Part shown: positions 1 to 64,000 of the stretch, one piece after another
Layout of the letters: each line of letters starts with the position of its first letter
Position numbering within the stretch: the first letter of the stretch is position 1
Source of the DNA: a virus
Strand: one strand, 5' to 3'
Length of the DNA stretch: 64,000 bases
Virus record (IMG/VR): IMGVR_UViG_3300044797_000098
Coordinates: 342,471 to 406,470 of that record
The notes under the pieces: generated by a model
What the model was told of the DNA's origin: nothing
What the model saw: the letters and a program-made list of their open reading frames with translations, nothing else
Databases searched by the model: none
Made by a program: the position numbers and the translations under genes

Positions 1-982
1 TAATTTTATTAGGTGGAAGATATAGATTTTTAATCTGGATATAAGTATTATTATACGGATAGGCTACGACTCGTATTTTGTTATTTGTTTTATTTTCTAT
101 GAATGCCCTGAATGATTCCATCACTTTACCATCATATTCAGGATACATTTTATCAATGAGAATAATCGGTTTTTGAGTTTGAGAATCAATTGTATATCTA
201 ACAACTGACCTTCTTATCATTTTTGATCCAAGACCATCAACATCTTTTCCTGATGTTAAATATATTATACCAACACAAGGATCAATAAGTGAGCCAACTA
301 ATTGTGTCTTAAATCTTCCACCCCAACTTTGACAAGACTTTATTCCACGCATAGACATTGTTGCAATGTCCCATAACCCTTCATTGCCATTTGATGAAAA
401 AACTATTTGATAGTTTTTCATTGGAACATTATCGGTGCTAAATCGTTTAAAATCTTTCATTTCTTCGAGTTTTGGAAGCACTTTACCTATGTGCAATGAT
501 TTAATTTCATTATATATTTTATTATATACTTTAAATATGCTTTCGTTTTCTCTGAAAACAATTTTGCCTTGTTGATCGAGAACATCATATGTCAATTTTA
601 TCGTTATTTTACCATCATCTGATGTTTTAACAAAACTGGATATGTTATAGGTATCTGGCATTCTTTCAACAACATATCTCCAATAATTAAGTCTATTGAT
701 TTTTTCGATTGTTTTAGGGTTTTTATTATGATTTTTATTTTCTAAAACATACGACTTGGCTCTAATCTTATTAGAAAGAATATAATATATTGACCAAAAT
801 AAATTATTACCAGCCTCTTTTGCAATGTCAGAATTGTCGAACTTACAAGTTTCGGAACAATTAAATAATCCTATTGATGGAAAAACTTTACTTACTTTTG
901 TCAATGATGTAAGTTTTTTATGACTTACAAGAAACTTCGGAAGTTTTTCATTTTTTAGAAACTCTTGAATGTTAGTCCGCAT
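1..982 (-). CDS. Large unknown protein, 5' part (paralog 3 of 3), runs off window edge
   Basis: The reading frame opens with MRTNIQEFLK and continues to the window edge without a stop, giving about 327 residues. It is clearly paralogous to the next two genes: the same N-terminal pattern (short motif, then FPSIGL-NC), the same VYNK segment, and the same core WDIATMSMRGI-SCQSW followed by GS-IDP-VGIIYLTSG and GSKM-RR-VVR. I do not recognise the family. It starts 9 bp after the neighbour's stop, so the three form one transcription unit. The C-terminus lies outside the window. Confidence 0.85.
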   Translation of the reverse strand, partial: MRTNIQEFLKNEKLPKFLVSHKKLTSLTKVSKVFPSIGLFNCSETCKFDNSDIAKEAGNNLFWSIYYILSNKIRAKSYVLENKNHNKNPKTIEKINRLNYWRYVVERMPDTYNISSFVKTSDDGKITIKLTYDVLDQQGKIVFRENESIFKVYNKIYNEIKSLHIGKVLPKLEEMKDFKRFSTDNVPMKNYQIVFSSNGNEGLWDIATMSMRGIKSCQSWGGRFKTQLVGSLIDPCVGIIYLTSGKDVDGLGSKMIRRSVVRYTIDSQTQKPIILIDKMYPEYDGKVMESFRAFIENKTNNKIRVVAYPYNNTYIQIKNLYLPPNKI

Positions 983-990
983 ATTATGAC

Positions 991-2583
991 CTATGGAAGT
1001 GGCAAGGGTTCGATTTTCATTTCGTTTCTTTTATCAACTACTTTTTTCAACTCTTCTTTTATTTCTTTTTCCATCAATGGGAAAACACTTTGCATCAATG
1101 GCACGAAGTTTCTTATACCGAAACGATGTCCTGCTTTTAGATACAACTCACCGTTTAGTTTTTTAATCAGTTCATTCTTTGACGAATGAATGGCTTTATT
1201 TCTATGATTGAAAAAACTATAATATACACGACGAATATAAGTATCAGAATTAGTAAATTGTGTCTTATCAACATTATCAATTATTTGTTTGGCAAGACTA
1301 CTACCGATAGCATTCAATGTATGATCATATGAATAGTATCTATTTTTATTTGGAAGAATAAGCAATTTCATTGCTGGCTTTATTGTTCTTGGAACTTTTT
1401 CTATATCTATTTTTTTAATAGCATCAACAAATGCTTTTGAAAAGATTTTTATGAACTTATTCTCTTTTTTCCTGCTATTTTTGTCGAATAAGACTGCTTG
1501 TTTGTCTTTTTTATTGCCAGATTGATTTTTAATTTTACAATCCTGATATGACTGAATCGATTCATATTCATCATACGGACGAGATTTACCTTCCCTGCTG
1601 GTGTCTTTTAGTTTCTTTCTAATTGGATTTAGTGGAAGATATGACTCTTGTAATAATTTGTAATCCATATTTTCAGCATAAAAAACATCGAACTTGTTAT
1701 TGGTTTTTGTTTCTATAAACTTTTTAAATTGAGCAATAACTTTATTATCGCCCGATGGATACATTCTGTCGATTAGAATATACGGTTTATGGTTTTTACC
1801 ATCAATAACGAACCTAACAACGCATCGCCGAACCATTTTACTACCATATTCATTAAACTTACCATTGGTCGTCATATAAATTATGCCAACGAATGGATCT
1901 ATGACTGAACCTATTGTGCAATACTTGTATTCTCCTCTATCCCAACTTTGGCAGGAAGATATACCACGCATTGACATAGTGCCAATATCCCAAGCACCTT
2001 CTGCACCATCGGATGAAAATACTATTTTGAACCCATTATTCGGAATGTTGTCCGTGCTAAATGCTTTAAACGAATAAGCGTTCTCCAACGGATCTAATCC
2101 AGCAACATTTGCCTCTTGAAGCATTTCGCTTAATTTATTATATACTCGGAATAGACTTTCATTCTTTCTGAAAACTGGTCTATTATCGCCTTCTATTGTT
2201 ATGTTGTCGGATAGTTTTAATGAAACTCGACCGTTATTAACTTGAATAATATCGTTGGATTTTTTTAATTGATTGAAAACTGCTTGAAGCAGGGTGGAAC
2301 AATTTTCTGTTTTTTCTTTATTGACTTTGTTTTTTATTGTCTTTTTATGCCTATTAAGTAATGTAATGCTGTATGATATTATAGCATTAATATCACCAAT
2401 CAAAATACCAGCAGATTGCTTTGCTTGATCTATATTATCTACATTCGCATCCTCAATACAATTAGGAAGTCCTATTGACGGAAAGACTTTTTTGATCGTC
2501 TTTACTTCCTTGAAAATGGGATGAGACGAAAACCATTTAGGATATTTTTTGTCTTTAAAGATTTCTTTTATTGGTGTTGCCAT
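991..2583 (-). CDS. Large unknown protein, 530 aa, paralog 2 of 3
   Basis: This is the middle copy of a tandem triplicated family. It has an N-terminal motif MATPIKEIF-KYPKWF-HPIF, then FPSIGLPNC, a VYNKL segment near residue 145, and a core near residues 205-275 (WDIGTMSMRGISSCQSW, GSVIDPFVGIIYMTT, YGSKMVRRCVVRFV). A lysine-rich linker follows, and the C-terminal part is copy-specific. The conserved Cys in SCQ and the conserved Arg residues in RRCVVR could be functional, but I know no matching enzyme. The small plus-strand frames inside it are shadows. Confidence 0.85.
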   Translation of the reverse strand: MATPIKEIFKDKKYPKWFSSHPIFKEVKTIKKVFPSIGLPNCIEDANVDNIDQAKQSAGILIGDINAIISYSITLLNRHKKTIKNKVNKEKTENCSTLLQAVFNQLKKSNDIIQVNNGRVSLKLSDNITIEGDNRPVFRKNESLFRVYNKLSEMLQEANVAGLDPLENAYSFKAFSTDNIPNNGFKIVFSSDGAEGAWDIGTMSMRGISSCQSWDRGEYKYCTIGSVIDPFVGIIYMTTNGKFNEYGSKMVRRCVVRFVIDGKNHKPYILIDRMYPSGDNKVIAQFKKFIETKTNNKFDVFYAENMDYKLLQESYLPLNPIRKKLKDTSREGKSRPYDEYESIQSYQDCKIKNQSGNKKDKQAVLFDKNSRKKENKFIKIFSKAFVDAIKKIDIEKVPRTIKPAMKLLILPNKNRYYSYDHTLNAIGSSLAKQIIDNVDKTQFTNSDTYIRRVYYSFFNHRNKAIHSSKNELIKKLNGELYLKAGHRFGIRNFVPLMQSVFPLMEKEIKEELKKVVDKRNEMKIEPLPLP

Positions 2584-2590
2584 TATGATC

Positions 2591-3994
2591 TCATAGGTAT
2601 TTAGAATAGATTTTTGCGTATTTTGACTTCGGTGATTTCGGTTTCTTTGAAAGTTTTGCTAACTCTTTATTTATAATTGGAATTACTTTCTTTGATGCTT
2701 CTGATACGATTTTTTTTCTTATATTTTCAGTCTTTTTTGAAGGTGAAAAAAAACCATACCATACATCACTCATATGGTTGTTTATGGCTTTCTTTACATC
2801 TTCCACATCAGATTTAAATTCTGGTTTGGTTATATACCGCGGATTATCATTCCACAATCTTAAATCATCTAAAACATTAACATAATCGACATCTTTATTT
2901 TTTACATCTCTAATAACATTTTTATATTCTTCGGGAACATCTGCGAGTTTTAATTTTTTCACACACGATATAAAACTTTTTGCTACTGCATTATCAATTC
3001 GATCTGATATTTTTTCCAATTCTCTACCGGTCCTATCATCATAAGTTTCATCATCAGTTTCATCATCATAATCGATCTCATTATCGCGATATGATCTGCA
3101 ATCGTAATCTAAATTGCTAACTACTTCGCTTGTCGGTATAACAACATTGGAACGCAACCCATTTTTTAAATCGATTATATCGAACTTGTTTTTAGTTTTT
3201 TCTTTTAGAAAAGTAATGAACTCTTTCATTACGGCTTTATTATATTCAGGATACATAGTATCTATAACAATGCTTGGTTCTTTGCTTCGTTCTTTTACAA
3301 CGAACCTAACAATACATCGACGAAGCATCTTGCTACCATAATCTGTTTTTGTGCCAGAGGTTAGATATATAATACCAGTGAATGGATCGACAATTGATCC
3401 GACTAATTTACCACAATACTCCTTACCCCAGCCCTGACACGAAGATATACCACGCATTGACATCGTAGCAATATCCCATAGTCCTTCCATACCATCGGAA
3501 GAAAAACGAACTGTATGTTTAGCGTTTGGTATATTTATTGAACTGAATTGCTTAAAAGCACTAATGTTTTCTAACGCTGGAAGATATGATTGGTATTGTT
3601 TATGTAATTTATTATATACTTTGAATACACCCTCGCCTTGTTTGAACACAATTTTTTTATCTTTATCCGCAATAGGTTTTGTGAGATTGAGGGATATTTT
3701 ACCATCTTTTTTTACAACCGATTTAACAAGAGTATTAGATAGATTGCTTATCAATGTATAGTCTTGTTTATAAATAGGAATATAATTATGTAATGCACAA
3801 CTCATATTTTCAACTAAATTTAACGCAGTTTCCTTTATTTCTTCTGTGTTATCTATGCTTACAACTTTTTCACAATTAGGAAGTCCAATATCTGGGAAGA
3901 TTTTCCTTACAACTTTTACTGTTTTGAATATAGGATGTTGTCTTATGAAGACAGGAAAATCTTTTTTAGCGAATATCTGTTTTACTGTTGGCAT
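2591..3994 (-). CDS. Large unknown protein, 467 aa, paralog 1 of 3
   Basis: This is the first-transcribed copy of the triplicated family. It shares FPDIGLPNCEKV, VYNKLH, WDIATMSMRGISSCQGW, GSIVDPFTGIIYLTSG and YGSKMLRRCIVRFV with its neighbours. A strongly acidic Asp/Tyr-rich patch lies near residues 300-330, where the other copies carry basic linkers. The start MPTVKQIF aligns with the starts of the paralogs. The function is unknown. Confidence 0.85.
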   Translation of the reverse strand: MPTVKQIFAKKDFPVFIRQHPIFKTVKVVRKIFPDIGLPNCEKVVSIDNTEEIKETALNLVENMSCALHNYIPIYKQDYTLISNLSNTLVKSVVKKDGKISLNLTKPIADKDKKIVFKQGEGVFKVYNKLHKQYQSYLPALENISAFKQFSSINIPNAKHTVRFSSDGMEGLWDIATMSMRGISSCQGWGKEYCGKLVGSIVDPFTGIIYLTSGTKTDYGSKMLRRCIVRFVVKERSKEPSIVIDTMYPEYNKAVMKEFITFLKEKTKNKFDIIDLKNGLRSNVVIPTSEVVSNLDYDCRSYRDNEIDYDDETDDETYDDRTGRELEKISDRIDNAVAKSFISCVKKLKLADVPEEYKNVIRDVKNKDVDYVNVLDDLRLWNDNPRYITKPEFKSDVEDVKKAINNHMSDVWYGFFSPSKKTENIRKKIVSEASKKVIPIINKELAKLSKKPKSPKSKYAKIYSKYL

Positions 3995-3997
3995 AAT

Positions 3998-4180
3998 TTA
4001 TAGTCCTGTGATTTGTTTTCGATAGATTTCAATCTGTTCTGTTGTTAATTTATCTGAACTCTCTACACGAACTGCGAATGGAAGCCTTGCAAGTTCCCAT
4101 TTAGCAACTCCTTCGTGATCATATTCCCAATATGCAATGTCTCCACGCGACGAAGTAATCATTAGAAAATATGTTGCCAT
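3998..4180 (-). CDS. Small unknown protein, 60 aa
   Basis: The start MATYFLMITS was chosen over an upstream in-frame codon because GGAGAAG lies 7 nt before it and the upstream gene stops at 4191. The protein has a compact beta-rich look (ITSSRGDIAYWEYDHEG) with no recognised motif. Confidence 0.65.
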   Translation of the reverse strand: MATYFLMITSSRGDIAYWEYDHEGVAKWELARLPFAVRVESSDKLTTEQIEIYRKQITGL

Positions 4181-4190
4181 TTTTCTTCTC

Positions 4191-4574
4191 CTACGAGGTT
4201 TTATTAACAAGAAACTCTAAATCATTAAATTTCAATAGTAATTCTCGTGTGCGAGACAATCTTGAATTATTCGCTTTGGTTTTTATTTTTTCTTCTATTT
4301 TTGTGCGCAATGCTATGTATGCTCTATCAATCCAAGGCTGTTCCAATTTTATTCCACCGATATACACATTTGGAAACTTTGATTGTGGCTGTCCGCCAGT
4401 TCCCGAATAACTCATAAATCCAGATCGTAATAATCTAAAAACTTTTTCTGGTCTGTAATCGCTAACGACTATTTGTTCAGGTATCTTTAAATTGTATGAT
4501 GGAATTACGAATGAATACTCATTACAATAAGCCATCATTTTCATTAATTGATCCATTGTTGGCTGTGATATCAT
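4191..4574 (-). CDS. Unknown protein, 127 aa
   Basis: Starts MISQPTMDQL. The middle is Gly-rich (GTGGQPQSKFPNVYIGG) and the C-terminal third is helical and basic. Its ATG overlaps the TGA of the upstream 56-aa gene, so translation is coupled. No family is recognised. Confidence 0.75.
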   Translation of the reverse strand: MISQPTMDQLMKMMAYCNEYSFVIPSYNLKIPEQIVVSDYRPEKVFRLLRSGFMSYSGTGGQPQSKFPNVYIGGIKLEQPWIDRAYIALRTKIEEKIKTKANNSRLSRTRELLLKFNDLEFLVNKTS

Positions 4575-4741
4575 TTGATTAATCCAATATGTTTGAACAA
4601 TTCAACATTAAATTCACCGAATGTTTTTCCTTTAATAAGGATATCTGGTTCTAACCAACGCACAATGCCTTCATCACTTTCAACTATCGTTCCCGTATAT
4701 GATTTTGGTGTAAAAACTTTAACGTTCCTATCCATATTCAT
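4571..4741 (-). CDS. Small unknown protein, 56 aa
   Basis: This frame, MNMDRNVKVFTPKSYTGT through FKHIGLIK, fills the gap between two genes exactly. Its ATG overlaps the upstream TGA (4738-4741) and its TGA overlaps the downstream ATG (4571-4574). That double ATGA overlap is strong evidence for a real gene despite its size. Function unknown. Confidence 0.75.
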   Translation of the reverse strand: MNMDRNVKVFTPKSYTGTIVESDEGIVRWLEPDILIKGKTFGEFNVELFKHIGLIK

Positions 4742-5112
4742 ACCAGCGTTAAATACTTTGCTAAGTTTTCTTTGCCATATATTTTCTTGTTATCGAGAGC
4801 CTTTATATGTTTGCCATCGATATAGTATTCTGTTGTTTTGCCATGGTTTCTAATAATTGCCGGACCATCATCACGATGATTGACATATCCGGATGCCACA
4901 TATTTATTGTATGTTTTTATTCCATGAGAATACTCATTAGCATAACCATCTGGTGTTCTCCAACTTTTCGAGATACCATAACCATCTTTTCTATAAGATA
5001 TGAAAAAATTAGGTAATTTTATTTCTGAGTTAATTCCGAATCGATCGGCAAGTTTATATATTTGAAACTGCGTTTCTAATACTACATATTTTATATATTC
5101 AATAGCGATCAT
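4738..5112 (-). CDS. MORN-like repeat protein with hydrophobic C-terminal tag, 124 aa
   Basis: The central part has the HR-DGPAI-R pattern typical of MORN-like or YwqK-type repeat proteins (VNHRDDGPAIIRNHG, then EYYIDGKHI). It ends LDNKKIYGKENLAKYLTLV. Two further genes at 35423 and 42148 share this tail almost letter for letter, and the last residues match the (E/K)K-YL-L ending seen in several unrelated families in the window. The role is unknown; the family name is from known repeat patterns. Confidence 0.8.
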   Translation of the reverse strand: MIAIEYIKYVVLETQFQIYKLADRFGINSEIKLPNFFISYRKDGYGISKSWRTPDGYANEYSHGIKTYNKYVASGYVNHRDDGPAIIRNHGKTTEYYIDGKHIKALDNKKIYGKENLAKYLTLV

Positions 5113-5115
5113 AAA

Positions 5116-6105
5116 TCAATTCTCTTTACACACATTCACATAAAAAACATTACCATCAATTTCAATCTTTTTTGCATCCTTAGGATCATCATTATATGAC
5201 ATCAGTGCAATTTCATTCGCGAGCAGTTCTTTTTTCAACTTATCTTTATACTTTACGATGACATTAGCGGGTTTTGGCATACAAAAGATTTCGATATATA
5301 CTCGATCTGTCAATTCCAATTCGAGTTCTTTACGCACATTTTGCAATGCAGACTTAAAATCAGCAATAAATCCTCTTTCCAATAACTCATCGTTCAAGTT
5401 AGTATCAAGAATGATTACCCCTGATTTATTCGATGAGGAAGCATAACCCGCTTTTGATACGAACTCAACTTCAATATCTGCTAATGTTAGATCAATATCG
5501 CACATTCTAACTGCTTCTTTGTTTTCGAGCAGTTTATACAAGTCTTTACGATCAGCAAAACTCATCTTTGCCAGTTCAATTTTCAACGCATTACCTTGCT
5601 TGCCTCGTCCAGTTTTGCCAAGATTTCTAAAATTAGGCTTCAATACCATATCGGTGAATTGATTTGTGTCTTCGACGAATACAACTTTATCAACATTTAA
5701 TTCATCGCCAAGCACATTAGCGTAATCGTTGTTCTTGCAATCAACATACACCATATAATTTTGCACTTGTTTATCTGCGAATAACACATATGCTGTGCTC
5801 AATGGTTGTCGATTACGGATTTTAACTTCCGCACGAACCTTATGTCCCATCTCGCACATATCACGAATTGACCGCATACGATAGATTAGTTCGTAATCGA
5901 TATCACCAACTGGTGATTTATTTACACTAACGATAGCGAAGTTCGGATCGTTTTGATATTCCGCCTGATATTCTTTGATCAACTGATCTGATTTATCATC
6001 AATGGAATTGAACGAGGCGAATGCAGTCCATTGCTGAACAACACCTTCATCATTTGTGGAATTATAGCGAATTGTGTATTCACGCACGGTTTTTGTTTCC
6101 CTCAA
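5116..6105 (-). CDS. Stand-alone isoleucyl-tRNA synthetase C-terminal domain (DUF5915-like), 329 aa
   Basis: From about residue 75 the protein reads like the C-terminal end of type-2 isoleucyl-tRNA synthetase: MRSIRDMCEMGHKVR, then IRNRQPLSTAYV, then LNVDKVVFVED, then LKPNFRNLGKTGRGK, then a long segment with VIILDTNLNDELLERGFIADF and VRKELELELTDRVYIEIF. The Rossmann catalytic domain (HIGH, KMSKS) and the editing domain are absent, and the first 75 residues are unrelated. In full synthetases this region follows the anticodon-binding helical domain and contributes to tRNA handling. The same phage carries tRNA-Ile(UAU) at 30361. The domain match is from recognition of the conserved blocks; the purpose of a free tail is inference (tRNA binding, or modulating or mimicking the host enzyme). 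Confidence 0.75.
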   Translation of the reverse strand: MRETKTVREYTIRYNSTNDEGVVQQWTAFASFNSIDDKSDQLIKEYQAEYQNDPNFAIVSVNKSPVGDIDYELIYRMRSIRDMCEMGHKVRAEVKIRNRQPLSTAYVLFADKQVQNYMVYVDCKNNDYANVLGDELNVDKVVFVEDTNQFTDMVLKPNFRNLGKTGRGKQGNALKIELAKMSFADRKDLYKLLENKEAVRMCDIDLTLADIEVEFVSKAGYASSSNKSGVIILDTNLNDELLERGFIADFKSALQNVRKELELELTDRVYIEIFCMPKPANVIVKYKDKLKKELLANEIALMSYNDDPKDAKKIEIDGNVFYVNVCKEN

Positions 6106-6328
6106 TCAGTCCTGTTGCATTCCAGTCTTTACCATTGATCCACTGCATAAGATTTGCAATACCAGTTAGATTTTCTACAACACCGGCTTTACGGAAGTTT
6201 TTACTTGGTTCTCTTGCTACATAATAGATATGACCGCCCCAAAATTGATCGCCCATATAATTGATAGACATTTCTCTACCATTATTTTCTTCTTCCCAAG
6301 ATATTCCGCCATCCATATCTATAATCAT
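6080..6328 (-). CDS. Unknown protein, 82 aa
   Basis: Starts MIIDMDGGISWEEE. The stop overlaps 26 bp into the start region of the IleRS-tail gene, and the start abuts the stop of the cupin-like gene. Aromatic and acidic, with no known motif. Confidence 0.7.
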   Translation of the reverse strand: MIIDMDGGISWEEENNGREMSINYMGDQFWGGHIYYVAREPSKNFRKAGVVENLTGIANLMQWINGKDWNATGLIEGNKNRA

Positions 6329-6807
6329 TACAAAATCGCCTTGCTAAATTGTTTATAGTCTTTATATTGTTTAGTAATCCTATTCCAAAATCCCCACGAA
6401 TTATTTTTTCTACTACCAGTGAAAAACAATGTCCAAGGCCCATTATTTTCATCAATAAGTTCAACGCGATGAAAATCATTGTGTGTGAAAAAATTGAATG
6501 ACAATGGCTTTACAAAACGACGAGTGATTGTATCATCGGGATTGCGTCGTTCTTCCCAATAACCTTGCGTCAATACGAAACTGAATGCCCACTTTGCAGG
6601 ATGATGATGCAACAAGTATGTTTTTCCACCAACACCATCATTAGGATCAGTATCTAAATCGCTACTTCGGAAGTGGTGTAAAAATAGGTTTCCCAACTCT
6701 CTATCTTTCAATAATAGGTAATATCTTGTTAGATACGGATTGCCATCTGGTTTTGGAATTGTGATATTTGGGATATGTTCAATCAACGAACGAAGAATAG
6801 TAAGCAT
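6328..6807 (-). CDS. Cupin-like (RmlC-type) phage protein, 159 aa
   Basis: The order of motifs matches a widespread phage and proteobacterial cupin-like family: NPYLTRYYLL, LFLHHF-SSD, HHHPAKWAFSFVLTQGYWEE, a basic RRFVKPLS stretch, then FHRVEL, WTLFFTG and NNSWGFW. The His-rich HHHP plus the later FHR histidine would form a metal site in a double-stranded beta-helix. Substrate unknown. It is preceded by a structured leader of roughly 220 nt behind its own promoter at 7039-7067. Confidence 0.65.
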   Translation of the reverse strand: MLTILRSLIEHIPNITIPKPDGNPYLTRYYLLLKDRELGNLFLHHFRSSDLDTDPNDGVGGKTYLLHHHPAKWAFSFVLTQGYWEERRNPDDTITRRFVKPLSFNFFTHNDFHRVELIDENNGPWTLFFTGSRKNNSWGFWNRITKQYKDYKQFSKAIL

Positions 6808-6864
6808 TGTTCTCTCCTAAAAATTGCGGGAATGACCACACTTTTGTGGTTTGGCATTTAACTT

Positions 6865-7002
6865 TGTCCAGTTTTCACTCTTATGAATAACGCTTTGCTA
6901 TTCACCGCTTCGGGCACATTCAGCAGCGAGTGAAAGGGATTTAGTTTATTGCTTGCGGGCACGCCTCTGATGATTGGTTAGATTATCTTTCAACTTTGGA
7001 CA
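6865..7002 (-). ncRNA. Structured leader or small RNA
   Basis: Between the promoter at 7039-7067 and the cupin-like gene there is no open frame, but there are nested stems. TGGACA (6997-7002) pairs with TGTCCA (6865-6870). Inside that, GAGTGAAA (6928-6935) pairs with TTTCACTC (6873-6880), enclosing a smaller TGAATA/TATTCA hairpin. A further hairpin, CCACA-CTTT-TGTGG, lies near 6838-6851. It could be a cis-acting leader for the gene at 6328 or an independent RNA; no known riboswitch class is recognised. Confidence 0.45.
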
Positions 7003-7038
7003 TTTACTTTAAATCTAAAAAATCCATTCCCTGTTAAT

Positions 7039-7067
7039 ATTGTAAGCACTAACCCGACACCCGTCAA
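7039..7067 (-). promoter_or_regulatory. Sigma70-type promoter
   Basis: On the minus strand: -35 TTGACG (7062-7067), 17-bp spacer, -10 TACAAT (7039-7044). It drives the structured leader and the gene block from 6807 downward. Confidence 0.7.
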
Positions 7068-7606
7068 GGGGCTTTTGACTTTTTGTCCTTATTAGAAACA
7101 ACTCTTGGCATTTCAACACCGAAGATAGTTCGATATATATTTGCCAAGCAAGTTTCCGAGCATGCAACTCTATTCGGTAAGTCCTGCGTTTCATATGCCT
7201 TGTTCATATTGCCAATGGGTTTTTGGCAACTACAACATTTGGCCATACTTTTGAATGTTGATTGTGCCCATCGTTCAAGTTTTTCGAGGTCTTTTTTATT
7301 ATGTGGACCGAAGTATGTTTTCGTTCCTTTACCGTCGTGATTGACAAGTGATATGAGTTTTCGTTCATCCCAATATGAATTATTCCACTCATCTAAAATA
7401 CGAATAGCAACATTTACTGCATCGATAGGACTTAATAGATTTTTTTGTTCCCCCAAAAACTTTGCAGGAAGTATGTCTTTACCAGCATATTTTTTACCAC
7501 CACAAGATATTTCAACAACTAATTGATTATCTTCGTAATATCGTTGGCGACTCGTAAAAAAAGACAAAATACACCTCCAAAAAATTATCTTTGTCGATAT
7601 ATACAT
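7064..7606 (-). CDS. Zinc-binding protein of unknown function, start probably disturbed
   Basis: The convincing part begins around SRQRYYEDNQLVVEISCGG and ends with a CCSCQKPIGN-(x)n-ACSETC zinc-binding arrangement and a basic tail. Upstream of that, the frame runs back through an unlikely hydrophobic stretch to the only in-frame ATG at 7606, which has no ribosome-binding site. The LAGLIDADG gene on the other strand begins 31 bp further on. I infer that insertion of that homing gene replaced the original start region. Confidence 0.6.
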   Translation of the reverse strand: MYISTKIIFWRCILSFFTSRQRYYEDNQLVVEISCGGKKYAGKDILPAKFLGEQKNLLSPIDAVNVAIRILDEWNNSYWDERKLISLVNHDGKGTKTYFGPHNKKDLEKLERWAQSTFKSMAKCCSCQKPIGNMNKAYETQDLPNRVACSETCLANIYRTIFGVEMPRVVSNKDKKSKAP

Positions 7607-7636
7607 ATAACCACATATGAATATATGGAGACAAAA

Positions 7637-8479
7637 ATGACAAGAAAACAAAGATCGGATACGATTATTTTAGACAAAAACCAATTACAAAATGACTATA
7701 ATGAATTAAAAAGTGTAAGGAAGGTTGGTAAAAAATACGGTATTTCTCGTGAAACGGTAAGAAAATATATACATTTATATAATCTTAATTATATTAAACC
7801 AATTAAATATAATTGTAATGAAAATTTTTTCAATGAAGAAACTGAATCTGCATATTATTTTGCTGGATTTTTAGCAGCCGATGGCTGCCTATTTAAGAAA
7901 AAAGGAGAAAGTTATGAAGTCAAACTCACACTGAAAGACACCGACAAAGATATTTTATTTAAATTTAAACAATCAATTAATTCTGATGCACCAGTAATTG
8001 AGACGAAAAGATTGTGTAGAGTTTTTACTAGATATTTCAATATAACAACAGCGCAATTTAGAATTGCATCTAAAATTGTGTTCAATAATCTAAAACAAAA
8101 GTTTCAATTAACTCCTCGTAAATCATTAACTCTTAAATTTCCGATAAAACTAAAAAACAACGAGTTAATTAGACATTTCATTCGTGGTTATTTCGATGGT
8201 GATGGGTCGATTTATATCAATCATACAGATAAAAAAAGTGGTATAAAACATATGCGAATTAGTATTGTAGGAACAAAACATATGTTGGAAAACATTAGAT
8301 ATGTATTAATGCGTGAATGCATAATAAAAAAGGGAACAATTATAAAAATTAATAATATTTATGAACTTCGATATGGCGGTAATAATATTGTGTATGCTAT
8401 ATATAAATATTTATATAAAGATGCTACATTATTTCTTGAACGAAAAAAACTTAAATTTGAATATATCTCACCAAGATAG
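7637..8479 (+). CDS. LAGLIDADG homing endonuclease with N-terminal HTH
   Basis: Starts MTRKQRSDTI, chosen for a GGAG 9 nt upstream. Residues 20-45 form a helix-turn-helix (VRKVGKKYGISRETVRKYI). Two LAGLIDADG-type motifs follow, FAGFLAADGCLF near residue 80 and FIRGYFDGDGSIY near residue 180, each with the catalytic Asp; between and after them lie typical alpha-beta saddle segments. It is one of very few plus-strand genes and is wedged between two minus-strand genes, the position expected for a free-standing homing gene. AT content is higher than its neighbours, with many AAA, ATA and AAT codons, which fits recent arrival. Confidence 0.85.
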   Translation: MTRKQRSDTIILDKNQLQNDYNELKSVRKVGKKYGISRETVRKYIHLYNLNYIKPIKYNCNENFFNEETESAYYFAGFLAADGCLFKKKGESYEVKLTLKDTDKDILFKFKQSINSDAPVIETKRLCRVFTRYFNITTAQFRIASKIVFNNLKQKFQLTPRKSLTLKFPIKLKNNELIRHFIRGYFDGDGSIYINHTDKKSGIKHMRISIVGTKHMLENIRYVLMRECIIKKGTIIKINNIYELRYGGNNIVYAIYKYLYKDATLFLERKKLKFEYISPR

Positions 8480-8481
8480 TT

Positions 8482-9321
8482 TTACCTCAATCTTTCGAAT
8501 GTTTCAACGAACCTGTTCCAATACTTCTTTTCAAGAATGGTTTCGAACTCCATCCACTCGAACTCTTCCTTCAATGCATCAAAATCAATTTCATATTCCG
8601 AAAACTCTAATTCTTCATCTTCAATGATTTTAAACTCGACTAATTGCTTATTCAGGGAATAGTTCGCCCTGTTCTCTTCTTTGGAAAGAAACTCTGCTAA
8701 CTTTTCTGGATCACTTGCAATTGCAATAGCCTTCTTCTTGCTAATCAGCGAGGGAATGTTGTCGCTCGTATCACCATTCAATGTTAGGAATGTTAGGAAG
8801 TGATAGTCTGGCGGGACAACATATGCTTTGAGTGCGTGGCTATATACTTTTAGATTATCATAACCTTTTTGCAATAACTGAATATAATCTTTATCCGACG
8901 ATATGACAATTAGTTCTTCGTCTCGTAATGTAGAAACTAATGTTGCAATAACATCGTCTGCTTCGTATCTATTTGATTTTACTTGTGTAATTGGAAGATA
9001 TTTTAGTAATTTTAGAATGATATTATATTGGCGAAGGAAGTCATCTCGTTTCTTTTGCTTATCATCCGATCCTACTTTGATGATACGGTTTGCTTTATAT
9101 TCGGAAAATAATTCATATCGGAAGCACGAATTGCCCTCGGTCGCAAAAAACACTTTATCGGGATCGAACTGCTCAATCAATGCACGGGTGTTGCGGAAAA
9201 AATTATATACTGCCGTGAAACTTTCTTTGTCTTCATCTTCTGGTTTTGGTTTTCCGAATGTTATATTACTGCGATATCCGAAGTTAAGTCCATCGATCAG
9301 TAATATCTTGTCTTTGCTCAT
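8482..9321 (-). CDS. 5'-3' exonuclease / flap endonuclease (T4 RNase H-like, Pol I N-domain family)
   Basis: Motifs of the PIN/FEN family appear in order: LLIDGLN near residue 8, the arch and active-site segment FRYELFSEYKANR near residue 70, EADDVIATL near residue 120, VISSDKDYIQLL near 140, and GDTSDNIP (helix-hairpin-helix entry) near 183. The Asp/Glu residues form the two-metal site. In phages these enzymes remove RNA primers or 5' flaps during replication. The C-terminal acidic region is shorter than in Pol I. It overlaps a small membrane-protein gene at its 5' end. Confidence 0.85.
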   Translation of the reverse strand: MSKDKILLIDGLNFGYRSNITFGKPKPEDEDKESFTAVYNFFRNTRALIEQFDPDKVFFATEGNSCFRYELFSEYKANRIIKVGSDDKQKKRDDFLRQYNIILKLLKYLPITQVKSNRYEADDVIATLVSTLRDEELIVISSDKDYIQLLQKGYDNLKVYSHALKAYVVPPDYHFLTFLTLNGDTSDNIPSLISKKKAIAIASDPEKLAEFLSKEENRANYSLNKQLVEFKIIEDEELEFSEYEIDFDALKEEFEWMEFETILEKKYWNRFVETFERLR

Positions 9322-9427
9322 TATGATGATGTCTCTTTACTTTCCTAACATACCCTTCAACCGACAATATAATAATAACTAACAATCCAGCGAATGCAAG
9401 TGGATGCCGTCGAATAAAATTAACCAT
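9284..9427 (-). CDS. Small single-span membrane protein, 47 aa
   Basis: MVNFIRRHP, then a 16-residue hydrophobic span (FAGLLVIIILSV), then a basic His-rich tail. It overlaps the exonuclease start by 38 bp and fills the otherwise empty gap. Topology would be N-in with an Arg-rich anchor. Function unknown. Confidence 0.55.
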   Translation of the reverse strand: MVNFIRRHPLAFAGLLVIIILSVEGYVRKVKRHHHNEQRQDITDRWT

Positions 9428-9438
9428 CTATTAGAATG

Positions 9439-9660
9439 CTACATTAGCAATAGATATTTTTCTATGCCTTCTCTGTATTTGGAATACCAATCACATTGCC
9501 TTATATAATCTAATGGCTCGTGCCCATATTCTTTCCTAATGAAAACTATCAGTCTAACAACTTCGCGTGAAACATCTAATCTCTGTTCCTCACATAATTT
9601 AATTATTTCAGACCAAGTGTTGGTTTTACATAACTGTTTGTAATCAAGCACAATATACAA
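9439..9660 (-). CDS. Small protein with EKYLLLM C-terminal tag, 73 aa
   Basis: Related in outline to the tandem family at 28479-29642: a segment with LDVSREVVRLIV followed by a Tyr-rich stretch and the ending EGIEKYLLLM. Start MYIVLDY overlaps the upstream stop. Function unknown. Confidence 0.7.
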   Translation of the reverse strand: MYIVLDYKQLCKTNTWSEIIKLCEEQRLDVSREVVRLIVFIRKEYGHEPLDYIRQCDWYSKYREGIEKYLLLM

Positions 9661-10426
9661 TCTTTCTCAACCCAAGCAATAACTCATTCTTTTTCTCATC
9701 GTCAAGTTTTTCCAATACAACATTTACCGCAATTCCAGCCCAACCAGTATTTTCATTCAAGCCTTTTGCAATAGCATTTTCGAATGCAATTTTAGACCGC
9801 TCGTCATTCCACATTGACGCCATCAGATATGCGCCCTTGTCATAATTTCTTTCAATCAATTTAGGCAATTCTTTTGCTGCCAATTCAGGATTAGAAACAC
9901 GCATACCCAAGAATGCAGGGCTCCACCAAAATACTGAACTATTCGACCATACATTGAACCACCATTGTTCAATGGCTTCTTGTCGAGTTTGGATATATGC
10001 GAATGCAATCATACCGTCTCGATATGTTGTTTTCCATTTAAGATCTTCGCAAAACATAGCGTCTTTTTTTGCCAATAACCATTTATACAATAATGTTTCG
10101 CAACGCTTTATTCGCGAATTGGCAATTATAGAAAACACTCCCCGCAATAATTCGTGGCTTTCTTTTTCTTTGTCGTGCAAAAGATTGTGCAATAACAAGC
10201 CAACCGCAGGAACAATGACATCATTTACACCTTTATCAATGAATGTATTGATGATATCTGTTGGTTCCTCACCATTATGATGTCTAACATATGGCCCATT
10301 TACACCCGGACTAACTATTCTTTTTTTAAGCAGTTCAACAATTTCTTCTGGTGAATTGGTTTTTTTCATACCTTTCACCCAAGGATCTCGTTTTACATAA
10401 CTGTCTGTTAAATCTTGCTGATACAT
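9644..10426 (-). CDS. Helical protein of unknown function, 260 aa
   Basis: Nearly all-helical, with repeated short helical hairpins (for example VIVPAVGLLLHNLL, RIKRCETLLYKWLL, ELAAKELPKLIERNYDKGAYLMASM) that resemble HEAT-like repeats. No catalytic motif seen. It lies in a run of minus-strand genes with 1-20 bp spacing. The HEAT-like idea is only from the helix pattern. Confidence 0.7.
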   Translation of the reverse strand: MYQQDLTDSYVKRDPWVKGMKKTNSPEEIVELLKKRIVSPGVNGPYVRHHNGEEPTDIINTFIDKGVNDVIVPAVGLLLHNLLHDKEKESHELLRGVFSIIANSRIKRCETLLYKWLLAKKDAMFCEDLKWKTTYRDGMIAFAYIQTRQEAIEQWWFNVWSNSSVFWWSPAFLGMRVSNPELAAKELPKLIERNYDKGAYLMASMWNDERSKIAFENAIAKGLNENTGWAGIAVNVVLEKLDDEKKNELLLGLRKIVYCA

Positions 10427-10434
10427 ATCTTCCT

Positions 10435-10728
10435 CTAATAATTTTTAGTTTCTGCTTCTTTTTTAGCAAAATCAATTAAAACTTCGAGTTCTTGCGGAAT
10501 TGAACTGTTCAATACACTAAAATCAATACAACCGCCACAAGCACAACCGGCATTAAGTTTCCCATTCTTTATTAGAAAATCTTCTGCTAATTTATATGCT
10601 GGTTCTTCGGGTTTGATATAATTTTTAAGTTTTGCCGGATTTAAAATTAAATCCTTATACATAAGAATTAAAGCATCTCTTATAGCCTGAACCTTATCTG
10701 GTTCTGAAAGGTGTATATAGGCTGCCAT
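10435..10728 (-). CDS. Small zinc-binding protein, 97 aa (paralog pair)
   Basis: Helical N-terminus, then CACGGC near residue 64, and the ending AKKEAETKNY. The neighbour at 10728 has the same plan (CVCC, ending ARSNAEKKSY), so this is a tandem duplicate. The ATG at 10728 overlaps the neighbour's TGA; the codon before it is TTG and is not preferred. Confidence 0.7.
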   Translation of the reverse strand: MAAYIHLSEPDKVQAIRDALILMYKDLILNPAKLKNYIKPEEPAYKLAEDFLIKNGKLNAGCACGGCIDFSVLNSSIPQELEVLIDFAKKEAETKNY

Positions 10729-11024
10729 CAATAACTTTTCTTTTCTGCATTCGAACGAGCAACATCAAGCAATGGTTCAAGTTCTGGATCAATCGGAACC
10801 ATTTTGATTTTTGTTGGATCGAACCGTCTGCAACATACGCAAGTTTTGGAATTGAACCTATTTACAAAATTGAGTATGGATTTTGATTGAGCGTTATCGA
10901 TGAACTTTTGTGCTACATAAGTTTTTAATACTTCTGGTGTATCAAAAATAGATTTGATCACTGCTGAAAACTCTTGTTTTAATACTGTAATTTTATCATT
11001 TGGTGAAAAATCTGAATAATGCAT
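10728..11024 (-). CDS. Small zinc-binding protein, 98 aa (paralog pair)
   Basis: Same architecture as the gene at 10435: about 60 helical residues, a CVCC motif, then an acidic P-ELE-LLD-A segment and the C-terminal AEKKSY. Divergence between the copies is high outside these anchors. Function unknown. Confidence 0.7.
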   Translation of the reverse strand: MHYSDFSPNDKITVLKQEFSAVIKSIFDTPEVLKTYVAQKFIDNAQSKSILNFVNRFNSKTCVCCRRFDPTKIKMVPIDPELEPLLDVARSNAEKKSY

Positions 11025-11025
11025 T

Positions 11026-11277
11026 TTAGTTCATCTCTTTTTTGTTGTCGCTATATTCGGCGCGAACAATTAGGTTTTGACTGTCTTTTGCGGAAACGAA
11101 TATGATTTTGTTTGGAAGATTAATGCGAAGTGATTTGATACGCTTATCGAGAATAAAATCGGAACATCGAATAAGGATTTTTGATCCGATATCCTCATCT
11201 GGTGCTGATACCTCGATTGAGTTATTCAACATAACTGCATCCTGACCAATTAATTTGAATGATACTGGTTCGTTCAT
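11026..11277 (-). CDS. Small beta-rich protein, 83 aa
   Basis: The start MNEPVSFKLI was chosen because the promoter at 11296-11324 puts the transcription start just upstream, and a GAGG box lies 8 nt before the ATG. The product is beta-strand-rich with no known motif. Confidence 0.7.
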   Translation of the reverse strand: MNEPVSFKLIGQDAVMLNNSIEVSAPDEDIGSKILIRCSDFILDKRIKSLRINLPNKIIFVSAKDSQNLIVRAEYSDNKKEMN

Positions 11278-11295
11278 CACATTATCCTCGAATAC

Positions 11296-11324
11296 AATGT
11301 AAGGCTCGACAAGCCCCAAGTCAA
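11296..11324 (-). promoter_or_regulatory. Sigma70-type promoter
   Basis: Minus strand -35 TTGACT (11319-11324), 17-bp spacer, -10 TACATT (11296-11301). It drives the block starting at 11277. Confidence 0.7.
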
Positions 11325-11350
11325 TGTGGATACTTAGCTACTGATGTGTG

Positions 11351-11773
11351 CTACCGTCCTACAACCAGCGCGCCAGCAATAATCAATACCATCCCAATAA
11401 CTTTCATCATCGTTATTTGCTCTCTGAAAAATATCGAAGTCAAAATCAATGTTATTACGATTGGCATTGTTGTTGATATAGCATACAATGTAGCAACATT
11501 ATTGCTATATTTTACGCCATATATGAATGCAAGTCCTGCCATCGTTGCTGATAGCGTTGCAAGCATTGCCCACATCACGCCAGTTATATTGAATGGTTGT
11601 GCTGAAACTTTCGTATTCAATATATGTAAATATATTGGCAACAAGCATATTCCAACACAACAATTTACAATGTGGATTTGGAATGGATGTATGTGTTTTA
11701 CTGCAAGTTTTAAAAAGAAACTCCAACATCCATATCCTATAATAGATAGGATTATTAGATATTTGCTATTCAT
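11351..11773 (-). CDS. EamA/DMT-family transporter, half-size, 140 aa
   Basis: Four to five hydrophobic spans with short loops, ending in the typical EamA block: ATLYAISTTMPIVITLILTSIFFREQITMMKVIGMVLIIAGALVV. This matches one EamA repeat (about 140 residues); the usual bacterial proteins have two. It would sit in the host inner membrane and would need to dimerise. Substrate unknown. A transporter is unusual in a phage. The promoter of the next gene lies directly downstream, at 11296. Confidence 0.75.
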   Translation of the reverse strand: MNSKYLIILSIIGYGCWSFFLKLAVKHIHPFQIHIVNCCVGICLLPIYLHILNTKVSAQPFNITGVMWAMLATLSATMAGLAFIYGVKYSNNVATLYAISTTMPIVITLILTSIFFREQITMMKVIGMVLIIAGALVVGR

Positions 11774-11774
11774 A

Positions 11775-12488
11775 TCACGACCACAAGTATTTTCTAATTT
11801 TCAGCAATCGAATAAGCATCTCTTCCAATTTATCTTCGTTTCTTTTATCGATGTTTTTTAATTCTTCCCATAGTATTTTTGTGTATGGGGATTTGGATTT
11901 TTTAGCATTGTGCCATTTTGTTAATGCTTCGTCGCCTTCTTTACATTCGAGTTTTCGACCCTTATTCCACCAATTATAGATCGCAATGATTTCATTATTC
12001 TGATCTAATTGATGTTGCAAGTGCGGTTCTTTTGCAATATCTTCTTGCGTCGGAAAATACATATGCACAAGTTGTTCTTCTACGAAGTTAGTCAATAGAT
12101 TGAACATCGCATATATCATTTTGGTATCCGTATCAATATATCCAGATCGATAGCAATCAACATCGAATTGCTTATTGCGTTTTGGCTGGCGAAGATCGAG
12201 CATATGATCTCGACGAATAATGAAAGATAGGAACCAGTATTTGAACTCTCGAAGTTTCCATCCAATTAATTTTAGCCAAGTATGATAAATGAACTCGGGA
12301 AGCGTTGAGGCGAAGAAAAACTTTACGGGGTAAGTCTTTTTGAGATAGTTATAGTAATAAGCCCAAGTTTTTTCACCATGATCGTCTTCTTCCTCGTCAT
12401 CCCAATCCATTGCCATAGCATTGCAGTGCTTCGACATTCCTAATTGTTTAGGATTGGGGAACTTGAAAATCTTTTGGAAGTATAGCAT
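11775..12488 (-). CDS. Unknown protein, 237 aa
   Basis: Aromatic and charged, with a very acidic stretch (DWDDEEEDD) near residue 30, a hydrophobic patch near residue 85 and the motif AIYNWWNKGRK near residue 170. Similar proteins with an NWW-x-R signature are, as I remember, common hypothetical proteins of large phages; the function is not known. Confidence 0.75.
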   Translation of the reverse strand: MLYFQKIFKFPNPKQLGMSKHCNAMAMDWDDEEEDDHGEKTWAYYYNYLKKTYPVKFFFASTLPEFIYHTWLKLIGWKLREFKYWFLSFIIRRDHMLDLRQPKRNKQFDVDCYRSGYIDTDTKMIYAMFNLLTNFVEEQLVHMYFPTQEDIAKEPHLQHQLDQNNEIIAIYNWWNKGRKLECKEGDEALTKWHNAKKSKSPYTKILWEELKNIDKRNEDKLEEMLIRLLKIRKYLWS

Positions 12489-12758
12489 TTATGCTCTCTC
12501 ACACAAAACATTTTCTTTGGCTAACCTTATTAGACATTTTACTCCACGAACCTCATTTTCAATATATGCTTCACTTACTTTTACTTCCCACGGTGATCCC
12601 ATATCACTAATAGTGTAGGAATGGTTCTTTACAACAACTGTTTCTGTTGTTTCATCTCCATTAGCCCAACGAACTAATAATAGTTCGCCGTTTTTCAATG
12701 GTTTTTCATCCAATCGATCAATATAACACCAATTACTATAAATCTCTACCTTTTTCAT
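12489..12758 (-). CDS. Small unknown protein, 89 aa
   Basis: Begins MKKVEIYSNW and abuts the downstream gene with no spacer. Predicted beta-rich; no motif recognised. Confidence 0.7.
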   Translation of the reverse strand: MKKVEIYSNWCYIDRLDEKPLKNGELLLVRWANGDETTETVVVKNHSYTISDMGSPWEVKVSEAYIENEVRGVKCLIRLAKENVLCERA

Positions 12759-13120
12759 TTGACCAATTCCTCTCTAATCATAACGCCCAATTCATAAGCA
12801 AAATCTTCCTGATCATATTCGGATTTTGGATATCCGTCGAAACCTTTTTGGAATGAACGAACCCAATTTACATTTGTTTCCAAAATCTTTTCGATTGAAT
12901 AACTTCTCCAATTGGTGAGGTGTGCTGGTATAACATTTTGTTTTGCCAACATTACACACGCGAGCGCACAACAATTAGCATCCTTCTTTGGCACCCATTG
13001 TTCTTTGCCTTTGATTTTTTTGAGTTCGATGCCCCAAGATTGAATGCCAAGTTTTACACCATTGGCCGTGATGGTTTTGATTGCATCACGAATAATCTGT
13101 TCTCGTTCTCCGTCATTCAT
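12755..13120 (-). CDS. Unknown protein, 121 aa
   Basis: Contains DANCCALACVMLA, a paired Trp/Arg segment, and VRSFQKGFDGYP near residue 88 followed by an acidic helix. The GFDG block is reminiscent of a small phage family of unknown function. Its ATG overlaps the upstream stop. Confidence 0.7.
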   Translation of the reverse strand: MNDGEREQIIRDAIKTITANGVKLGIQSWGIELKKIKGKEQWVPKKDANCCALACVMLAKQNVIPAHLTNWRSYSIEKILETNVNWVRSFQKGFDGYPKSEYDQEDFAYELGVMIREELVK

Positions 13121-13422
13121 AGTAATAGCAACAATTTTTCTAATTGTTCCACTGTTTTAGCATCGAATAGTTTCGCCCCATACAATTCAGTTATACAGTG
13201 AATGTCGATTGCTAATCCGTTCTCCATTCTAACCCTGCTAACAATGGTTTTAAAACCTGTGTTTTCCAACTCCCATTCTATTCTATATGTCGCCCCAACT
13301 GTGCGGAATGCATACCCATTCCATTGACTAATATCGCATTCGTGGCATTTAGAAAATGAACCACCAAAACCATTATCCCATATCAATGGCTGTTTGCAAC
13401 ATATACAATTTTTGTTTATCAT
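13117..13422 (-). CDS. Zinc-ribbon protein with EKLLLLL tail, 101 aa (family copy 1)
   Basis: N-terminal zinc knuckles CICC-(x)n-CHECD, a beta-rich middle, and the C-terminal LFDAKTVEQLEKLLLLL. It is one of four consecutive paralogs (13117, 13419, 13679, 13987) joined by 4-bp overlaps. The zinc site is inferred from the Cys spacing. Function unknown. Confidence 0.8.
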   Translation of the reverse strand: MINKNCICCKQPLIWDNGFGGSFSKCHECDISQWNGYAFRTVGATYRIEWELENTGFKTIVSRVRMENGLAIDIHCITELYGAKLFDAKTVEQLEKLLLLL

Positions 13423-13682
13423 AGTAAAATCAATAGTTTCTCAATTTGTTCCACTGTTCTAACATCGAATAATTTATACCCAACAAAAGACTTAATCGCT
13501 TTTGGTGAGCCACTGTGTCTTGAAAAAATAAATGTATGATTGTTTGACCACTCAATATCATATGAATATATTTGTCTGATCGAAAAAAGAGTGTAATGAT
13601 AAATATCACATTGATTACAATACCTTACCAAGGCGAATGGATCCAGCGGTATATTACAAGCGATACAATTCATACGCCTCAT
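13419..13682 (-). CDS. Zinc-ribbon protein with EKLLILL tail, 87 aa (family copy 2)
   Basis: CIAC-(x)n-CNQCD zinc pair, then IQ-style beta strands, and the ending LFDVRTVEQIEKLLILL. Paralog of its neighbours on both sides. Confidence 0.8.
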   Translation of the reverse strand: MRRMNCIACNIPLDPFALVRYCNQCDIYHYTLFSIRQIYSYDIEWSNNHTFIFSRHSGSPKAIKSFVGYKLFDVRTVEQIEKLLILL

Positions 13683-13990
13683 ATCAAAATCAACAATTTT
13701 TCTAATTGTTCTTTCGTCTTTATATCGAACAATTTCCAGCCATCGATTACTTTGATTTCATCTGGATACCATTGTTTTATGGATTCGAACCACTTATCCT
13801 TGAGTATGGCAGTTATTGGATCTGCACTATATTCATCCCTATTCCATTGGATCACATAATTCTCTATGTATCTTCCGCAATCATTACCATCATAATTCAT
13901 ATCACCAAAATATATTATATCACATTCATCACATTTGTTTGTGGTTTGTGTTGCGTTTCGTGTTGGTTTCTTGCAAGATATACATCTCAT
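13679..13990 (-). CDS. Zinc-ribbon protein with EKLLILI tail, 103 aa (family copy 3)
   Basis: CISC-(x)n-CDECD pair, a D-W variable middle and the ending LFDIKTKEQLEKLLILI. Start MRCISCKK places the first Cys pair three residues from the N-terminus, as in the other copies. Confidence 0.8.
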   Translation of the reverse strand: MRCISCKKPTRNATQTTNKCDECDIIYFGDMNYDGNDCGRYIENYVIQWNRDEYSADPITAILKDKWFESIKQWYPDEIKVIDGWKLFDIKTKEQLEKLLILI

Positions 13991-14676
13991 ATTAATATAA
14001 ACAATCTTTCAATCTCTTCTGGCGTTTTAGTCTTTGCCAATTTCAATATCATATCAATATGATTTATTGTTTTTACCCAAAACAATTTTAGACCATCGAA
14101 TGATATAATCTCATCCCATATCTCTCTTGTGCTTTCCGGACTATCATTAATATCTTCCTGAATAACTGTTCGTATAGGTTCTCCATCGTGCCATAGCCAA
14201 GTTATTTGTAGATATTCTACTGATCGTTCTGCTTGCCCACCACCTTTTAGATAGGCAATATCGCAACTATAACACCAAGTATAACGATATTTTTCATTGA
14301 ACTCAATTTTATTTCCACAACATATGCAATCAAAACTCGTCATCGTCATCATCAATCCCACCACCAGTATTATCTTCCTTTGTTCATCTGTTAGTGATTG
14401 AAGGAGCCCCGGAGCATTTGCTATTTTCTCTACCATATCGTCATAATGCTTTTTGAACTCTGGATTTTTCATTTGTTCATCGAACCATTTAGCGAAGCCG
14501 GTTTCGTCTTCTTTATCTTCTTCCACTTCTTCGAGCAGTTCTCGCTGTTCATTCTTTTGACCACCGCGAGGTGCGTTCTTTGATTTCATTGGTGCCATTC
14601 CTGCCACACGCGAGCGCGCTGACATAACATTGGAATTGCGAGGAACGGATTTGGTTTTCTTTTTATTTTTTGACAT
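13987..14676 (-). CDS. Fusion: basic/acidic N-terminal protein plus zinc-ribbon paralog (copy 4), 229 aa
   Basis: Residues 1-110 are a separate unit: a Lys/Arg-rich start, an acidic LLEEVEEDKED stretch and a helical FAKWFDEQMKNPEFKKHY segment. Residues from about 113 (MTSFDCICCGNK) are a complete zinc-ribbon paralog ending PEEIERLFILI. The natural start of the second half would be the internal ATG at MTSFD, so this is either a gene fusion or a stop lost by a small indel. Confidence 0.7.
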   Translation of the reverse strand: MSKNKKKTKSVPRNSNVMSARSRVAGMAPMKSKNAPRGGQKNEQRELLEEVEEDKEDETGFAKWFDEQMKNPEFKKHYDDMVEKIANAPGLLQSLTDEQRKIILVVGLMMTMTSFDCICCGNKIEFNEKYRYTWCYSCDIAYLKGGGQAERSVEYLQITWLWHDGEPIRTVIQEDINDSPESTREIWDEIISFDGLKLFWVKTINHIDMILKLAKTKTPEEIERLFILI

Positions 14677-14681
14677 AATTT

Positions 14682-15077
14682 TTATATTGTTTGATTGATG
14701 CTATCCATGTCTTCAATTTTTTTATTAAGACCGAAGTCTTTTAGGAACATTTCCACTGCATCACGGTCGTTAGAAAACACCGCATAATCATGTTCTCCAA
14801 CATCCGAGTATTCGTCCGTATTAATGAGACATACTTCTTTACCGTTTTTTGTAGCATAATCTCCGAATAGTCTATTCCTCTTGCCTTCATGACGCATAGG
14901 TTTTTCGGCATACGCAAATGCAGCGTCGGCATACGCAAATGCAGCGATAGTCCATCCATTACCGAGATCGCAATCTCTACCGATGTTATCAGCGTCCTCA
15001 TATAGATCGATCATAGGACGAAACTTTCCAAGCATTGCTACATTTTTTACGATGTCTGAATATGTATGTCTGCTCAT
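14682..15077 (-). CDS. Unknown protein with a short internal duplication, 131 aa
   Basis: MSRHTYSDIV start with TAGGAG upstream. Residues 45-58 read AAFAYADAAFAYAE, the product of an exact 21-bp tandem duplication at 14905-14946. The C-terminal part is acidic and Asp-rich. It is the first gene behind the promoter at 15144. Function unknown. Confidence 0.75.
   Translation of the reverse strand: MSRHTYSDIVKNVAMLGKFRPMIDLYEDADNIGRDCDLGNGWTIAAFAYADAAFAYAEKPMRHEGKRNRLFGDYATKNGKEVCLINTDEYSDVGEHDYAVFSNDRDAVEMFLKDFGLNKKIEDMDSINQTI
14905..14946. repeat. 21-bp tandem duplication inside a coding region
   Basis: Two perfect adjacent 21-bp units (14905-14925 and 14926-14946) encode a repeated AFAYA(D/E) heptad. 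The frame is kept, which fits replication slippage. Confidence 0.85.
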
Positions 15078-15084
15078 TTTTTTG

Positions 15085-15143
15085 CTCCTATGTAGGGAAA
15101 ACTGCGAGAAACGGCTACCGCTTTGGCGCCGTTTCCTGCTCTA
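15085..15143 (-). promoter_or_regulatory. Leader hairpin ahead of the 15077 gene
   Basis: In the transcript from the promoter at 15144, GAAACGGC and GCCGTTTC form an 8-bp perfect stem around a 12-nt loop, just before the ribosome-binding site. It may affect translation or RNA stability. Confidence 0.45.
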
Positions 15144-15172
15144 ACAATAGCCATCGATCACCGCTTCGTCAA
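15144..15172 (-). promoter_or_regulatory. Sigma70-type promoter
   Basis: Minus strand -35 TTGACG (15167-15172), 17-bp spacer, -10 TATTGT (15144-15149). Confidence 0.65.
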
Positions 15173-15216
15173 GCCCATATTAACTTAATCTTTTATATCA
15201 TAACATATGGATATTA

Positions 15217-15234
15217 TTGCATAATAGTATGCAA
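15217..15234. promoter_or_regulatory. Inverted repeat, candidate operator
   Basis: TTGCATA-ATAG-TATGCAA is a perfect 7-4-7 inverted repeat. The core GCATA-N4-TATGC also occurs at 18214-18227, next to the ribbon-helix-helix gene, so both may be bound by that protein. Confidence 0.4.
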
Positions 15235-15342
15235 AAATATAATTATAAAATTTAATATATTATCCAAACAATAAATTATCTTTGCAACGAAAACTCGAAA
15301 AATCTCAAAAAATACTTTATTTTAGAAAAAATATGAAAACAC

Positions 15343-15374
15343 GGGGCAACGTGTTGCTTTAACACGCGTGCCCC
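15343..15374 (-). terminator. Strong hairpin, probable terminator
   Basis: GGGGCAACGTGTT and AACACGCGTGCCCC form a nearly perfect 13-bp stem around GCTTT. On the minus strand it is followed by GTGTTTTCATATTTTTT, so it should terminate the transcript of the 15.7-18 kb block. Confidence 0.65.
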
Positions 15375-15530
15375 ATTTCTATATCAATAGACTATTGACT
15401 TATTATTCATGAAAACTTTTCATCTTTAATACTATTAGATATATCGCCTGTTTTTTGACAAAATCCCTTCCATGGATCATTTGGCTTTACTCGGATGGTT
15501 AATCCGTCTGGCGAGGTTGCATCTCTGCGA

Positions 15531-15551
15531 GCAGAATACCATTCTGCGTTT
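15531..15551 (+). terminator. Hairpin plus T-run
   Basis: GCAGAAT-ACC-ATTCTGC is a perfect 7-bp stem followed by GTTTTT on the plus strand. No plus-strand gene is seen upstream, so its role is unclear. Confidence 0.35.
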
Positions 15552-15685
15552 TTCGTGTTTTGAATGCCGTCGCATTATTTTGTTGTCGAGTCAATGCCCT
15601 TTGAGTTTATGCTCTTGGGTTCATTGCCAGCCCACAATCGGAGATACATTACATATCAAGCGATTGCGCCCGACATCTGGGTAAG

Positions 15686-15880
15686 TCAATAATCATTTCC
15701 TCTTTCAAGAGATTTTACTCTATCCCGTAAGCAATCTAACTCATTACACAAAAACCTTACACAATCTTTTATGTTTTCGTGGTCAATTTCTTTGTATCTT
15801 GGATATCCGTGAAAATCATTGTCTGGATTTTCTATCACCTGACTACACACGCTACATATTATTCCGGGCTTCGGTTTCAT
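15686..15880 (-). CDS. Small zinc/coiled-coil protein, 64 aa
   Basis: CSVC near residue 10, HENIKDC near the middle, then a C-terminal helical heptad stretch LCNELDCLRDRVKSLE. It directly abuts the gene upstream. Function unknown. Confidence 0.65.
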   Translation of the reverse strand: MKPKPGIICSVCSQVIENPDNDFHGYPRYKEIDHENIKDCVRFLCNELDCLRDRVKSLERGNDY

Positions 15881-16581
15881 TATGGTTTCGTGCTAACCTT
15901 TTTGATTGGTTTCATTTTCTTTGTTGGGGTTGGAACTGGATTTGCTGGCATTGGAACTGGAACTGTTTTTGTTCCACTGCCACCAATATATTGTCCTGAT
16001 CCTGCTGGCGGTGTAGCAGAAATACTTTGCGTTGGTTTAGTTGTTTTCAATGTTTTCAGTTGATTTACCGCATTCTTCATCTTCTCTTCGAGCGTTTTCT
16101 TTGCTTCCTTTTTCACTGTTGGCTTGGAAGATAGATCAATTTTCTTCGGTGTATAACCGATGCTCTTATACATATCTTCTCTTGGGAACCTATAATACTT
16201 TACGTTATCTTGTTCTGCGTTTTCTGGTTGTGATATATTATCACGCACCCGAATGATTGCGTTTCCATTCTTTACATCTTTACCAATTAGCCACACTGCT
16301 TTTTGCAGCACATAATCTTTGCCCGGTGCGCTGTGATCGAATGTGCTTGGCATATCCCACATAGCATCAATCTCTGCGAGGACAATAAAAACATCCGTTG
16401 GATCAAGTGATTTAGCAATGTTTTCCATATCGGTTAAATTTAAATCACCAGCACCAATTCGCTCGCCCGCACCATTATACCAGCCAGCATTTTTTATTAT
16501 GCTGTTCCAGCGCATTTGGTTATTAGATAGACCGAATGCTTTGCATTTGAGATCGCCGAACATTGATTTTGTGAGTTTCAT
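15880..16581 (-). CDS. Unknown protein with Pro/Lys/Thr-rich tail, 233 aa
   Basis: A globular part (residues 1-150, with DVFIVLAEIDAMWDMPSTFDH) is followed by a low-complexity tail with GSGQYIGGSGT and repeated PVPxP and KK motifs. It overlaps the stop of gltX by 4 bp, so it is co-transcribed. Such tails are often surface or linker segments in phage proteins; the function is unknown. Confidence 0.7.
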   Translation of the reverse strand: MKLTKSMFGDLKCKAFGLSNNQMRWNSIIKNAGWYNGAGERIGAGDLNLTDMENIAKSLDPTDVFIVLAEIDAMWDMPSTFDHSAPGKDYVLQKAVWLIGKDVKNGNAIIRVRDNISQPENAEQDNVKYYRFPREDMYKSIGYTPKKIDLSSKPTVKKEAKKTLEEKMKNAVNQLKTLKTTKPTQSISATPPAGSGQYIGGSGTKTVPVPMPANPVPTPTKKMKPIKKVSTKP

Positions 16582-18005
16582 AGTTGTGCCTTTATTCTAT
16601 TCAATACTGTTTCTTTTCCGAGCACGCCCATTACTTGGAATAGTTCAGGGCTTTGAGTTCGGCCGTATAGTGCCACACGAGTGCTTTGTCCAACATCGCG
16701 GATTGTTAGATTGTTTTGTGTTAGCCAATCATTCGTTGCTGTCCGAAGATTGGTTTCCGTCCAATCATTTACGGATTGTAGGAATGTATTGAATGCGGAT
16801 AGTTTCGTTTTGGCTTCCGGTGTTAGTATTTTTTCTACTGCGGATTGGTCAATGGAGATGTCGGAACGGAGAACTGGCTCTAACTCTACGCTGGCTTCCC
16901 GAAAATTTTTTGAACGCGTTCTGACGAGATTAGTTAGGGAAGCAAGACGATCGCGGGAAACATCAAGCCCCAATTCTGCAACGAACGGATGTAAGTGTTT
17001 TGCATACACATCGTCAGGCGTAAGCGTCGATGACTTTAAGTGTTCATAGTTAATGACACTGAATTTCTTGAAATCATATTTGCCGTCATTACGACCCACT
17101 GCTTCTAATGAAAACTTTTCGATCAGTTCATCAATGCTAAATACCTCTTGGGACTTCCATCCCCATCCAAACCTTACAAGATAATTTAAAACTGCATTTG
17201 GAGTAAAACCTAATTGCCTAAATTCAGCAACGCTTACTGCACCATCGCGTTTCGAGAGCTTCCCGCCATTGCTATTTAATAATAATGGCAGATGACAATA
17301 TGTCGCACGATCAATTCCTAATGCCTCGTATAACATCAGTTGGCTGGGTAGATTTTTTAAATGGTCAGATCCCCTGATAATATGCGTTATATGATCTATA
17401 ACGCCGTCATCTATGGCGTTTGCGAAGTTGAAGAGAGGGATACCATTTTGTCTAAAAATTACGAAGTCAAAATTTTCCTTGTTTGGAATTGCTCGCTTAC
17501 CAAACGCTATATCATTAAATTCGATTACACCATCTGTTGGAGCTTTGAAACGAACAACATAATCTTTGCTTAATTGTTTCGTTATATTTCTACAAGTTCC
17601 GGGATACTTCCAAGGATTTTTAGGATTTTTCGCAAGCGCTTCTTCGCGTTGCTTATTTAGATCTTCCTCGGAACAATAGCATAAATAAGCTTTACCGCTT
17701 GCTATTAGTTCTTCTGCATACTTCTTGTATATTGGAAGGCGTTCCATTTGTGTATAAACACCAGCAGGCTTATTATTCGTTCCATAACCCATCGTTGGGA
17801 TTAGTCCGAGCCATTTAAGATCTTCAAGTATTTTATCTGCGCCACCTTCAACAACACGAGCCTGATCGGTATCTTCTATTCTTAATAGGAATTCGGCATT
17901 ATATTTTTTGCTGAATAACCAATTGAACAAAAAACTTTTTGCATTTCCGCAATGTAAGGTGCCACTGGGCGACGGAGCACATCTAACACGAAGATTATTT
18001 GACAT
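16578..18005 (-). CDS. gltX: Glutamyl-tRNA synthetase, 475 aa
   Basis: Class I synthetase that joins glutamate to tRNA-Glu. The full-length plan is visible: the HIGH-equivalent APSPSGTLHCGNAKSFLFNW at the N-terminus, the GluRS signature LLRIEDTDQAR, the IIRGSDHLKNLPSQLMLYEALG block, the KMSKS-equivalent KLSKRDG near residue 245, and an all-helical C-terminal anticodon-binding domain ending in NRIKAQL. Length matches bacterial GluRS (about 470). Its start overlaps the ribbon-helix-helix gene by 11 bp. A complete GluRS in a phage is unusual; it could replace a host enzyme that is inactivated, or charge a phage RNA. Confidence 0.92.
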   Translation of the reverse strand: MSNNLRVRCAPSPSGTLHCGNAKSFLFNWLFSKKYNAEFLLRIEDTDQARVVEGGADKILEDLKWLGLIPTMGYGTNNKPAGVYTQMERLPIYKKYAEELIASGKAYLCYCSEEDLNKQREEALAKNPKNPWKYPGTCRNITKQLSKDYVVRFKAPTDGVIEFNDIAFGKRAIPNKENFDFVIFRQNGIPLFNFANAIDDGVIDHITHIIRGSDHLKNLPSQLMLYEALGIDRATYCHLPLLLNSNGGKLSKRDGAVSVAEFRQLGFTPNAVLNYLVRFGWGWKSQEVFSIDELIEKFSLEAVGRNDGKYDFKKFSVINYEHLKSSTLTPDDVYAKHLHPFVAELGLDVSRDRLASLTNLVRTRSKNFREASVELEPVLRSDISIDQSAVEKILTPEAKTKLSAFNTFLQSVNDWTETNLRTATNDWLTQNNLTIRDVGQSTRVALYGRTQSPELFQVMGVLGKETVLNRIKAQL

Positions 18006-18192
18006 TTTTATTGTCCTTTTTATTATTGTTTTCTGTTGCTTTTTTGCATTGTGTTTCTAATATGGCACGAATATATTCTGCCTTCGTGATATACTTGTTG
18101 GTCTTTTTGAGATACAAAAAAAACGCTTCGTCAATCATCTTCATTAGTTCAGGGGTTAGCCGAAGAACTAATTGTTTAGTCTTTTTTTTCAT
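17995..18192 (-). CDS. Ribbon-helix-helix (CopG/Arc-like) DNA-binding protein, 65 aa
   Basis: TKQLVLRLTPELMKMIDEAF is a typical RHH beta strand plus helix 1, followed by ITKAEYIRAILET (helix 2) and a Lys/Asn-rich tail. Such dimers bind short inverted repeats. A GCATAC-TT-GTATGC repeat sits 22 bp upstream of the start. Its coding end overlaps gltX, so it may autoregulate the gltX operon. Confidence 0.75.
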   Translation of the reverse strand: MKKKTKQLVLRLTPELMKMIDEAFFLYLKKTNKYITKAEYIRAILETQCKKATENNNKKDNKNVK

Positions 18193-18213
18193 TTTTTACC
18201 TACTAATGATATA

Positions 18214-18227
18214 GCATACTTGTATGC
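18214..18227. promoter_or_regulatory. Inverted repeat, candidate RHH operator
   Basis: GCATAC-TT-GTATGC lies 22 bp upstream of the RHH gene and between it and the divergent GIY-YIG gene. It shares the GCATA-N4-TATGC core with 15217-15234. Confidence 0.5.
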
Positions 18228-18265
18228 AGTGCAATGCATAGTTTTATTTGTGAAAAGGATTTTCG

Positions 18266-19075
18266 ATGAGCCATTATGTATATATATTGCAAAATAAAAT
18301 TAACTTGAAGATTTATGTCGGATATTCCGCAAATCCAAAAATAAGATGGAATAGTCATAAAAACACCGCGAATAACCCAAAACATAAAAATCATCACGAA
18401 CTAATATATAATGCAATACGCAAACACGGTTGGGAAAATTTTGACAAACAAATTATTGAAGAATGGGAAACTAAAAAAGAAGCGCTAGAAGCAGAGATGT
18501 TTTGGATAGAATTTTTTCGAACCAATATTCATATTTATGGAAAAGAATATGGGTATAATCTTGGCCCAGGTGGAACTGGCGGTCGCGTAAAAGGTGGAAA
18601 ACTTTCTATTGAACATAGGCGCAAATTAAGTGAAGCGCATAAAGGAAGAACCGCGTGGAATAAAGGGAAACCGTCCCCACTAAAAGGTCGAAAAAGAACA
18701 ACACCGCTTACTGAAAATGAAAAACAAAACCTTGCAAGACTTGCTGATTTTCATAGAGGTAGAAAACATTCACCAGAACGAATAGAAAAATCAAGACAAT
18801 CACGCTTAGGAAAGAAAACAAAACCACATACGGAAGAACATAAGCGCAAAATAAGTGAGGCTCAAAAAGGAAAAAAGAAACCAAAACACATATTTTCAGA
18901 AATAATTGAAAAACAAATTGTTCAAGAATATAAATCTGGTAAATCTATAAATAAATTAAAAATTGAATATAAATGTAGTTGGACTGCAATCAAATCAATA
19001 TTACTTATGTATATAGCGGAAAACGATATAAGAAAAGATGATGGTAAAAAAACGAGAAAAATTATTCGAAAATAA
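18266..19075 (+). CDS. GIY-YIG homing endonuclease with NUMOD3 repeats, 269 aa (probably 3'-frameshifted)
   Basis: The N-terminal catalytic domain shows HYVYILQN-(x)n-IYVGYSANPKIRWNSH, HGWENFDKQII and EAEMFWIEFF. Three NUMOD3-type DNA-binding modules follow (LSIEHRRKLSEAHKGR, HSPERIEKSRQSRLGKK, TEEHKRKISEAQKGK), then a first HTH module (VQEYKSGKSINKLKIEYKCSW). The frame ends shortly after a seven-A run at 19045-19051, while the overlapping frame at 19038 continues with the same kind of HTH modules. A single indel in that run would give one protein. Confidence 0.85.
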   Translation: MSHYVYILQNKINLKIYVGYSANPKIRWNSHKNTANNPKHKNHHELIYNAIRKHGWENFDKQIIEEWETKKEALEAEMFWIEFFRTNIHIYGKEYGYNLGPGGTGGRVKGGKLSIEHRRKLSEAHKGRTAWNKGKPSPLKGRKRTTPLTENEKQNLARLADFHRGRKHSPERIEKSRQSRLGKKTKPHTEEHKRKISEAQKGKKKPKHIFSEIIEKQIVQEYKSGKSINKLKIEYKCSWTAIKSILLMYIAENDIRKDDGKKTRKIIRK

Positions 19076-19418
19076 CTCAACCATTGAGCAAAAAATAATA
19101 AACGATTATCTTTCTGGAAAGAGCATAAACTATATATCAAAAATATATAAATGTTCTTGGAATGTTGTAAATAGAATAATAAAAGACGCAATAAATAATA
19201 ATCTAATTATTTATAAAAAAATACGAGGCGGGGCACAGTCTAAATTGACTGAACATGATGTGTATCAAATACTAATTGAATATAATTCAACCGAAATATC
19301 ACAAGAAAAACTTGCTAAAAAATATAATATTGAAAGAAGCACTGTAAGAAATATAGTAAATGGAAAAACATGGAAAGATATTTATCTCAAATATGTTAGT
19401 GCCACCAAGACAACCTAA
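19038..19418 (+). CDS. HTH-repeat C-terminal part of the GIY-YIG gene (frameshifted)
   Basis: Two more HTH modules of the same type as the end of the upstream frame: INDYLSGKSINYISKIYKCSW and LIEYNSTEISQEKLAKKYNIERSTVRNIVNGKTWKDI. The 38-bp overlap across an A7 run strongly suggests that this and the preceding frame were one gene. If expressed alone it would be a DNA-binding fragment. Confidence 0.7.
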   Translation: MMVKKREKLFENNSTIEQKIINDYLSGKSINYISKIYKCSWNVVNRIIKDAINNNLIIYKKIRGGAQSKLTEHDVYQILIEYNSTEISQEKLAKKYNIERSTVRNIVNGKTWKDIYLKYVSATKTT

Positions 19419-19440
19419 TCATTCCACCGCACCCCGTCAA
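19412..19440 (-). promoter_or_regulatory. Sigma70-type promoter facing the homing gene
   Basis: Minus strand -35 TTGACG (19435-19440), 17-bp spacer, -10 TAGGTT (19412-19417). It points into the antisense side of the GIY-YIG gene; the next minus-strand genes are RHH and gltX, 1.2 kb away. Confidence 0.6.
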
Positions 19441-19442
19441 GC

Positions 19443-19655
19443 CTAACCGTTTTCTTTTCTGCCAGCCCAAACATATTGTCCCAGTAAAAACAAAACAGTC
19501 ATTACAATTCCAGCGGGAAAACCAAACATAAATAACACTTCATTTATATCATGTGATGAATAGCACATACATAATATGAATAGCACGCCTAATCCAACGA
19601 TAGAACTTAAAATTAAACTGCTGTCTCTAATAACTTTTCGTTGTTCGTTATTCAT
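19443..19655 (-). CDS. Two-span membrane protein, 70 aa
   Basis: Hydrophobic spans at residues 12-32 (SLILSSIVGLGVLFILCMC) and 41-62 (FMFGFPAGIVMTVLFLLGQYV) separated by a short loop. The start overlaps the end of the 22-aa frame at 19648. Function unknown. Confidence 0.65.
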   Translation of the reverse strand: MNNEQRKVIRDSSLILSSIVGLGVLFILCMCYSSHDINEVLFMFGFPAGIVMTVLFLLGQYVWAGRKENG

Positions 19656-19716
19656 TGTTCTTCATCCATTCTCTACCAACAACCTTCCACCAACGAACGC
19701 GAATGTTATTACTCAT
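19648..19716 (-). pseudogene. 22-aa remnant of the 19946-family
   Basis: MSNNIRVRWWKVVGREWMKNNE resembles the C-terminal part of the gene at 19946 (YNVSWGKVVGGEWVKSE). It has its own ATG overlapping the upstream stop (TAATG). I read it as the truncated remains of a third paralog. Confidence 0.45.
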
Positions 19717-19949
19717 TATGCTTTTCTCCAATCATAACTTTGATCTGGTAATCTCGTGTATTTTACCTTATTCCAATAACCTAACATATTAGGGTTATCA
19801 ATCTCCCACTCCTCAATTGAGACAATTCTATCACCATTATTCAGTAGATGCTTATCTCCTGCTTGTTTTGCATCATCAAGTGATTGATGAACACTAAGCA
19901 TGTCATCACATTCGCCATTGCCATGGAATAATATAAATACACTATTCAT
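19716..19949 (-). CDS. Small unknown protein, 77 aa (paralog pair)
   Basis: The start MNSVFILFHGNG is preferred because its ATG overlaps the upstream TGA. It shares MNS-F----GNG, SLD-A---GD--LL and V-I-EW-I with the gene at 19946, so the two are tandem duplicates. Function unknown. Confidence 0.7.
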   Translation of the reverse strand: MNSVFILFHGNGECDDMLSVHQSLDDAKQAGDKHLLNNGDRIVSIEEWEIDNPNMLGYWNKVKYTRLPDQSYDWRKA

Positions 19950-20197
19950 TTTGATATGATTTCTCCAAGTGTAAAAGATGGTTCTGATTTTACCCATTCT
20001 CCACCAACAACCTTCCCCCAACTCACATTATATCTCACCGCCCCAATATACCATTCAAAAATATTTACATATTTTGATTCCCATCCAGCCAACAATATTT
20101 CATCACCATATTTCATAGCCTCATCCAATGAATAAAAACAAGGCGTATTATTACCCATATAACCATTGCCCGGAACAACTTGAAAGATACTATTCAT
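19946..20197 (-). CDS. Small unknown protein, 83 aa (paralog pair)
   Basis: MNSIFQVVPGNG start, SLDEAMKYGDEILL, VNIFEWYIG, then NVSWGKVVGGEW. The pattern of a short N-terminal strand, a helix with a conserved GD and an EW strand is repeated in the neighbour at 19716. Confidence 0.7.
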   Translation of the reverse strand: MNSIFQVVPGNGYMGNNTPCFYSLDEAMKYGDEILLAGWESKYVNIFEWYIGAVRYNVSWGKVVGGEWVKSEPSFTLGEIISK

Positions 20198-20366
20198 TTT
20201 TCATCTCATCCTTTACCCATTCAATCAATTCTATAATAAAATTACACTTACCATTATTCTCGTGATCGTAATCTGACATTGAGGTAATATAAGGATCGCC
20301 AGCGTTTTGAATTGAACGAAGTTCTTCTTGTAAATGTTCAAGTAATTTTTGCTGGAATGTTATCAT
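20190..20366 (-). CDS. Small unknown protein, 58 aa
   Basis: MITFQQKLLEHLQEELRSIQ, then a short acidic loop with DYDHENNGKCNF and a C-terminal helix. The ATG overlaps the stop of the array pseudogene and the stop overlaps the next ATG, as expected of a coupled gene. Confidence 0.65.
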   Translation of the reverse strand: MITFQQKLLEHLQEELRSIQNAGDPYITSMSDYDHENNGKCNFIIELIEWVKDEMKNE

Positions 20367-20628
20367 TGTAATATCAATAACTCATTATGTCTTTCACAAA
20401 CTGCCATCGCTTCTTCTTTTGTGTCAAACTTACAATCATCTGGCGTGCTATTGCCAAAAATAGTAATATCACTTGTACGAAGATTTTTGGTCAGAAAACG
20501 AATATTACCATTATTGACAATATATTATAATATAATTCATTTTTTACGGAAGCAACGGAATACTTATATGGCACAAACCAAGTTTCATTCCATTTATGTT
20601 GATGCTTACCTCCATATACCCATTCCAT
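20363..20628 (-). pseudogene. Frameshifted eleventh copy of the LLILQ array
   Basis: The first half reads MEWVYGGKHQHKWNETWF in one frame and stops early. The second half, in another frame, gives IRFLTKNLRTSDITIFG and the family ending FDTKEEAMAVCERHNELLILQ. One indel near 20515-20525 would restore a product of normal length (about 88 aa). Either a decayed copy or an assembly error. Confidence 0.75.
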
Positions 20629-20636
20629 AATAAATC

Positions 20637-20930
20637 CTATTGCAAAACCAGTCGTTGATTATATCTTTCACAAGCTACCATTGCTTTTTCTTTTGTGGCA
20701 AACTTATGATCTGGTCGAAGACCATTGTTATTTAGTAATGTTGTAGATACTGAACTTTTATTTAGCCAATGTATTTCGATATCGTCGATATGATTTTGAC
20801 AAACCATAGTGCACCACCAACCGTTATTTTCTACACCTTGATACATCACACTGTAAGTATAGGATCCTTCGCGAGCAACAAAATAATGCAAATAACAATT
20901 ATTCTCTTTTGCTATTGACCATTCTAACAT
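20637..20930 (-). CDS. LLILQ-array protein, copy 10, 97 aa
   Basis: MLEWSIAKEN start; the middle is rich in Tyr, Trp and His; ends HKFATKEKAMVACERYNQRLVLQ. The tail deviates from the consensus (YNQRLVLQ instead of HYRLLILQ), so this is one of the more diverged copies. Confidence 0.8.
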   Translation of the reverse strand: MLEWSIAKENNCYLHYFVAREGSYTYSVMYQGVENNGWWCTMVCQNHIDDIEIHWLNKSSVSTTLLNNNGLRPDHKFATKEKAMVACERYNQRLVLQ

Positions 20931-20939
20931 ATCATCTCC

Positions 20940-21221
20940 TTATTGTAATATCAATAACTCATAATGTCTTTCACAAACGGCTTTTGCTTCTTCTGGCATC
21001 TTGAAAAAACAATCATCTGGCAAACTATCAACCCTACTTGTAATACAATGCATATGAAGTCTGTTTGACACATATCCGCCCAAACTTTTTGGCGGAGTAT
21101 AAACTATATACCACCCACTTTTACTATATTGTAAATACACAATGTCATACCATCCACGATCTGTATTTGATATGTATCGGTCATCACCACTCAATGCATC
21201 ACTATCATTTTCCCATTCCAT
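20940..21221 (-). CDS. LLILQ-array protein, copy 9, 93 aa
   Basis: MEWENDSDAL start, a WYIVYTPPKSLGGYVSNRL strand region shared in outline with several copies, and the ending KMPEEAKAVCERHYELLILQ. Confidence 0.8.
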   Translation of the reverse strand: MEWENDSDALSGDDRYISNTDRGWYDIVYLQYSKSGWYIVYTPPKSLGGYVSNRLHMHCITSRVDSLPDDCFFKMPEEAKAVCERHYELLILQ

Positions 21222-21229
21222 AATAAATC

Positions 21230-21517
21230 CTATTGAAGAATAAGCAGTCTATAATGTCTTTCACAAACTGCCATTGCTTCTTCTTTTGTAGCAAACTTAT
21301 GTTCTTCTTGAATACCAGTGTTAGTATGTAAATCCGTTTTTATACTCTTTGTTATGTATAAACCGATCTTAGTGGAATTATAATCTGAAAAGAAAATAGA
21401 ACACCAGCAATCTACACCTACGATATTTTTGCGAAACAAAATAACCTTATAAGATATATCACCTATATGTGATATATAATCATCTGGATGTCGAGTTCCC
21501 TGTTTTATCCAGTTCAT
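21230..21517 (-). CDS. LLILQ-array protein, copy 8, 95 aa
   Basis: MNWIKQGTRH start, YKVILFRKN and CWCSIFFSD strands, and the ending FATKEEAMAVCERHYRLLILQ, which is close to the array consensus. Confidence 0.8.
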   Translation of the reverse strand: MNWIKQGTRHPDDYISHIGDISYKVILFRKNIVGVDCWCSIFFSDYNSTKIGLYITKSIKTDLHTNTGIQEEHKFATKEEAMAVCERHYRLLILQ

Positions 21518-21789
21518 TGTAAAATCAATAACCTATAATGTCTTTCGGCGATTGCCATTGCTTCTTCTTTTGTCGCAAAAATAAGTCCAACTGAATTTGC
21601 TTGAATGGTATTTGTTCTTCTGGCTTTTAGATTTTTAGATATAAATTTACCCATACTTCGAGGCGAATTAGTATGATATCTTATTACCCAGCCGTTATAG
21701 GTTCTTCCGTGAAATTCTACATCGTAGCAATGAAAATTATCAACTGTTAGACACCAATGATCGAAGGTAGAAAACTGTTCCCAATTCAT
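21514..21789 (-). CDS. LLILQ-array protein, copy 7, 91 aa
   Basis: The start MNWEQFSTFD is taken because it overlaps the upstream TGA and aligns with the other copies; an earlier in-frame start lies inside the neighbour. Ends FATKEEAMAIAERHYRLLILQ, with Cys replaced by Ala. Confidence 0.8.
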   Translation of the reverse strand: MNWEQFSTFDHWCLTVDNFHCYDVEFHGRTYNGWVIRYHTNSPRSMGKFISKNLKARRTNTIQANSVGLIFATKEEAMAIAERHYRLLILQ

Positions 21790-22052
21790 TGTAAAATCAA
21801 TAATTTGTGATGGCGTTCGCATATCTCTTGCGCTTCTTCTTTCGTGGCGAACTCACAATTAGATTGTAGTCCTTGTGCTTCTGCTATTCCATAACCGCAT
21901 TCTATGTTAAGATTATTAGATAGGAAGCCACCAAGCATATCTGGTGGATTATATGATGAACACCACTTGCCATAATAACTGATCACACAATAATCATTTC
22001 CATCATCAAGATGAGCTTCCCAATAACCTATATCAGTTTCTAACCAATTCAT
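21786..22052 (-). CDS. LLILQ-array protein, copy 6, 88 aa
   Basis: MNWLETDIGY start, YNPPDMLGGFLSNNLNIE segment shared with copies 2 and 9, and the ending FATKEEAQEICERHHKLLILQ. Confidence 0.8.
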   Translation of the reverse strand: MNWLETDIGYWEAHLDDGNDYCVISYYGKWCSSYNPPDMLGGFLSNNLNIECGYGIAEAQGLQSNCEFATKEEAQEICERHHKLLILQ

Positions 22053-22062
22053 TTTATAAACC

Positions 22063-22326
22063 TTATTGTAAAATCAATAATTTGTAATGTCTTTCAGCAG
22101 CGCTGATTGCTTCTTCTTTCGTATGAAACTTATGTTCATCCAAAAAATGACCATAATTTGTGCTCAATGGCTTTGAGTTTTTGTCAAGCCAGTTTATTGG
22201 TAATCCGTTTCCATCTGAATATAAAACGCTCCAAGTCATATTTGATTGTAAGTAAATTACATTATATCTGTAATCACTTCCTATTGCAAGAAACTCTTTG
22301 CTTTCTATTTGTTTCCATTCTAACAT
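22063..22326 (-). CDS. LLILQ-array protein, copy 5, 87 aa
   Basis: MLEWKQIESK start, Y-VIYLQ and WSVLYSDGN strands, and the ending FHTKEEAISAAERHYKLLILQ. Confidence 0.8.
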   Translation of the reverse strand: MLEWKQIESKEFLAIGSDYRYNVIYLQSNMTWSVLYSDGNGLPINWLDKNSKPLSTNYGHFLDEHKFHTKEEAISAAERHYKLLILQ

Positions 22327-22577
22327 AGGATTAGTAATTTGTGATATCGCTCACAAACCTCCATTGCTTCTTCTTTTGTTTTGAATTGACATTCTGGTAA
22401 GTTTGTAATCATTCTTCTGTTTTCTTCCATTATATGTAAGTTTTTAGGTATCCATGCTCCACTTGGTTCTCTTCGTAAGGCTCCCCAACAACCTACAATA
22501 TATGAAGCACTATATCTATGTAAGCCATCTATATTAGCAGTTATAGTATAGGGTGATATAATCTTCCATTCCAACAT
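22320..22577 (-). CDS. LLILQ-array protein, copy 4, 85 aa
   Basis: MLEWKIISPY start, a WGALRREPSGAWIPKNLHI region, and the ending FKTKEEAMEVCERYHKLLILC. The last residue is Cys rather than Gln. Confidence 0.8.
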   Translation of the reverse strand: MLEWKIISPYTITANIDGLHRYSASYIVGCWGALRREPSGAWIPKNLHIMEENRRMITNLPECQFKTKEEAMEVCERYHKLLILC

Positions 22578-22584
22578 ATGAATC

Positions 22585-22866
22585 CTACTGCAAAATCAGT
22601 AATCTATAATGTCGTTCTACAACTATTATCGCTTCTTCTTTTGTAGCAAAAAGATGCTTCGATGATATCAAGCCATCATTATAATCCAAGTCTATCGCCA
22701 ATGAGTTTTTAGTTAACCATAATGATTTATTGAACCTATTTCCATCTGTAATATTTACACACCAACAATTCTCTTGTTTTGAAAATCCTACTAAATACCT
22801 TATATTACCTGCTTGCGCAATAATTTCGCCATATTTATTTGTTTCTATATTTCTCCATTTTAACAT
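22585..22866 (-). CDS. LLILQ-array protein, copy 3, 93 aa
   Basis: MLKWRNIETN start, CWCVNITDGNRF and LWLTKNSLAI segments, and the ending FATKEEAIIVVERHYRLLILQ. Confidence 0.8.
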   Translation of the reverse strand: MLKWRNIETNKYGEIIAQAGNIRYLVGFSKQENCWCVNITDGNRFNKSLWLTKNSLAIDLDYNDGLISSKHLFATKEEAIIVVERHYRLLILQ

Positions 22867-22875
22867 ATTATGAAC

Positions 22876-23142
22876 CTATTGCAACAATAATAATTTGTAA
22901 TGTCGCTCACAAACCTTCATGGCTTCTTCTTTTGTGGGAAACTTGCAATTATCTTTCAATTTATCGCCGTAATAAGATTCTATGCGAAGATTGCTTGATA
23001 GATAGCCAGCATACCTATTTAGATTTGGAGTATAATTAGCAACCCAGATATTATTTTTATCTTTCTCAAAAACTCTATAATTATGATCGATATCTGTGAA
23101 TGGATGAGCGTAAAAATATGTAGGCTTGGATTTCCATTCCAT
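22876..23142 (-). CDS. LLILQ-array protein, copy 2, 88 aa
   Basis: MEWKSKPTYF start, RYAGYLSSNLRIESYYGD segment nearly shared with copy 1, and the ending FPTKEEAMKVCERHYKLLLLQ. Confidence 0.8.
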   Translation of the reverse strand: MEWKSKPTYFYAHPFTDIDHNYRVFEKDKNNIWVANYTPNLNRYAGYLSSNLRIESYYGDKLKDNCKFPTKEEAMKVCERHYKLLLLQ

Positions 23143-23153
23143 GTGTTAGAATC

Positions 23154-23423
23154 CTATTGCAACAATAATAATTTGTAATGTCTCTCGCATATTGCGAACG
23201 CTTCTTCTTTTGTAGAAAATCGGCAATTTGTCGGCACACCATATCCATAATAACTTTCTAATTTCAACTTATTTGATAAGTATCTTCTTATTTTATTGTT
23301 CTCGGAATATTCTGAACTCCAAGGTATATTATTGCCGGATGCGTAAGATACCCGATAAAATCTGTTATCGATATATGCTATGAATATTTCGTCCCCATTG
23401 CCATATGGATCAAACTTCAACAT
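23154..23423 (-). CDS. LLILQ-array protein, copy 1 (promoter-proximal), 89 aa
   Basis: MLKFDPYGNG start, IRRYLSNKLKLESYYGYG segment, and the ending FSTKEEAFAICERHYKLLLLQ. First gene behind the promoter at 23498-23526, with a leader of about 70 nt. Confidence 0.8.
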   Translation of the reverse strand: MLKFDPYGNGDEIFIAYIDNRFYRVSYASGNNIPWSSEYSENNKIRRYLSNKLKLESYYGYGVPTNCRFSTKEEAFAICERHYKLLLLQ

Positions 23424-23497
23424 TGTATTAGAAACCTATACACTGTGCGGTGGGAAGACGGGCTTTCATAATTTTTACTGCGTCGGGGTTAGTAGTG

Positions 23498-23526
23498 AAT
23501 ATAAGGATGGGTGGGGCGGTTGTCAA
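23498..23526 (-). promoter_or_regulatory. Sigma70-type promoter for the LLILQ array
   Basis: Minus strand -35 TTGACA (23521-23526), a GC-rich 17-bp spacer, -10 TATATT (23498-23503). Confidence 0.75.
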
Positions 23527-23747
23527 GCATCCACGATAGAAAGTAATTTTTTGATTTCCTTGATTTCAAGGTTCGATGAACACACTTTGTTATAGAACGC
23601 GGTGAAACGATCTATTGTTGTGTTTTTGTAAAACTTGAATGGCTCCCAGCCAGTCAATCGAAGCACGAGACATTTACAATCTTGTGCTTCGGATCTATGT
23701 TCGATATATTGTCGAAGGCATTCGGAATATGAAGGCTTGATTTTCAT
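23523..23747 (-). CDS. Small unknown protein, 74 aa
   Basis: MKIKPSYSECLRQYIEHRSE start, helical, with two Cys near residue 23-25. Its ATG overlaps the TGA of the HARE-HTH gene, so the three genes to 25021 look like one operon. Confidence 0.65.
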   Translation of the reverse strand: MKIKPSYSECLRQYIEHRSEAQDCKCLVLRLTGWEPFKFYKNTTIDRFTAFYNKVCSSNLEIKEIKKLLSIVDA

Positions 23748-24049
23748 TTATTGAATTTAGGATATTTAGTAGGGTTTAGCCCATATGTTCCTCTATCATA
23801 AACTCCACCTTTGAAGGAACCATTAGTAATCAATACGCCCCCATATGAGGCAAAATCAGTATCAATTTTATCCAGATCTCCCCTAATGACTTGTAGAAGA
23901 CTTGCTTCTGGTGAAGCTGCCTTTTTTACGGCAGGCTTGTGGTTAGCATATCCTAACTGCTTCATGCGTTTCCATATATCATTATAGTTCAATGGCTGAT
24001 TGGCTCTAATCAAAACTTCAATAGCAAACTCTCTCATAGTGGTTATCAT
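23744..24049 (-). CDS. HARE-HTH (winged helix) protein, 101 aa
   Basis: MREFAIEVLIRANQPLNYNDIWKRMKQLGY is the opening helix pair of the HARE-HTH/HB1-ASXL-type winged helix, followed by a wing ending in GTYGLN. In known systems this fold reads DNA and is often attached to restriction nucleases or polymerase subunits. It lies 15 bp downstream of the NucS-like nuclease gene. The start could be MITTMREF or MREF. Confidence 0.7.
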   Translation of the reverse strand: MITTMREFAIEVLIRANQPLNYNDIWKRMKQLGYANHKPAVKKAASPEASLLQVIRGDLDKIDTDFASYGGVLITNGSFKGGVYDRGTYGLNPTKYPKFNK

Positions 24050-24064
24050 TTATTATTTTCCTTT

Positions 24065-25021
24065 CTATTTTTCATAGTTTTTATTCAAAAACTTTTTTGC
24101 ATTTTCAAAATCTTCTATACTACGAATAGTAATTTCTAAATCATCTGGACAAAAATCTTTACTTACATCTTTCGTAAAACCCTCTATTAGGGGAAGATTA
24201 GTATTAGATTTGGTATATATTTTTATTATTTTTGTTTTAGCGTCAATCGCTATTGATGCAAAATTATCTAACCCGCGCTTGAATATAAAATATAATTCAA
24301 TTTCTTTTTCTTGTAAATCATTTCCAAGATTTAATATATAAGATTTTATATTATCGAAAAGATCTTTGATATTTTTATCCGCTTCGTGTAATTGAATATT
24401 GAATGTTTTCGGACTACTATCATCTATTGATGCAATATCGTTTCTAATTTCTTGAAGATCGGGTATGGTAGGAGGCAGAATACTTTTCGCCATTTTCGAA
24501 GGGCGGTCATTATCAATCGCATTTATTAGTTCAAGGATCATAAACCCTTCATCGTATTTTTTATACCTAATCAGTTCTATGTTATATTGACTAATCATTT
24601 CTGCTGAACGAAGATCATATTTGGTAAAATCCTCTGCAATACATAAAATACGCGGACTTTTCCAGTCAATATCATTTATTGAATGATCGGCTAATTGTTC
24701 TCTAACAAGTATTTTGAAGTCGCTTTTATGATCTAATAGCCATCCTAAATAATATAACCCTTGACTAATTACATTTTCATTTATTGAACGCTTATATTCA
24801 ATAATAACTGGACATCCGTTTCTGTCTATACCAAGCGTATCAATACGACATTTATGTAGTTTCTCTTTTGGATATTCGGTAGCAAGAAACCTAACCCCAA
24901 GAAACCCTTCTAAATTAGCTTCAATTGAGGACTGTAATGATCTTTCTAACTGAACCGATTTTCCTGTCAATTCTATTATTGAATTATCATCTTTGAACTG
25001 GAATAACTTGATATTACTCAT
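24065..25021 (-). CDS. NucS/DUF91-like PD-(D/E)XK nuclease with C-terminal DUF5655 domain, 318 aa
   Basis: Residues 30-170 carry the nuclease core CRIDTLGIDRNGCPVIIEYKRS (D-(x)n-E-x-K) and QGLYYLGWLLDHKSDF; residues 215-318 match a DUF5655-type domain (LFDNIKSYILNLG, IELYFIFKR-LDNFASIAID-KTKIIKIY). Such proteins are found in bacterial and archaeal genomes as stand-alone putative endonucleases. Paired with the HARE-HTH gene, this could be a DNA-targeting nuclease acting on host or rival DNA; that role is inference. Confidence 0.75.
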   Translation of the reverse strand: MSNIKLFQFKDDNSIIELTGKSVQLERSLQSSIEANLEGFLGVRFLATEYPKEKLHKCRIDTLGIDRNGCPVIIEYKRSINENVISQGLYYLGWLLDHKSDFKILVREQLADHSINDIDWKSPRILCIAEDFTKYDLRSAEMISQYNIELIRYKKYDEGFMILELINAIDNDRPSKMAKSILPPTIPDLQEIRNDIASIDDSSPKTFNIQLHEADKNIKDLFDNIKSYILNLGNDLQEKEIELYFIFKRGLDNFASIAIDAKTKIIKIYTKSNTNLPLIEGFTKDVSKDFCPDDLEITIRSIEDFENAKKFLNKNYEK

Positions 25022-25083
25022 ATTTTTGATGCCATTAGTGCCACAAAAAGATTAATCATTTGACTTAAAAATTAAATAACAAC

Positions 25084-25112
25084 ATTGGGTTATATAAAAA
25101 ATATAACCCAAT
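25084..25112. terminator. Bidirectional hairpin terminator
   Basis: ATTGGGTTATAT-AAAAA-ATATAACCCAAT is a perfect 12-bp hairpin, flanked by A- and T-rich sequence, between the gene ending at 25141 and the nuclease gene start. Confidence 0.6.
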
Positions 25113-25140
25113 AATAATTACTATTTTATAAAATCTCTCC

Positions 25141-25509
25141 CTACGATATCTTCGCTAAATCTTCAACACTCACATACATCTCAATCGCATTCTTTGCGCC
25201 TTTGATTAGATCACGCGATATCTTTTCATCTATTGCATACGAAAGATCTATCATGTATTTTTCAGTCAATCTCCAACCACCATCATTTTCTTTGCTAAAC
25301 TCATACATAACTTCTTCTTCGGTAGGATCTCTTCGCAACCACCAACACCAACGACTGTTCATCCGCTTCTTCAATGATGCCCTAATCTTATCCATCGTCT
25401 CTTTATATCGTGTTTCTTTTCTTGCTTTCGCCCAAGCAAGATATTTTTCCGCAACATGAACAACTTCCTTCGGATCCATCTTCACGAGCGATTGATTTGG
25501 ACAAGTCAT
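25141..25509 (-). CDS. Unknown helical protein, 122 aa
   Basis: The start MTCPNQSLVK is supported by GCGAGGAA 8 nt upstream and by an ATGA overlap with the 37-aa gene; an earlier in-frame start would run through that gene. Trp- and Arg-rich (SRWCWWLRRDPTEEEV), with a helical C-terminus. Function unknown. Confidence 0.65.
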   Translation of the reverse strand: MTCPNQSLVKMDPKEVVHVAEKYLAWAKARKETRYKETMDKIRASLKKRMNSRWCWWLRRDPTEEEVMYEFSKENDGGWRLTEKYMIDLSYAIDEKISRDLIKGAKNAIEMYVSVEDLAKIS

Positions 25510-25619
25510 TTTATTTTCCTCGCAATTTTTCTCTGATGAAACGGTTCCGTTATCGTTATCCAAAATCCTATTCCACAAAATACCATTGATACAAAAAACC
25601 AAGTATTGACAATACTCAT
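25506..25619 (-). CDS. Small membrane protein, 37 aa
   Basis: MSIVNTWFFVSMVFCGIGFW is one hydrophobic span, followed by a basic tail (HQRKIARKIK). Its TGA overlaps the next ATG. Confidence 0.5.
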   Translation of the reverse strand: MSIVNTWFFVSMVFCGIGFWITITEPFHQRKIARKIK

Positions 25620-25640
25620 TAATATTGTATATATCATAAT

Positions 25641-25832
25641 TTATCCACCAAGCATTGTGGCACTAACTGCCATTGCTATCCATAGCACTAATGTTGCAAT
25701 CGCAGTTAGCAATGTGAAACCTCCTAACACAATTGAAACTTTGTCCTTATTTACAATAGATCGGCTCAACCAAAAAATAGTTGTTGCTAACGCAATTGAA
25801 TACAAAACAATCATACATATGATCAAAAACAT
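25641..25832 (-). CDS. Two-span membrane protein, 63 aa
   Basis: Spans at residues 1-22 and 36-60, separated by RSIVNKDK. Small two-span proteins of this kind can be holins or inner-membrane modulators; nothing specific supports either here. Confidence 0.6.
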   Translation of the reverse strand: MFLIICMIVLYSIALATTIFWLSRSIVNKDKVSIVLGGFTLLTAIATLVLWIAMAVSATMLGG

Positions 25833-25840
25833 TTTTTACC

Positions 25841-26209
25841 TCATTTCAATAACACGCATACATCACATTCACATCGAAGCCAATAATTATTTTGTCTAAT
25901 CTCGCCCGGTCTTCCGCATCTTTCACAAGTCTTTGCGCTTTGTGCTTCTGCTTCGTGTATTGCATCATACATCTCTGATGTGCCTGCCGAAAGATAGAAA
26001 CGAAGCGTTGCAAACTTGGACTTGCATTGGCTTGCTCTGTGTTTTAATCGTTCTACTTCTGGTAGCGCCAGTATCATCGTTTCAAGTTTCTTACTTAACG
26101 CTTCGATCAACAAAAACCAACCATCGCCAATACCTTCAAACCCATATCGTAGTTCTGAATATAGATTGGGATATGTTTTGATTAGTTCTTGTTCAAGTTC
26201 TTTTTTCAT
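25841..26209 (-). CDS. Widespread phage/bacterial zinc-ribbon protein, 122 aa
   Basis: The pattern FEGIGDGWFLLIEALSKKLE, then CKSKFATLRFYLSAG, then TCERCGRPGEIR-(x)n-CDVC is that of a common uncharacterised family in phages and enterobacteria, in which a degenerate zinc ribbon ends the protein. Function unknown. Confidence 0.7.
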   Translation of the reverse strand: MKKELEQELIKTYPNLYSELRYGFEGIGDGWFLLIEALSKKLETMILALPEVERLKHRASQCKSKFATLRFYLSAGTSEMYDAIHEAEAQSAKTCERCGRPGEIRQNNYWLRCECDVCVLLK

Positions 26210-26490
26210 TTTGTATCTTTCATATATTCTTTTCCAATTGCATGCAAGTTCTTTGTTAGCAATTGATCTTGCGTATCATAACTTATATCGATACGAGTAA
26301 GTTTTCCTGTGTTCAACTCTCCGCGAGAAACACAAAAATAATAACTATAACCTAAATCCTCATCATATTCTTCTTCCAACCAAGCCTTTGCGCCATCAAT
26401 AACCAGTTCTGGTGAGGAATAAAATCCAATACTAAAATTATCAACTATTCTACTGTCGTCAATAACATCAACCCATAAATAATAAATCAT
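26206..26490 (-). CDS. Small unknown protein, 94 aa
   Basis: MIYYLWVDVIDDSR start; acidic and Tyr-rich. It overlaps both neighbours by 4 bp. No motif. Confidence 0.65.
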   Translation of the reverse strand: MIYYLWVDVIDDSRIVDNFSIGFYSSPELVIDGAKAWLEEEYDEDLGYSYYFCVSRGELNTGKLTRIDISYDTQDQLLTKNLHAIGKEYMKDTK

Positions 26491-27092
26491 TGTAGTAAAT
26501 ACCCCGTTCCGTTTTGTCCAACCTTCACCGTCATCAATCGATCTCTCAACTCTGGCACCAATCGACGAATGTTATTTACTCTTCGTCCAATTGCGTCCCA
26601 CCATCTTGCAGGAAGTTTTGATCCGTATTGAGGATACACAACCTTATCGCGAAGTTCTTCCAATGTAATTACTTTTTCGGGATTGGAATAAATATATTCG
26701 AACACGAAAAAATCATCATCATTCAATGTTCGCACACCATTTTTCGATCTGACTTGTCTATTGAACTTATTAATCACGAAGTCTTTTTGACATTGCTTCG
26801 TTGTATCTTGCGGAATAATTGGGCGAGAAACCTTTACAAGTTTTTGGTTATTGATCATAATTGAGGTTTCTGGGTCTTGTATTTTTTGATCGCTCAATCG
26901 TATAAGTTTTGTTTTTATTGGGCACTCCATATTATTATCTTTGTATTTCTTTTTGATTTCTGATACTGCTCTTTTAATTGATTTTAGTTTTACTCGTGTA
27001 GGATCTTTGCTAAATTGAGCGAGTTCTTCCCAATATGCCTCTGGCTTATCTTTGAGAAAATTGATTATATTTTGTTCTTGTTGTGTTAGCAT
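26487..27092 (-). CDS. Winged-helix (OmpR/PhoB C-terminal type) regulator, 201 aa
   Basis: The C-terminal 95 residues look like a Trans_reg_C DNA-binding domain: FNRQVRSKNGVRTLNDDDFFVFEYI, VITLEELRDKVVYP, VNNIRRLVPELRDRLMTVKVGQNGTGYLL. The N-terminus (LTQQEQNIINFLKDKPEAYW) could be a second HTH. No receiver domain is present. A phage transcription factor is the simplest reading. Confidence 0.7.
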   Translation of the reverse strand: MLTQQEQNIINFLKDKPEAYWEELAQFSKDPTRVKLKSIKRAVSEIKKKYKDNNMECPIKTKLIRLSDQKIQDPETSIMINNQKLVKVSRPIIPQDTTKQCQKDFVINKFNRQVRSKNGVRTLNDDDFFVFEYIYSNPEKVITLEELRDKVVYPQYGSKLPARWWDAIGRRVNNIRRLVPELRDRLMTVKVGQNGTGYLLQ

Positions 27093-27425
27093 TTAATTCA
27101 CCGTTATCATATAAATTATGAACCAAACGATTTTACAAACGATATGCAAAATCTGATCTGTATGGATGCTATATTTGCCTTCACATTTGAAAAAATCAAT
27201 CCAATAATGCGCAACTGTTTCTGCAATACCGAGCCAAACATTCTGTGTGATCAATGCTACTGCACCACCATGTATTAGGGCGTGGCTTCCCAACCAGTAA
27301 TAAAATGGGACGGCTTTTTGTAATGGCGTATTAGCATTACGATTTTTGTTGATTGCTGTGGCATCGCCCTGCAACGGGAAGTCGCATAAGGCATGCGCAG
27401 CAATTAGGAAGAATAGTATTATCAT
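27093..27425 (-). CDS. DUF3307-like integral membrane protein, 110 aa
   Basis: IAAHALCDFPLQGD near the N-terminus, SHALIHGGAVALI in the middle, HYWIDFFKCEGKYSIHTDQILH and a final span: the His/Asp pattern of DUF3307 membrane proteins. The ATG lies exactly 6 nt after the -10 of the promoter at 27432, so the message is probably leaderless. Confidence 0.7.
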   Translation of the reverse strand: MIILFFLIAAHALCDFPLQGDATAINKNRNANTPLQKAVPFYYWLGSHALIHGGAVALITQNVWLGIAETVAHYWIDFFKCEGKYSIHTDQILHIVCKIVWFIIYMITVN

Positions 27426-27431
27426 CGGGTT

Positions 27432-27460
27432 AATGTAAGTCTCCGTGGCTCGGCTGTCAA
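27432..27460 (-). promoter_or_regulatory. Sigma70-type promoter, leaderless arrangement
   Basis: Minus strand -35 TTGACA (27455-27460), 17-bp spacer, -10 TACATT (27432-27437); the ATG of the next gene starts 6 nt downstream. Confidence 0.75.
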
Positions 27461-28482
27461 GGTATAGCGTTCAATCTTTCAACAACTTCAATTAATACCT
27501 CTTTTTCCACCGCAAGATTTATCCTAACCTTACTCGCATCACCAAAACCTTCTCCATCTGCCACATTGATTTTAGCGTGTTGCAACTTTTGATATTCTTT
27601 CCCTTTTCTAAACCAACCAAACATCCCCGGAATATCAACAATATCTTCCGGCACATCAAGAATATCTTTACGAATAGATTTGATGATTGTCTTGTTTTCA
27701 ATCAATCCTTCTTGGCATCGTTGAATGAATATATCGTATGTCTCTTTTTGTTCAAGATCGGTTAGCAATTCGAGAACAATACTTTGACTAACTGTCGATA
27801 CACCGACTGTCATCATTTCCATATATTCTTGGATATCGTGGTGGAATTGTTCATTACTACAAACCGTATAACCAATCCTTAAACCTGACAAACCTAAAAA
27901 CTTACTCATTGAATAAATCTGAACATCACCCAATGCAGGGAAGTCCTTATATGTCGGAAGATAGATTGGGTTGTAATACACCGCGTCATGTATGAATGGA
28001 ACATTGTTGTCCTTGTGCCATTCAACAAGCGTTTTTATTCGTTCGGGACAATCGAACATATTACCACACGGATTACCCGGAAGCACTGCAAGATATGCAT
28101 CATAAGATCGATCCACTGTTTCAAGACCGTGTGCTTTTAGCAACGGAGGAATTAATGGCCAAACTGGTCTCGTCAATGCTACTCGTTTTTTATTCATTTT
28201 ATTGAGCGCATATGCCACTGCCCCAAGTGCATTCTTCGCCCCATTTGTAATTACGACTGGTGCCTGATGCTTATCTTCCAAAAACTTTACAAGCGGTGGA
28301 TATCCTGTTGGTGGCTGATATTCACATTTGTTATTTGAGTATAAATCAACGCTCAACTGATTTTGAGATCGATATAGGTCGAGCGTTGTTAGCAATGCAT
28401 TACGAACAATATGAGCCTCGCCCACTGACAAGTCAATAAAACCCTCACCTAATTTTGGAATTGCAAGTAATAAATTACTCAT
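27457..28482 (-). CDS. PLP-dependent aminotransferase, fold type I (class I/II), 341 aa
   Basis: ITNGAKNALGAVAYAL (cofactor phosphate region), LPGNPCGNMFD, FIHDAVYYNP (Asp that contacts the pyridine nitrogen) and YSMSKFLGLSGLRIGY (Schiff-base Lys in SMSK) appear in the correct order; the C-terminal small domain ends with KVRINLAVEKEVL. Length is a little short of the usual 370-400. The amino-acid substrate cannot be told from sequence. Aminotransferases are rare in phages; a role in nucleobase, glycan or amino-acid chemistry is possible. Confidence 0.8.
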   Translation of the reverse strand: MSNLLLAIPKLGEGFIDLSVGEAHIVRNALLTTLDLYRSQNQLSVDLYSNNKCEYQPPTGYPPLVKFLEDKHQAPVVITNGAKNALGAVAYALNKMNKKRVALTRPVWPLIPPLLKAHGLETVDRSYDAYLAVLPGNPCGNMFDCPERIKTLVEWHKDNNVPFIHDAVYYNPIYLPTYKDFPALGDVQIYSMSKFLGLSGLRIGYTVCSNEQFHHDIQEYMEMMTVGVSTVSQSIVLELLTDLEQKETYDIFIQRCQEGLIENKTIIKSIRKDILDVPEDIVDIPGMFGWFRKGKEYQKLQHAKINVADGEGFGDASKVRINLAVEKEVLIEVVERLNAIP

Positions 28483-28763
28483 ATTAGCACCAAGTATTTT
28501 TCCATTTCTTTATCATACTTACCGTTCGTGCATCTACTAACGACACCATATAAATGATGTATTTGTTTTCTATCAATGCCATTGGTCATTCCTCGAACTA
28601 AATTACGAGCAACATCCAATCCCTTTTCCTCATATATTAAAACCGTTGCTTCCCAATAATTACTTGCCATTATGGTCTCGGTAAAATCATCATCAACGAT
28701 TGTAATATAATATGTCTTATTTGATCCAAGTGGAGTGTATTTCCAATCATATGATTTTAACAT
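28479..28763 (-). CDS. EKYL-family small protein, copy 4, 94 aa
   Basis: Shared plan of this family: an N-terminal M(L/F)KS start, a (T/S)xTDDDF-type strand, ANxWEA-V--YE--GLDVARNL, then a variable stretch and the ending YDKEMEKYLVLI. Overlaps both neighbours. Function unknown. Confidence 0.75.
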   Translation of the reverse strand: MLKSYDWKYTPLGSNKTYYITIVDDDFTETIMASNYWEATVLIYEEKGLDVARNLVRGMTNGIDRKQIHHLYGVVSRCTNGKYDKEMEKYLVLI

Positions 28764-29065
28764 AACAACATATACTTTTCTATTTCTTTGTCGTATTTCC
28801 CGTTTGATTTTGCCATCATAAAATCATAGTATTCCGTTTTAGACCATGCTTTGTTACAGAGTTCCATAACAATCTTATATGTCAATACCAAGTTCTTTGC
28901 AACATTCAAGTTTCGTTTTTCATATTCTTGTATTACCGCTTCCCAATAACTATTAGCGCGAACCAAGGCACAAAAATCAGTATCAGTTATTTCAAAACTG
29001 AACCTATACTTATCTGGCATAGGAGGGATTTCACGATCGTCGAGTAATCTAATTGATTTTAGCAT
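28757..29065 (-). CDS. EKYL-family small protein, copy 3, 102 aa
   Basis: Same plan: DTDFCALVRANSYWEAVIQEYEKRNLNVAKNL and the ending YDKEIEKYMLLC. Confidence 0.75.
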   Translation of the reverse strand: MLKSIRLLDDREIPPMPDKYRFSFEITDTDFCALVRANSYWEAVIQEYEKRNLNVAKNLVLTYKIVMELCNKAWSKTEYYDFMMAKSNGKYDKEIEKYMLLC

Positions 29066-29355
29066 TATAGCAACATCAAGTATTTTTCGATTTCTTCATC
29101 ATATATACCGCCAGTAAATTGACTGGCAAGTTTCCTGTTGTCATTAGACGAACCTTTACTGATCCATTTAATGGCACGCGCTAGATTAGCAGCAATGTTC
29201 AGGTTTCTTTTTCCATATTCTAAAACTAACGCTTCCCACAAATTATTGGCAATCGTTGTCTCGGTAAAATCAGTATCAATAATAGTAATCATGATTGTCT
29301 TACCACCATTTACATATCTATTAGGATTATAGTCCCAAGTTATAGATTTGAACAT
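29065..29355 (-). CDS. EKYL-family small protein, copy 2, 96 aa
   Basis: IDTDFTETTIANNLWEALVLEYGKRNLNIAANLARAI and the ending YDEEIEKYLMLL. Tandem paralog of both neighbours. Confidence 0.75.
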   Translation of the reverse strand: MFKSITWDYNPNRYVNGGKTIMITIIDTDFTETTIANNLWEALVLEYGKRNLNIAANLARAIKWISKGSSNDNRKLASQFTGGIYDEEIEKYLMLL

Positions 29356-29642
29356 TATAGCAACATCATATATTTTTGGAGTTCGTCTTTGTATGGTTCA
29401 ACGCTTGGTATATTATGAATAATATGATTATATAAATCCGCAGTAGTTATATTGGGATTACTCCAATTAATAATGGCGCGTGCTAAGTTTTTGGCAACAT
29501 TAAGATTTCGTTTTTTATACTCTATAACTATCGTATCCCATACTGTGTGGGAGTCCGATTTTACTTCGAAGTCATCATCAGTAATAATCCATTCTTTCAA
29601 ACCAGTGGATGTATTTTCTCTTAGGCTGCATTTGATATACAT
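29355..29642 (-). CDS. EKYL-family small protein, copy 1, 95 aa
   Basis: TDDDFEVKSDSHTVWDTIVIEYKKRNLNVAKNLARAI and the ending YKDELQKYMMLL. Confidence 0.75.
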   Translation of the reverse strand: MYIKCSLRENTSTGLKEWIITDDDFEVKSDSHTVWDTIVIEYKKRNLNVAKNLARAIINWSNPNITTADLYNHIIHNIPSVEPYKDELQKYMMLL

Positions 29643-29645
29643 CTG

Positions 29646-29737
29646 TTATACCAGCATCAAGTATTTATCAACTTCACTTGCATACTTTGCAAACTTTTTT
29701 TGGGTTTTATAATTATTCCATGTTTCTAATATCAAGC
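29646..29737 (-). pseudogene. 3' remnant of a fifth EKYL-family gene
   Basis: The frame reads ILETWNNYKTQKKFAKYASEVDKYLMLV and ends in TAA. The ending matches the family, but the frame is cut by the GC-rich hairpin at 29735-29753 and has no usable start. I read it as a gene whose 5' part was replaced. Confidence 0.6.
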
Positions 29738-29753
29738 GGGGCTTCGCCCCGCT
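29735..29753. terminator. GC-rich hairpin terminator
   Basis: AGCGGGGC-TTC-GCCCCGCT is a perfect 8-bp stem with a 3-nt loop. On the minus strand it should end the transcript coming from the deaminase gene and the structured RNA. Confidence 0.65.
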
Positions 29754-29789
29754 GGATCGGGCTCAGTCAATAGTCCTAACGGAAGCAAT

Positions 29790-29865
29790 TCCAATGTATC
29801 GTCAACGGCAACGTTGGCAGATACAAGCCCTTGCCTTTAGGCAAGGGTAGTTGACCTCAATTGGA
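29790..29865 (-). ncRNA. Nested stem-loop RNA downstream of the deaminase gene
   Basis: Three concentric perfect stems: TCCAAT (29790-29795) with ATTGGA (29860-29865), GTCAAC (29801-29806) with GTTGAC (29850-29855), and CCCTTGCC (29828-29835) with GGCAAGGG (29840-29847). The GGCAACGTTGGC palindrome fills one side. It is followed on the minus strand by the terminator hairpin. It may be a 3'-UTR structure or a processed small RNA. Confidence 0.5.
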
Positions 29866-29911
29866 GATGTATTAGTTTTGATGATTGGTTCAGCGCGGAG
29901 GAACATTGTGC

Positions 29912-30292
29912 CTAAAATCTAAAATAGGTATCAGTGTTGTTATGCGGATACCAACAACCATACTCATTGGGGCTGATAGAATAGAATACTTTCTTTACTC
30001 GTTTTGCTTTTAGTGCATTGGCACAATCGGGACAAGGACGAGCAATAGCAAGCGAATTATCACGGCGAAGTATTCTAACTACATAAAAGGTTCCGTTAAA
30101 ATCCACTTTTTTCAGCGTCCTGTATTCGGCGTGGGCTTTACGATCTGGTTCTGCCACTGGCGAATTGGGAGCACCAACAAGCACGCCGTCATTTCTCACA
30201 CATAGGGCACCTACTTTGAACGAGCGTTTATCGTCTTTGGAAAGAGCAATTTTTACTGCCAGATCAAAATAGTAATGAACGGAATTGCGCAT
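29912..30292 (-). CDS. Deoxycytidylate/cytidine deaminase-like enzyme, 126 aa
   Basis: Zinc deaminase motifs HAEYR (catalytic Glu) near residue 74 and PCPDC near residue 105, with the surrounding FKVGALCVRNDGVLVGA and ARPCPDCANALKAKRVKKVFY typical of the CDA fold. Start MRNSVHYYF was chosen because the promoter -10 ends 6 nt before this ATG; the longer frame would need a TTG inside the promoter. dCMP deaminase would make dUMP for thymidylate synthesis; a base- or nucleoside-modifying role is also possible. Confidence 0.8.
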   Translation of the reverse strand: MRNSVHYYFDLAVKIALSKDDKRSFKVGALCVRNDGVLVGAPNSPVAEPDRKAHAEYRTLKKVDFNGTFYVVRILRRDNSLAIARPCPDCANALKAKRVKKVFYSISPNEYGCWYPHNNTDTYFRF

Positions 30293-30298
30293 CAGGGA

Positions 30299-30327
30299 TA
30301 GGTAAGGCTCGGACGCTGGTTTGTCAA
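30299..30327 (-). promoter_or_regulatory. Sigma70-type promoter, leaderless arrangement
   Basis: Minus strand -35 TTGACA (30322-30327), 17-bp spacer, -10 TACCTA (30299-30304), then 6 nt to the ATG of the deaminase gene. Confidence 0.7.
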
Positions 30328-30360
30328 GTCCAGTCAAAAAACTCAATGATATCAAGGCAG

Positions 30361-30433
30361 TCGGCGTGGTAGGGGTCGAACCTACTAATCGAAGAATATA
30401 AGTCTTCTGTCTTAACCGTTTGACGACACGCCG
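30361..30433 (-). tRNA. tRNA-Ile, anticodon UAU
   Basis: A complete canonical cloverleaf: 7-bp acceptor CGGCGTG/CACGCCG, 3-bp D stem GTC/GAC with a GG-containing loop, 5-bp anticodon stem GAAGA/TCTTC with loop CTTATAT (U33, anticodon UAU), 5-nt variable region, 5-bp T stem GTAGG/CCTAC with loop TTCGACC, discriminator A, no encoded CCA. It would read AUA directly; most bacteria read AUA with lysidine-modified CAU instead. AUA is a frequent codon in these AT-rich genes. Confidence 0.88.
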
Positions 30434-30446
30434 GTATCACGAAACT

Positions 30447-30794
30447 CTAAAACGCCAACACTTCTTCATCAAAACTTTTTACACCAACATCAACCACTTT
30501 CTTATACTCACTAAAAACTTCTGGCAACGGATTAGCAGCAACTACTTCAACCTTCTTCACCTCATACCCCAACGCCTTCACCAACGCTTGCCTATCCTTC
30601 TCCGCAATCTCAACACCATACTTATTCGGCAATACCTTCAATGTCTCAGCATCAAAAATCACTCTTGTATTCACTGCAAAATCAGTTAGATACAAAACAA
30701 ACAACGGAGATCCAATTCTTTGCTTTGCCGAGATTACATACAATCCGTTCGACAACATCATATTGACTTTTCGATTTTGTTGCTTGTTTTTCAT
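30447..30794 (-). CDS. Unknown protein, 115 aa
   Basis: A basic N-terminus (KNKQQNRK), then beta-rich LYVISAKQR and LFVLYLTDF, and a C-terminal helical half. Located just downstream of the tRNA on the other side of the M50 block. No motif. Confidence 0.65.
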   Translation of the reverse strand: MKNKQQNRKVNMMLSNGLYVISAKQRIGSPLFVLYLTDFAVNTRVIFDAETLKVLPNKYGVEIAEKDRQALVKALGYEVKKVEVVAANPLPEVFSEYKKVVDVGVKSFDEEVLAF

Positions 30795-30795
30795 A

Positions 30796-31020
30796 TCATT
30801 TATCCTTCAATAGCAAGATCATGTTTTCTGTGTCTTCATACACTTTGAGTAATTCAGGATACTTTTCTTCAACGAATGCTCTCCTGTATGGCGACTTGTC
30901 ATAACTATAAATACCATAATAACGATCTTTCACCAATGCACGAATAGCGTCTTTTGGCGATAGTCCTGCTTTCTTTGCCAACTCCATATAACTAATCAAT
31001 CCCTTATATCGATTACACAT
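30796..31020 (-). CDS. Small helical protein, 74 aa
   Basis: MCNRYKGLISYMELAKKAGLSPKDAIRALVK resembles a short HTH, followed by Tyr-rich and acidic segments. It abuts the upstream gene. Function unknown. Confidence 0.65.
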   Translation of the reverse strand: MCNRYKGLISYMELAKKAGLSPKDAIRALVKDRYYGIYSYDKSPYRRAFVEEKYPELLKVYEDTENMILLLKDK

Positions 31021-31244
31021 TACGAGACCACATTCATTCCATCAAACCAAGGTAATAGATTAGCATGACGTGTTTCCATATGCTTACGGATCATCATCAT
31101 ATTGTGATATATGTTTCCGTGATGGGCTTCCTTCATACGATTGCGATATGCTGTTTTAACATTGGCATGATTAATCGATAGATCATACTCCATCGCCTTA
31201 TCAATATTAAGGATATCCACCGTATCCGTATCAACAATAATCAT
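31020..31244 (-). CDS. Small protein, 74 aa
   Basis: MIIVDTDTVDILN start, then a J-domain-like or helical stretch (HANVKTAYRNRMKEAHHGNIY) rich in His and Met. It begins 2 bp after the restored stop of the M50 gene. Confidence 0.65.
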   Translation of the reverse strand: MIIVDTDTVDILNIDKAMEYDLSINHANVKTAYRNRMKEAHHGNIYHNMMMIRKHMETRHANLLPWFDGMNVVS

Positions 31245-31246
31245 AA

Positions 31247-31919
31247 CTAAACCGTTTCTACTGGAACTTTCTCAACAACACCGGTAGTCTTTGCCAATTT
31301 CGCTCGTTGCTTCTTGGCACCTACCCCCGTCCCAAGTTTTGCGTCGAGCAGAGCAATCTTCTGCGAAGCGGAAAGGGCAAAGGCTCATGCACGCCATACC
31401 AACTTTTTCACTGATAGACATAGCAATCGCTTTCATAACTTGGCCACCATCTAACATACCTAATGGAAAGCAATTAAACAAGTTTAACATTGCCATCCAT
31501 CCCGCAGCAGCAGCAAGCATTGGTAATCCAGTAATTAGATATGCAACATATGTTCCAATCGCTAATACCAATCCTCCAATTGGACCAGCCAATGCAATGA
31601 ACGCATTGTCAGCATATGTTTTGTATTTGTCTTCTGCGATTGCTGCCCCTCCAAGGAAAGGAATAAAATAAAATCCTTTCGTTCGAAAGCCCTTATGCTT
31701 CATAGCAACAACGTGAGAACTCTCGTGAAAACCCAACGCAATAATAATGAGCAACGCAAACTTCCAAGTAAAAAGATATGCATACGAAGCAAAACTAATT
31801 GCAAGCAATCCTACTTTGATCAGTTTCGTCATCTTCAATAACTTAGGAAGATATGTTAGAAACTTTGCTCCGAACTTTCCAAACAATCCCCAACCAGTCT
31901 TAGATTTCTTTTCAGTCAT
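31247..31919 (-). CDS. M50-family site-2 zinc metalloprotease, apparently frameshifted near its C-terminus
   Basis: Intramembrane protease. Visible: an amphipathic N-terminus, hydrophobic span, HESSH (HExxH zinc site, residues 65-69) inside a second span, ALAGPIGG, two more spans, and FNCFPLGMLDGGQV (the NPxDG-type third zinc ligand). The uninterrupted frame stops at 31272 with an implausible Cys/Arg-rich tail. If one nucleotide is skipped near 31385, translation continues as AFALSASQKIALLDAKLGTG and ends at 31247, 2 bp before the next ATG, exactly as for other gene junctions here. So either an indel error, a recent mutation or a recoding site. Confidence 0.75.
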
Positions 31920-31920
31920 G

Positions 31921-33018
31921 TCAATCACCCCAACCGTGATATCCCTCTAATCCGTGATATCTTTCCATAGCATGACTAATGGTCCCAGTATGGGATGTTT
32001 TCAATTTTTCTGCTAACTTCTTGTTGCTTGCTGTCTGCACTGACTCAATACTACCATCTTTTGGATCGTATGTGATATGCAATTCTTCTTTGAAAAGTTT
32101 TCGGAATAGCCTGTATGCTACCTTTGGCGAGACTTTGAAAAACAAAATTGCTCGCTTTATCTCTGTCATTAATTCATTTTGATAGCAGATACGATCTGGA
32201 ATACAATCGTCCGTATCGTATGATGAATGCTGGCCTCTGCGAGACAATTTACAACTCAATGTGTAATAATCTTCGAGACTATCATAGACCGTATGAATAG
32301 ACAATCGCTCCCAATCTTTGGATACATACGATGTATATCCGGTTCCATAATACGAACTATTACTAACTGAAACAAGTTCATCTGTCCAGAATACTAATGT
32401 AAAATCTGAATACCTTCCAGACTTTGATGCACTGCTAATTGCAGCAGCACGATTTAGATTTCTGAACTTATATTTCTCGATTGATTGAATAACCGGTTTA
32501 GACTTTGTCGAACTTGAATTCGACATCAATGATGACCAAGTCGTTTGAGTTTCGGTTTTTGTTTCGGTTTGAGTTGTTGTATAGTCAGATACTCTAACGA
32601 TAGCAGTTGAGGACGCTTCCGTTGCAGATGAAACGACTTTTCTTTCTGCGTTAAAAACATGCATCTTTATATGCTGGTCGAGGTAATTTTTATGGATTTG
32701 ATTTCTGCATATATTACATTGCGACCAATCTGTTGATTTACTACTTAGTGGTGTGGTATTATTAATCATTTGATTTGGTGTTTCTTTTTTGGAATTATGT
32801 TTTCCAACATTAGGATTACCGTCGTCATCGAGACGATCAGAATTAACATCTACATAGTCAATAGGTTCCCCAACGCGTTCCCCAATCCGAAGGACATTTC
32901 CAACATACGGATTTCTCGGATGATAGTTGTGGTTTCCACCATGGATTGCATCACGATCATGGTATCTTTGGTGTTGGCAAACGACTGCGCCACACAATGA
33001 ACACACTATCCCTGACAT
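31921..33018 (-). CDS. Zinc-finger protein with C2H2 motif, 365 aa
   Basis: Starts MSGIVCSLCGAVVCQH (zinc knuckle). A classical C2H2 finger follows near residue 100 (CNICRNQIHKNYLDQHIKMH), then a Ser/Thr-rich linker and a C-terminal globular region with SDFTLVFWTDELVSVS and FKVSPKVAYRLFRKLFKEELHITYD. C2H2 fingers are rare in phages. Role unknown, possibly nucleic-acid binding. Confidence 0.75.
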   Translation of the reverse strand: MSGIVCSLCGAVVCQHQRYHDRDAIHGGNHNYHPRNPYVGNVLRIGERVGEPIDYVDVNSDRLDDDGNPNVGKHNSKKETPNQMINNTTPLSSKSTDWSQCNICRNQIHKNYLDQHIKMHVFNAERKVVSSATEASSTAIVRVSDYTTTQTETKTETQTTWSSLMSNSSSTKSKPVIQSIEKYKFRNLNRAAAISSASKSGRYSDFTLVFWTDELVSVSNSSYYGTGYTSYVSKDWERLSIHTVYDSLEDYYTLSCKLSRRGQHSSYDTDDCIPDRICYQNELMTEIKRAILFFKVSPKVAYRLFRKLFKEELHITYDPKDGSIESVQTASNKKLAEKLKTSHTGTISHAMERYHGLEGYHGWGD

Positions 33019-33246
33019 CTATGCTAATCCTTTTAGCAGTTTAGCAAGCGCTCTTTGTTGGGCTTTGCGTTCGCGCTTTCGTTGTTTCTTGGATTTTGGA
33101 ACAACGGAATTACCACCGCAAGATGGACAACGCCCGTCGAGATATACTTGGTTCTTCTTCTTGTCTGGATCAATGACTTTGGATGTGCATAGACGGCACA
33201 CTAATGTGTAGTTATAGTCAATGATCTTAATTAGTTGTGGTTCCAT
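33019..33246 (-). CDS. Small zinc-ribbon protein, 75 aa
   Basis: CRLC-(x)n-CPSCGG zinc ribbon followed by a very basic tail (KSKKQRKRERKAQQR). The ATG lies 14 nt after the -10 of the promoter at 33261, so the leader is only a few nucleotides. RNA or DNA binding is likely from charge. Confidence 0.75.
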   Translation of the reverse strand: MEPQLIKIIDYNYTLVCRLCTSKVIDPDKKKNQVYLDGRCPSCGGNSVVPKSKKQRKRERKAQQRALAKLLKGLA

Positions 33247-33260
33247 TTTGTTATGCTTGG

Positions 33261-33289
33261 AATATAGCCATTGATGGCATCGCTGTCAA
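33261..33289 (-). promoter_or_regulatory. Sigma70-type promoter
   Basis: Minus strand -35 TTGACA (33284-33289), 17-bp spacer, -10 TATATT (33261-33266). Confidence 0.75.
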
Positions 33290-33357
33290 TGTAGTTGCTT
33301 TGAACCCTGTGTGGCTGCTTGGAGCCCTGTGTGGTTGGATGTGCGCTAAAAACTAAG

Positions 33358-33509
33358 AAAGGCGCAAAACCTTGGCAGCGTTTTCCGACCTAATGTCCTA
33401 TATAAGTTGCCTCATTAAAGTCCTCAATGCAATTTTTGAGGTTGCATATCAATGGAGAATGAGGAAGTATATTTGGACGATCGGAGACGGTGCTTAAGTG
33501 AGCGCCTTT
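33358..33509 (-). ncRNA. Nested structured RNA, about 150 nt
   Basis: Five helices nest: AAAGGCGC (33358-33365) with GCGCCTTT (33502-33509), CCGA (33385-33388) with TCGG (33481-33484), GTCC (33395-33398) with GGAC (33475-33478), CCTCATT (33410-33416) with AATGAGG (33458-33464), and TGCAA (33428-33432) with TTGCA (33442-33446). CCTCAA/TTGAGG offers an alternative inner pairing. No open frame fits. It lies directly downstream of the three tRNA-like genes and upstream of the next promoter, so it is probably on the same minus-strand transcript. Known RNA families of this shape are not recognised. Confidence 0.6.
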
Positions 33510-33522
33510 GCTTATTTTGAAT

Positions 33523-33597
33523 TGGTGACCTCTATCTGGTATAAGCAGATATTCTTTTGAGCGAACTCAAAATGTCCTTAACTTAGACGAAGAGGCC
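33523..33597 (-). ncRNA. tRNA-like RNA 3, anticodon arm replaced by UUCG-capped stem
   Basis: Acceptor GGCCTCT/AGAGGTC, discriminator A and encoded CCA; D arm GTCT-AAGTTAA-GGAC; then an 18-nt arm TTTTGAG-TTCG-CTCAAAA, a 7-bp perfect stem with a 4-nt loop in place of the normal 5-bp stem and 7-nt anticodon loop; 4-nt variable region; T stem ATCTG/CAGAT with loop CTTATAC, lacking the TTCRA consensus. It cannot present an anticodon in the usual way. Confidence 0.7.
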
Positions 33598-33610
33598 GTA
33601 ATGAAAAACT

Positions 33611-33686
33611 TGGTGACGGTAGGAGGGCTCGAGTCTCCATTGCCAATGCCGAAGCGCTGGTGTCCTACTAATTAGACGATACCGCC
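33611..33686 (-). ncRNA. tRNA-like RNA 1, anticodon arm replaced by UUCG-capped stem
   Basis: Acceptor GGCGGTA/TACCGTC with A73 and encoded CCA; D arm GTCT-AATTAGTA-GGAC; arm CCAGCGC-TTCG-GCATTGG (7 positions, one C-A mismatch and one G-U, capped by the very stable cUUCGg tetraloop); variable CAAT; T arm GGAGA-CTCGAGC-CCTCC, where position 53 is A and 54 is C instead of the near-universal G and T. Confidence 0.7.
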
Positions 33687-33702
33687 ATACGTAAAAACTT
33701 CG

Positions 33703-33775
33703 TGACCGGAGAGGGGCTCGAGTCCTCATCGATGTTTCCTAAGAAACATTATCCTACTAATTAGACGATCCGGCC
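33703..33775 (-). ncRNA. tRNA-like RNA 2, anticodon arm replaced by tetraloop stem
   Basis: Acceptor GGCCGGA/TCCGGTC, followed by ACGA rather than ACCA; D arm GTCT-AATTAGTA-GGAT identical in loop to RNA 1; arm ATGTTTC-TTAG-GAAACAT (7-bp perfect stem, 4-nt loop); variable CGAT; T arm GAGGA-CTCGAGC-CCCTC. First in the cluster behind the promoter at 33815. All three RNAs share the G1-C72, G2-U71, C3-G70 acceptor start. Confidence 0.7.
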
Positions 33776-33814
33776 GTCTTTTGATCATTCACTTTCGCGT
33801 CCGACCATATCTAC

Positions 33815-33843
33815 AACTTAACCACTACCGCGCTGGCTGTCAA
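33815..33843 (-). promoter_or_regulatory. Sigma70-type promoter of the tRNA-like RNA cluster
   Basis: Minus strand -35 TTGACA (33838-33843), 17-bp spacer, -10 TAAGTT (33815-33820). The predicted start is about 35 nt before tRNA-like RNA 2. Confidence 0.7.
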
Positions 33844-34061
33844 GCCCCCTGCTTGGCTTTTTCCGCTTGCATCGTCAAGTTATGCGCAACGGAAAGAAAC
33901 ATCTCTCCAAGATTTCGGAAGTCTTGGATTGAAATGTCGTGCAACTGGATCGATCCGTAATTTGTACGATAGCCGAACTCAACAACCACTTCCCCATTTT
34001 CACCAACACTCATTGACCATTTTCGGAATCCACAATGGACTACTTCACTTTTGATGCTCAT
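33840..34061 (-). CDS. Small unknown protein, 73 aa
   Basis: MSIKSEVVHCGFRKWSMSVGENG start; beta-rich with a helical C-terminus (RNLGEMFLSVAHNLTMQAEKAK). The stop overlaps the -35 of the RNA-cluster promoter. No motif. Confidence 0.65.
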   Translation of the reverse strand: MSIKSEVVHCGFRKWSMSVGENGEVVVEFGYRTNYGSIQLHDISIQDFRNLGEMFLSVAHNLTMQAEKAKQGA

Positions 34062-34063
34062 TT

Positions 34064-34336
34064 TTATTGACCAGCCTTGCGCAACTGAATGCCACCAGCC
34101 TTGCGCAACTGAATGCCACCACCCTTACCGCGAGGAGCGTGGATATCTGCACGACTATCCACATACATAGCAATGATAGCCACCGCGCCACCGACTGTCA
34201 AGCCATTGGCGATAGCAATCTCATTGGCAAGCGCTGTGCCAGATAGTGGCTTACCGCTTGCAACCGCTGCATTGATGCGTGTCTCCACGACATCAAGAAA
34301 ATTACTAATCGTATCAATTACAACTTGTTTGCTCAT
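34064..34336 (-). CDS. Small protein with duplicated tail, 90 aa
   Basis: Helical, Ala/Val-rich body (GTALANEIAIANGLTVGGAVAIIAMYVDSR) and a basic tail in which GGIQLRKA occurs twice because of an exact 24-bp tandem repeat. SD GGAAGG upstream of MSKQVVI. Promoter at 34363. Confidence 0.7.
   Translation of the reverse strand: MSKQVVIDTISNFLDVVETRINAAVASGKPLSGTALANEIAIANGLTVGGAVAIIAMYVDSRADIHAPRGKGGGIQLRKAGGIQLRKAGQ
34071..34118. repeat. 24-bp tandem duplication at the end of a gene
   Basis: Two perfect 24-bp units (34071-34094 and 34095-34118) duplicate the octapeptide AGGIQLRK in frame. Confidence 0.9.
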
Positions 34337-34362
34337 TTTATTTTCCTTCCGAACTCTCTACT

Positions 34363-34391
34363 AATCTAACCAGCCTACCGACCGCTGTCAA
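34363..34391 (-). promoter_or_regulatory. Sigma70-type promoter
   Basis: Minus strand -35 TTGACA (34386-34391), 17-bp spacer, -10 TAGATT (34363-34368). Confidence 0.7.
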
Positions 34392-34413
34392 GCCCACGTC
34401 GCCGATTTTTCCA

Positions 34414-34629
34414 TTACACTATTTTTTGAATAATGATTTCAACTGCTACCAGTTCTCCGTTTTCAATACGGTATGTTGGGGTATATGGATTTCTATACAA
34501 CACGCCGTCAATACAAAACGAGCCAATGGCTGGTATGCTTTCCATATATACAATCAACATAGGCTGATTACTTAGTTTTTGACCGCTTTTACCTTGTCGA
34601 TATGCATCGACATATAATTCTATTATCAT
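34414..34629 (-). CDS. Small unknown protein, 71 aa
   Basis: MIIELYVDAYRQGKSGQKLS start, MLIVYMESIPAIGSF in the middle and ELVAVEIIIQKIV at the end, beta-rich. No known motif. Confidence 0.6.
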   Translation of the reverse strand: MIIELYVDAYRQGKSGQKLSNQPMLIVYMESIPAIGSFCIDGVLYRNPYTPTYRIENGELVAVEIIIQKIV

Positions 34630-34644
34630 ATGATCATCATCCTT

Positions 34645-34836
34645 TCAAACCCCGAAAATCCGTTTCACCAAGCGACTAACTAAATAAATCGGATACACAA
34701 TAATATATGCCATACCAGTCAAAACCATATACTCTCTAAAATCTCGTTGTTTTTGTTTTTCTCTGGCAGTCTTTTCTTCTTGCGTAATAAGTCTGCCTTC
34801 TTCTTTAATCGAATGCATTGGTCGTCTTGTTGCCAT
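34645..34836 (-). CDS. Small membrane-anchored protein, 63 aa
   Basis: Start MATRRPMHSI lies 1 nt after the stop of the 33-aa gene. Charged first half (EEKTAREKQKQRDFREY) followed by one span (MVLTGMAYIIVYPIYLVSRLV). A C-terminal anchor is likely. Confidence 0.6.
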   Translation of the reverse strand: MATRRPMHSIKEEGRLITQEEKTAREKQKQRDFREYMVLTGMAYIIVYPIYLVSRLVKRIFGV

Positions 34837-34837
34837 G

Positions 34838-34939
34838 TTATTTCTCACTTCTACTTCTATTATCCCCAATAGACAATAACAAGCCAACACCTAAAATAAT
34901 ACCAACGAACACGATATAACCAGTGATATGAAAATCCAT
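34838..34939 (-). CDS. Very small membrane protein, 33 aa
   Basis: MDFHITGYIVFVGIILGVGLLLSIGD has one strong hydrophobic span, then a basic tail. Flanked tightly by genes on both sides, with GGAG upstream. Confidence 0.5.
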   Translation of the reverse strand: MDFHITGYIVFVGIILGVGLLLSIGDNRSRSEK

Positions 34940-34940
34940 T

Positions 34941-35420
34941 TTACTCTAACTCCACTCTACATTGACCGTCAGCAATGTTCGCGTATATATTCAACGCTTT
35001 GAACCTCTGTATTATAGTCTCTGCCATTGGCTTTGTCAAGACCGGGCACTTAAAATTACCGAACACAACTTCCTTTGATCCAGCAATACTAACACCGGTT
35101 ATCTCTCTAAATGCCTTCACCGCTTCCATTCTATTCTCATCAGGAAACGCAAGCATTCTAATCCTAACACCAACATCTGGCTCTTTATAAGTTCCTAAAT
35201 TGATTTCTTTTACTGGCTTCTCGCCCAACTTGGATTGCTTAATGAACGATGGTGTTTCTTCCATCGAAGTAATTGTTCCGATCGAATTAGCATCCGATTG
35301 AATGTTTCCAACGACATTGGCAGCAATCTGTGCAATATCCATAATCTCTCGCGAGGAAAGATTACGATTGAGTTTGATATGAAAGATACCGTTTTGATTT
35401 TCGTTTTTTATTTCGAACAT
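34941..35420 (-). CDS. Protein with ribosomal L7/L12 C-terminal-like domain, 159 aa
   Basis: Residues 85-155 follow the L7/L12 C-terminal pattern: VRIRMLAFPDENRMEAVKAFREITGVSIAGSKEVV, then LTKPMAETIIQRFKALNIYANI. The N-terminal half is unrelated. Large phages do encode L7/L12-type proteins, which contact translation factors on the ribosome, but here the match is by secondary-structure pattern and not strong sequence identity. A perfect consensus promoter lies inside the gene. Confidence 0.5.
   Translation of the reverse strand: MFEIKNENQNGIFHIKLNRNLSSREIMDIAQIAANVVGNIQSDANSIGTITSMEETPSFIKQSKLGEKPVKEINLGTYKEPDVGVRIRMLAFPDENRMEAVKAFREITGVSIAGSKEVVFGNFKCPVLTKPMAETIIQRFKALNIYANIADGQCRVELE
35011..35039 (-). 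promoter_or_regulatory. Consensus sigma70 promoter inside a gene
   Basis: Minus strand -35 TTGACA (35034-35039), 17-bp spacer, -10 TATAAT (35011-35016): a full consensus match, located inside the L7/L12-like gene and pointing to the small membrane genes downstream. Confidence 0.7.
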
Positions 35421-35422
35421 TT

Positions 35423-35692
35423 TTACACCAACGTTAAGTATTTTGTCAAGTTTTCTTTTCCGTATATCTTTTTGTTATCTAATTGCTTGATATGTTCCCC
35501 ATCGATCCAGTATTCAGTTCCACCATCCACATATTCTATTGCCGGACCATCTTCTCTGTGAAAAAGATTACTATCATAACCAATACACCAATAGGTATTA
35601 CCATTATGATTGTATTGCCACCAAGCGTCGATACCCTCTATACGTTTACTCCAAGCATATAACGTGTTTTTAATTTGCTTTATTAATCCCAC
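35423..35692 (-). CDS. MORN-like repeat protein with KYLTLV tail, 89 aa
   Basis: LFHREDGPAIEYVDGGTEYWIDGEHI is a MORN-like repeat; the end KQLDNKKIYGKENLTKYLTLV is almost identical to that of the gene at 4738, although the N-terminal halves differ. This suggests the tail moves or is conserved as a unit. Confidence 0.8.
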   Translation of the reverse strand: MGLIKQIKNTLYAWSKRIEGIDAWWQYNHNGNTYWCIGYDSNLFHREDGPAIEYVDGGTEYWIDGEHIKQLDNKKIYGKENLTKYLTLV

Positions 35693-35871
35693 TGTTTATT
35701 TATCCTTGCAAGCATAATCTTATCGTATTCTTGTTCTTCCCAACCACAATTCTTCAATACCAATCTAAAATCAATCAATGCTTGTTTTACCTCTTCTACA
35801 CTTTTTGCTTTGGCGAAGATATCTGCTTCCAATCTTGCAATCGTGTCGAATGGCAATTTATACTTTTGCAT
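35683..35871 (-). CDS. Small helical protein, 62 aa
   Basis: MQKYKLPFDTIARLEADIFAKAKSVEEVKQALIDF, all-helical, acidic to neutral. Overlaps both neighbours. Function unknown. Confidence 0.6.
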   Translation of the reverse strand: MQKYKLPFDTIARLEADIFAKAKSVEEVKQALIDFRLVLKNCGWEEQEYDKIMLARINKQWD

Positions 35872-36382
35872 CTACGATTCCAATCTCCTGAATTGTGTGT
35901 AATGGACAATTTATTCCATATTGGTTTTTCATATATGCATCGTATAATTCGATTAATTTTTTAGCATTATCGATGGTTTTATTAGTATTCGTAATTGCAA
36001 TTTGTTCTTTAATTGCATTAAGATCTCCTTGATCTTTGGTCGAAGATGTCGGTAAATCTAATGCAACAAAAAGATCTGGATACCTATGTGATGGTGCATT
36101 CATTGGCTCTGGAACTGGAACGGGACGATCTTCACCTATATCATCAACGGCTTGATATGGCTGAGCAGGCTGTTGTTGTAATTCTTCTAAGGAAACTAAG
36201 GAAAAAGCATTTGCTAATCTTGCATATGGAACTTTTTTCGGTGATTTCTTTGGTGATGGTTTTTTAGCCTTCAATCCAAGATATTCTTCAATTTTTTCTA
36301 CAACGCCTTCTACTGCTTTTGTTTCTGTTCTAAATGCTAATCCAGTTGGATTACCATCGGTATAATTAAAATATATCCACAT
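35858..36382 (-). CDS. Unknown protein with Lys/Pro linker, 174 aa
   Basis: An N-terminal globular part is followed by KAKKPSPKKSPKKVPY, a Pro/Gln-rich linker, and a C-terminal helical domain. The KSPKK linker resembles nucleic-acid-binding tails. Part of the 35.4-38 kb block. Confidence 0.7.
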   Translation of the reverse strand: MWIYFNYTDGNPTGLAFRTETKAVEGVVEKIEEYLGLKAKKPSPKKSPKKVPYARLANAFSLVSLEELQQQPAQPYQAVDDIGEDRPVPVPEPMNAPSHRYPDLFVALDLPTSSTKDQGDLNAIKEQIAITNTNKTIDNAKKLIELYDAYMKNQYGINCPLHTIQEIGIVDAKV

Positions 36383-36391
36383 ATATAACTC

Positions 36392-37234
36392 CTAATCTGT
36401 AATTACGACTTTTTGATTTTTCTTCTTACATTTATTGTCCCATTGCTCAATAGTCCATCCGTATTCTTTGAGAATGTTTGGCCAATGTTCTTCATATTGT
36501 GATTTGTTTAATGTTTTTGACAACTCCATTAAATCATTGAACTTGGCTCTTTGCGGTGTTCTTATCTTGAAAGATGATCTTGTTGGATCTAATTCGAGAT
36601 CTGTTTTGATTGCAGCAATTCTATTAGGACGATTATTATCGACTTCAATTTTTACTAACTGCATTAATTCTTCGTGAGACAATGTAGGGTTTTTATCTTT
36701 TACAACAATGAATGCCTTCAATTCATCAATTTGATATCGTAGATTTTTGTTTGTTTCTCGATATTGTTCGAGAGTATTGATCAATGTTTCGGTAGATTTC
36801 TGTTCTTGTCGTTCCGATCTTCTTCCTTGTTCGACGCCCAAAAGGAATGTTATATGCAAAACAACATCCATCAGTTTGATGTTTTTTAATTTGGCAAGAT
36901 GTTTTTCTGTAAATTGATTTTTTGGAGACGGGAATAATTGCAATTCGTTCTTACCGATATTGTATCCTTCATAATCGAAGGATTTAACATCATTGCGAAT
37001 AAGTTTATATCCCTTATTGATTATGTCTTTTAACGGTGATATTAGTTTAGAATACGGAACTAATGTGGAAGGATCGTCTGACCACTTCTTCATTTTCTTT
37101 TGTGGCTTTGGCTCTTCCTTCGGTTTTTCATTTGCCGGAACTGATATGGTTGTTGGCAACATCTCTGATGGTTTGCTATTGAGTTTTGTAATATCAATTA
37201 CATTATTCATCTTATCGTCCAAGGTGTTGTCCAA
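36392..37234 (-). CDS. Unknown protein with central coiled coil, 280 aa
   Basis: A Lys/Pro-rich N-terminal linker, a globular middle (LVPYSKLISPLKDIINKGY), a coiled coil near residues 125-180 (EQGRRSERQEQKSTETLINTLEQYRETNKNLRYQIDEL), then a basic helical C-terminus. An oligomeric scaffold or DNA-associated protein is possible; not recognised. Confidence 0.7.
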   Translation of the reverse strand: MDNTLDDKMNNVIDITKLNSKPSEMLPTTISVPANEKPKEEPKPQKKMKKWSDDPSTLVPYSKLISPLKDIINKGYKLIRNDVKSFDYEGYNIGKNELQLFPSPKNQFTEKHLAKLKNIKLMDVVLHITFLLGVEQGRRSERQEQKSTETLINTLEQYRETNKNLRYQIDELKAFIVVKDKNPTLSHEELMQLVKIEVDNNRPNRIAAIKTDLELDPTRSSFKIRTPQRAKFNDLMELSKTLNKSQYEEHWPNILKEYGWTIEQWDNKCKKKNQKVVITD

Positions 37235-37605
37235 GGATTTGGAAAAAGATCATTTGATATCGTGAAAGTATTCCCAACCACATTTGTGGTGGTAGTGAAT
37301 GGTCCATACATAGTGGAATAAGTATTCGATTTCAATTCTTGAACTGGATGAATGTATAAAATCTCTCTTCCCTTTGGATCATATAGAGCATAAGCATGTA
37401 TTCCGGTTGTGATGGACGATTTTATTCCAACTGGAATAATTTGTATGTTATATACAGGATGCCAGTTTTGTGGATTAATAATTTTGGATTTAACCAGTTC
37501 TTCGTAAAAGTGTTGAAGAGTTCCTTTACCAGCGCATAGACTGATGTATCCTAATACTTTTGAGTTTTTACTTTGTAGTCTCGGACAATGAACGCGATAT
37601 ATCAT
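37207..37605 (-). CDS. Unknown protein, 132 aa
   Basis: Beta-rich, with IHAYALYDPKGREILYIHPVQEL and a Thr/Asn-rich, Pro/Trp-rich C-terminus (FPNPWTTPWTIR). Overlaps the upstream gene by 38 bp. No motif. Confidence 0.65.
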   Translation of the reverse strand: MIYRVHCPRLQSKNSKVLGYISLCAGKGTLQHFYEELVKSKIINPQNWHPVYNIQIIPVGIKSSITTGIHAYALYDPKGREILYIHPVQELKSNTYSTMYGPFTTTTNVVGNTFTISNDLFPNPWTTPWTIR

Positions 37606-37891
37606 TTGATCCTTTTTGGATTTGTATATTAAGTAATACTTTACTTAGACGAGAAACGATTTTAGATCGTCGTATGACTTCGTCCATCGAAAGTTTCTTG
37701 AATAAATTGAATATGTTGATTTGACTATTTTGACTACGGCCTGTTGCGATTGTATCTACAATAGAGTAAAACTCTTCTGATTTGAACTTATGATGGAAGT
37801 AATCTTCCAAGTCTAATGTTAGACCATATGGTGTGAATATAGATTGAAAACGATTGGGGGATTTATGATGCGGAGATTTGGGTAATGGCAT
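37568..37891 (-). CDS. Unknown protein, 107 aa
   Basis: The start MPLPKSPHHKS was chosen for the AAGGTGG box 6 nt upstream; the earlier in-frame start is a GTG. Helical C-terminal half. Function unknown. Confidence 0.6.
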   Translation of the reverse strand: MPLPKSPHHKSPNRFQSIFTPYGLTLDLEDYFHHKFKSEEFYSIVDTIATGRSQNSQINIFNLFKKLSMDEVIRRSKIVSRLSKVLLNIQIQKGSNDISRSLSETTK

Positions 37892-38075
37892 AGCGACCAC
37901 CTTTTCCTGCTACAATGTGTCCATCATTTGCAACTGTTTGTGCGATAGCGGATCTAATGGATCTTGCTACACCATTTGCTTTCAATTCATTATCAGCAAT
38001 GGTTCTGGCATCGTATCCGCCACCATACTGTTGCATTATATGTGTGTATAATGTGATTGCGTCTATTAGGTTCAT
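37863..38075 (-). CDS. Small HTH-like protein, 70 aa
   Basis: Start MNLIDAITLYTHIMQQYGGG lies 6 nt after the -10 of the promoter at 38082, implying a leaderless message. The helices and the C-terminal GRYAIT resemble a small winged helix (VARSIRSAIAQTVANDGHIV). DNA binding is a reasonable guess. Confidence 0.65.
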   Translation of the reverse strand: MNLIDAITLYTHIMQQYGGGYDARTIADNELKANGVARSIRSAIAQTVANDGHIVAGKGGRYAITQISAS

Positions 38076-38081
38076 AGCAAC

Positions 38082-38110
38082 AATGTAAGCCTTTTTCCGT
38101 GTGTTGTCAA
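38082..38110 (-). promoter_or_regulatory. Sigma70-type promoter, leaderless arrangement
   Basis: Minus strand -35 TTGACA (38105-38110), 17-bp spacer, -10 TACATT (38082-38087), then 6 nt to the ATG. Confidence 0.75.
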
Positions 38111-38121
38111 GGGGGTGAAAC

Positions 38122-38158
38122 AAAAAGACCCCGCTATTGGCGCTTTGCCAGCGAGGTC
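38122..38158 (-). terminator. Intrinsic terminator
   Basis: GACCTCGCT-(x)n-AGCGGGGTC pairs in two blocks (GACC/GGTC and CGCT/AGCG) with an inner TGGC/GCCA, followed on the minus strand by TTTTTG. It ends transcription of the 38.4-39.7 kb genes just before the next promoter. Confidence 0.65.
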
Positions 38159-38413
38159 ATCGTCCTAAGTTAATTCGTTCTTGGGAGAGACAATCCCTTT
38201 GAACTAATCTTGGCATAACTTTGGAATGCCATGGCAATTTATAGTGAGCCATCACTTTCTTTCTGATTGCAAGTATAACTCAACGATGATCACCTTTGGA
38301 GTTATTGAGTTATGTTGCGCGATCCCAATTGATGATGGGATCAATTAACCCCTCATCCGTATCAAACTCAACGGACAAGGCAACAATTAGCGTATAAACA
38401 AAACCCATATCCA
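38159..38413 (-). ncRNA. Hairpin-rich untranslated region, candidate small RNA
   Basis: No gene. Three clear stems: GATCCCA/TGGGATC near 38323-38344, ATAACTCAA/TTGAGTTAT near 38275-38315, and GGCAT/ATGCC near 38213-38233. It lies between the stop at 38414 and the terminator at 38122, so it is at least a structured 3' region; it might be processed to a small RNA. Confidence 0.4.
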
Positions 38414-38611
38414 TTAGATTTTTCCAGCAATCACATCATCATAGCATAGCACGAATGCCTGACCGATCTCGGTATTGTTCTGAACCTCAATCAGCAAGTC
38501 TTGCAATGAATAATCCCTGCCGTCAAGTTCAATGAATAATGCCATAGTCTCGGCAGGCTCGTCCTCAATCCAAGCCTGCAATTCACTAATCACATAATTA
38601 TGATTGCTCAT
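38414..38611 (-). CDS. Small unknown protein, 65 aa
   Basis: Start MSNHNYVISEL with AAGGAG upstream. Acidic, with QAWIEDEPAETMALFIELDGRDYSLQDLLIE. Function unknown. Confidence 0.65.
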   Translation of the reverse strand: MSNHNYVISELQAWIEDEPAETMALFIELDGRDYSLQDLLIEVQNNTEIGQAFVLCYDDVIAGKI

Positions 38612-38786
38612 CACTATACTCCTTACATTCAGCACGGATTTTGCTACAATACTTACAAGGACAATCGTCTTCACCCCACCACTTGCTTAAACCTACCATC
38701 TGGCAAAACCAATAGAAACGATGACGAAGAATGTAGTTATCGAACTTATCGAGTAAGTGTATGATTAGTAATTTGATCGTTTTCAT
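38598..38786 (-). CDS. Small zinc-binding protein, 62 aa
   Basis: A helical, basic N-terminus, then CPCKYCSKIRAEC near residues 43-55, which could bind one zinc. Overlaps the next start by 14 bp. Confidence 0.6.
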   Translation of the reverse strand: MKTIKLLIIHLLDKFDNYILRHRFYWFCQMVGLSKWWGEDDCPCKYCSKIRAECKEYSDEQS

Positions 38787-39745
38787 TTACATTCGATATG
38801 TTGAACTTGAACATTTCGTCGAGTTAGATCGGCAAGAACCTTGTCCGTTAGTGGTGAAAGACTTTCATTGTTATTTTGTCCATAATAATCATTCACTTCT
38901 TGAATAACGAAGACACCGCTCTTGAAGTTAGAAACGAGTGCGTATTTGTAAGCGCTCTCGAATGTATCAAACGACGCCATAACTTCTCTGCCATAAACAA
39001 CAACAAACTTGTTTCTTAGAAACTTATTGGTTAGCATATTCGGAAGTTCAGCAAGGAAGGCTTCATAATTTGCTTGTTGTTCAGGAGTGGCGAATGTTTT
39101 TTGTGCTTTTGGCGTCTTCTTAACTTCAACCTCTTGGGCTGACTCGCGAACAAAATCCTTACCATTCTTTACCCACTCTCCATAGTTTTCATTGCCATAC
39201 TTAATGAAACCAATCGTTGTCGGATCACAAGTGAGTGGTGTAGTGGATTTACTTGTTAGATCTTGTGTAGTCCAAGTTTTTAGTGCCTCAGTCATAATCT
39301 GTTTTTCAGTTTTACCACGAGAATCAATTTCACGAGGTTTCATTGAATCATCAAGCCACCGTTGTGCAGCCTTGGCAACACGAGCAGGAATATGATACGC
39401 CCAGTTATTCCCGTAAGTGCGCAAGATATAATCGCGATTGAACTTGGAAGCCTGCTCAAAACGAGCCACAATATCGGTCATAATCATTCGGCTAATGATA
39501 TGACCCGATGTCGGCATGGCTTCAACCCACACAATGGCAGGGTTTTCTTCCAATCTTCCTGCTGCAATTTTTCGCCCGAGATCCTTTTTGAAGTCATCTT
39601 TTGGATGCATTGTTGCAAGACTGTATTTGATTACATTACCAGCACGATCAATGGATGTCATTAGACAAGCAATAGGATCGCCTCGCTTTTGATTAGGACG
39701 AGGAACATTGCGAAGATAGTAAGTCCGAGTGTTGTGGGTGTTCAT
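38783..39745 (-). CDS. Unknown two-domain protein with DUF5678-like C-terminus, 320 aa
   Basis: Residues 1-170 form a conserved-looking domain (RNVPRPNQKRGDPIACLMTSIDRAG, VIKYSLATMHPKDDF, WVEAMPTSGHI). After a Lys-rich linker, residues 240-300 resemble DUF5678 (NKFVVVYGREVMASFDTFESAYKYAL, GVFVIQEV). Neither part has a known activity. Confidence 0.7.
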   Translation of the reverse strand: MNTHNTRTYYLRNVPRPNQKRGDPIACLMTSIDRAGNVIKYSLATMHPKDDFKKDLGRKIAAGRLEENPAIVWVEAMPTSGHIISRMIMTDIVARFEQASKFNRDYILRTYGNNWAYHIPARVAKAAQRWLDDSMKPREIDSRGKTEKQIMTEALKTWTTQDLTSKSTTPLTCDPTTIGFIKYGNENYGEWVKNGKDFVRESAQEVEVKKTPKAQKTFATPEQQANYEAFLAELPNMLTNKFLRNKFVVVYGREVMASFDTFESAYKYALVSNFKSGVFVIQEVNDYYGQNNNESLSPLTDKVLADLTRRNVQVQHIECK

Positions 39746-39782
39746 TTTTGACTTTCTTTGTGATTGTTGTTTTGATTATTTG

Positions 39783-39869
39783 GTTCTTGGGCTGGATTCG
39801 AACTCAGCATCACCGTGCAGGAACATCGCTTTGATGCTCAACGATTACACAAGTATCCTCCCGTAAGAA
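39783..39869 (-). ncRNA. Degenerate tRNA-like element
   Basis: A T-arm-like segment (GCTGAGTTCGAATCCAGC) ends in CCAAGAACCA; the 5' side offers TTCTT to pair with AAGAA; between them lies the hairpin GAGCATC-AAAGC-GATGTTC where the anticodon arm should be. The acceptor stem has only five good pairs and the T loop is one base long. Possibly a pseudo-tRNA or another anticodon-less tRNA-like RNA, transcribed from the promoter at 39946. Confidence 0.4.
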
Positions 39870-39945
39870 AAGGAGATATATAACCTGAGTTAATGGACTT
39901 AGGATTACGCTTTTCCTTTTCTATTGAACGACCAAGAACATTTCC

Positions 39946-39974
39946 AATGTAAGCATTTGACGGACGATTGTCAA
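39946..39974 (-). promoter_or_regulatory. Sigma70-type promoter
   Basis: Minus strand -35 TTGACA (39969-39974), 17-bp spacer, -10 TACATT (39946-39951); drives the tRNA-like element and the 39.7-38.4 kb genes. Confidence 0.75.
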
Positions 39975-40093
39975 GGGTAAGTTGATGTAGGCTTTTTCGG
40001 ATATGCCCGCCTACGAAGGCATTGCGATACAATACAATACGATTGTTATCGGCTGACTGCAACGCCGGCAACCTTATTATACCCATCCGAGTC

Positions 40094-40555
40094 TTATAGA
40101 ACGATCGTATCCGAGTTCTTCTTCGCTTGCAATGTCTTAAACTTCTCAATCGTTGCGGGCGATGATTGTCGGACGCCACCACCAGCACCTTTCACAATCC
40201 AGTATTTACCAGCCTCACCACCAGTCGCTTCGAAGACCTTGCTCTCCGCACGAACATAAGCCTTGATATTTTCCAGCATCTTCGTTTCCTTACCGGTCGC
40301 AACGGTCATAGATCCGAATGCCTTCAACGCAAGACCATTAAAATCAATCAACTTGCTTTCCGCATTCGGCATACGAGCAAAAACACTCTCGACTGCTTCT
40401 GCAATTCCAGCGGTATCTTCAACCGTCGAAGCAAGGTATGCAACCAGTTCCGCACGAAGCATTGCCATCGTTGCATCAACATTGACAACGCCATTCTCAA
40501 CGAGCAATGCTACTTTATTCCACTTTACACCACTACCAACATTCTCATCTGCCAT
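40094..40555 (-). CDS. Unknown helical protein, 153 aa
   Basis: MADENVGSGVKWNKVALLVE start with AGAGGG upstream. Ala/Val/Glu-rich helices, then a Gly-rich C-terminal GGEAGKYWIVKGAGGGVRQSSP that may be a nucleic-acid-binding loop. More GC-rich than its neighbours, as expected for an abundant product. Function unknown. Confidence 0.7.
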   Translation of the reverse strand: MADENVGSGVKWNKVALLVENGVVNVDATMAMLRAELVAYLASTVEDTAGIAEAVESVFARMPNAESKLIDFNGLALKAFGSMTVATGKETKMLENIKAYVRAESKVFEATGGEAGKYWIVKGAGGGVRQSSPATIEKFKTLQAKKNSDTIVL

Positions 40556-40606
40556 AGGAATACCCTCTTTCTTGTTAGGGGCTGTGTTCGCCCTCTTGAC
40601 CCAACT

Positions 40607-40634
40607 AACCTAACCAGTCGCCAAAAAATTGCAA
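40607..40634 (-). promoter_or_regulatory. Probable promoter
   Basis: Minus strand -35 TTGCAA (40629-40634), 16-bp spacer, -10 TAGGTT (40607-40612), about 50 bp upstream of the gene at 40555. Weaker match than the others. Confidence 0.5.
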
Positions 40635-40671
40635 GGGGCTGAGAAAAGGTTCCGAACGAAACTTACATCGC

Positions 40672-40983
40672 CTAACATCTGGGGTAATGTGGGTGCTTAG
40701 ACCAATCAGTCAATAATTGATTGGCTCTCTTTTCCGCATAATCAAGTCTCTTTATTACACTTACGAATGCAGCGAAGTCTTTTCGGCTCATACAATATCG
40801 AGAATGAGCAGGGACATAATCATTCTTATCGATGTCATTCATATTATAGAATGAAACATCATCGTGTCCAAAATACGATATGCTATACTTATGTCTCAAA
40901 AACAACTCTTGCAATGCGTCAAGTTCTTTTTGATCTTCTCTATGTTCAATTCTTGGTTTTGTTTCTACTCTAACGTATACCAT
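40672..40983 (-). CDS. Unknown protein, 103 aa
   Basis: The start MVYVRVETKPR follows the upstream overlap; ends DWSKHPHYPRC. Mixed alpha/beta, with FGHDDVSFYNMNDIDKNDYVP in the middle. No motif. Confidence 0.65.
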   Translation of the reverse strand: MVYVRVETKPRIEHREDQKELDALQELFLRHKYSISYFGHDDVSFYNMNDIDKNDYVPAHSRYCMSRKDFAAFVSVIKRLDYAEKRANQLLTDWSKHPHYPRC

Positions 40984-41638
40984 ACCACTTGCCATCCTTC
41001 TTAAAACGCTTGTCTTGTAATGCTCTACATATCGCTGAATACGAACAATTTACACCCATAGTATAGACGATATAATGAATGTCTCTGGCTGAAAGATCAT
41101 TATGAGGGGCGTAATCTTTTACTGCTTCTTGAACAATGTCTTTCAGAGAAACCTTATTAGATTTTGGCATATCGAACTTTTTCGATGATGTCTTTGGTTC
41201 TTTGATGTTTTTATATGCGAACCTAATTTGGTATGTTGCAGTATCTACTTTCTCAAACATATGATAGTTATTAGATATTGCCTGATGCACATTGTTGTAG
41301 ATGTGATATTGACTATCGCTTTTCCATCCAAGTGCTTGGAGTTTTGCAATGATATCTACGATATGTAATGGAGTTTCGGAAGCAGAAAGGATCTGAAAAA
41401 TCAATGATGATAGTGATTTTGGATTGTTTTTTGGGGAACTAACTTCACGAATGTTTTGTGCTCGATTAAGTTTCTTCTGAGCACGGACATATCTCACTGC
41501 TAAGTTTCGTATTGACGAAGCGAGTTTTTGCTTACTATTGATCTTGGTTTTTTTGATTTTGGAAAAATCCTGCTCATCAAAAGACTGATCATCTTCTTCA
41601 ACTGGAAGCATAGATATGTAATGATTTTTCCAACTCAT
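40970..41638 (-). CDS. HARE-HTH-containing DNA-binding protein, 222 aa
   Basis: A basic coiled N-terminus (KQKLASSIRNLAVRYVRAQKKLNRAQ) and a HARE-type winged helix near residues 80-135 (SLIFQILSASETPLHIVDIIAKLQALGW, HQAISNNYHMFEKVDTATYQIRF). The C-terminus (SARDIHYIVYTMGVNCSYSAICRALQDKRFKKDGKWYGI) looks like a second winged helix. Second HARE protein of the window. A transcription or nucleoid factor is likely. Confidence 0.7.
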   Translation of the reverse strand: MSWKNHYISMLPVEEDDQSFDEQDFSKIKKTKINSKQKLASSIRNLAVRYVRAQKKLNRAQNIREVSSPKNNPKSLSSLIFQILSASETPLHIVDIIAKLQALGWKSDSQYHIYNNVHQAISNNYHMFEKVDTATYQIRFAYKNIKEPKTSSKKFDMPKSNKVSLKDIVQEAVKDYAPHNDLSARDIHYIVYTMGVNCSYSAICRALQDKRFKKDGKWYGIR

Positions 41639-41943
41639 TTTTCTACTCGAAGATTTTTACCGTATTTTTGATTGCAGACTTTTATCCAAGCAGTTATTAA
41701 TGGATCTAATCCCTTATCATCCCCGCTGATGTATCTATATGATCTTCCAGCATTATATGCGATATGCCAAGGAGCAACCGTTGATAGAAACTCTTTATTT
41801 GAGGAAGATATCAATGTATCTAATTTTGACATCGCATCGTCTTGCAATGCTGGATTTTCAAACACCCGAACGATGATGTCATATCCGAATGCACCAATAC
41901 GACGAATACTAATTTCTATATCGTTAGACGTATGATTTCCCAT
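41635..41943 (-). CDS. Unknown protein, 102 aa
   Basis: Start MGNHTSNDIEISIRRIGAFG; central acidic helix and a C-terminal WIKVCNQKYGKNLRVEK. Overlaps neighbours on both sides. Confidence 0.65.
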   Translation of the reverse strand: MGNHTSNDIEISIRRIGAFGYDIIVRVFENPALQDDAMSKLDTLISSSNKEFLSTVAPWHIAYNAGRSYRYISGDDKGLDPLITAWIKVCNQKYGKNLRVEK

Positions 41944-42151
41944 TATAGTATCCATCAATAGCGTTGAGTGCTATTTGCTGCAATTCCTTATCAATCCAAC
42001 GGCGACCATCGTGTGTTTTGACATACACAACAACGTCATTGAGCAACTCAATTACATCGCCAGTGTTATACATAATACGACGAACATTTTCTGCAACGCA
42101 GATCAGTTCTACCGCACCGTTATCATAATGACGAATGATGTATTCTTTCAT
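41924..42151 (-). CDS. Small unknown protein, 75 aa
   Basis: MKEYIIRHYDNGAVELICVAENVRR, beta-rich, then KTHDGRRWIDKELQQ. Its ATG overlaps the stop of the MORN-like gene. Confidence 0.65.
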   Translation of the reverse strand: MKEYIIRHYDNGAVELICVAENVRRIMYNTGDVIELLNDVVVYVKTHDGRRWIDKELQQIALNAIDGYYNGKSYV

Positions 42152-42414
42152 ATTAATAATAGAACCTTTTCGAGTTTCTCTTTGCCATATATTCGTTTGT
42201 TATCGAGTTGCGGAATGTGTTTGTCATCGATGCAATATCGTGTTTCTCCGTCAGTAAGTTCCACAGCAGGACCATCAACACGATGACATTTACCATTCAG
42301 ATACCAGTATTTATCTCCGCTATCATATTCAACGGCAGGACCATCTTCACGATGAACTTGACCGTTTAGATACCAGCAGGTTCCGTCAGCATATACTTTA
42401 CTTTCTGGTTTCAC
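42148..42414 (-). CDS. MORN-like repeat protein with EKVLLLI tail, 88 aa
   Basis: Two clear repeats (QVHREDGPAVEYDSGDKYWYLNG and KCHRVDGPAVELTDGETRYCIDD), then the tail HIPQLDNKRIYGKEKLEKVLLLI shared with 4738 and 35423. Confidence 0.8.
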   Translation of the reverse strand: MKPESKVYADGTCWYLNGQVHREDGPAVEYDSGDKYWYLNGKCHRVDGPAVELTDGETRYCIDDKHIPQLDNKRIYGKEKLEKVLLLI

Positions 42415-42821
42415 TGGACGCTCAATTCACCAATAACCCTCTTCAACATATCACCTGAAAAATTATCCATCTTTGCATGAATACCGTTCTTATTCAGCGT
42501 ATCACGCATGTATTTTGCACCATGCGGATTGTATGAATGAATGATTGCGCGATGAAACCATTTGTCTTGTGGCACATTTCGGATCATATAATCGACGAAG
42601 TATGCTCCGTGATATTCGGTTTTGCGACCATCTCTATCTTCTCGAATGTCATCTAAATCGTGATCGAGTAATGCAAGTCCGATCGGTTTTGCAAAACACT
42701 CAACAAGTTCAATACCTTCTTCAACATTGAACGCGTGCAATACGATATGACCAGCAGCAGAAAGATACTTCTCTGCTAATTCGTGTCTAACATCTTGGTC
42801 GTCGAGGAATAGAATATGCAT
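42411..42821 (-). CDS. Cyclic-phosphate-processing receiver (cREC) domain protein, 136 aa
   Basis: MHILFLDDQDVRHELAEKYL, then LALLDHDLDD, then HSYNPHGAKYMRDTLNKNGI match the receiver-like domain found in RNA-repair gene clusters, where it is predicted to act on cyclic phosphate RNA ends. ATG at 42821 overlaps the upstream TGA; the preceding GTG is less likely. The T4-type RNA ligase at 50341 would supply the joining step. Confidence 0.7.
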   Translation of the reverse strand: MHILFLDDQDVRHELAEKYLSAAGHIVLHAFNVEEGIELVECFAKPIGLALLDHDLDDIREDRDGRKTEYHGAYFVDYMIRNVPQDKWFHRAIIHSYNPHGAKYMRDTLNKNGIHAKMDNFSGDMLKRVIGELSVQ

Positions 42822-42964
42822 CACTTGCTCCGAAACTTCAACAAGTCATCCCAATCTTTTTGGCGTTGCTTATCGTATGAGACTGTCCGATATAACCATA
42901 ACCCAATTATGGATGCAATGATCAATGCAATAACAATGATTGGTCGAAGATTAGCTTCAATCAT
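42821..42964 (-). CDS. Small membrane protein, 47 aa
   Basis: MIEANLRPIIVIALIIASIIGLWLY has one span, then a basic/acidic tail. TGATG overlap with the cREC gene. Confidence 0.6.
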   Translation of the reverse strand: MIEANLRPIIVIALIIASIIGLWLYRTVSYDKQRQKDWDDLLKFRSK

Positions 42965-43220
42965 CGATTGCTTTCTTTCGTTTCACAACTTTCTTTACTT
43001 CGGGTTTTGCTTTGGGCTTTTCAACATTATTATGAATACCAAGTCTCGTATTCAATTCTTTGTAAAACTCATCCTTTGACCAAACATTCTCGTAAAAGAT
43101 GTTATCCATTGTTTCTGAAAACACAATGTGCTTAATTTTACCTGTCTCATAGTTCTTACAATTTTTACCAAGCAGATCAACGATTGCTTTGAATTGATCT
43201 TCTGTTCCTCTTTTACCCAT
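42957..43220 (-). CDS. Small unknown protein, 87 aa
   Basis: Start MGKRGTEDQFKAIVDLLG; the C-terminal KAKPEVKKVVKRKKAIDD is very basic. Possibly nucleic-acid binding. Confidence 0.6.
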   Translation of the reverse strand: MGKRGTEDQFKAIVDLLGKNCKNYETGKIKHIVFSETMDNIFYENVWSKDEFYKELNTRLGIHNNVEKPKAKPEVKKVVKRKKAIDD

Positions 43221-43222
43221 AA

Positions 43223-43387
43223 TCAATTCTCCAATGGGATGCGAAACTTCCTCAACATCTTACCACGACGAGGTTTTCGTTGAGGTTCATCGTCGAGATA
43301 CTCATCATATTCCAGTTCGATATCTTCTTGTTGGGCTTGAAGATCAATTTGATCATCATTACTGACTTGTTGCTTATTCGTAGACAT
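43223..43387 (-). CDS. Small acidic-then-basic protein, 54 aa
   Basis: MSTNKQQVSNDDQIDLQ start, an acidic EDIELEYDEYLDDE core and a basic RKPRRGKMLRKFR end. Probably disordered. Confidence 0.55.
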   Translation of the reverse strand: MSTNKQQVSNDDQIDLQAQQEDIELEYDEYLDDEPQRKPRRGKMLRKFRIPLEN

Positions 43388-43409
43388 TGTTAGATCATTT
43401 TCCTTTTGT

Positions 43410-43601
43410 TTAGAGAGTTGCATTATTACGACCGACAATTACATAGTCTGGATGCACCGGACAAGGATGACAATGTTGTCCCGGTTTTAGGCAGATCATA
43501 ATTGGTTTATGACACATACATTTAGGATCTGGTTTAGTGGCATATGGCCCTTCGTCCTTTACTGGACAATTAGGGACTGGACACTGGCTTTGGTTCTTCA
43601 T
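43410..43601 (-). CDS. Cys/Pro-rich small protein, 63 aa
   Basis: CPVPNCPVKDEG, CMCHKPIMIC and HCHPCPVHP give eight Cys and four His, suggesting two zinc sites. Overlaps the upstream coiled-coil gene. Confidence 0.65.
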   Translation of the reverse strand: MKNQSQCPVPNCPVKDEGPYATKPDPKCMCHKPIMICLKPGQHCHPCPVHPDYVIVGRNNATL

Positions 43602-43797
43602 CTGGTATCTCTTGTGTTAGTCTTTTCACAAGTTCTTGTAGCATACTATTTTCATATGCTAACTGGCTTGCTCTGGCTTCCGCGAATGTAAGGCTGTATT
43701 TGACTTTGTCAAGTTCTATGTTGAGGTCGGACACTGTAAGTAAGTGTCTGATCCTCTGCTTGTGTAGTTTTCGTTTCAATTTCTTTTTGGATGTCAT
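43570..43797 (-). CDS. Coiled-coil small protein, 75 aa
   Basis: A Lys/Arg-rich start, then heptad-like LTVSDLNIELDKVKYSLTFAEARASQLAYENSMLQELVKRL, then a Pro-rich acidic tail. Oligomeric. Function unknown. Confidence 0.65.
   Translation of the reverse strand: MTSKKKLKRKLHKQRIRHLLTVSDLNIELDKVKYSLTFAEARASQLAYENSMLQELVKRLTQEIPDEEPKPVSSP
43685..43712 (-). promoter_or_regulatory. Possible promoter inside a gene
   Basis: Minus strand TTGACA (43707-43712), 16-bp spacer, TACATT (43685-43690). Position inside a coding region makes it less certain. Confidence 0.4.
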
Positions 43798-43809
43798 TTG
43801 GTTTTCCTT

Positions 43810-44001
43810 TTAATGGACTTCAACAATTTCCAATGTTGAACCATCCTCTTCGTATGATTTACCTGTCTGCTCAATGTATATTTGATCCATCAATAATTTC
43901 AATGCTTCTACTGATGGAACATTTGGGAATAGATTTTCTGCTTCCAACACTTCATTATTGTTGATTGGAATTATTATTACCGCTTTATATCTTGTCGTCA
44001 T
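43810..44001 (-). CDS. Small unknown protein, 63 aa
   Basis: Start MTTRYKAVIIIPINN with AGAGAAG upstream and a 4-bp overlap with the gene above. Ferredoxin-like alternation of strands and helices, ends STLEIVEVH. No motif. Confidence 0.65.
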   Translation of the reverse strand: MTTRYKAVIIIPINNNEVLEAENLFPNVPSVEALKLLMDQIYIEQTGKSYEEDGSTLEIVEVH

Positions 44002-44201
44002 TTTTCTCTCTTCTCTAATGGGAAAAATAGCCATAATATGAATAGACATAGTCCCCAATATAAACACACCTGAATAATACTGTTCGCTAAATACCAATGT
44101 GCTCCGTAAGGATTATCATAAGTCATTTTCAGATATGATCTTCTTTGATCGGCGATCAATAGCATCAATGACATCAATGAAAGGACAATGCGGGTTTTCA
44201 C
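43998..44201 (-). CDS. Two-span membrane protein, 67 aa
   Basis: Spans near residues 4-18 and 39-60 (SIIQVCLYWGLCLFILWLFF), short basic end. Function unknown. Confidence 0.65.
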   Translation of the reverse strand: MKTRIVLSLMSLMLLIADQRRSYLKMTYDNPYGAHWYLANSIIQVCLYWGLCLFILWLFFPLEKREK

Positions 44202-44398
44202 TTATGAAACTCATCCTCCGCAATAGAATAACCAATTTCCAATCCTTGGATCATTGCGTGAGTTTCATCCGCATTAGTGATTTTCATTACGCGATCATAG
44301 ATCTTGATCATCGATGGATATGTTTTAATTGCTCGAAGTTGAGCAATAACATCTTCGATTTTCAAACCGTCTGTTGTGATTGTATAACTATCGCTCAT
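44198..44398 (-). CDS. Small helical protein, 66 aa
   Basis: MSDSYTITTDGLKIEDVIAQLRAIKTYPSM and ETHAMIQGLEIGYSIAEDEFHK. No motif. 4-bp overlaps on both sides. Confidence 0.65.
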   Translation of the reverse strand: MSDSYTITTDGLKIEDVIAQLRAIKTYPSMIKIYDRVMKITNADETHAMIQGLEIGYSIAEDEFHK

Positions 44399-44625
44399 TG
44401 CAAAACGCTAACTTTGAAGTCTGTATCGTCTGTTTTTTTGACCCATAGCATTGCTTTGCCGTCGCTTGACCGAACTGCCAGCCAAGTGCCGGGGGAAGCA
44501 CCACGATACGGTTCTGTCGTCTCTTGCCGTAGCAACCAGCGGGTGCCGTGATAGGAAGCACGCTTCTTCCCTTGGTCAGTTTTTGGAATGAGATCTACAT
44601 ATGTGTCTTTCTTATGACGAGCCAT
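44395..44625 (-). CDS. Small basic protein, 76 aa
   Basis: MARHKKDTYVDLIPKTDQGKK start, a beta-rich middle with TWLAVRSSDGKAMLWV. Function unknown. Confidence 0.65.
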   Translation of the reverse strand: MARHKKDTYVDLIPKTDQGKKRASYHGTRWLLRQETTEPYRGASPGTWLAVRSSDGKAMLWVKKTDDTDFKVSVLQ

Positions 44626-44888
44626 TATTCTAATACCATTAGTTTCTTCAATTTTTCCATCTCAGTTAAAAACGGAATGAAGTCATCTTGGGTAAGGAGT
44701 ATTTCATTTGCAGGAACATTGAATGAGGTTCCATCTTCAACAACGGTTTCTTTTCCATCCGTCCAATTACCATCATCATCCATCATTTCCATTGTAATGC
44801 GATAGTTAGCATAACCATCGCTAAACGGAACTGTCTTTTTAACTTTCAATCTCGAATCTTCGGTTAGATTCAATACAATGGTATCCAT
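44625..44888 (-). CDS. Small beta-rich protein with KKLMVLE end, 87 aa
   Basis: Start MDTIVLNLTEDSRLKVKK overlaps the upstream stop by one base. Ends FLTEMEKLKKLMVLE, a looser version of the hydrophobic C-terminal tag seen in other families. Confidence 0.65.
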   Translation of the reverse strand: MDTIVLNLTEDSRLKVKKTVPFSDGYANYRITMEMMDDDGNWTDGKETVVEDGTSFNVPANEILLTQDDFIPFLTEMEKLKKLMVLE

Positions 44889-45217
44889 CACTTCTTCTCC
44901 TTCATCGTGCCAAGCGTTCCACTCCACACGATCGGAATAATTGGTTCATCCTTGATCTTTTCCATCATCTCTGGCATTCGTTGTCGATATGCTTCAATCT
45001 CTGCAAGTCTCTCATCATCAAGACTATGTTCAATCTCGAAGGTGTTTTTGTATTCATCAATCTGATATTGAATGTGTCGCTCATTCTCTCGCGCTTCAAC
45101 AAGACTGTTTTCAATCTCAATCAGTTCCTTCTTTTTAGAAAGATAGATCTTTTTGTAATGCTCTATTTCATTCTTTGCAACAACAAGTTGCGAATTGAGT
45201 TTTTCGATCTTTGTCAT
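44888..45217 (-). CDS. Coiled-coil protein, 109 aa
   Basis: Start MTKIEKLNSQLV with GAGGAATATCAA upstream. Residues 1-85 are one long heptad region (VVAKNEIEHYKKIYLSKKKELIEIENSL). Probably an oligomer. Function unknown. Confidence 0.7.
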   Translation of the reverse strand: MTKIEKLNSQLVVAKNEIEHYKKIYLSKKKELIEIENSLVEARENERHIQYQIDEYKNTFEIEHSLDDERLAEIEAYRQRMPEMMEKIKDEPIIPIVWSGTLGTMKEKK

Positions 45218-45399
45218 TTGATATTCCTCGAACAAACAACGCAATGAAAAAAATACTGGCCTTGACCGTTCTTACTTGTTGTGATAGTGGCTGGAATAAT
45301 ATGGACACCGTGCTTGTCTTTGTCAATAGCGACGTGATTGGTTTTGCATAGACTGCAAACGAACAAGCAAGTATCGAGATTACCAGCAGGCTCAAACAT
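45214..45399 (-). CDS. Small zinc-binding protein, 61 aa
   Basis: CSLCKTNHV and CVVCSRNIK form a two-knuckle zinc site; DKHGVHIIPATITT between them. Starts at the base where the upstream gene stops. Confidence 0.65.
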   Translation of the reverse strand: MFEPAGNLDTCLFVCSLCKTNHVAIDKDKHGVHIIPATITTSKNGQGQYFFHCVVCSRNIK

Positions 45400-45602
45400 T
45401 AGTTCCTGCCATCACTTCTAACAAACGACAATGTTTTGCCATTTGATTTGGCAAGAAACACCATCGCTTGTTCAATCTCTGCTTTGCTTGAACCTCGTTG
45501 AAACATTCGATGAACCATATCGTGGAGTTCATCTTTCGATATTCCAACCGCTATGGCAACTTTTTCGAGCCAAGTTTTGGGAATGGTTAGTTCTTGTGTC
45601 AT
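45399..45602 (-). CDS. Small helical protein, 67 aa
   Basis: MTQELTIPKTWLEKVAIAVGISKDELHDMVHRMFQRG; may be a small HTH. No firm family. Confidence 0.65.
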   Translation of the reverse strand: MTQELTIPKTWLEKVAIAVGISKDELHDMVHRMFQRGSSKAEIEQAMVFLAKSNGKTLSFVRSDGRN

Positions 45603-45763
45603 AGTAATTTCATTTGTCCGGCAAACTTTACAAACAATTTAATACAATCAACACACAACGGAATATAACCTTTTGGTGCTGGCACTGTAATCATTTCATA
45701 ATACATTATTGCTGGCTTATGACATAATTCACAATTGCCATCAATATGAATAGCTTTATCCAT
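45599..45763 (-). CDS. Small zinc-binding protein, 54 aa
   Basis: Start MDKAIHIDGNCELCHKPAIMYYE; CELCH and CVDC form a zinc pair. A longer in-frame extension would overlap the gene above and is hydrophobic, so it is not used. Confidence 0.6.
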   Translation of the reverse strand: MDKAIHIDGNCELCHKPAIMYYEMITVPAPKGYIPLCVDCIKLFVKFAGQMKLL

Positions 45764-45914
45764 TATATCGCTCAGGCTTATTTGGCTTACCGCTAACACC
45801 AGCACCAGCAAACTTTTGTGGCTTTGGTTTCTTATCTCCATCCCAAGGAAAAAGAAAAGCAATGTATGTTCCACCAAGCACGGTCGCAATCATCAAACTA
45901 ACAAGAATGTGCAT
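45756..45914 (-). CDS. Small membrane-anchored protein, 52 aa
   Basis: MHILVSLMIATVLGGTYIAFLF is a signal-anchor; the tail is Lys/Pro/Gly-rich (DGDKKPKPQKFAGAGVSGKPNKPE). Likely periplasmic tail. Confidence 0.55.
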   Translation of the reverse strand: MHILVSLMIATVLGGTYIAFLFPWDGDKKPKPQKFAGAGVSGKPNKPERYNG

Positions 45915-46128
45915 TTGAGTTCTCCAATGAATTGGCAAGGTTCATATTACCAATACAAACTACAACACAAACGATTAGCAATGTTCCATCCAAACCTAAT
46001 AGACACCAACCAATAATCTGATGCAACATATAAAACATACACACCGCAAGGATGCCGAGAAACTTCGCAACAGCAAAAAGACTTCCCGCGACTTTGTTAT
46101 TGTGTGTAATGATTTTGTCCGGGTTCAT
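45898..46128 (-). CDS. Two-span membrane protein, 76 aa
   Basis: Spans near residues 15-35 and 40-60 with many Cys (MFYMLHQIIGWCLLGLDGTLLIVCVVVCIG). Function unknown. Confidence 0.65.
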   Translation of the reverse strand: MNPDKIITHNNKVAGSLFAVAKFLGILAVCMFYMLHQIIGWCLLGLDGTLLIVCVVVCIGNMNLANSLENSNAHSC

Positions 46129-46325
46129 CGAGTGAAACCTCCGTTATCGACTAACACAATCATGCCGTCATCGCTATGACGCAACATAACGTTGTTTCCA
46201 GTATCATACAACTCTTGTATCATTTCCCATGAGATCTTGATTGTTTCTTGATGAATGAACCATTCTGGAAGATTTTTCGCACCACCACGCCAATCATACA
46301 TTACGGCATACATTACGGCATTCAT
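46125..46325 (-). CDS. Small unknown protein, 66 aa
   Basis: Start MNAVMYAVMYDWRGG; the AVMY repeat is encoded by a 12-bp tandem duplication (46295-46318). An upstream ATG at 46337 is also possible. Confidence 0.6.
   Translation of the reverse strand: MNAVMYAVMYDWRGGAKNLPEWFIHQETIKISWEMIQELYDTGNNVMLRHSDDGMIVLVDNGGFTR
46295..46318. repeat. 12-bp tandem duplication in a coding region
   Basis: Two perfect 12-bp units produce AVMYAVMY at the protein start. Confidence 0.8.
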
Positions 46326-46333
46326 TCTATCCC

Positions 46334-46711
46334 TCACGGCACTATCTGCGTGTAAATATCAAGGAAAAATCCTTCTAACTCTTTGCTCTCAACAAAACCA
46401 AGTCTTGTCATTGTGTGTCTAACATCATCGATCGATTGCGATGAATACCATTCATTTTCAATATCTAATGATGGCGTTAGATTGGGAAGAATGTCATCGA
46501 TGAAAATTGGGCAATTAGGAATATGCTTAAACTTTTGGAAGTAAGCAATCGGCGAAAGAATGACAACACATTTGCCTTTCGCTTTTACCAATTCACTTGG
46601 AAGCACACAAAAACAAAACTCCCAAGGAATGGCATTGGCGCACATATCATAATATGTGCCATCCTTATCAACGTTGTTGTAATGAACCTCTACATGAGCC
46701 CAATCTTGCAT
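46334..46711 (-). CDS. Unknown protein, 125 aa
   Basis: MQDWAHVEVHYNNVDKDGTYYD start, GKCVVILSPIAYFQKF strand-helix, NCPIFIDDILPNL. It may be a Rossmann-like or HAD-like fold, but the catalytic signature is missing. Confidence 0.65.
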   Translation of the reverse strand: MQDWAHVEVHYNNVDKDGTYYDMCANAIPWEFCFCVLPSELVKAKGKCVVILSPIAYFQKFKHIPNCPIFIDDILPNLTPSLDIENEWYSSQSIDDVRHTMTRLGFVESKELEGFFLDIYTQIVP

Positions 46712-46720
46712 TTTGTTTCT

Positions 46721-46933
46721 TTACGCCCCCTGAACTCCAACAACATTCAATGGAAGACTTGTATTCTCTTCCATTTGACCAAGCGTTTCCTCGCCCAAGT
46801 CAAAATGCTCCTTACACAAAACAAGATCAATTCCAACATTATATGTATTGTCTTCAACTTGCTTTTTCACAAGCGTTGCTTTAACAACGCCGGACCCAGC
46901 ACAAAAATTACAATCCTTATTACCTTTGCTCAT
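46721..46933 (-). CDS. Small zinc-binding protein, 70 aa
   Basis: Start MSKGNKDCNFCAGSGVV with AAGGAAAAA upstream; CNFC plus LVLCKEH could bind zinc. Promoter at 46963-46991. Confidence 0.65.
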   Translation of the reverse strand: MSKGNKDCNFCAGSGVVKATLVKKQVEDNTYNVGIDLVLCKEHFDLGEETLGQMEENTSLPLNVVGVQGA

Positions 46934-47174
46934 TTGATTTTTCCTTGCCTTTCGTTGCACCAACATTAATCACCGAGGCACCCCTTGTCAAGCGCATCCA
47001 AGGCTTCCAGTAATGACGCACACATCCTCTCACCTTGGAGACCGCTGTATCATCTGATGCTGTCAATACTGCATTTACAATAGCAGGATCAACATTCAAT
47101 AACGTGCTAACGCCTTTTACACCATAAATCTTACGGAGATCTATTGCCCGCTGTCTTACTTCATCGATTGTCAT
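46920..47174 (-). CDS. Small HTH-like protein, 84 aa
   Basis: MTIDEVRQRAIDLRKIYGVKGVSTLLNVDPAIVNAVLTASDD has an HTH-like helix pattern. The last 20 codons overlap the promoter for the next gene. DNA binding is a guess. Confidence 0.55.
   Translation of the reverse strand: MTIDEVRQRAIDLRKIYGVKGVSTLLNVDPAIVNAVLTASDDTAVSKVRGCVRHYWKPWMRLTRGASVINVGATKGKEKSNEQR
46963..46991 (-). promoter_or_regulatory. Sigma70-type promoter
   Basis: Minus strand -35 TTGACA (46986-46991), 17-bp spacer, -10 TAATGT (46963-46968), 30 bp before the ATG at 46933. Confidence 0.65.
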
Positions 47175-47398
47175 TGTTGATATCCCGGTAAGTCTTGTTC
47201 ATTCAAAACTGGCTTGGACAATGCTTCTCTTGCCATATCCAACACGTCTGACATTTCTTCAAGCGTATCGGATACAAAACCACACGGATGCGAAGTGTAT
47301 TTCTCGACATTACCAACATCGTCGTAATAAACTTCATACAATCCGTATGTATTATCCTCAACGTGCTTAATGATACGGTAATTCCAATGCCTGCTCAT
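47171..47398 (-). CDS. Small unknown protein, 75 aa
   Basis: MSRHWNYRIIKHVEDNTYGLYEVYYDDVGNVEKYT, then an acidic helix; resembles a common phage family with the pattern W-YR---------Y-I-EVYYD. Function unknown. Confidence 0.65.
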   Translation of the reverse strand: MSRHWNYRIIKHVEDNTYGLYEVYYDDVGNVEKYTSHPCGFVSDTLEEMSDVLDMAREALSKPVLNEQDLPGYQQ

Positions 47399-47589
47399 TT
47401 GCTTTCCTTTTTTGTCTCTGGTATCAACATGTCTTCGCTATATTGATACTTATCGCCTTTGTCCCATTGAACATAGTAATAATCGCCATCAGTTGCAACA
47501 TACCTCGGAACTGTGCCATAAATAAAACCGTGATACTTCTCATCACTTGCGAGAACAACACGATCGTTCCTTTTGAACTTCTGCGCCAT
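47395..47589 (-). CDS. SH3/KOW-like small protein, 64 aa
   Basis: MAQKFKRNDRVVLASDEKYHGFIYGTVP-(x)n-YYYVQWDKGDKYQYSEDMLIP has the five-strand pattern of a small SH3-like barrel. Confidence 0.6.
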   Translation of the reverse strand: MAQKFKRNDRVVLASDEKYHGFIYGTVPRYVATDGDYYYVQWDKGDKYQYSEDMLIPETKKESK

Positions 47590-47801
47590 TACTTCTGTCC
47601 TTTTGCCCAAGCAACAATGGCTTCAAGGGTTTCAATGCTAAGTGAAACTCCCTCTTTGCCTTGGCTAATATGCACTGCCTTTTCATTGTCTTGTGCTGTT
47701 TCGTGCATATTCGGAACTACTCGAATACGCGGTGGCATATAATCTTTACCACCATTGATACTAACATTCTCGCCCATTTCACGTGTAATCTCATTACTCA
47801 T
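47589..47801 (-). CDS. Small unknown protein, 70 aa
   Basis: MSNEITREMGENVSINGGKDYMPPRIRVVPNMHETAQ; C-terminal SLSIETLEAIVAWAKGQK. Function unknown. Confidence 0.65.
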   Translation of the reverse strand: MSNEITREMGENVSINGGKDYMPPRIRVVPNMHETAQDNEKAVHISQGKEGVSLSIETLEAIVAWAKGQK

Positions 47802-48087
47802 TTTCGTTTTCCTTTGTTTCAGTTTCTTCTTCTTTGAGAACCCAAGTGCTCTTCAAACCACCATCTGCGTAATTGTATCTAATGTGAATATCTTTGGATA
47901 TACTATTATTCGTTTTGGCATGATAGTAATTAGCATATTGCGTAAAACCATATATTTGGAATAAACTATTCACTATATCATACGAAGATGATCCGTGTTG
48001 TTCTCCATAAGTATTAAGCATAATAACTTTATCAGTATCGTGCAATGACCCATCAGGGAACACTTCATAAATACGAAACAATGGCAT
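47794..48087 (-). CDS. Small unknown protein, 97 aa
   Basis: A start MPLFRIYEVFPDGSLHDTDKVIM that recalls the gene at 48535 (YLAFELYPDGREEYVGMFSI); both share an IYGFT segment and a long Glu/Thr-rich end, so they may be paralogs. Confidence 0.65.
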   Translation of the reverse strand: MPLFRIYEVFPDGSLHDTDKVIMLNTYGEQHGSSSYDIVNSLFQIYGFTQYANYYHAKTNNSISKDIHIRYNYADGGLKSTWVLKEEETETKENENE

Positions 48088-48089
48088 TG

Positions 48090-48554
48090 CTATTTCTTCT
48101 TTCTAACAAGACCCTTACTATTATATGCATCAAAATCAAGTTCTTGTTCAGCAATCGGATCTGGAACTACGATTGGCTTACTTATGGTATAACCTCTGCC
48201 ATCACGAGTATATCTAACCTCTGTTATACCGTTGTATAAATCGAAGTCAATTTTGCTTTCCATAATATCTGGGATGGCTAACTCTTGCGCTTTATTAGTC
48301 GGTGTTTCGGTTATGATTTTAGTTTCTGTTGGAACAATTTTATCGATTGCTAACTCTTGGTGTTCGTATGAGAATACTTTACCATCAGTCCATTTAACCC
48401 ATACGAAGTCTTTGACATAATGATTGCAGGTTTTCTTATCGCAAGATTTACCACCAGCAACGGTCGCCATATTACAAGCAATATACTTTACTATACCGCC
48501 TGACTTATCACCGTTAGTGGTTCTTACTACATCATCAACTTTGAACGGGTTCAT
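48090..48554 (-). CDS. SH3/KOW-like protein with duplicated segment, 154 aa
   Basis: Start MNPFKVDDVVRTTNGDKSGGIVKYIAC is a KOW-like strand set with Cys/His (CDKKTCNHYVK). The C-terminal half carries two related stretches (SKIDFDLYNGITEVRYT and QELDFDAYNSKGLVRKK). Confidence 0.65.
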   Translation of the reverse strand: MNPFKVDDVVRTTNGDKSGGIVKYIACNMATVAGGKSCDKKTCNHYVKDFVWVKWTDGKVFSYEHQELAIDKIVPTETKIITETPTNKAQELAIPDIMESKIDFDLYNGITEVRYTRDGRGYTISKPIVVPDPIAEQELDFDAYNSKGLVRKKK

Positions 48555-48852
48555 CTTCTGATGTTTCTTTCTCTGTTTCTCTGATACGCCAAGTCGGAAC
48601 CTTCCAATAGATATTTGCAACCGATGGAGTTTCCCAACTTATATTGAAACCATATGTTCCCTTTGTAAAACCATAAATCGTTTCGAACATTATTAGTATA
48701 ATTGCATAGTTATGATATTTGGCATCACCAATACAGGAAGACAAGCCATATTTACGGAGATACTCATCGGATTTTTCTGGTGTAATTGAAAACATCCCAA
48801 CATATTCTTCCCTGCCATCAGGATATAATTCAAACGCCAGATATGTCTTCAT
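48535..48852 (-). CDS. Small unknown protein, 105 aa
   Basis: MKTYLAFELYPDGREEYVGMF start, IYGFTKGTYGFNISWETPSVANIYW, and an acidic end. Probable paralog of 47794. Confidence 0.65.
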   Translation of the reverse strand: MKTYLAFELYPDGREEYVGMFSITPEKSDEYLRKYGLSSCIGDAKYHNYAIILIMFETIYGFTKGTYGFNISWETPSVANIYWKVPTWRIRETEKETSEDEPVQS

Positions 48853-48863
48853 TTGGAATTAAC

Positions 48864-49229
48864 CTAACGAGGATTGAATGAACAACCTTTGCACGATGGA
48901 CAAACAACATCACCATCTTCACCCGAGTTTTGACAACGCTTGCAATTCCTAATGCTCATATAAGTTCCGCCAATTCCCCAGCCAACAATTGATTGGCTAA
49001 TAACTTCAACCAACGCATATGCCTTTGGAACGAAAATGTCTTTATGAGTGCCTTCAACAATTCCCCACCAACCCGGAATAGCACCGGGTTTTGGAACGAA
49101 GATACTTTTCTTCATTGTTCCAGCGGATAGTTTTTTACATAGATCAATTCCAGTATCTATGACATAACAAGTGTCTTCTGGTTCGTCGGAAGCAATTAAT
49201 TTAGCCTTTTCCCAAACCTCATATACCAT
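48864..49229 (-). CDS. Zinc-ribbon protein, 121 aa
   Basis: A globular part (FVPKPGAIPGWWGIVEGTHKDIFVPKAYALVEV), then CKRC-(x)n-CPSCKGC near the C-terminus. Function unknown. Confidence 0.7.
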   Translation of the reverse strand: MVYEVWEKAKLIASDEPEDTCYVIDTGIDLCKKLSAGTMKKSIFVPKPGAIPGWWGIVEGTHKDIFVPKAYALVEVISQSIVGWGIGGTYMSIRNCKRCQNSGEDGDVVCPSCKGCSFNPR

Positions 49230-49231
49230 TA

Positions 49232-49687
49232 TTAATATGCCTTATTATGACAAGGACAATCGCAAGGTGTCTTCGCACAATACGCTCCTTGTGGTTTTCC
49301 TCTACATTCTGAACAAGGAACTGGACAACGAACGCACATAACATCACCACGATCTATCATTGGCATCATATGAGTATCGTTGCAAGCATCACACACTGGC
49401 AATTTTGCTTCTGGTTTTGCAGCAAGTTTTTCCAACTCCGACACTACTTCATATTGCTCAAACCGTAGCAATCTCGTTATTGGATATATTCTGTCTTTGT
49501 GATTGAGTGAGAATACTGCAATGTATTCCATATCATCACCGTCGAGTTCCATGATGAATGAGTTGTTCATCTCCAATGTGCTATCATCATAAAACACAAG
49601 ACTGACATGTCGCTGAAAACGAGGATCATTGGCATTGAGTTTCTTGCCATATTCTTTTACTAACTCAACTGCCTTCTCGTAATTCAT
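49232..49687 (-). CDS. Multi-zinc protein, 151 aa
   Basis: Start MNYEKAVELVKEYGKKL chosen with the leader from the promoter at 49721. The C-terminal 50 residues carry CDACNDTH, CVRCPVPCSEC and CDCPCH, enough for two zinc sites, like a DnaJ-type or ring-like cluster. Function unknown. Confidence 0.7.
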   Translation of the reverse strand: MNYEKAVELVKEYGKKLNANDPRFQRHVSLVFYDDSTLEMNNSFIMELDGDDMEYIAVFSLNHKDRIYPITRLLRFEQYEVVSELEKLAAKPEAKLPVCDACNDTHMMPMIDRGDVMCVRCPVPCSECRGKPQGAYCAKTPCDCPCHNKAY

Positions 49688-49720
49688 AGCGACCCTCTGT
49701 GTCAATTTTGCAACGGAGAC

Positions 49721-49749
49721 AACCTAACCATTGGCAGAAACCGCGTCAA
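49721..49749 (-). promoter_or_regulatory. Sigma70-type promoter
   Basis: Minus strand -35 TTGACG (49744-49749), 17-bp spacer, -10 TAGGTT (49721-49726). Confidence 0.65.
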
Positions 49750-50128
49750 GGTCGGCGAGAAACTTGCAAGCGACGCACACAAACTTATCACCTACATTGG
49801 GGTTCGTGTGGGGTGCTGGAAGATTACAACCTGCACAAACCTGATTAGGATTGATTATTGCTTGTTCGAACATTTCAACTGTGCATGATCGTCCAACCCA
49901 GTAAAACCAATTGATATGATCATATTCCTTGCCAATGGTAATATCTCTAACCATTGCAGTAAAATTACCATTAGTTCTATTCCAACCAGTCCCACCACCT
50001 TCCATTGGTCTTTCTTCCCAGCCCAATACAACATATCCGCCATAAAATCCTAACATCGTGGCTGGACTATTACTATATTGACATATGACCTTTGTTCCTA
50101 TTGCAACATCTTTGATGTAGGTCTTCAT
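49724..50128 (-). CDS. LPAPH zinc-finger family protein, 134 aa (copy 1)
   Basis: An SH3-like N-terminal half (IGTKVICQYSNSPATMLGFYGGYVVLGWEER) and a C-terminal finger CAGCNLPAPHTNPN-(x)n-FVCVACKFLADL. The finger is shared almost exactly with genes at 54450, 56911 and 57402. Function unknown. Confidence 0.75.
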   Translation of the reverse strand: MKTYIKDVAIGTKVICQYSNSPATMLGFYGGYVVLGWEERPMEGGGTGWNRTNGNFTAMVRDITIGKEYDHINWFYWVGRSCTVEMFEQAIINPNQVCAGCNLPAPHTNPNVGDKFVCVACKFLADLDAVSANG

Positions 50129-50155
50129 TTGTATCCTAACAACTTCATAACACTA

Positions 50156-50404
50156 CTAACAAGATTTGTTAAAAATCGTTGTATACTTTCTTATATATAA
50201 CAAGATTATATCTTCTCTTTTGCCATTTTGATTTATTCTTTTACCAGTTAAAATATCATGAATTGCAATTTTACCCTTGCTGCTTCCGCCAATATATACT
50301 AATTGTTTTTTATATAGAACTACTGATCCTCTTTGTAAATCTAGGCTAACCGTTGTTCCGTATGGTTTTCGTTTCCCGCCTTTTGCAACAATTTTACTAG
50401 ATTG
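50156..50404 (-). pseudogene. Start-less reading frame fused behind RNA ligase, or hidden small domain
   Basis: In a different frame, overlapping the ligase 3' end, there is a clean stretch KIVAKGGKRKPYGTTVSLDL through LVYIGGSSKGKIAIHDILTG and GKREDIILLY, ending at TAG 50156. It has no ATG, GTG or TTG start. Its protein-like character suggests either a small SH3-like gene that lost its start, or a C-terminal extension of the ligase reached by a frameshift near 50390. Confidence 0.45.
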
Positions 50405-51450
50405 TCAATCTGCATTTCCGCAAAATACTGCCGAAAACTATGAACTTTTTTTGCTCTCAATGAAAACAATGCACCTGAACATTTTGACTTCACTGCCAAT
50501 AATGCGAACGCTTTTTGTTCGGGAATGTCTTTGATGAGATCGTATTCTGCTTCGAGCGTTGCGATTAGATTGTCCAATCGCTTTTGTGCTTCATCAAACG
50601 CTGGTTTATATTCTGGGAATGCGTTCAATACTTCTGGCATTTCACCCTGACGAATAATCTCGACGATTGACTTATTGGACATCAATCCATCTTTGGCGTG
50701 ATGCAGTAATACATACTTTGGGTGCTTGATTTTTACCCTATTGAACGATCCATCGAGGACGACATATCCTTCTTGCTCCAACGGATCCATTTTATCGAAT
50801 GATGCAATGCAAGCATCGAAACTGTTCAACGGAAACTCTTTTACGATTGGACAAGGGATATATGCTTGTGCTTCTTGTGCTGTTAGTTCTTGCAATGTGA
50901 TTAGATTGCGTGCCCCAAGTAATGTTAGTTTTGGTTCTGTATATCGAACTACAACCCTGTTGTAAGGACTAACAAGTTCGAAAAAGAAACACATTCCACA
51001 ATTTGGATCTGGTAATTGATACTTGAATGTATCCCAGAATAATTGCTTGAATGTGATGCCGAAGTCATTGATTGGTGTATTGGCGTCCGGTGTTCCAGTT
51101 GTTGCAACATTCCATTCACCATAAATTGGCGCAATCGTAATTAAACTTCCATCTACTTTCTCTTGGACGCGAGCGGTATTCCAATCTATCGTTGCAGCAT
51201 TTGGTTCGCCGAGATTAAAAAACTTCGTGAAAGCAAGCGACACAACATTCCAATCATTACTTTCATCCAAAATTATACCACGACACTCACGAACAATTCG
51301 CTCGGAAAAATCACTCTCTATTTGATTATACTTGAACAAAACGAGATTGTTATATACTGAATGACGCTTTGCATCAATAGCATACTTATCCGACAACTCA
51401 TCGAATGAATAGCCAGATCGAAGGAAGTTTTGGATTACGAGGTTAGGCAT
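50341..51450 (-). CDS. T4 Rnl1-type RNA ligase, 369 aa
   Basis: Joins RNA ends using ATP. Nucleotidyltransferase motifs are visible: motif I QEKVDGSLITI near residue 95 (Lys is the AMP-accepting residue), FFFELVSPYNRVVVRY, motif IV EGYVVLDG and motif V VKIKHPKYV. The C-terminal helical domain fits T4 Rnl1 (374 aa). In T4, this enzyme repairs tRNA cut by the host anticodon nuclease. The nearby cREC gene fits the same pathway. Confidence 0.85.
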   Translation of the reverse strand: MPNLVIQNFLRSGYSFDELSDKYAIDAKRHSVYNNLVLFKYNQIESDFSERIVRECRGIILDESNDWNVVSLAFTKFFNLGEPNAATIDWNTARVQEKVDGSLITIAPIYGEWNVATTGTPDANTPINDFGITFKQLFWDTFKYQLPDPNCGMCFFFELVSPYNRVVVRYTEPKLTLLGARNLITLQELTAQEAQAYIPCPIVKEFPLNSFDACIASFDKMDPLEQEGYVVLDGSFNRVKIKHPKYVLLHHAKDGLMSNKSIVEIIRQGEMPEVLNAFPEYKPAFDEAQKRLDNLIATLEAEYDLIKDIPEQKAFALLAVKSKCSGALFSLRAKKVHSFRQYFAEMQIDNLVKLLQKAGNENHTEQRLA

Positions 51451-51469
51451 AATTTGTTATGATTTTAGA

Positions 51470-51670
51470 ATGAACAATAGCAATTTCTTCCACATTCTCA
51501 ACGGGTTAGGCGCAGCAATCGGTGTTCTAATTGCGTTTCTTTCCTATCGAAAATCGAATCAAAAGGGATCAGAAAAACAAGTTGAGTCCATTCAGGCTAC
51601 ACTAAACACACATAATACGAAGATTGCTGTGTTGGAAGAACGAGTGAATAACTTGAAAGAGAGACTTTAA
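51470..51670 (+). CDS. Small membrane/coiled-coil protein, 66 aa
   Basis: A single span at residues 8-25 (ILNGLGAAIGVLIAFLSY), then a polar coiled coil (TL-NTHNTKIAVLEERVNNLKERL). One of few plus-strand genes. The layout resembles small spanin- or holin-associated proteins, but this is only by shape. Confidence 0.6.
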   Translation: MNNSNFFHILNGLGAAIGVLIAFLSYRKSNQKGSEKQVESIQATLNTHNTKIAVLEERVNNLKERL

Positions 51671-52194
51671 GTCTCTTCCACAAACTCTACTTTATTGTAT
51701 AAATACCGTGTATCATTGTAGATGGAAGTGAATGAACCATGATCCACAAAATCTTGCACATCATTCAGGTGTGCTGGTGGATTATAGTTATATGTGATCC
51801 ATTGCTTGCGTTTTGCTTCGTATTCTTGATGGGCTTGATTACGAAGTTGCTGAATGTTTTCACATTCTTTATTCCAAGCACTAAGACGAGCATTATGCTC
51901 TTGTTGCAATCGCTTGTGAATTGCTTTTAGTTCAGGAGTTATTTTCTTGATTTTATTCAATTCAATATATTCAGGTGATGCAGATGGTTGCGCTGGCAAT
52001 TTGTAAACATCATAGGAATAATATGGCCTTACGTTTTCATCAAGTTGTTTTGCAAACGCACAGTTGAATTCTTGAAGTTCTTCAAGTTTCTTTACGATCT
52101 CTTTTGCTTTATCTTCACTGCGACAAACGCAAACATTCGATTCGGTATGATCGGAATAATCACCATGGGAATCACTAACAACATAGACTTTCAT
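51667..52194 (-). CDS. Unknown protein with long helical region, 175 aa
   Basis: MKVYVVSDSHGDYSDHTESNVCVCRSEDKA start, a helical middle with LKAIHKRLQQEHNARLSAWNKECENIQQLRNQAHQEYEAKRKQW, then an acidic end. Function unknown. Confidence 0.7.
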   Translation of the reverse strand: MKVYVVSDSHGDYSDHTESNVCVCRSEDKAKEIVKKLEELQEFNCAFAKQLDENVRPYYSYDVYKLPAQPSASPEYIELNKIKKITPELKAIHKRLQQEHNARLSAWNKECENIQQLRNQAHQEYEAKRKQWITYNYNPPAHLNDVQDFVDHGSFTSIYNDTRYLYNKVEFVEET

Positions 52195-52346
52195 TGGTTT
52201 TTCTCACATGAGGCGTCTTGTTCTGCTGGTTGTTTTGGCTTATTTTCCGGGTAATGTCCAGCAGTAATTTCATTTAGTGTTGGCTGGTTAGTAAAACTAA
52301 CCGGCACACAACCAACGAAAAATAGAATGATTAGACATAGTTTCAT
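52191..52346 (-). CDS. Small lipoprotein, 51 aa
   Basis: MKLCLIILFFVGC is a short lipoprotein signal with the lipobox ending at Cys13; the mature part is Pro/Gln-rich and ends SCEKNQ. The adjacent gene ends TCEKNQ, and both ends are encoded by an identical 18-bp stretch. Possible lysis-associated (Rz1-like) protein. Confidence 0.6.
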   Translation of the reverse strand: MKLCLIILFFVGCVPVSFTNQPTLNEITAGHYPENKPKQPAEQDASCEKNQ

Positions 52347-52363
52347 CATTGGTTTTTCTCACA
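52191..52363. repeat. 18-bp direct repeat at two adjacent gene ends
   Basis: TCATTGGTTTTTCTCACA occurs at 52191-52208 and again at 52346-52363, coding the same CEKNQ ending of two lipoprotein genes. Confidence 0.75.
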
Positions 52364-52594
52364 GGTTTTTAGATCGTTAACACACAAGACTGCCCAATCA
52401 GCGAATGTGCAATCAACATTACCGCGACCATTGCAAAACGCAATTGGTTGATCATTTTTGAATGATGATATGCAGTAGTTCCAATTATGCCAACACACTG
52501 GATGAATATGTGCTCTGTGTGGATCGCGTGCTGGCTTTGAGCATGCAAGTATTGGTAGTAGAAGTAATGGTAGGAGTAGTGTTAGTTTTTTCAT
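52346..52594 (-). CDS. Lipoprotein, 82 aa
   Basis: MKKLTLLLPLLLLPILAC is a classical lipoprotein signal; the mature part has six Cys and Trp/His-rich segments. Would be anchored in the outer or inner membrane. The C-terminal CEKNQ is shared with the gene at 52191. Confidence 0.7.
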   Translation of the reverse strand: MKKLTLLLPLLLLPILACSKPARDPHRAHIHPVCWHNWNYCISSFKNDQPIAFCNGRGNVDCTFADWAVLCVNDLKTCEKNQ

Positions 52595-52755
52595 TGTGTG
52601 CTTTCTTTATGTTCGGGGTGAGTTTCGTTGCATGATTTAGTGTGGCATTTGTGATGGAACTTTGCGTGATACCATAGATGGGCTTTGCGGAAATAGTATC
52701 CGATGAATGGAAGCATTGCCATTAGAGCCATTGTTTCGTCGATGCACCAATGCAT
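52591..52755 (-). CDS. Small His/Cys-rich protein, 54 aa
   Basis: Start MHWCIDETMALMAMLPFIGYYF; a hydrophobic first half and a His/Cys-rich second half (KFHHKCHTKSCNETHPEHK) that may bind metal. Confidence 0.55.
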   Translation of the reverse strand: MHWCIDETMALMAMLPFIGYYFRKAHLWYHAKFHHKCHTKSCNETHPEHKESTQ

Positions 52756-52785
52756 TTTCCTCAATCCTTTCATATACTTACGAGA

Positions 52786-53379
52786 TTATTGCGAGTTAGT
52801 TTTGACAATCAGATTTTGCTTGTCTCGAATTGCAATTAGTTCATCAATGTGAATTAGTCTATAACCCCAAGCATCAACACCACAATCAATACGACGAACT
52901 TTTACCTTATCTTCGGGCTTCGAATGCTCATGTCCGTTAAGCAACCATCCGCCTTTATCAACTGGACGATATTGCGCAAACTTTACACCATGTGCTCCTG
53001 CCTCACTACCAAGATATGGAAGATGATTTACCGTGAAACCAAACCAATTTTGCAATTCTTGATAGACACCAGCAAACCCATATTGTAGATACCGCTGCTT
53101 GGCTGCTTCGCTCTTCTTACCATGCACTGGATGCGCGCGATCGTGATTTCCTAATACAAGGAATTGCTTGGCTCTTATGCGAGGAAGAATTGCAGGAACC
53201 GTTTTTTCATTCATCGAAAAATCGCCAAAACACCAAACCTCATCACCATCACGAATGACCGAATTAAAACGATCAATCATCACATCCTGCATTTCTTTGA
53301 TGTCCTTAAAGGGACGATCGCAAAAACGCAAAATATTGTGATGATCCCAGTGAGGATCGCTATAAACCCATGTATTCAT
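52786..53379 (-). CDS. Metallophosphoesterase (calcineurin-like), 197 aa
   Basis: Motifs: YSDPHWDHHNI, DEVWCFGDFS, LVLGNHDRAH, VNHLPY and NGHEHS, all the metal and phosphate ligands of this superfamily. The variant with DxHWxHxN matches phage-type phosphoesterases. It could act on cyclic nucleotides, nucleic-acid ends or proteins; the substrate is not visible. It may fit with the RNA-repair genes. Confidence 0.85.
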   Translation of the reverse strand: MNTWVYSDPHWDHHNILRFCDRPFKDIKEMQDVMIDRFNSVIRDGDEVWCFGDFSMNEKTVPAILPRIRAKQFLVLGNHDRAHPVHGKKSEAAKQRYLQYGFAGVYQELQNWFGFTVNHLPYLGSEAGAHGVKFAQYRPVDKGGWLLNGHEHSKPEDKVKVRRIDCGVDAWGYRLIHIDELIAIRDKQNLIVKTNSQ

Positions 53380-53400
53380 TGAACTTTTTACCTTACTGAA

Positions 53401-53595
53401 TTACTGAATGCTGGCTTTAACAATTTTCCCGTTTTCAATTTCGACACACACGCGGTCATCTCTAATATCACTCGGATAGTCATGAAACATTTCATTATCA
53501 ACTCTAATGAGTCTAAATATTAGATTCATTTTTTCACTTTTATTATGTCCACCTGTTTTACTTAAACCAATAAAATCATTTGCTGATAGGGTCAT
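53401..53595 (-). CDS. Small unknown protein, 64 aa
   Basis: MTLSANDFIGLSKTGGHNKSEKMNLIFRLIRVDNEMFHDYPSDIRDDRVCVEIENG: a strand-rich domain. No motif. Confidence 0.6.
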   Translation of the reverse strand: MTLSANDFIGLSKTGGHNKSEKMNLIFRLIRVDNEMFHDYPSDIRDDRVCVEIENGKIVKASIQ

Positions 53596-53605
53596 GGTAT
53601 TTATC

Positions 53606-53845
53606 CTAATTAAATGTGTGTCCAGCTTCTAATGCATCCTCAGTTTTATTAAAACTTTGTATAACTCTAAATTCAAAATTGGAAACGCCATGCTTTGACA
53701 TGGCTCTATGTATTAGTCTGTGTTTATCATATTCAGGATTTTCGGAAGTATAAATATGTTCTTGCCATCTGTATTTAGAGCAACTTTGTCCGATATACAT
53801 TTTACCATTTATAGTATTCAATATCATATATACATATGTTGTCAT
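53606..53845 (-). pseudogene. Truncated GIY-YIG homing endonuclease
   Basis: MTTYVYMILNTINGKMYIGQSCSKYRWQEHI and HGVSNFEFRVIQSF are the GIY-YIG catalytic segments, but the frame ends after EDALEAGHTFN and lacks the rest of the domain and all DNA-binding modules. Remains of an old homing gene. Confidence 0.7.
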
Positions 53846-53927
53846 ATTTCCTTATTTACACTGTGGCACCACTTTACCACTACATGTAAATATATCATAA
53901 TATTGAATATTTCAAACTTTTTAACGA

Positions 53928-54089
53928 TTACTTCTTCCTCCGCAGATCAACGACATCGAAGTGCTTGGAATTACCGCATTCCTTTTTCAGATATCGAGAT
54001 AGGCCATGAATGGAAGAATGCTCTTCCTCTTGCTCCATATCGAAAATGGAATAGAAAAACTGCCTAACTTTATTGAATAGCGATTTCAT
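53928..54089 (-). CDS. Small charged protein, 53 aa
   Basis: MKSLFNKVRQFFYSIFDMEQEEEHSS, then YLKKECGNSKHFDVVDLRRKK. First gene behind the promoter at 54116. Amphipathic N-terminus that may sit on the membrane. Confidence 0.6.
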   Translation of the reverse strand: MKSLFNKVRQFFYSIFDMEQEEEHSSIHGLSRYLKKECGNSKHFDVVDLRRKK

Positions 54090-54115
54090 TTGACTTACTT
54101 CTTTTGGCTACCAAT

Positions 54116-54144
54116 ACTTTAACCACGCCCGAGCCATCCGTCAA
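54116..54144 (-). promoter_or_regulatory. Sigma70-type promoter
   Basis: Minus strand -35 TTGACG (54139-54144), 17-bp spacer, -10 TAAAGT (54116-54121). Confidence 0.6.
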
Positions 54145-54153
54145 GGTGTAAGT

Positions 54154-54435
54154 CTATTGCCTACACGACGGGAAACACGAAACATTCTTTGTCTCACCAC
54201 TAATTCTATCCACAACCACAACACATATTACACCATCGACACCACGAGGGACCGACAACACTTGGAACCTGTCATCATATTTCAATTCTGGTGAGACAAC
54301 AATCCTTTGTCCAGTCGAAGGTATAATAGCATTTCCAACTTGCCTATCATCATTTGATGACCACATTGCTGCAATAGCAAACACCGCACAACATATAACT
54401 CCAACCGCAATCAATAATCTAACAACTGGTTCCAT
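54154..54435 (-). CDS. Signal-anchored small protein, 93 aa
   Basis: MEPVVRLLIAVGVICCAVFAIAAMW span, then a strand-rich periplasmic part with GQRIVVSPELKYDDRFQVL and two Cys at the end. Function unknown. Confidence 0.65.
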   Translation of the reverse strand: MEPVVRLLIAVGVICCAVFAIAAMWSSNDDRQVGNAIIPSTGQRIVVSPELKYDDRFQVLSVPRGVDGVICVVVVDRISGETKNVSCFPSCRQ

Positions 54436-54449
54436 ACAATCATATCTAA

Positions 54450-54908
54450 TTATTCCAAGTCTTTCAACACCTTACATGACAAACATTGAAACTTATTTTC
54501 GGGCAGATTAGGATCACCATGAGGCGCTGGAAGATTACAACCAATACACTTTCTATTTGGTGAAACAACTATCTCTTTTTTCAATTTCACTAATGTATCA
54601 CGACTAACCCATTCATAAAACATATAATCAGATGCGTTGCTTGCCATTGTATATCTTCTGGTATCAGATTTCCATTTATCAGCAGCGTTCTTAACGGGAT
54701 TTCCACTTATACCTCTTAAACCTAAGGCTTCATTAGAATGCCACCCAATACACATTTCATCAGAATAAAACTTACCAATTATATCAACTTCAACTTCATC
54801 TTCATCAAGAACAATATCACGAATAATATCTGATACCACGATATTTCCTTTGCTCTTTCTAATAAGAACTGTATCTCCTAATTGACAATGTGATATACTT
54901 ACAAACAT
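54450..54908 (-). CDS. LPAPH zinc-finger family protein, 152 aa (copy 2)
   Basis: N-terminal half beta-rich (CQLGDTVLIRKSKGNIVV), then FYEWVSRDTLVKLKKEIVVSPNRKCIGCNLPAPHGDPN-type finger and FQCLSCKVLKDLE. Shares the finger and the YxWVSxD segment with 57402. Confidence 0.75.
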   Translation of the reverse strand: MFVSISHCQLGDTVLIRKSKGNIVVSDIIRDIVLDEDEVEVDIIGKFYSDEMCIGWHSNEALGLRGISGNPVKNAADKWKSDTRRYTMASNASDYMFYEWVSRDTLVKLKKEIVVSPNRKCIGCNLPAPHGDPNLPENKFQCLSCKVLKDLE

Positions 54909-54928
54909 TCTAATAATTCCTCATATTT

Positions 54929-56137
54929 ATGATGGACTTCACTTATCTTCTCAAAACTGCTAATGATTTCAGGAAACTTGCGGAAGAACCATATTCCAAG
55001 ATTTTCGGCGATGATTTGTTATCATACATTCTATCAGCAATAACTCCGGGCAGATTTAAAAGGGAAGAGTTTTCCAGTTATATACAAACCAATCGAACGA
55101 TGCTTAACCAGATGAAAGGCGCCATTGCTTGGAAAGGTAAAAACGAAAAAGGCGAACTTCAAGGAATAGATAGGAACAATAATTTCATTCTACTATCAAA
55201 ACAACCTAATCCGCCAAAAGATTACGATACAAGATCAATGTCATTGTTGAAAGGCGTTGGTGCCATTCCCACATTGTATTTATACACAATGAAAGAGCAC
55301 GAATACAAACCAAAAGATATAGATTATCCAAAAGAACTCGGACATTACTCATTCATAATGCAAGCGTTTTTAGAGATGTTTCCTTGGTTAAAAACCGAAA
55401 GCAACACCGAATATAAGAACAACATATTGGAGTTCGTGGAAACGAATAAGGCTAAAATAGATCGCTTACGAAGACAATTTGATTACGAACCAACATATAT
55501 GAGTTCGGGATCATCTGGCTCGACATTCGCTGTTGGTCAGCATAGGATACTAAAATTGTTCAAGGATCATTCAGAATATCAAGCAGCACAAGCAGCAATG
55601 GGAAGGGTATTCAAGGGTCATGGGATGGGGAAAACGGAAGCATATATTGATGATGCTGGAATGCTTGGAACATTCTATGACAATATCGTGTATTACTACA
55701 TACAAGAAAGAATGGTAGCATTGAATGCATTATTTGCCGATGATATGGATACCGGTGGATATATGGGAGAGATATTATGGGACATTAAGGAATTGTTCCA
55801 AAAGAACAAGCCTATATTAGAACGATTGCGCAAGATGGTTAATCATCCAAGAGCATTGGACGCAGTTAGAATGATTGCAAACCGAATGGCAGACAAGGTA
55901 AAATCAACAAGCGGTCAGAAAATTGAGCACATTGGCAATGCAATGAATGAACGCGTTGGAATAAGAAAAGATTGGCTCAATGTATTGATTGAGGATATGA
56001 TCACAAAATACATAACCGGTAGAACCGATCTGCATGCTGGCAATCTCGGAATAAGTAATCGAGGTGGTGGAAGCGTGATCTATTTTGATAGCGCATTCAG
56101 AGAAGGTAAAAATAGATCTGATATGATCAACGTTTAA
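54929..56137 (+). CDS. Protein-kinase-like fold protein, 402 aa
   Basis: A glycine-rich loop (MSSGSSGSTFAVGQ) near residue 193, HRILKLFKD with the candidate ATP-binding Lys, then far downstream the catalytic-loop-like TGRTDLHAGNLGI and the metal-binding YFDSAF near the C-terminus. The D-(x)n-N and D motifs match the kinase/aminoglycoside phosphotransferase fold. N-terminal 190 residues are helical and unrelated. Could phosphorylate host or phage proteins. It is on the plus strand, unlike its neighbours. Confidence 0.6.
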   Translation: MMDFTYLLKTANDFRKLAEEPYSKIFGDDLLSYILSAITPGRFKREEFSSYIQTNRTMLNQMKGAIAWKGKNEKGELQGIDRNNNFILLSKQPNPPKDYDTRSMSLLKGVGAIPTLYLYTMKEHEYKPKDIDYPKELGHYSFIMQAFLEMFPWLKTESNTEYKNNILEFVETNKAKIDRLRRQFDYEPTYMSSGSSGSTFAVGQHRILKLFKDHSEYQAAQAAMGRVFKGHGMGKTEAYIDDAGMLGTFYDNIVYYYIQERMVALNALFADDMDTGGYMGEILWDIKELFQKNKPILERLRKMVNHPRALDAVRMIANRMADKVKSTSGQKIEHIGNAMNERVGIRKDWLNVLIEDMITKYITGRTDLHAGNLGISNRGGGSVIYFDSAFREGKNRSDMINV

Positions 56138-56700
56138 CGATGTCCGCCTCCGTGGCCACCGCCACCATGCCCACCACCGCCAGCATGACCACCATTGCCA
56201 GCATGTGGAGCACCAGAGTGTTGTTGTGGTGCAGTGTGTTGCTGAGGCGCGGAGTGCTGTGGTGCTGAATAATGTTGAGATTGAACATGTTGTGCGTGAT
56301 TGAACGATTGAGGATGATATCCATTACCATTCCTTGCCCAGCCGTGTTGTTCATGCCAACCGCGTTCATGATAATATGAGCCGTAATGATCGTGATACCC
56401 AGCCCAATATCCATGATGATAATAACCGCCATACCAATAACCATATGGTGAGATCCAAGAATGAAAATACCAATCATAATATACATAACCACCATTTACC
56501 ACATAATAATTACTACATACTTCTCTTTCACCCCACTGATCAACGATAACTATACATCCATATTGTGATATGCCAGTCGGGAATACTTCCGCCCCAACAT
56601 TTCCTTCAGCAACAACGCCTTCTTGTGCCTGCACTGTTGCAGCACAACCAGTCATTGCTAATCCGGTTGCCAACACCAATCCTAATAGCATTTTTTTCAT
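56134..56700 (-). CDS. His/Gly/Tyr-rich lipoprotein, 188 aa
   Basis: Start MKKMLLGLVLATGLAMTGC has GGAG 7 nt upstream and a lipobox ending in Cys. A central aromatic part (YYDWYFHSWISPYGYWYGGYYHHGYW) and a C-terminal low-complexity run of QHSAPQ repeats and GGGHGGGHGG. Likely exported and membrane-anchored; the His-rich tail could bind metals. Rare in phages. Confidence 0.75.
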   Translation of the reverse strand: MKKMLLGLVLATGLAMTGCAATVQAQEGVVAEGNVGAEVFPTGISQYGCIVIVDQWGEREVCSNYYVVNGGYVYYDWYFHSWISPYGYWYGGYYHHGYWAGYHDHYGSYYHERGWHEQHGWARNGNGYHPQSFNHAQHVQSQHYSAPQHSAPQQHTAPQQHSGAPHAGNGGHAGGGGHGGGGHGGGHR

Positions 56701-56717
56701 GTTCATTCTCCTTTTAT

Positions 56718-56945
56718 TCAATGTGTATTTTCACCAGCGATTGAGCAATCCATACAATCACAACTCTTATAGTTTTCTATTTCTACTACAATACCTAAAT
56801 AAGCACCATCCATATCCCAACATTCTTGACCAACGATCATATCATTTGCAATGGCAAAATTACCATGAATAAGCATAACTTTCCTATTAGGCGTTAGCCA
56901 TCGTTCGTGATTATTGGTTGAGTTGGATATCTTGATTAATTTCAT
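56718..56945 (-). CDS. Small unknown protein, 75 aa
   Basis: MKLIKISNSTNNHERWLTPNRKVMLIHG start; CDCMDC near the C-terminus. Function unknown. Confidence 0.65.
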   Translation of the reverse strand: MKLIKISNSTNNHERWLTPNRKVMLIHGNFAIANDMIVGQECWDMDGAYLGIVVEIENYKSCDCMDCSIAGENTH

Positions 56946-57405
56946 CTATCACCTTACACGATATGCATACGAAGTTATTCCCATTATTTGGTTGAGCATG
57001 CGGTGCTGGCAGATCACATCCAATACATTTTTGATCTGGATGCAATATAATGCTTTTCGTTATATGTTTAACCATCACATGACAAGGTATCCAAACGCAA
57101 TAATCACATTGATCATATAACGCTGCGTTCTCTGCCACGAGATATTCATCTGAATATTTGCCCCAATCTGTTAAATAATTGGAATAAAATGTCTGCATAT
57201 CATATGATGATTTTTTTACATTACTACGACTAAAAGCAACGCACCTACCTAAATTAGAACCGCCTGTATATATGGCAACAACATCACCTTCCATATAATA
57301 GCGTCTTATATCCACACCCCAAGAGGAAACTCTATGACCCTCATAATAACAAAACTTAATGCGCTCACCAATATCAACTGTGCCCATAGAAACAATATCG
57401 CTCAT
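56911..57405 (-). CDS. LPAPH zinc-finger family protein, 164 aa (copy 3)
   Basis: A strand-rich N-terminal half, then CDYCVWIPCHVMVKHI and the C-terminal finger CIGCDLPAPHAQPN-(x)n-FVCISCKVIDEI. Confidence 0.75.
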   Translation of the reverse strand: MSDIVSMGTVDIGERIKFCYYEGHRVSSWGVDIRRYYMEGDVVAIYTGGSNLGRCVAFSRSNVKKSSYDMQTFYSNYLTDWGKYSDEYLVAENAALYDQCDYCVWIPCHVMVKHITKSIILHPDQKCIGCDLPAPHAQPNNGNNFVCISCKVIDEINQDIQLNQ

Positions 57406-57833
57406 TGCAGTTCCCTCAATACTTTACATGATATACATTGAAACTTATTATCTTTTGTATTAGATTTCGCATGAGGTGCTGGCAGATCACATCCAATACA
57501 TTTTTGATCTGGTGATATAATCATATCAATAATTTGGACAATAAAATCTGGTGTAACCCATTTGTAATATCTAAACTCTTTGTAAGATGGAATCATTTCA
57601 TAATTATCAGAAACAGTCCATCTGTGACTATGAGACGGAATATCTCTTTGACCAAAATGCTTATATCCCTTCCACGCAATACATCTCTCACCTGTTCGAG
57701 TATAATTACCAATGATCCGAACATTCAATTCTGTAATTGGTGCTGAATAATTGATGGGGACAATACAGTCATTATATACACCGACAAGCACGTCCGTATC
57801 GAGTGCTACATCTTTTATTTGGACATGAGACAT
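57402..57833 (-). CDS. LPAPH zinc-finger family protein, 143 aa (copy 4)
   Basis: VALDTDVLVGVYNDCIVPINYSAPITE, FRYYKWVTPDFIVQIIDMIISPDQ and the finger CIGCDLPAPHAKSN-(x)n-FQCISCKVLRELQ. Tandem neighbour of copy 3. Confidence 0.75.
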   Translation of the reverse strand: MSHVQIKDVALDTDVLVGVYNDCIVPINYSAPITELNVRIIGNYTRTGERCIAWKGYKHFGQRDIPSHSHRWTVSDNYEMIPSYKEFRYYKWVTPDFIVQIIDMIISPDQKCIGCDLPAPHAKSNTKDNKFQCISCKVLRELQ

Positions 57834-57983
57834 TTATAGCACCGGGATTACAAGATAGTAATCATCTGATTGTGTATCAATGATGTGAGATACATGCGTC
57901 ATATACAATCTCGCATAGACCCATGCTTCATGAAAGAGGTCAAAATTGTCAATGAGTTTTCCACGGCAGACGAGTTTATACAT
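57834..57983 (-). CDS. Small unknown protein, 49 aa, leaderless
   Basis: The start MYKLVCRGKLIDNFDLF lies 6 nt after the -10 of the promoter at 57990; a longer frame would run through the promoter. Ends SDDYYLVIPVL. Confidence 0.65.
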   Translation of the reverse strand: MYKLVCRGKLIDNFDLFHEAWVYARLYMTHVSHIIDTQSDDYYLVIPVL

Positions 57984-57989
57984 GTGAGT

Positions 57990-58018
57990 AATATAGCCAC
58001 GAATGAGTGGCTTGTCAA
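57990..58018 (-). promoter_or_regulatory. Sigma70-type promoter, leaderless arrangement
   Basis: Minus strand -35 TTGACA (58013-58018), 17-bp spacer, -10 TATATT (57990-57995), then 6 nt to an ATG. Confidence 0.75.
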
Positions 58019-58069
58019 TGTCGGACGATGTGGGATACGGATGAATTGGTATTATGTTAGGAGAATAAT

Positions 58070-58783
58070 ATGCACATAGCACTAATTTCACAATCAACAC
58101 TTGTAAGTAATACGGATGCTAAAACAATAGCAGACGCTTGCCAAGCACAACTAACGAACGATTTTCTTCCCGCATGGAATATGAAAGAGGCATTTTGTGC
58201 ATTCTATCCGGATAAGAGTGTGATACCAAGTAATTATTGGGTGGTCAATTTGCTTGATAACCCAACACAAGCAGGGGCATTAGGATACCATAGCGTTGAT
58301 AATGATGAAATAGATGCATTCGTATTTGCTCAACCAACATTAAGTAATGGTGGTGTTGTCCTATACGATATGACTAATCCTCAAAATGTTAGCGTTGCAA
58401 GCGTTGTTTCTCATGAGATACTCGAGATGGCTGGTGATATGTATGCTAACACATATTGTGATTTTGGAAACAAGAGTTTTGCACTTGAAGCATGCGACGC
58501 AGTTCAGGGGAATAGTTATATTGTTTCTGTTGATGGCAAGAATGTTTCAGTATCAGACTTCGTTTATATGTCATATTTTGATCCGCAAGCAACTATAAGT
58601 GATAGACCATTCAATCATCTAAATACACTGACTGCGCCGTTTAGTATTGCACCTGGCGGGTATCAGATTGTAAGGGCCTCTGGTCCGGGTTCTGAAACAC
58701 AGGTCTTTGGTGATGCTATGCCAGAATGGGTAAAAGAAACCAAGAAAACTGCTTTTGCTCGTTTTGCATTAAGGACTAAATAA
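58070..58783 (+). CDS. Metallopeptidase-like protein (HEILE motif), 237 aa
   Basis: SVVSHEILEMAGDMYANTYCD carries the HE motif and downstream Asp seen in a phage/actinobacterial family of putative zinc proteases (HEVLE-x-x-x-D). The N-terminal YPDKSVIPSNYWVVNLLDNP and the Asp-rich C-terminal region fit that family's length. AGGAG before the ATG. Active-site role unproven; it could bind peptide or cell-wall stem peptides. Confidence 0.6.
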   Translation: MHIALISQSTLVSNTDAKTIADACQAQLTNDFLPAWNMKEAFCAFYPDKSVIPSNYWVVNLLDNPTQAGALGYHSVDNDEIDAFVFAQPTLSNGGVVLYDMTNPQNVSVASVVSHEILEMAGDMYANTYCDFGNKSFALEACDAVQGNSYIVSVDGKNVSVSDFVYMSYFDPQATISDRPFNHLNTLTAPFSIAPGGYQIVRASGPGSETQVFGDAMPEWVKETKKTAFARFALRTK

Positions 58784-58803
58784 CAATCACATTAAATAGA
58801 AAA

Positions 58804-58829
58804 AGAGGAATGGATCTCTCCATTCCTCT
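58804..58829. terminator. Bidirectional terminator between convergent genes
   Basis: AGAGGAATGGA-TCTC-TCCATTCCTCT is a perfect 11-bp hairpin between the plus-strand 58783 stop and the minus-strand 58860 stop, with an A-run on one side. Confidence 0.75.
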
Positions 58830-58859
58830 CCTTCATTTACTACCGCTTTTCTTTACTTA

Positions 58860-59885
58860 TTACTGTTGTTGTGATACTTTCACGAGACGGACAACAATCG
58901 TATCAACTCGACGATTGCTTGCATCGTTTGGCTCACCCGTTGCACCGAATGCAACTGGATGTAGTGATGCAGCATCAACGCCTTGTGTGCCAAGGAAGTT
59001 TGCTACTGCATGAGCGCGATTGTTTGCGAGCACGAGATTTGCCGTGCTATCACCTTCTGCACTTGCATAACCTTCGACAACCAACATAAAACCTGCTGGA
59101 AGTTCTTTGAAGTCTGTTGCAAGTGATGTTAGCGCTGTTTGTGCTTCTGCACTAACAACGAAACTGCCCTTGTCGAATTGAACTGATGGTAGAACCAATA
59201 GTGCCGAACCATCTTGAACTGTATTGACTGGAACTGGAACTGCAACTTGTTGCATGACTGTGTGCTCTTGAACAACTGTTCGTGTTTGAACAACTGGTGC
59301 AACTGCAACATGCTTTGATGGGAAGTCGAATGACATGCTTACACCAGCAGTGCCGATGCTTGGATCTTCACGATTGAGTAGTGGTGTTTGCTTGTTTGCA
59401 GCGTTGTATGTATCGAGAACTTTGTCCCAACCAACATATACTCCGAGCCAAGATGAATGCTCTTGATTGAGAGCAAAATTAACACCAACTTGTGTCATGA
59501 ATGCTGGGTTCCAGATTGTGCCTTGTTTTCCGGCGCCCAATGAACCTTGAATGTATGGATACCAGCCAGCGTTATGATTGCCTTGGACACGAACTGTGCC
59601 ATCGAATTGCCATAGTGTGGATTCTTCGGTGTTTGGTGCCGAACGCGGTAGATATACGGATGATACTGTTGGTCCAATTGCAACGTTTGGAACGATTGCG
59701 AATAGGCCATCTACTTCACCTTGCGCACCGATATTAAAGGTGTTGCGATTTACGACGTCTGCATTGGGGGCTCGTAGATTTAATGCTGGGCCACCCTGCG
59801 CATTAAGTGTGAAATCTTCTGCGGAAGCAAAAGATGTAATTGATGCAAGTGCTAATGTTGCAAGAACTGTTAATGTTTTCTTCAT
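58860..59885 (-). CDS. Exported OmpA-C-like peptidoglycan-binding protein, 341 aa
   Basis: Start MKKTLTVLATLALASITSFASA is a Sec signal peptide. A barrel-like or beta-rich region follows (residues 25-210), then a Val/Gln linker and an OmpA C-terminal domain with VQFDKGSFVVSAEAQTALTSLA, VEGYASAEGDSTANLVLANNRAHAVANFL and SNRRVDTIVVRLV. This domain binds diaminopimelate in the Gram-negative cell wall. Base composition is more balanced than its neighbours, hinting at transfer from a host. It may alter the host surface (superinfection exclusion) or be a virion component. Confidence 0.85.
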   Translation of the reverse strand: MKKTLTVLATLALASITSFASAEDFTLNAQGGPALNLRAPNADVVNRNTFNIGAQGEVDGLFAIVPNVAIGPTVSSVYLPRSAPNTEESTLWQFDGTVRVQGNHNAGWYPYIQGSLGAGKQGTIWNPAFMTQVGVNFALNQEHSSWLGVYVGWDKVLDTYNAANKQTPLLNREDPSIGTAGVSMSFDFPSKHVAVAPVVQTRTVVQEHTVMQQVAVPVPVNTVQDGSALLVLPSVQFDKGSFVVSAEAQTALTSLATDFKELPAGFMLVVEGYASAEGDSTANLVLANNRAHAVANFLGTQGVDAASLHPVAFGATGEPNDASNRRVDTIVVRLVKVSQQQ

Positions 59886-59948
59886 TGTGTTTTTCTTTCT
59901 TTGTTTTAGGTTAGTTAATTCAGAATAAGTTTCTACTCTGCCCGACAC

Positions 59949-59977
59949 AATGTAAGGCTGAGTCGGCGGGTTGTCAA
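59949..59977 (-). promoter_or_regulatory. Sigma70-type promoter of the OmpA-like gene
   Basis: Minus strand -35 TTGACA (59972-59977), 17-bp spacer, -10 TACATT (59949-59954); leader of about 55 nt. Confidence 0.75.
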
Positions 59978-59994
59978 GACCTGCCTGTAATTAT

Positions 59995-61374
59995 TTACAC
60001 TATCGCTCTTTTACGAATGTTTTCGAGAGTATCATCCACCAATAACTCTCCGTTCTCATATACGGTTCGCATTACTGATAACGGACATTGAATATCATTA
60101 TCAGTCAATCTAATTGTTTCAAGTTTTCCATTACGATTAATTAGATCAAGACGACCTGCTTTGCTTCGTTTTCCATGATCTGTAATTGGATCTTTGAAAA
60201 CATCAACTTGCTTGCCATCAACAATAGCGCTACTACATTTCATAGCGAACTTATTGGTATCACGGTTATGTTGCTGCAATAACGCACCACCCATACCGAA
60301 TGCAACATTAGATGCGCTATAACCATTAGCGAGCAACTTTTCAAGAATGATAGCAATCATTCCTTCATTAATACCATCACCCTGAATAATACGAACATGA
60401 TTCAACACACGATATCCTTTTGTATTGATTGTATGTCCAAAAGATTCATCGAGTAATTGCGCTGTTTTCAAAACAACATCGGGAGGATGACCGGAGTCTG
60501 GACGAATAATAACCGTTGCTCCGCTATCAATAACTTCGCCTTTCAACTCGCTACCCCAATACTTACTGATAGCATTCCATAAATCATAACTATCACTAAC
60601 CACCGCTACAAGAGCACCGGGCTTCGCGAACTGTTTTAGCATATTACGATATGCATCACACTCTCTATCTCTACCCCAACTTGTAATTGATGAATGTTCT
60701 GCTGCCGAGATAGAGAATGCTGACATATCTATATGATAGAAATCATTAGCACATAAAACACCTACATCTGTATCACTTCCCATGAAGTTAACCAAGTGTG
60801 ATGCTCCACCAATCATTGCTGATTCTTGACTGGATACACCCCGACTCCCAAAATCATGTAGTTTGAATGGTAATTCTGCTTCTGTATTATCTGCTGATTT
60901 ATCGAGAGCAGCCTTGATTAGTTTCTTGATTCTCCAACTGATTGTCGCAACATTGGTCGGATACCACACGCGAAGCAACGAGGTCTCAATCCAAGAATAA
61001 ATCCAAGGAACTTTCGTATCTGTTAATTCAACTGTAATCAGTGCATTGTGCGATGGAACAACTGTTCCTTCTGGAACCGCACGAATGCGAACTGGAATCT
61101 TACCACCAAGATCTTTGGCGATATACATCCATCCATCGTAATTGAATACTCCCATATGAGCCTTGAAAAACTTATTGGCTCGCTCGACTTCATCAACTGT
61201 GATACGATGAGTTAGGTATTCTTTGAGATAGTATTGCAATCCGAAGAATACTGTTTCTGGATGCTCACCTCCACGTGATTCAACATAACCGAATAGGCTT
61301 GTTGTATTAGGAGGATATTGTAAATAGTGGCTTGATTTATAACTGTCTGTGTCGAATATAATGCTGTATTTCAT
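59995..61374 (-). CDS. nampt: Nicotinamide phosphoribosyltransferase (NAMPT), 459 aa
   Basis: Converts nicotinamide and PRPP to NMN. Characteristic segments: DTDSYKSSHYLQYP at the start, GYVESRGG, LHDFGSRGVSSQESAMIGGASHLVNFMGSDT (substrate pocket), SAAEHSSITSWG (catalytic His), VSDSYDLWNAI, IRPDSGHPPDVV and FGMGGALLQQHNRDTNKFAMKCS. Length fits the family (about 460-490). Directly upstream on the same strand is NMNAT-Nudix, and both share the same GACGGAGAGTCAA ribosome-binding region. Confidence 0.95.
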   Translation of the reverse strand: MKYSIIFDTDSYKSSHYLQYPPNTTSLFGYVESRGGEHPETVFFGLQYYLKEYLTHRITVDEVERANKFFKAHMGVFNYDGWMYIAKDLGGKIPVRIRAVPEGTVVPSHNALITVELTDTKVPWIYSWIETSLLRVWYPTNVATISWRIKKLIKAALDKSADNTEAELPFKLHDFGSRGVSSQESAMIGGASHLVNFMGSDTDVGVLCANDFYHIDMSAFSISAAEHSSITSWGRDRECDAYRNMLKQFAKPGALVAVVSDSYDLWNAISKYWGSELKGEVIDSGATVIIRPDSGHPPDVVLKTAQLLDESFGHTINTKGYRVLNHVRIIQGDGINEGMIAIILEKLLANGYSASNVAFGMGGALLQQHNRDTNKFAMKCSSAIVDGKQVDVFKDPITDHGKRSKAGRLDLINRNGKLETIRLTDNDIQCPLSVMRTVYENGELLVDDTLENIRKRAIV

Positions 61375-61433
61375 TTGACTCTCCGTCTTTGTTTAATTCA
61401 ACGAACCCTCACTGGGATCGCTTACTGTTTGTT

Positions 61434-62459
61434 TCAGTTGCCATCATCGTTATTGATGAAGTTGTAAATTATATGCCAATGATCCTCAAAAAACTCTGAA
61501 CTCCTCGTATAATACTCTGCAAGAGGAAGCCAAAAGGCTTTGTCTGCGTCGGAATCACCCTTCACAAGATTCAGGGCACCAATTCCAAGATTCAATTTGA
61601 ACGCCTGAGTAATTGTTCTTCCTCTAAGTGAGCGACGAGGATGATCGAATGTTTTTTCCCCTTTAATAGCAGCGAACAATGTTCGCTTATCGAGATCGAT
61701 GCTTGTTTCTTCTTTTAGTTCTCTAATTGCTGCTTCCCTGAGAGTTTCATTCTGTTCAACGAATCCACCCGGAAGAGCAAGCAATCCTTTACCATACTTA
61801 GCACGACGTCTAACAAGTAAAATATGACCTGATTTAATTACTACTGTATCGACTGTTTGGAAGGTAGGCGGAAACGGGGCTCCCTCCCATGCCGACTTAT
61901 ATTCATTCAATTCATCAAAACTATCTTTGAGATATGAAAACTTCTTGGAACGTTTAAACTCTTCCAACCAACGAGCAACGTTCTCTGGAACGTATTGTCG
62001 ATACGAAACATCATGAGTAAAATACAATTCACGAATACCAGTGGCATGTAGTTTATGTTGCGTCTTATAGTTAATGAACTCCCAATCAGGGAATGAATCA
62101 AGGTAATAAGAAGTGATATCTGACTTATGTCCAACGAGAGCAACATGCTTAGAACGATCTGTGATATCGAGAACTTTTTGTTGAATCTCAATTAGCCAAG
62201 TGTTCTCATTGTATAGATAGTCTCGAATAGGAAGAACTATAATCCTATCTTTTTGTTCTGGGGTTAGAACTGACTCAATAATATCGTGTCGCTCTCTCGA
62301 CGAGAACGGATCACGAGGATCGGATGCTTTATCATGCGAACCAACAATAAGAATTACCTTATCACCAATGGATAGGGCAAGATTAAGAAGTTCCATGTGA
62401 GCATTATGGAATGGCTGAAAACGCCCAATAACAATCGCATATTCGTAATCTAATTTCAT
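61434..62459 (-). CDS. nadM: Bifunctional NMN adenylyltransferase / Nudix hydrolase (NadM-type), 341 aa
   Basis: Residues 1-170: NMNAT with YAIVIGRFQPFHNAHMELL (GxFxPxHxxH), GSHDKASDPRDPFSSRER and the later ATGIRELY. Residues 195-341: Nudix with GGFVEQNETLREAAIRELKEETSI (complete Nudix box). Makes NAD+ from NMN and ATP; the Nudix half cleans up ADP-ribose or related nucleotides. With NAMPT this rebuilds NAD+ from nicotinamide, a known phage counter to NAD+-depleting defences. Confidence 0.93.
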   Translation of the reverse strand: MKLDYEYAIVIGRFQPFHNAHMELLNLALSIGDKVILIVGSHDKASDPRDPFSSRERHDIIESVLTPEQKDRIIVLPIRDYLYNENTWLIEIQQKVLDITDRSKHVALVGHKSDITSYYLDSFPDWEFINYKTQHKLHATGIRELYFTHDVSYRQYVPENVARWLEEFKRSKKFSYLKDSFDELNEYKSAWEGAPFPPTFQTVDTVVIKSGHILLVRRRAKYGKGLLALPGGFVEQNETLREAAIRELKEETSIDLDKRTLFAAIKGEKTFDHPRRSLRGRTITQAFKLNLGIGALNLVKGDSDADKAFWLPLAEYYTRSSEFFEDHWHIIYNFINNDDGN

Positions 62460-62548
62460 TTTGACTCTCCGTCGTTAGTTAGAAGTAAATCCCCTCTCTG
62501 GGGATGCAAGAGAAACTACCTTGCAAGTAGATGCTGTCTTATGCCCAT

Positions 62549-62577
62549 AATGTAAGTCCCGCTGTGCAGCCTGTCAA
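62549..62577 (-). promoter_or_regulatory. Sigma70-type promoter of the NAD+ operon
   Basis: Minus strand -35 TTGACA (62572-62577), 17-bp spacer, -10 TACATT (62549-62554). A leader of about 85 nt contains CTAC/GTAG and CCCC/GGGG hairpins before the NMNAT start. Confidence 0.75.
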
Positions 62578-62596
62578 GACCCACGCCAACAAGTTT

Positions 62597-62875
62597 TCAT
62601 CTCAACAATTCACTCAATCTAATAAATCTCAATAACTCTTCATCGCTTGGACGATGGTCATAATCTTTTACCGACTCGCCTCTATACCATACACTGGCAG
62701 TGTCATACTCTCTAACAATATCTAATCCATCACATATATCATACCACCTATCGGATAGATCGTCATACAACGTATATTTATGATCTTCTTTATGACATCG
62801 TTTCCATTCCCTGTCATTGGTCAAAAGATCTTTACATATAGGACAATAATGTTCTTCGTCTAATAATTCAGACAT
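62597..62875 (-). CDS. Small zinc-binding protein, 92 aa
   Basis: Start MSELLDEEHYCPICKDLLTNDREWKRCHKEDH: a CPIC-(x)n-CHKEDH zinc site as in RING-like fingers, then an acidic helical part. Overlaps the upstream gene by 8 bp. Confidence 0.65.
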   Translation of the reverse strand: MSELLDEEHYCPICKDLLTNDREWKRCHKEDHKYTLYDDLSDRWYDICDGLDIVREYDTASVWYRGESVKDYDHRPSDEELLRFIRLSELLR

Positions 62876-63374
62876 TTGCTTTGAACAGTATTTCTTTTGG
62901 ACATTCAGGGTTATTCTTTTCAACAAAATACATTAGATACATATCACCCATGCAAGCACCATAAGCAAGTATCTTTCTTCCCTCTGGATGATTTGCAATA
63001 CGACGATCGTATTCTTTAAACTTCGTGATATCAGCAGTGAATAGTTTCCCATCGGGTGCCATTACTTCGAGAATGTTTCCATTGAGATTTACAATGGCAT
63101 CGGGAAGATCCCAGGCGTATTTTGATGGAAGATTTTCTGTATCTATATGATGATAGTAATCCGTCATCATTGCGTCAAGGCTTGGATATCCCTTTATTCC
63201 AGCGGTTTTTTCGATCCAGAAACCAAGGTCAGTGGCATGCAAGCGGAATGCAGTTCCGTCAGTTAGGACGAACTTTGCGATTGCTTCCGCTGCATTTGGC
63301 GGTTCAATGGCAGCGATTGTCTTACCTTCGAGGAGAGATTGGAGTTCTTTGAATGCGTTATTGTTATTTGCCAT
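62868..63374 (-). CDS. Unknown protein, 168 aa
   Basis: MANNNNAFKELQSLLEGKTIAAIEPPNAAEAIAKFVLTDGTAFRLHATDLGFWIE start, a beta-rich middle, and KNNPECPKEILFKANV. Possibly a small enzyme-like fold, but not recognised. Confidence 0.7.
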   Translation of the reverse strand: MANNNNAFKELQSLLEGKTIAAIEPPNAAEAIAKFVLTDGTAFRLHATDLGFWIEKTAGIKGYPSLDAMMTDYYHHIDTENLPSKYAWDLPDAIVNLNGNILEVMAPDGKLFTADITKFKEYDRRIANHPEGRKILAYGACMGDMYLMYFVEKNNPECPKEILFKANV

Positions 63375-63582
63375 TGTTATCTCTTTTGATTATCTTACCA
63401 CAACGAACACATATATCATGAACATAAATTAGATTAGTAGATGCGTTCTTTATTGCATCTGCTAATTCATAGATCGAACAGCCAGATGCATTATTAAACT
63501 TAACATTATTACCATTATGTTTTTCATCATAACGAGGCTCGAACTTATGGACATTATCTTCGCAAGATTTAAACCATAACAT
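63364..63582 (-). CDS. Small zinc-binding protein, 72 aa (paralog pair)
   Basis: KFEPRYDEKHNG near the start and IYVHDICVRCGKIIKRDNN at the end. The neighbour at 63582 has KYEARYDEVEIPG and VYVHDICVHCGDVVDRIDI, so they are duplicates. Confidence 0.7.
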   Translation of the reverse strand: MLWFKSCEDNVHKFEPRYDEKHNGNNVKFNNASGCSIYELADAIKNASTNLIYVHDICVRCGKIIKRDNNGK

Positions 63583-63791
63583 TATTCATTCTCCTTTATA
63601 TCAATTCTATCCACAACATCTCCGCAATGAACACATATATCATGAACATAAACTTTGCGAATATAATAATCTCGCGTAAATCCTTTGTATAATTTATCAG
63701 TATAGGTTTTCAATGCTCCGGGGATTTCTACCTCATCATATCGGGCTTCGTATTTGTGCTTACCCGTAAAACTTACGCATTGATTTATCAT
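63582..63791 (-). CDS. Small zinc-binding protein, 69 aa (paralog pair)
   Basis: Start MINQCVSFTGKHKYEARYDE with AGAGGA upstream; ends VYVHDICVHCGDVVDRIDIKENE. Tandem paralog of 63364. Confidence 0.7.
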   Translation of the reverse strand: MINQCVSFTGKHKYEARYDEVEIPGALKTYTDKLYKGFTRDYYIRKVYVHDICVHCGDVVDRIDIKENE

Positions 63792-63801
63792 TGTCAATCC
63801 T

Positions 63802-63898
63802 CTATTTCAATAATAGATATGTATCAATTTTCTTTTCATCAAAATACATAAAACCTTTTAATGCGAAAACAAAATTACGATCTTTGATAGCCGAAAGC
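63802..63898 (-). pseudogene. 3' remnant of a gene ending DTYLLLK
   Basis: A frame without a start reads WLSAIKDRNFVFALKGFMYF, then DEKKIDTYLLLK and stops at 63802. It is interrupted on its 5' side by the hairpin at 63892-63911. Likely the tail end of a lost gene; the ending is similar to the C-terminal tag of other families. Confidence 0.45.
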
Positions 63899-63911
63899 CA
63901 ACGACTTTAGT
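63892..63911 (+). other. Hairpin resembling an IS200/IS605 end
   Basis: CCAACGAC-TTTA-GTCGTTGG is a perfect 8-bp hairpin followed by ATGAAGG. The GAC-TTTA-GTC core is typical of the right-end hairpin and guide-RNA region of IS200/IS605-type elements. No transposase or TnpB is seen in the window, so this may be a solo relic. Confidence 0.35.
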
Positions 63912-63960
63912 CGTTGGATGAAGGCGTCTATGTTTCTTATCGAAAAAAAATGTTAGATAC

Positions 63961-63989
63961 TTGACAAAATCTATGCATAATGATATATA
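63961..63989 (+). promoter_or_regulatory. Sigma70-type promoter, plus strand
   Basis: TTGACA (63961-63966), 17-bp spacer containing the palindrome TATGCATA, then TATATA (63984-63989). It points out of the window; a gene on the plus strand is expected downstream. Confidence 0.65.
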
Positions 63990-64000
63990 GTTGTCAGAGG

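What the first reader, a model, noticed from the sequence alone, without database searches (positions are those of the whole stretch)
33523..33775. Three tandem tRNA-like RNAs whose anticodon loop is replaced by a tetraloop-capped stem
All three fold as cloverleaves with 7-bp acceptor stems, D arm, 4-nt variable region and T arm, two with encoded CCA. In each, the anticodon arm is 18 nt instead of 17 and forms a 7-position stem capped by TTCG, TTAG and TTCG. They also share G2-U71 in the acceptor and an aberrant T loop (no T54, no G53 in two of them). They have their own promoter at 33815. The repeated deviation in three diverged copies argues for selection rather than decay. Anticodon-free tRNA mimics could be aminoacylation substrates, decoys for tRNA-targeting defences, or scaffolds. 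Seen directly: sequences and pairings. Inferred: the function.
Basis: partly seen in the sequence, partly recalled or inferred. Interest (0 to 1): 0.93.

Follow-up and report, generated by a model that had tools for sequence, protein, structure and literature searches.

The report
Phage tRNA mimics lacking an anticodon
A 406-kb virus record, which reads as a giant phage, carries a small RNA-only operon of three tRNA-shaped RNAs whose decoding loop is replaced by a capped stem; a related virus keeps the same design in four copies with almost entirely different sequence, so the design is under selection and these RNAs do something tRNA-like that is not protein decoding.

Summary
The three minus-strand cloverleafs (33775-33700, 33686-33611, 33597-33523) each have a 7-position stem with a 4-nt loop where the anticodon should be. 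A covariance model built from them alone recovers four more at the syntenic place of a related 157-kb contig (E 4e-11 to 1e-4). Over the seven RNAs, 18 of 22 pairs show compensatory changes, including all seven of the anticodon-position stem. G1-C72, G2-U71, A73, C74 and A76 never vary. U33, G18G19 and T54 are absent from all seven. A model-free scan finds only these seven in 564 kb and none in random or tRNA-rich controls.

The unit is larger than reported: conserved promoter, conserved leader, array, and a conserved 165-nt rod RNA ending in a U-run. ARAGORN and Rfam miss all of it; I found no third carrier.

The window's three are closest to tRNA-Glu and the phage encodes GluRS but no detected tRNA-Glu; the relative's four are not tRNA-Glu-like. 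I favour non-decoding mimics that present an acceptor end to a tRNA-binding enzyme (decoy or aminoacyl carrier). The structure is firm; the function is inferred.

The parts
33815..33843 (-). sigma70-like promoter: TTGACA (33843-33838), 17-nt spacer, TAAGTT (33820-33815)
   Evidence: sequence; the same TTGACA-N17-TAGATT in relative L033; not scored by the consensus scan
33776..33810 (-). conserved leader with a CGC-GAAA-GTG hairpin
   Evidence: leader core 93% identical in the relative
33700..33775 (-). tRNA-like RNA a: UUAG loop, 3' end ACGA
33611..33686 (-). tRNA-like RNA b: UUCG loop, 3' end ACCA, one C.A mismatch in the 7-position stem
33523..33597 (-). tRNA-like RNA c: UUCG loop, 3' end ACCA, T loop CUUAUAC as in relative's r1
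33346..33515 (-). conserved ~165-nt rod-shaped RNA closing with a U-run (likely 3' end of the transcript)
   Evidence: z -4.26 here and -4.43 in relative; 36 consensus pairs kept in both, 5 with double changes; Rfam negative
16578..18005 (-). glutamyl-tRNA synthetase gene, possible partner (not shown)
   Evidence: Pfam tRNA-synt_1c 1.3e-80 and Anticodon_2 9.9e-25; relative also has one, 61% identical

Best explanation
The locus is an RNA-only operon, most likely of a giant phage. One promoter makes a transcript of about 465 nt: leader, three tandem tRNA-like RNAs, then a structured rod RNA. The tRNA-like units are non-decoding tRNA mimics. Their anticodon arm is a sealed 7-position tetraloop hairpin, and the D-loop/T-loop elbow that real tRNAs use is gone. 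What is kept without exception is the acceptor end: G1-C72, G2-U71, A73, C74, A76. I infer that they are cut out to unit length and present this end to a protein that reads or attacks tRNA acceptor ends. They would either occupy it as a decoy (for example a tRNA-targeting defence) or serve as an aminoacyl carrier outside the ribosome, possibly with the phage's own GluRS; decoy is slightly preferred. Shown: architecture, covariation, conservation, synteny, absence of anticodon and elbow. Inferred: transcription, processing, the binding partner and the outcome.
For: A model from three copies finds four syntenic copies. 18/22 pairs covary, 98.7% of cells pair, 0/500 shuffles reach this; G1-C72 and G2-U71 in 7/7. 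U33 0/7 against 89/94 in real phage tRNAs; D-loop GG 0/7 against 92/97. Encoded CCA in 4/7 and C74..A76 in 7/7, although seven ordinary tRNA genes of the same two phages encode no CCA: an unpaired end is conserved only if it is an end, which implies unit-length products. The phage carries a tRNA/RNA-repair-type gene set (PNKP phosphatase domain, RNA ligases, Thg1) and GluRS, so tRNA may be contested or managed in its infection.
Against: No expression data. CCA is imperfect in 3/7 copies (CGA, CGA, CTA). The lost elbow may hamper processing by RNase P and related enzymes. Only two, related, phages carry it, so invariants rest on few independent events. No target protein is identified, and none of the neighbouring genes tested next to the array matches a PADLOC defence family.
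Confidence: 0.45

Rival explanations
1. Substrates of the phage's own glutamyl-tRNA synthetase: Glu-charged, ribosome-invisible carriers feeding a non-translational reaction, or titrating host GluRS.
For: a, b and c score best against tRNA-Glu among 97 phage tRNAs. They keep every non-anticodon GluRS determinant listed for tRNA-Glu (U11-A24, U13-G22:A46, no residue 47; PMC9976931). G1-C72 with G2-U71 also occurs in ordinary phage tRNA-Glu genes. GluRS is rare in phages (43 of 50,697 records), yet both carriers have it, and no tRNA-Glu gene was detected in either.
Against: The relative's four RNAs have A11-U24 and are not tRNA-Glu-like. The phage GluRS keeps its anticodon-binding domain and the arginine aligned to E. 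coli R350 (its role is from my own knowledge), so it looks built to read UUC. The anticodon determinants U34-U35-C36-A37 are gone as such; the UUCG loop contains UUC but that may be coincidence.
Confidence: 0.22
2. One ornate RNA: the whole ~465-540-nt transcript works as a single structured particle, with cloverleafs as modules (compare GOLLD and ROOL), not cut into units.
For: Leader and rod are at least as conserved as the cloverleafs; the rod folds strongly.
Against: Unpaired 3' ACNA and the G2-U71 wobble are conserved in every unit; copy number changes from 3 to 4 with different spacers; whole-transcript folds are only modestly better than shuffles (z -2.9 and -2.2).
Confidence: 0.2
3. 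Processing punctuation: the cloverleafs only mark cut sites that release the leader and the rod RNA, which is the real product.
For: The rod directly follows the last unit; tRNA-like processing signals (t-elements) are established elsewhere (own knowledge).
Against: Three or four copies are not needed, and the spacers between them are short (2 to about 20 nt); the anticodon-position stem would not need to be kept.
Confidence: 0.1
4. Decayed tRNA genes or frameshift-suppressor tRNAs with 8-nt loops.
For: The arm is 18 nt, as in tRNAs with an 8-nt loop; they probably descend from a tRNA.
Against: The two inner pairs are formed in 7/7 with 4 and 2 pair types; U33 is absent in 7/7; 18 covarying pairs exclude decay.
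Confidence: 0.03

Closest known systems
Bacterial tRNA-Glu (Rfam RF00005 tRNA)
   Same: Cloverleaf; in a, b, c the acceptor start GGC..GUCA, D arm UCGUCUAA..AGGAC, U13-G22:A46 and no residue 47
   Different: No anticodon loop, no U33, no G18G19, no T54; no Rfam tRNA match even at E 10
Bacillus cereus tRNA-Other (PMC3399842)
   Same: Bacterial tRNA-like RNA not used in translation
   Different: It carries a Trp anticodon and is a chromosomal gene; here the loop is sealed, and the RNAs are tandem and viral
Phage tRNAs that evade anticodon nucleases or retrons (PMC10264068; PMC11555353, abstract)
   Same: Phage-encoded tRNA-fold RNAs; in the first paper with changed anticodon loops; possible link to tRNA-targeting defence
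   Different: Those are read as decoding tRNAs; these cannot decode
tmRNA tRNA-like domain and plant-virus tRNA-like structures
   Same: Aminoacylatable-looking end without ordinary decoding
   Different: Not part of a reading-frame RNA or a viral genome 3' end; anticodon-position arm kept as a sealed stem
GOLLD/ROOL ornate RNAs (PMC12286853)
   Same: Structured non-coding RNAs, some found in phages
   Different: No Rfam match; unit cloverleafs with tRNA-like 3' ends
tRNA-Lys read by class I LysRS (PMC9976931)
   Same: G2-U71 is an essential identity pair there
   Different: No lysine anticodon here; no LysRS-1 was looked for

Membership tests
tRNA (RF00005) | Cloverleaf with 7-bp acceptor and D, anticodon-position and T arms | tested here: met
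tRNA (RF00005) | 7-nt anticodon loop with U33 | tested here: not met
   0/7 have U33 or a 7-nt loop; inner pairs covary
tRNA (RF00005) | G18G19 and T54-U55-C56 elbow | tested here: not met
   0/7 have GG or T54
tRNA (RF00005) | Detected by ARAGORN or the Rfam tRNA model | tested here: not met
Glutamate-accepting tRNA | U11-A24, U13-G22:A46, no residue 47 | tested here: inconclusive
   Met in a, b, c; U11-A24 not met in r1-r4
Glutamate-accepting tRNA | Anticodon determinants U34, U35, C36, A37 | tested here: not met
   Replaced by tetraloops UUCG, UUAG or CUUG
Glutamate-accepting tRNA | Is charged by GluRS | not testable with these tools
   Needs a biochemical assay
tRNA-targeting-defence decoy | Binds or blocks a defence nuclease | not testable with these tools
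   Host unknown; no target identified
Bacterial Y RNA (YrlA) with tRNA-like module | Partner Ro60 (TROVE) protein in the same genome | tested here: not met
   PF05731 absent from the 406-kb record
GOLLD/ROOL/other Rfam phage RNAs | Match to the family's covariance model | tested here: not met

The most novel reading that the evidence does not exclude
A new class of viral non-coding RNA: tandem, anticodon-sealed, elbow-less tRNA mimics produced with a partner rod RNA, which capture or feed a tRNA acceptor-end enzyme during phage infection. It would be a tRNA-fold system that has been separated from decoding and kept by selection.
Probability: 0.4. Interest if true: 0.92.

Novelty: new variant of a known kind. 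Interest (0 to 1): 0.82.

Why it matters
It gives a natural, covariation-supported case of tRNA-shaped RNAs that cannot decode, in what reads as a DNA phage. It makes two open questions testable: whether phages use non-decoding tRNA mimics against tRNA-directed immunity, and whether aminoacyl-tRNA synthetases carried by giant phages serve targets other than translation.

Tried and rejected
Ordinary or decayed tRNA, and 8-nt-loop frameshift suppressor: rejected by covariation and loss of U33. Tetraloop form in other GluRS-bearing huge phages: model hits there are ordinary tRNAs, tRNA-Glu best. 50 terminase- or GluRS-related contigs: only ordinary tRNAs among the hits inspected. Rod RNA elsewhere: the one weak full-length hit (G038, E 0.01) lies antisense in an ORF. 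Leader motif in bacterial genomes: one chance hit in what reads as coding sequence of a Sphingobacterium MAG contig, with no tRNA-like RNA near it. Ro60/Y RNA link: no TROVE gene. An exact D-arm string hit (L020) is an ordinary tRNA-Gly. GluRS C-terminal similarity: a ~200-bp patch at 91-93% DNA identity suggests recombination, so I do not read it as functional constraint. 'Faster evolution than tRNAs' is not claimed: ordinary Ile and Lys tRNAs of the two phages are themselves only 0.64 and 0.60 identical.

Full report
SETTING. The window is the last 64 kb of a 406,470-base virus record. It carries phage-type genes, for example a terminase and a T4-type RNA ligase/tail-fibre attachment protein, at 35.6% G+C. 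No close relative of the array is in the phage or plasmid collections.

OBSERVATION. The three RNAs lie on the minus strand: a 33775-33700, b 33686-33611, c 33597-33523. Reading the sequence directly, each is a cloverleaf in which the anticodon arm is 18 nt: a 7-position stem and a 4-nt loop (UUAG, UUCG, UUCG). b has one C.A mismatch. Neither ARAGORN nor Rfam, even at E 10, reports them.

INDEPENDENT CONFIRMATION. A search with the neighbouring 365-aa gene found one related contig, IMGVR_UViG_3300031595_000166 (157 kb), collinear with this virus over the region. At the same place it has four tandem RNAs. A covariance model built only from a, b and c finds all four: E 4.1e-11, 1.2e-10, 3.1e-10 and 1e-4. 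Between the two sets the RNAs are only about 47-61% identical, against a shuffled baseline of 46%, so they are informative about structure.

COVARIATION. On the seven RNAs, 98.7% of cells form a standard pair; 18 of 22 pairs show changes on both sides; no shuffle of 500 reaches any measure, and sliding the partners destroys it. All seven pairs of the anticodon-position stem covary, including the two inner ones that close the former anticodon loop (both formed in 7/7). The alignment was fitted to the structure, which leans the counts toward it, but the model-free scan does not depend on that: it finds exactly these 3 + 4 in 564 kb of both genomes, both strands, 0 in 110 kb of tRNA-rich phage DNA and 0 in 4.8 Mb of Markov-random strands. 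The scan criteria were written after seeing the RNAs.

WHAT IS KEPT AND WHAT IS LOST. Kept in 7/7: G1-C72, G2-U71, G10, G22, C54-U55, A73, C74, A76. Lost in 7/7: U33, G18G19, T54. In ordinary phage tRNAs, U33 is in 89/94, D-loop GG in 92/97 and a TTCRA-type T loop in 89/97. CCA is encoded in 4/7 of these RNAs, while none of seven ordinary tRNA genes in the two phages encodes it. So the working part looks like the acceptor end, and the decoding end and elbow have been removed.

THE UNIT IS BIGGER. A promoter (TTGACA-N17-TAAGTT; TAGATT in the relative) and a leader (93% identical core) precede the array. Directly after it lies a conserved ~165-nt RNA that folds as a rod in both phages (z -4.26 and -4.43), with 36 consensus pairs kept in both and five double changes, ending in a U-run. 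It has no Rfam match and no credible homolog in the other contigs searched.

tRNA-Glu AND GluRS. Outside the anticodon arm, a, b and c score best against tRNA-Glu among 97 phage tRNAs. They carry the non-anticodon determinants listed for glutamate identity: U11-A24, U13-G22:A46, no residue 47 (PMC9976931). Ordinary phage tRNA-Glu genes also show G1-C72 with G2-U71. The same genome encodes a full GluRS at 16578-18005; so does the relative (61% identity); no tRNA-Glu gene was detected in either. GluRS matches occur in only 43 of 50,697 phage records. This suggests a link, but the two phages are related, so it is one event, and the relative's four RNAs have A11-U24 and are not tRNA-Glu-like. The phage GluRS keeps its anticodon-binding domain and the arginine aligned with E. 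coli R350, which by my own knowledge reads C36. I therefore keep GluRS as a rival, not as the main claim. G2-U71 is also an essential identity pair for class I LysRS.

HOW IT MOST LIKELY WORKS. An unpaired end is conserved only if it is an end; this suggests unit-length products (inference). Conservation of a G2-U71 wobble suggests a protein reads the acceptor stem (inference). Since the RNAs cannot decode and lack the elbow, I think they act as ligands of a tRNA acceptor-end enzyme: decoy for a tRNA-targeting activity, or a carrier of an amino acid outside translation. The phage's tRNA/RNA-repair-type genes (PNKP phosphatase domain, RNA ligases, Thg1) fit a phage that contests tRNA damage, which favours the decoy reading slightly. 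Phage tRNAs proposed to resist anticodon nucleases are known (PMC10264068), but those still decode.

NOVELTY. Literature searches found no phage tRNA-like RNAs with a sealed anticodon arm; the library is incomplete. I file it as a new variant of tRNA-like RNAs, not as tRNA, because defining tRNA features were tested and not met.

LIMITS. Two related carriers only; no expression data; host unknown; all functional statements are inference. Searches elsewhere covered protein-anchored contigs, not a full structural scan of the viral collection.

Noticed in passing
window 16578-18005 and G010 36114-37538: GluRS genes of the two phages are only about 55-60% alike in DNA over the catalytic half but share a ~150-200-bp patch at 91-93% DNA identity near the C-terminus, suggesting recombination.
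   Followed up: partly
window 5125-5715 (minus): Stand-alone ORF matching DUF5915 (E 4e-32; from my own knowledge, an isoleucyl-tRNA-synthetase C-terminal domain); the phage also carries tRNA-Ile(UAU) at 30360-30433.
   Followed up: partly
window 24065-25021 (minus): Phage-borne match to PADLOC candidate defence family PDC-S18 (E 7.5e-104).
   Followed up: no
window 34941-35420 (minus): Weak similarity to the ribosomal protein L7/L12 C-terminal domain (E 0.068); conserved just upstream of the array in both phages.
   Followed up: no
window 34064-34336 (minus): 90-aa protein of unknown function next to the array, about 80% identical in the relative and found nowhere else searched.
   Followed up: partly
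rest of the 406-kb record (L002-L018): Thg1 (tRNA-His guanylyltransferase family), PNKP phosphatase domain, RNA ligases, SpoU methylase, peptide deformylase, trigger factor and Cas12f/TnpB-like genes.
   Followed up: partly
window 59995-62459 (minus): Nicotinamide phosphoribosyltransferase and a neighbouring protein that reads as a cytidylyltransferase-NUDIX fusion: an apparent phage NAD-salvage pair.
   Followed up: no
L144 952-1028 and 2970-3044: ARAGORN reports tRNAs with 4-base anticodons (ttaa, tttt), i.e. 8-nt loops, in the tRNA array of a terminase-related contig.
   Followed up: no
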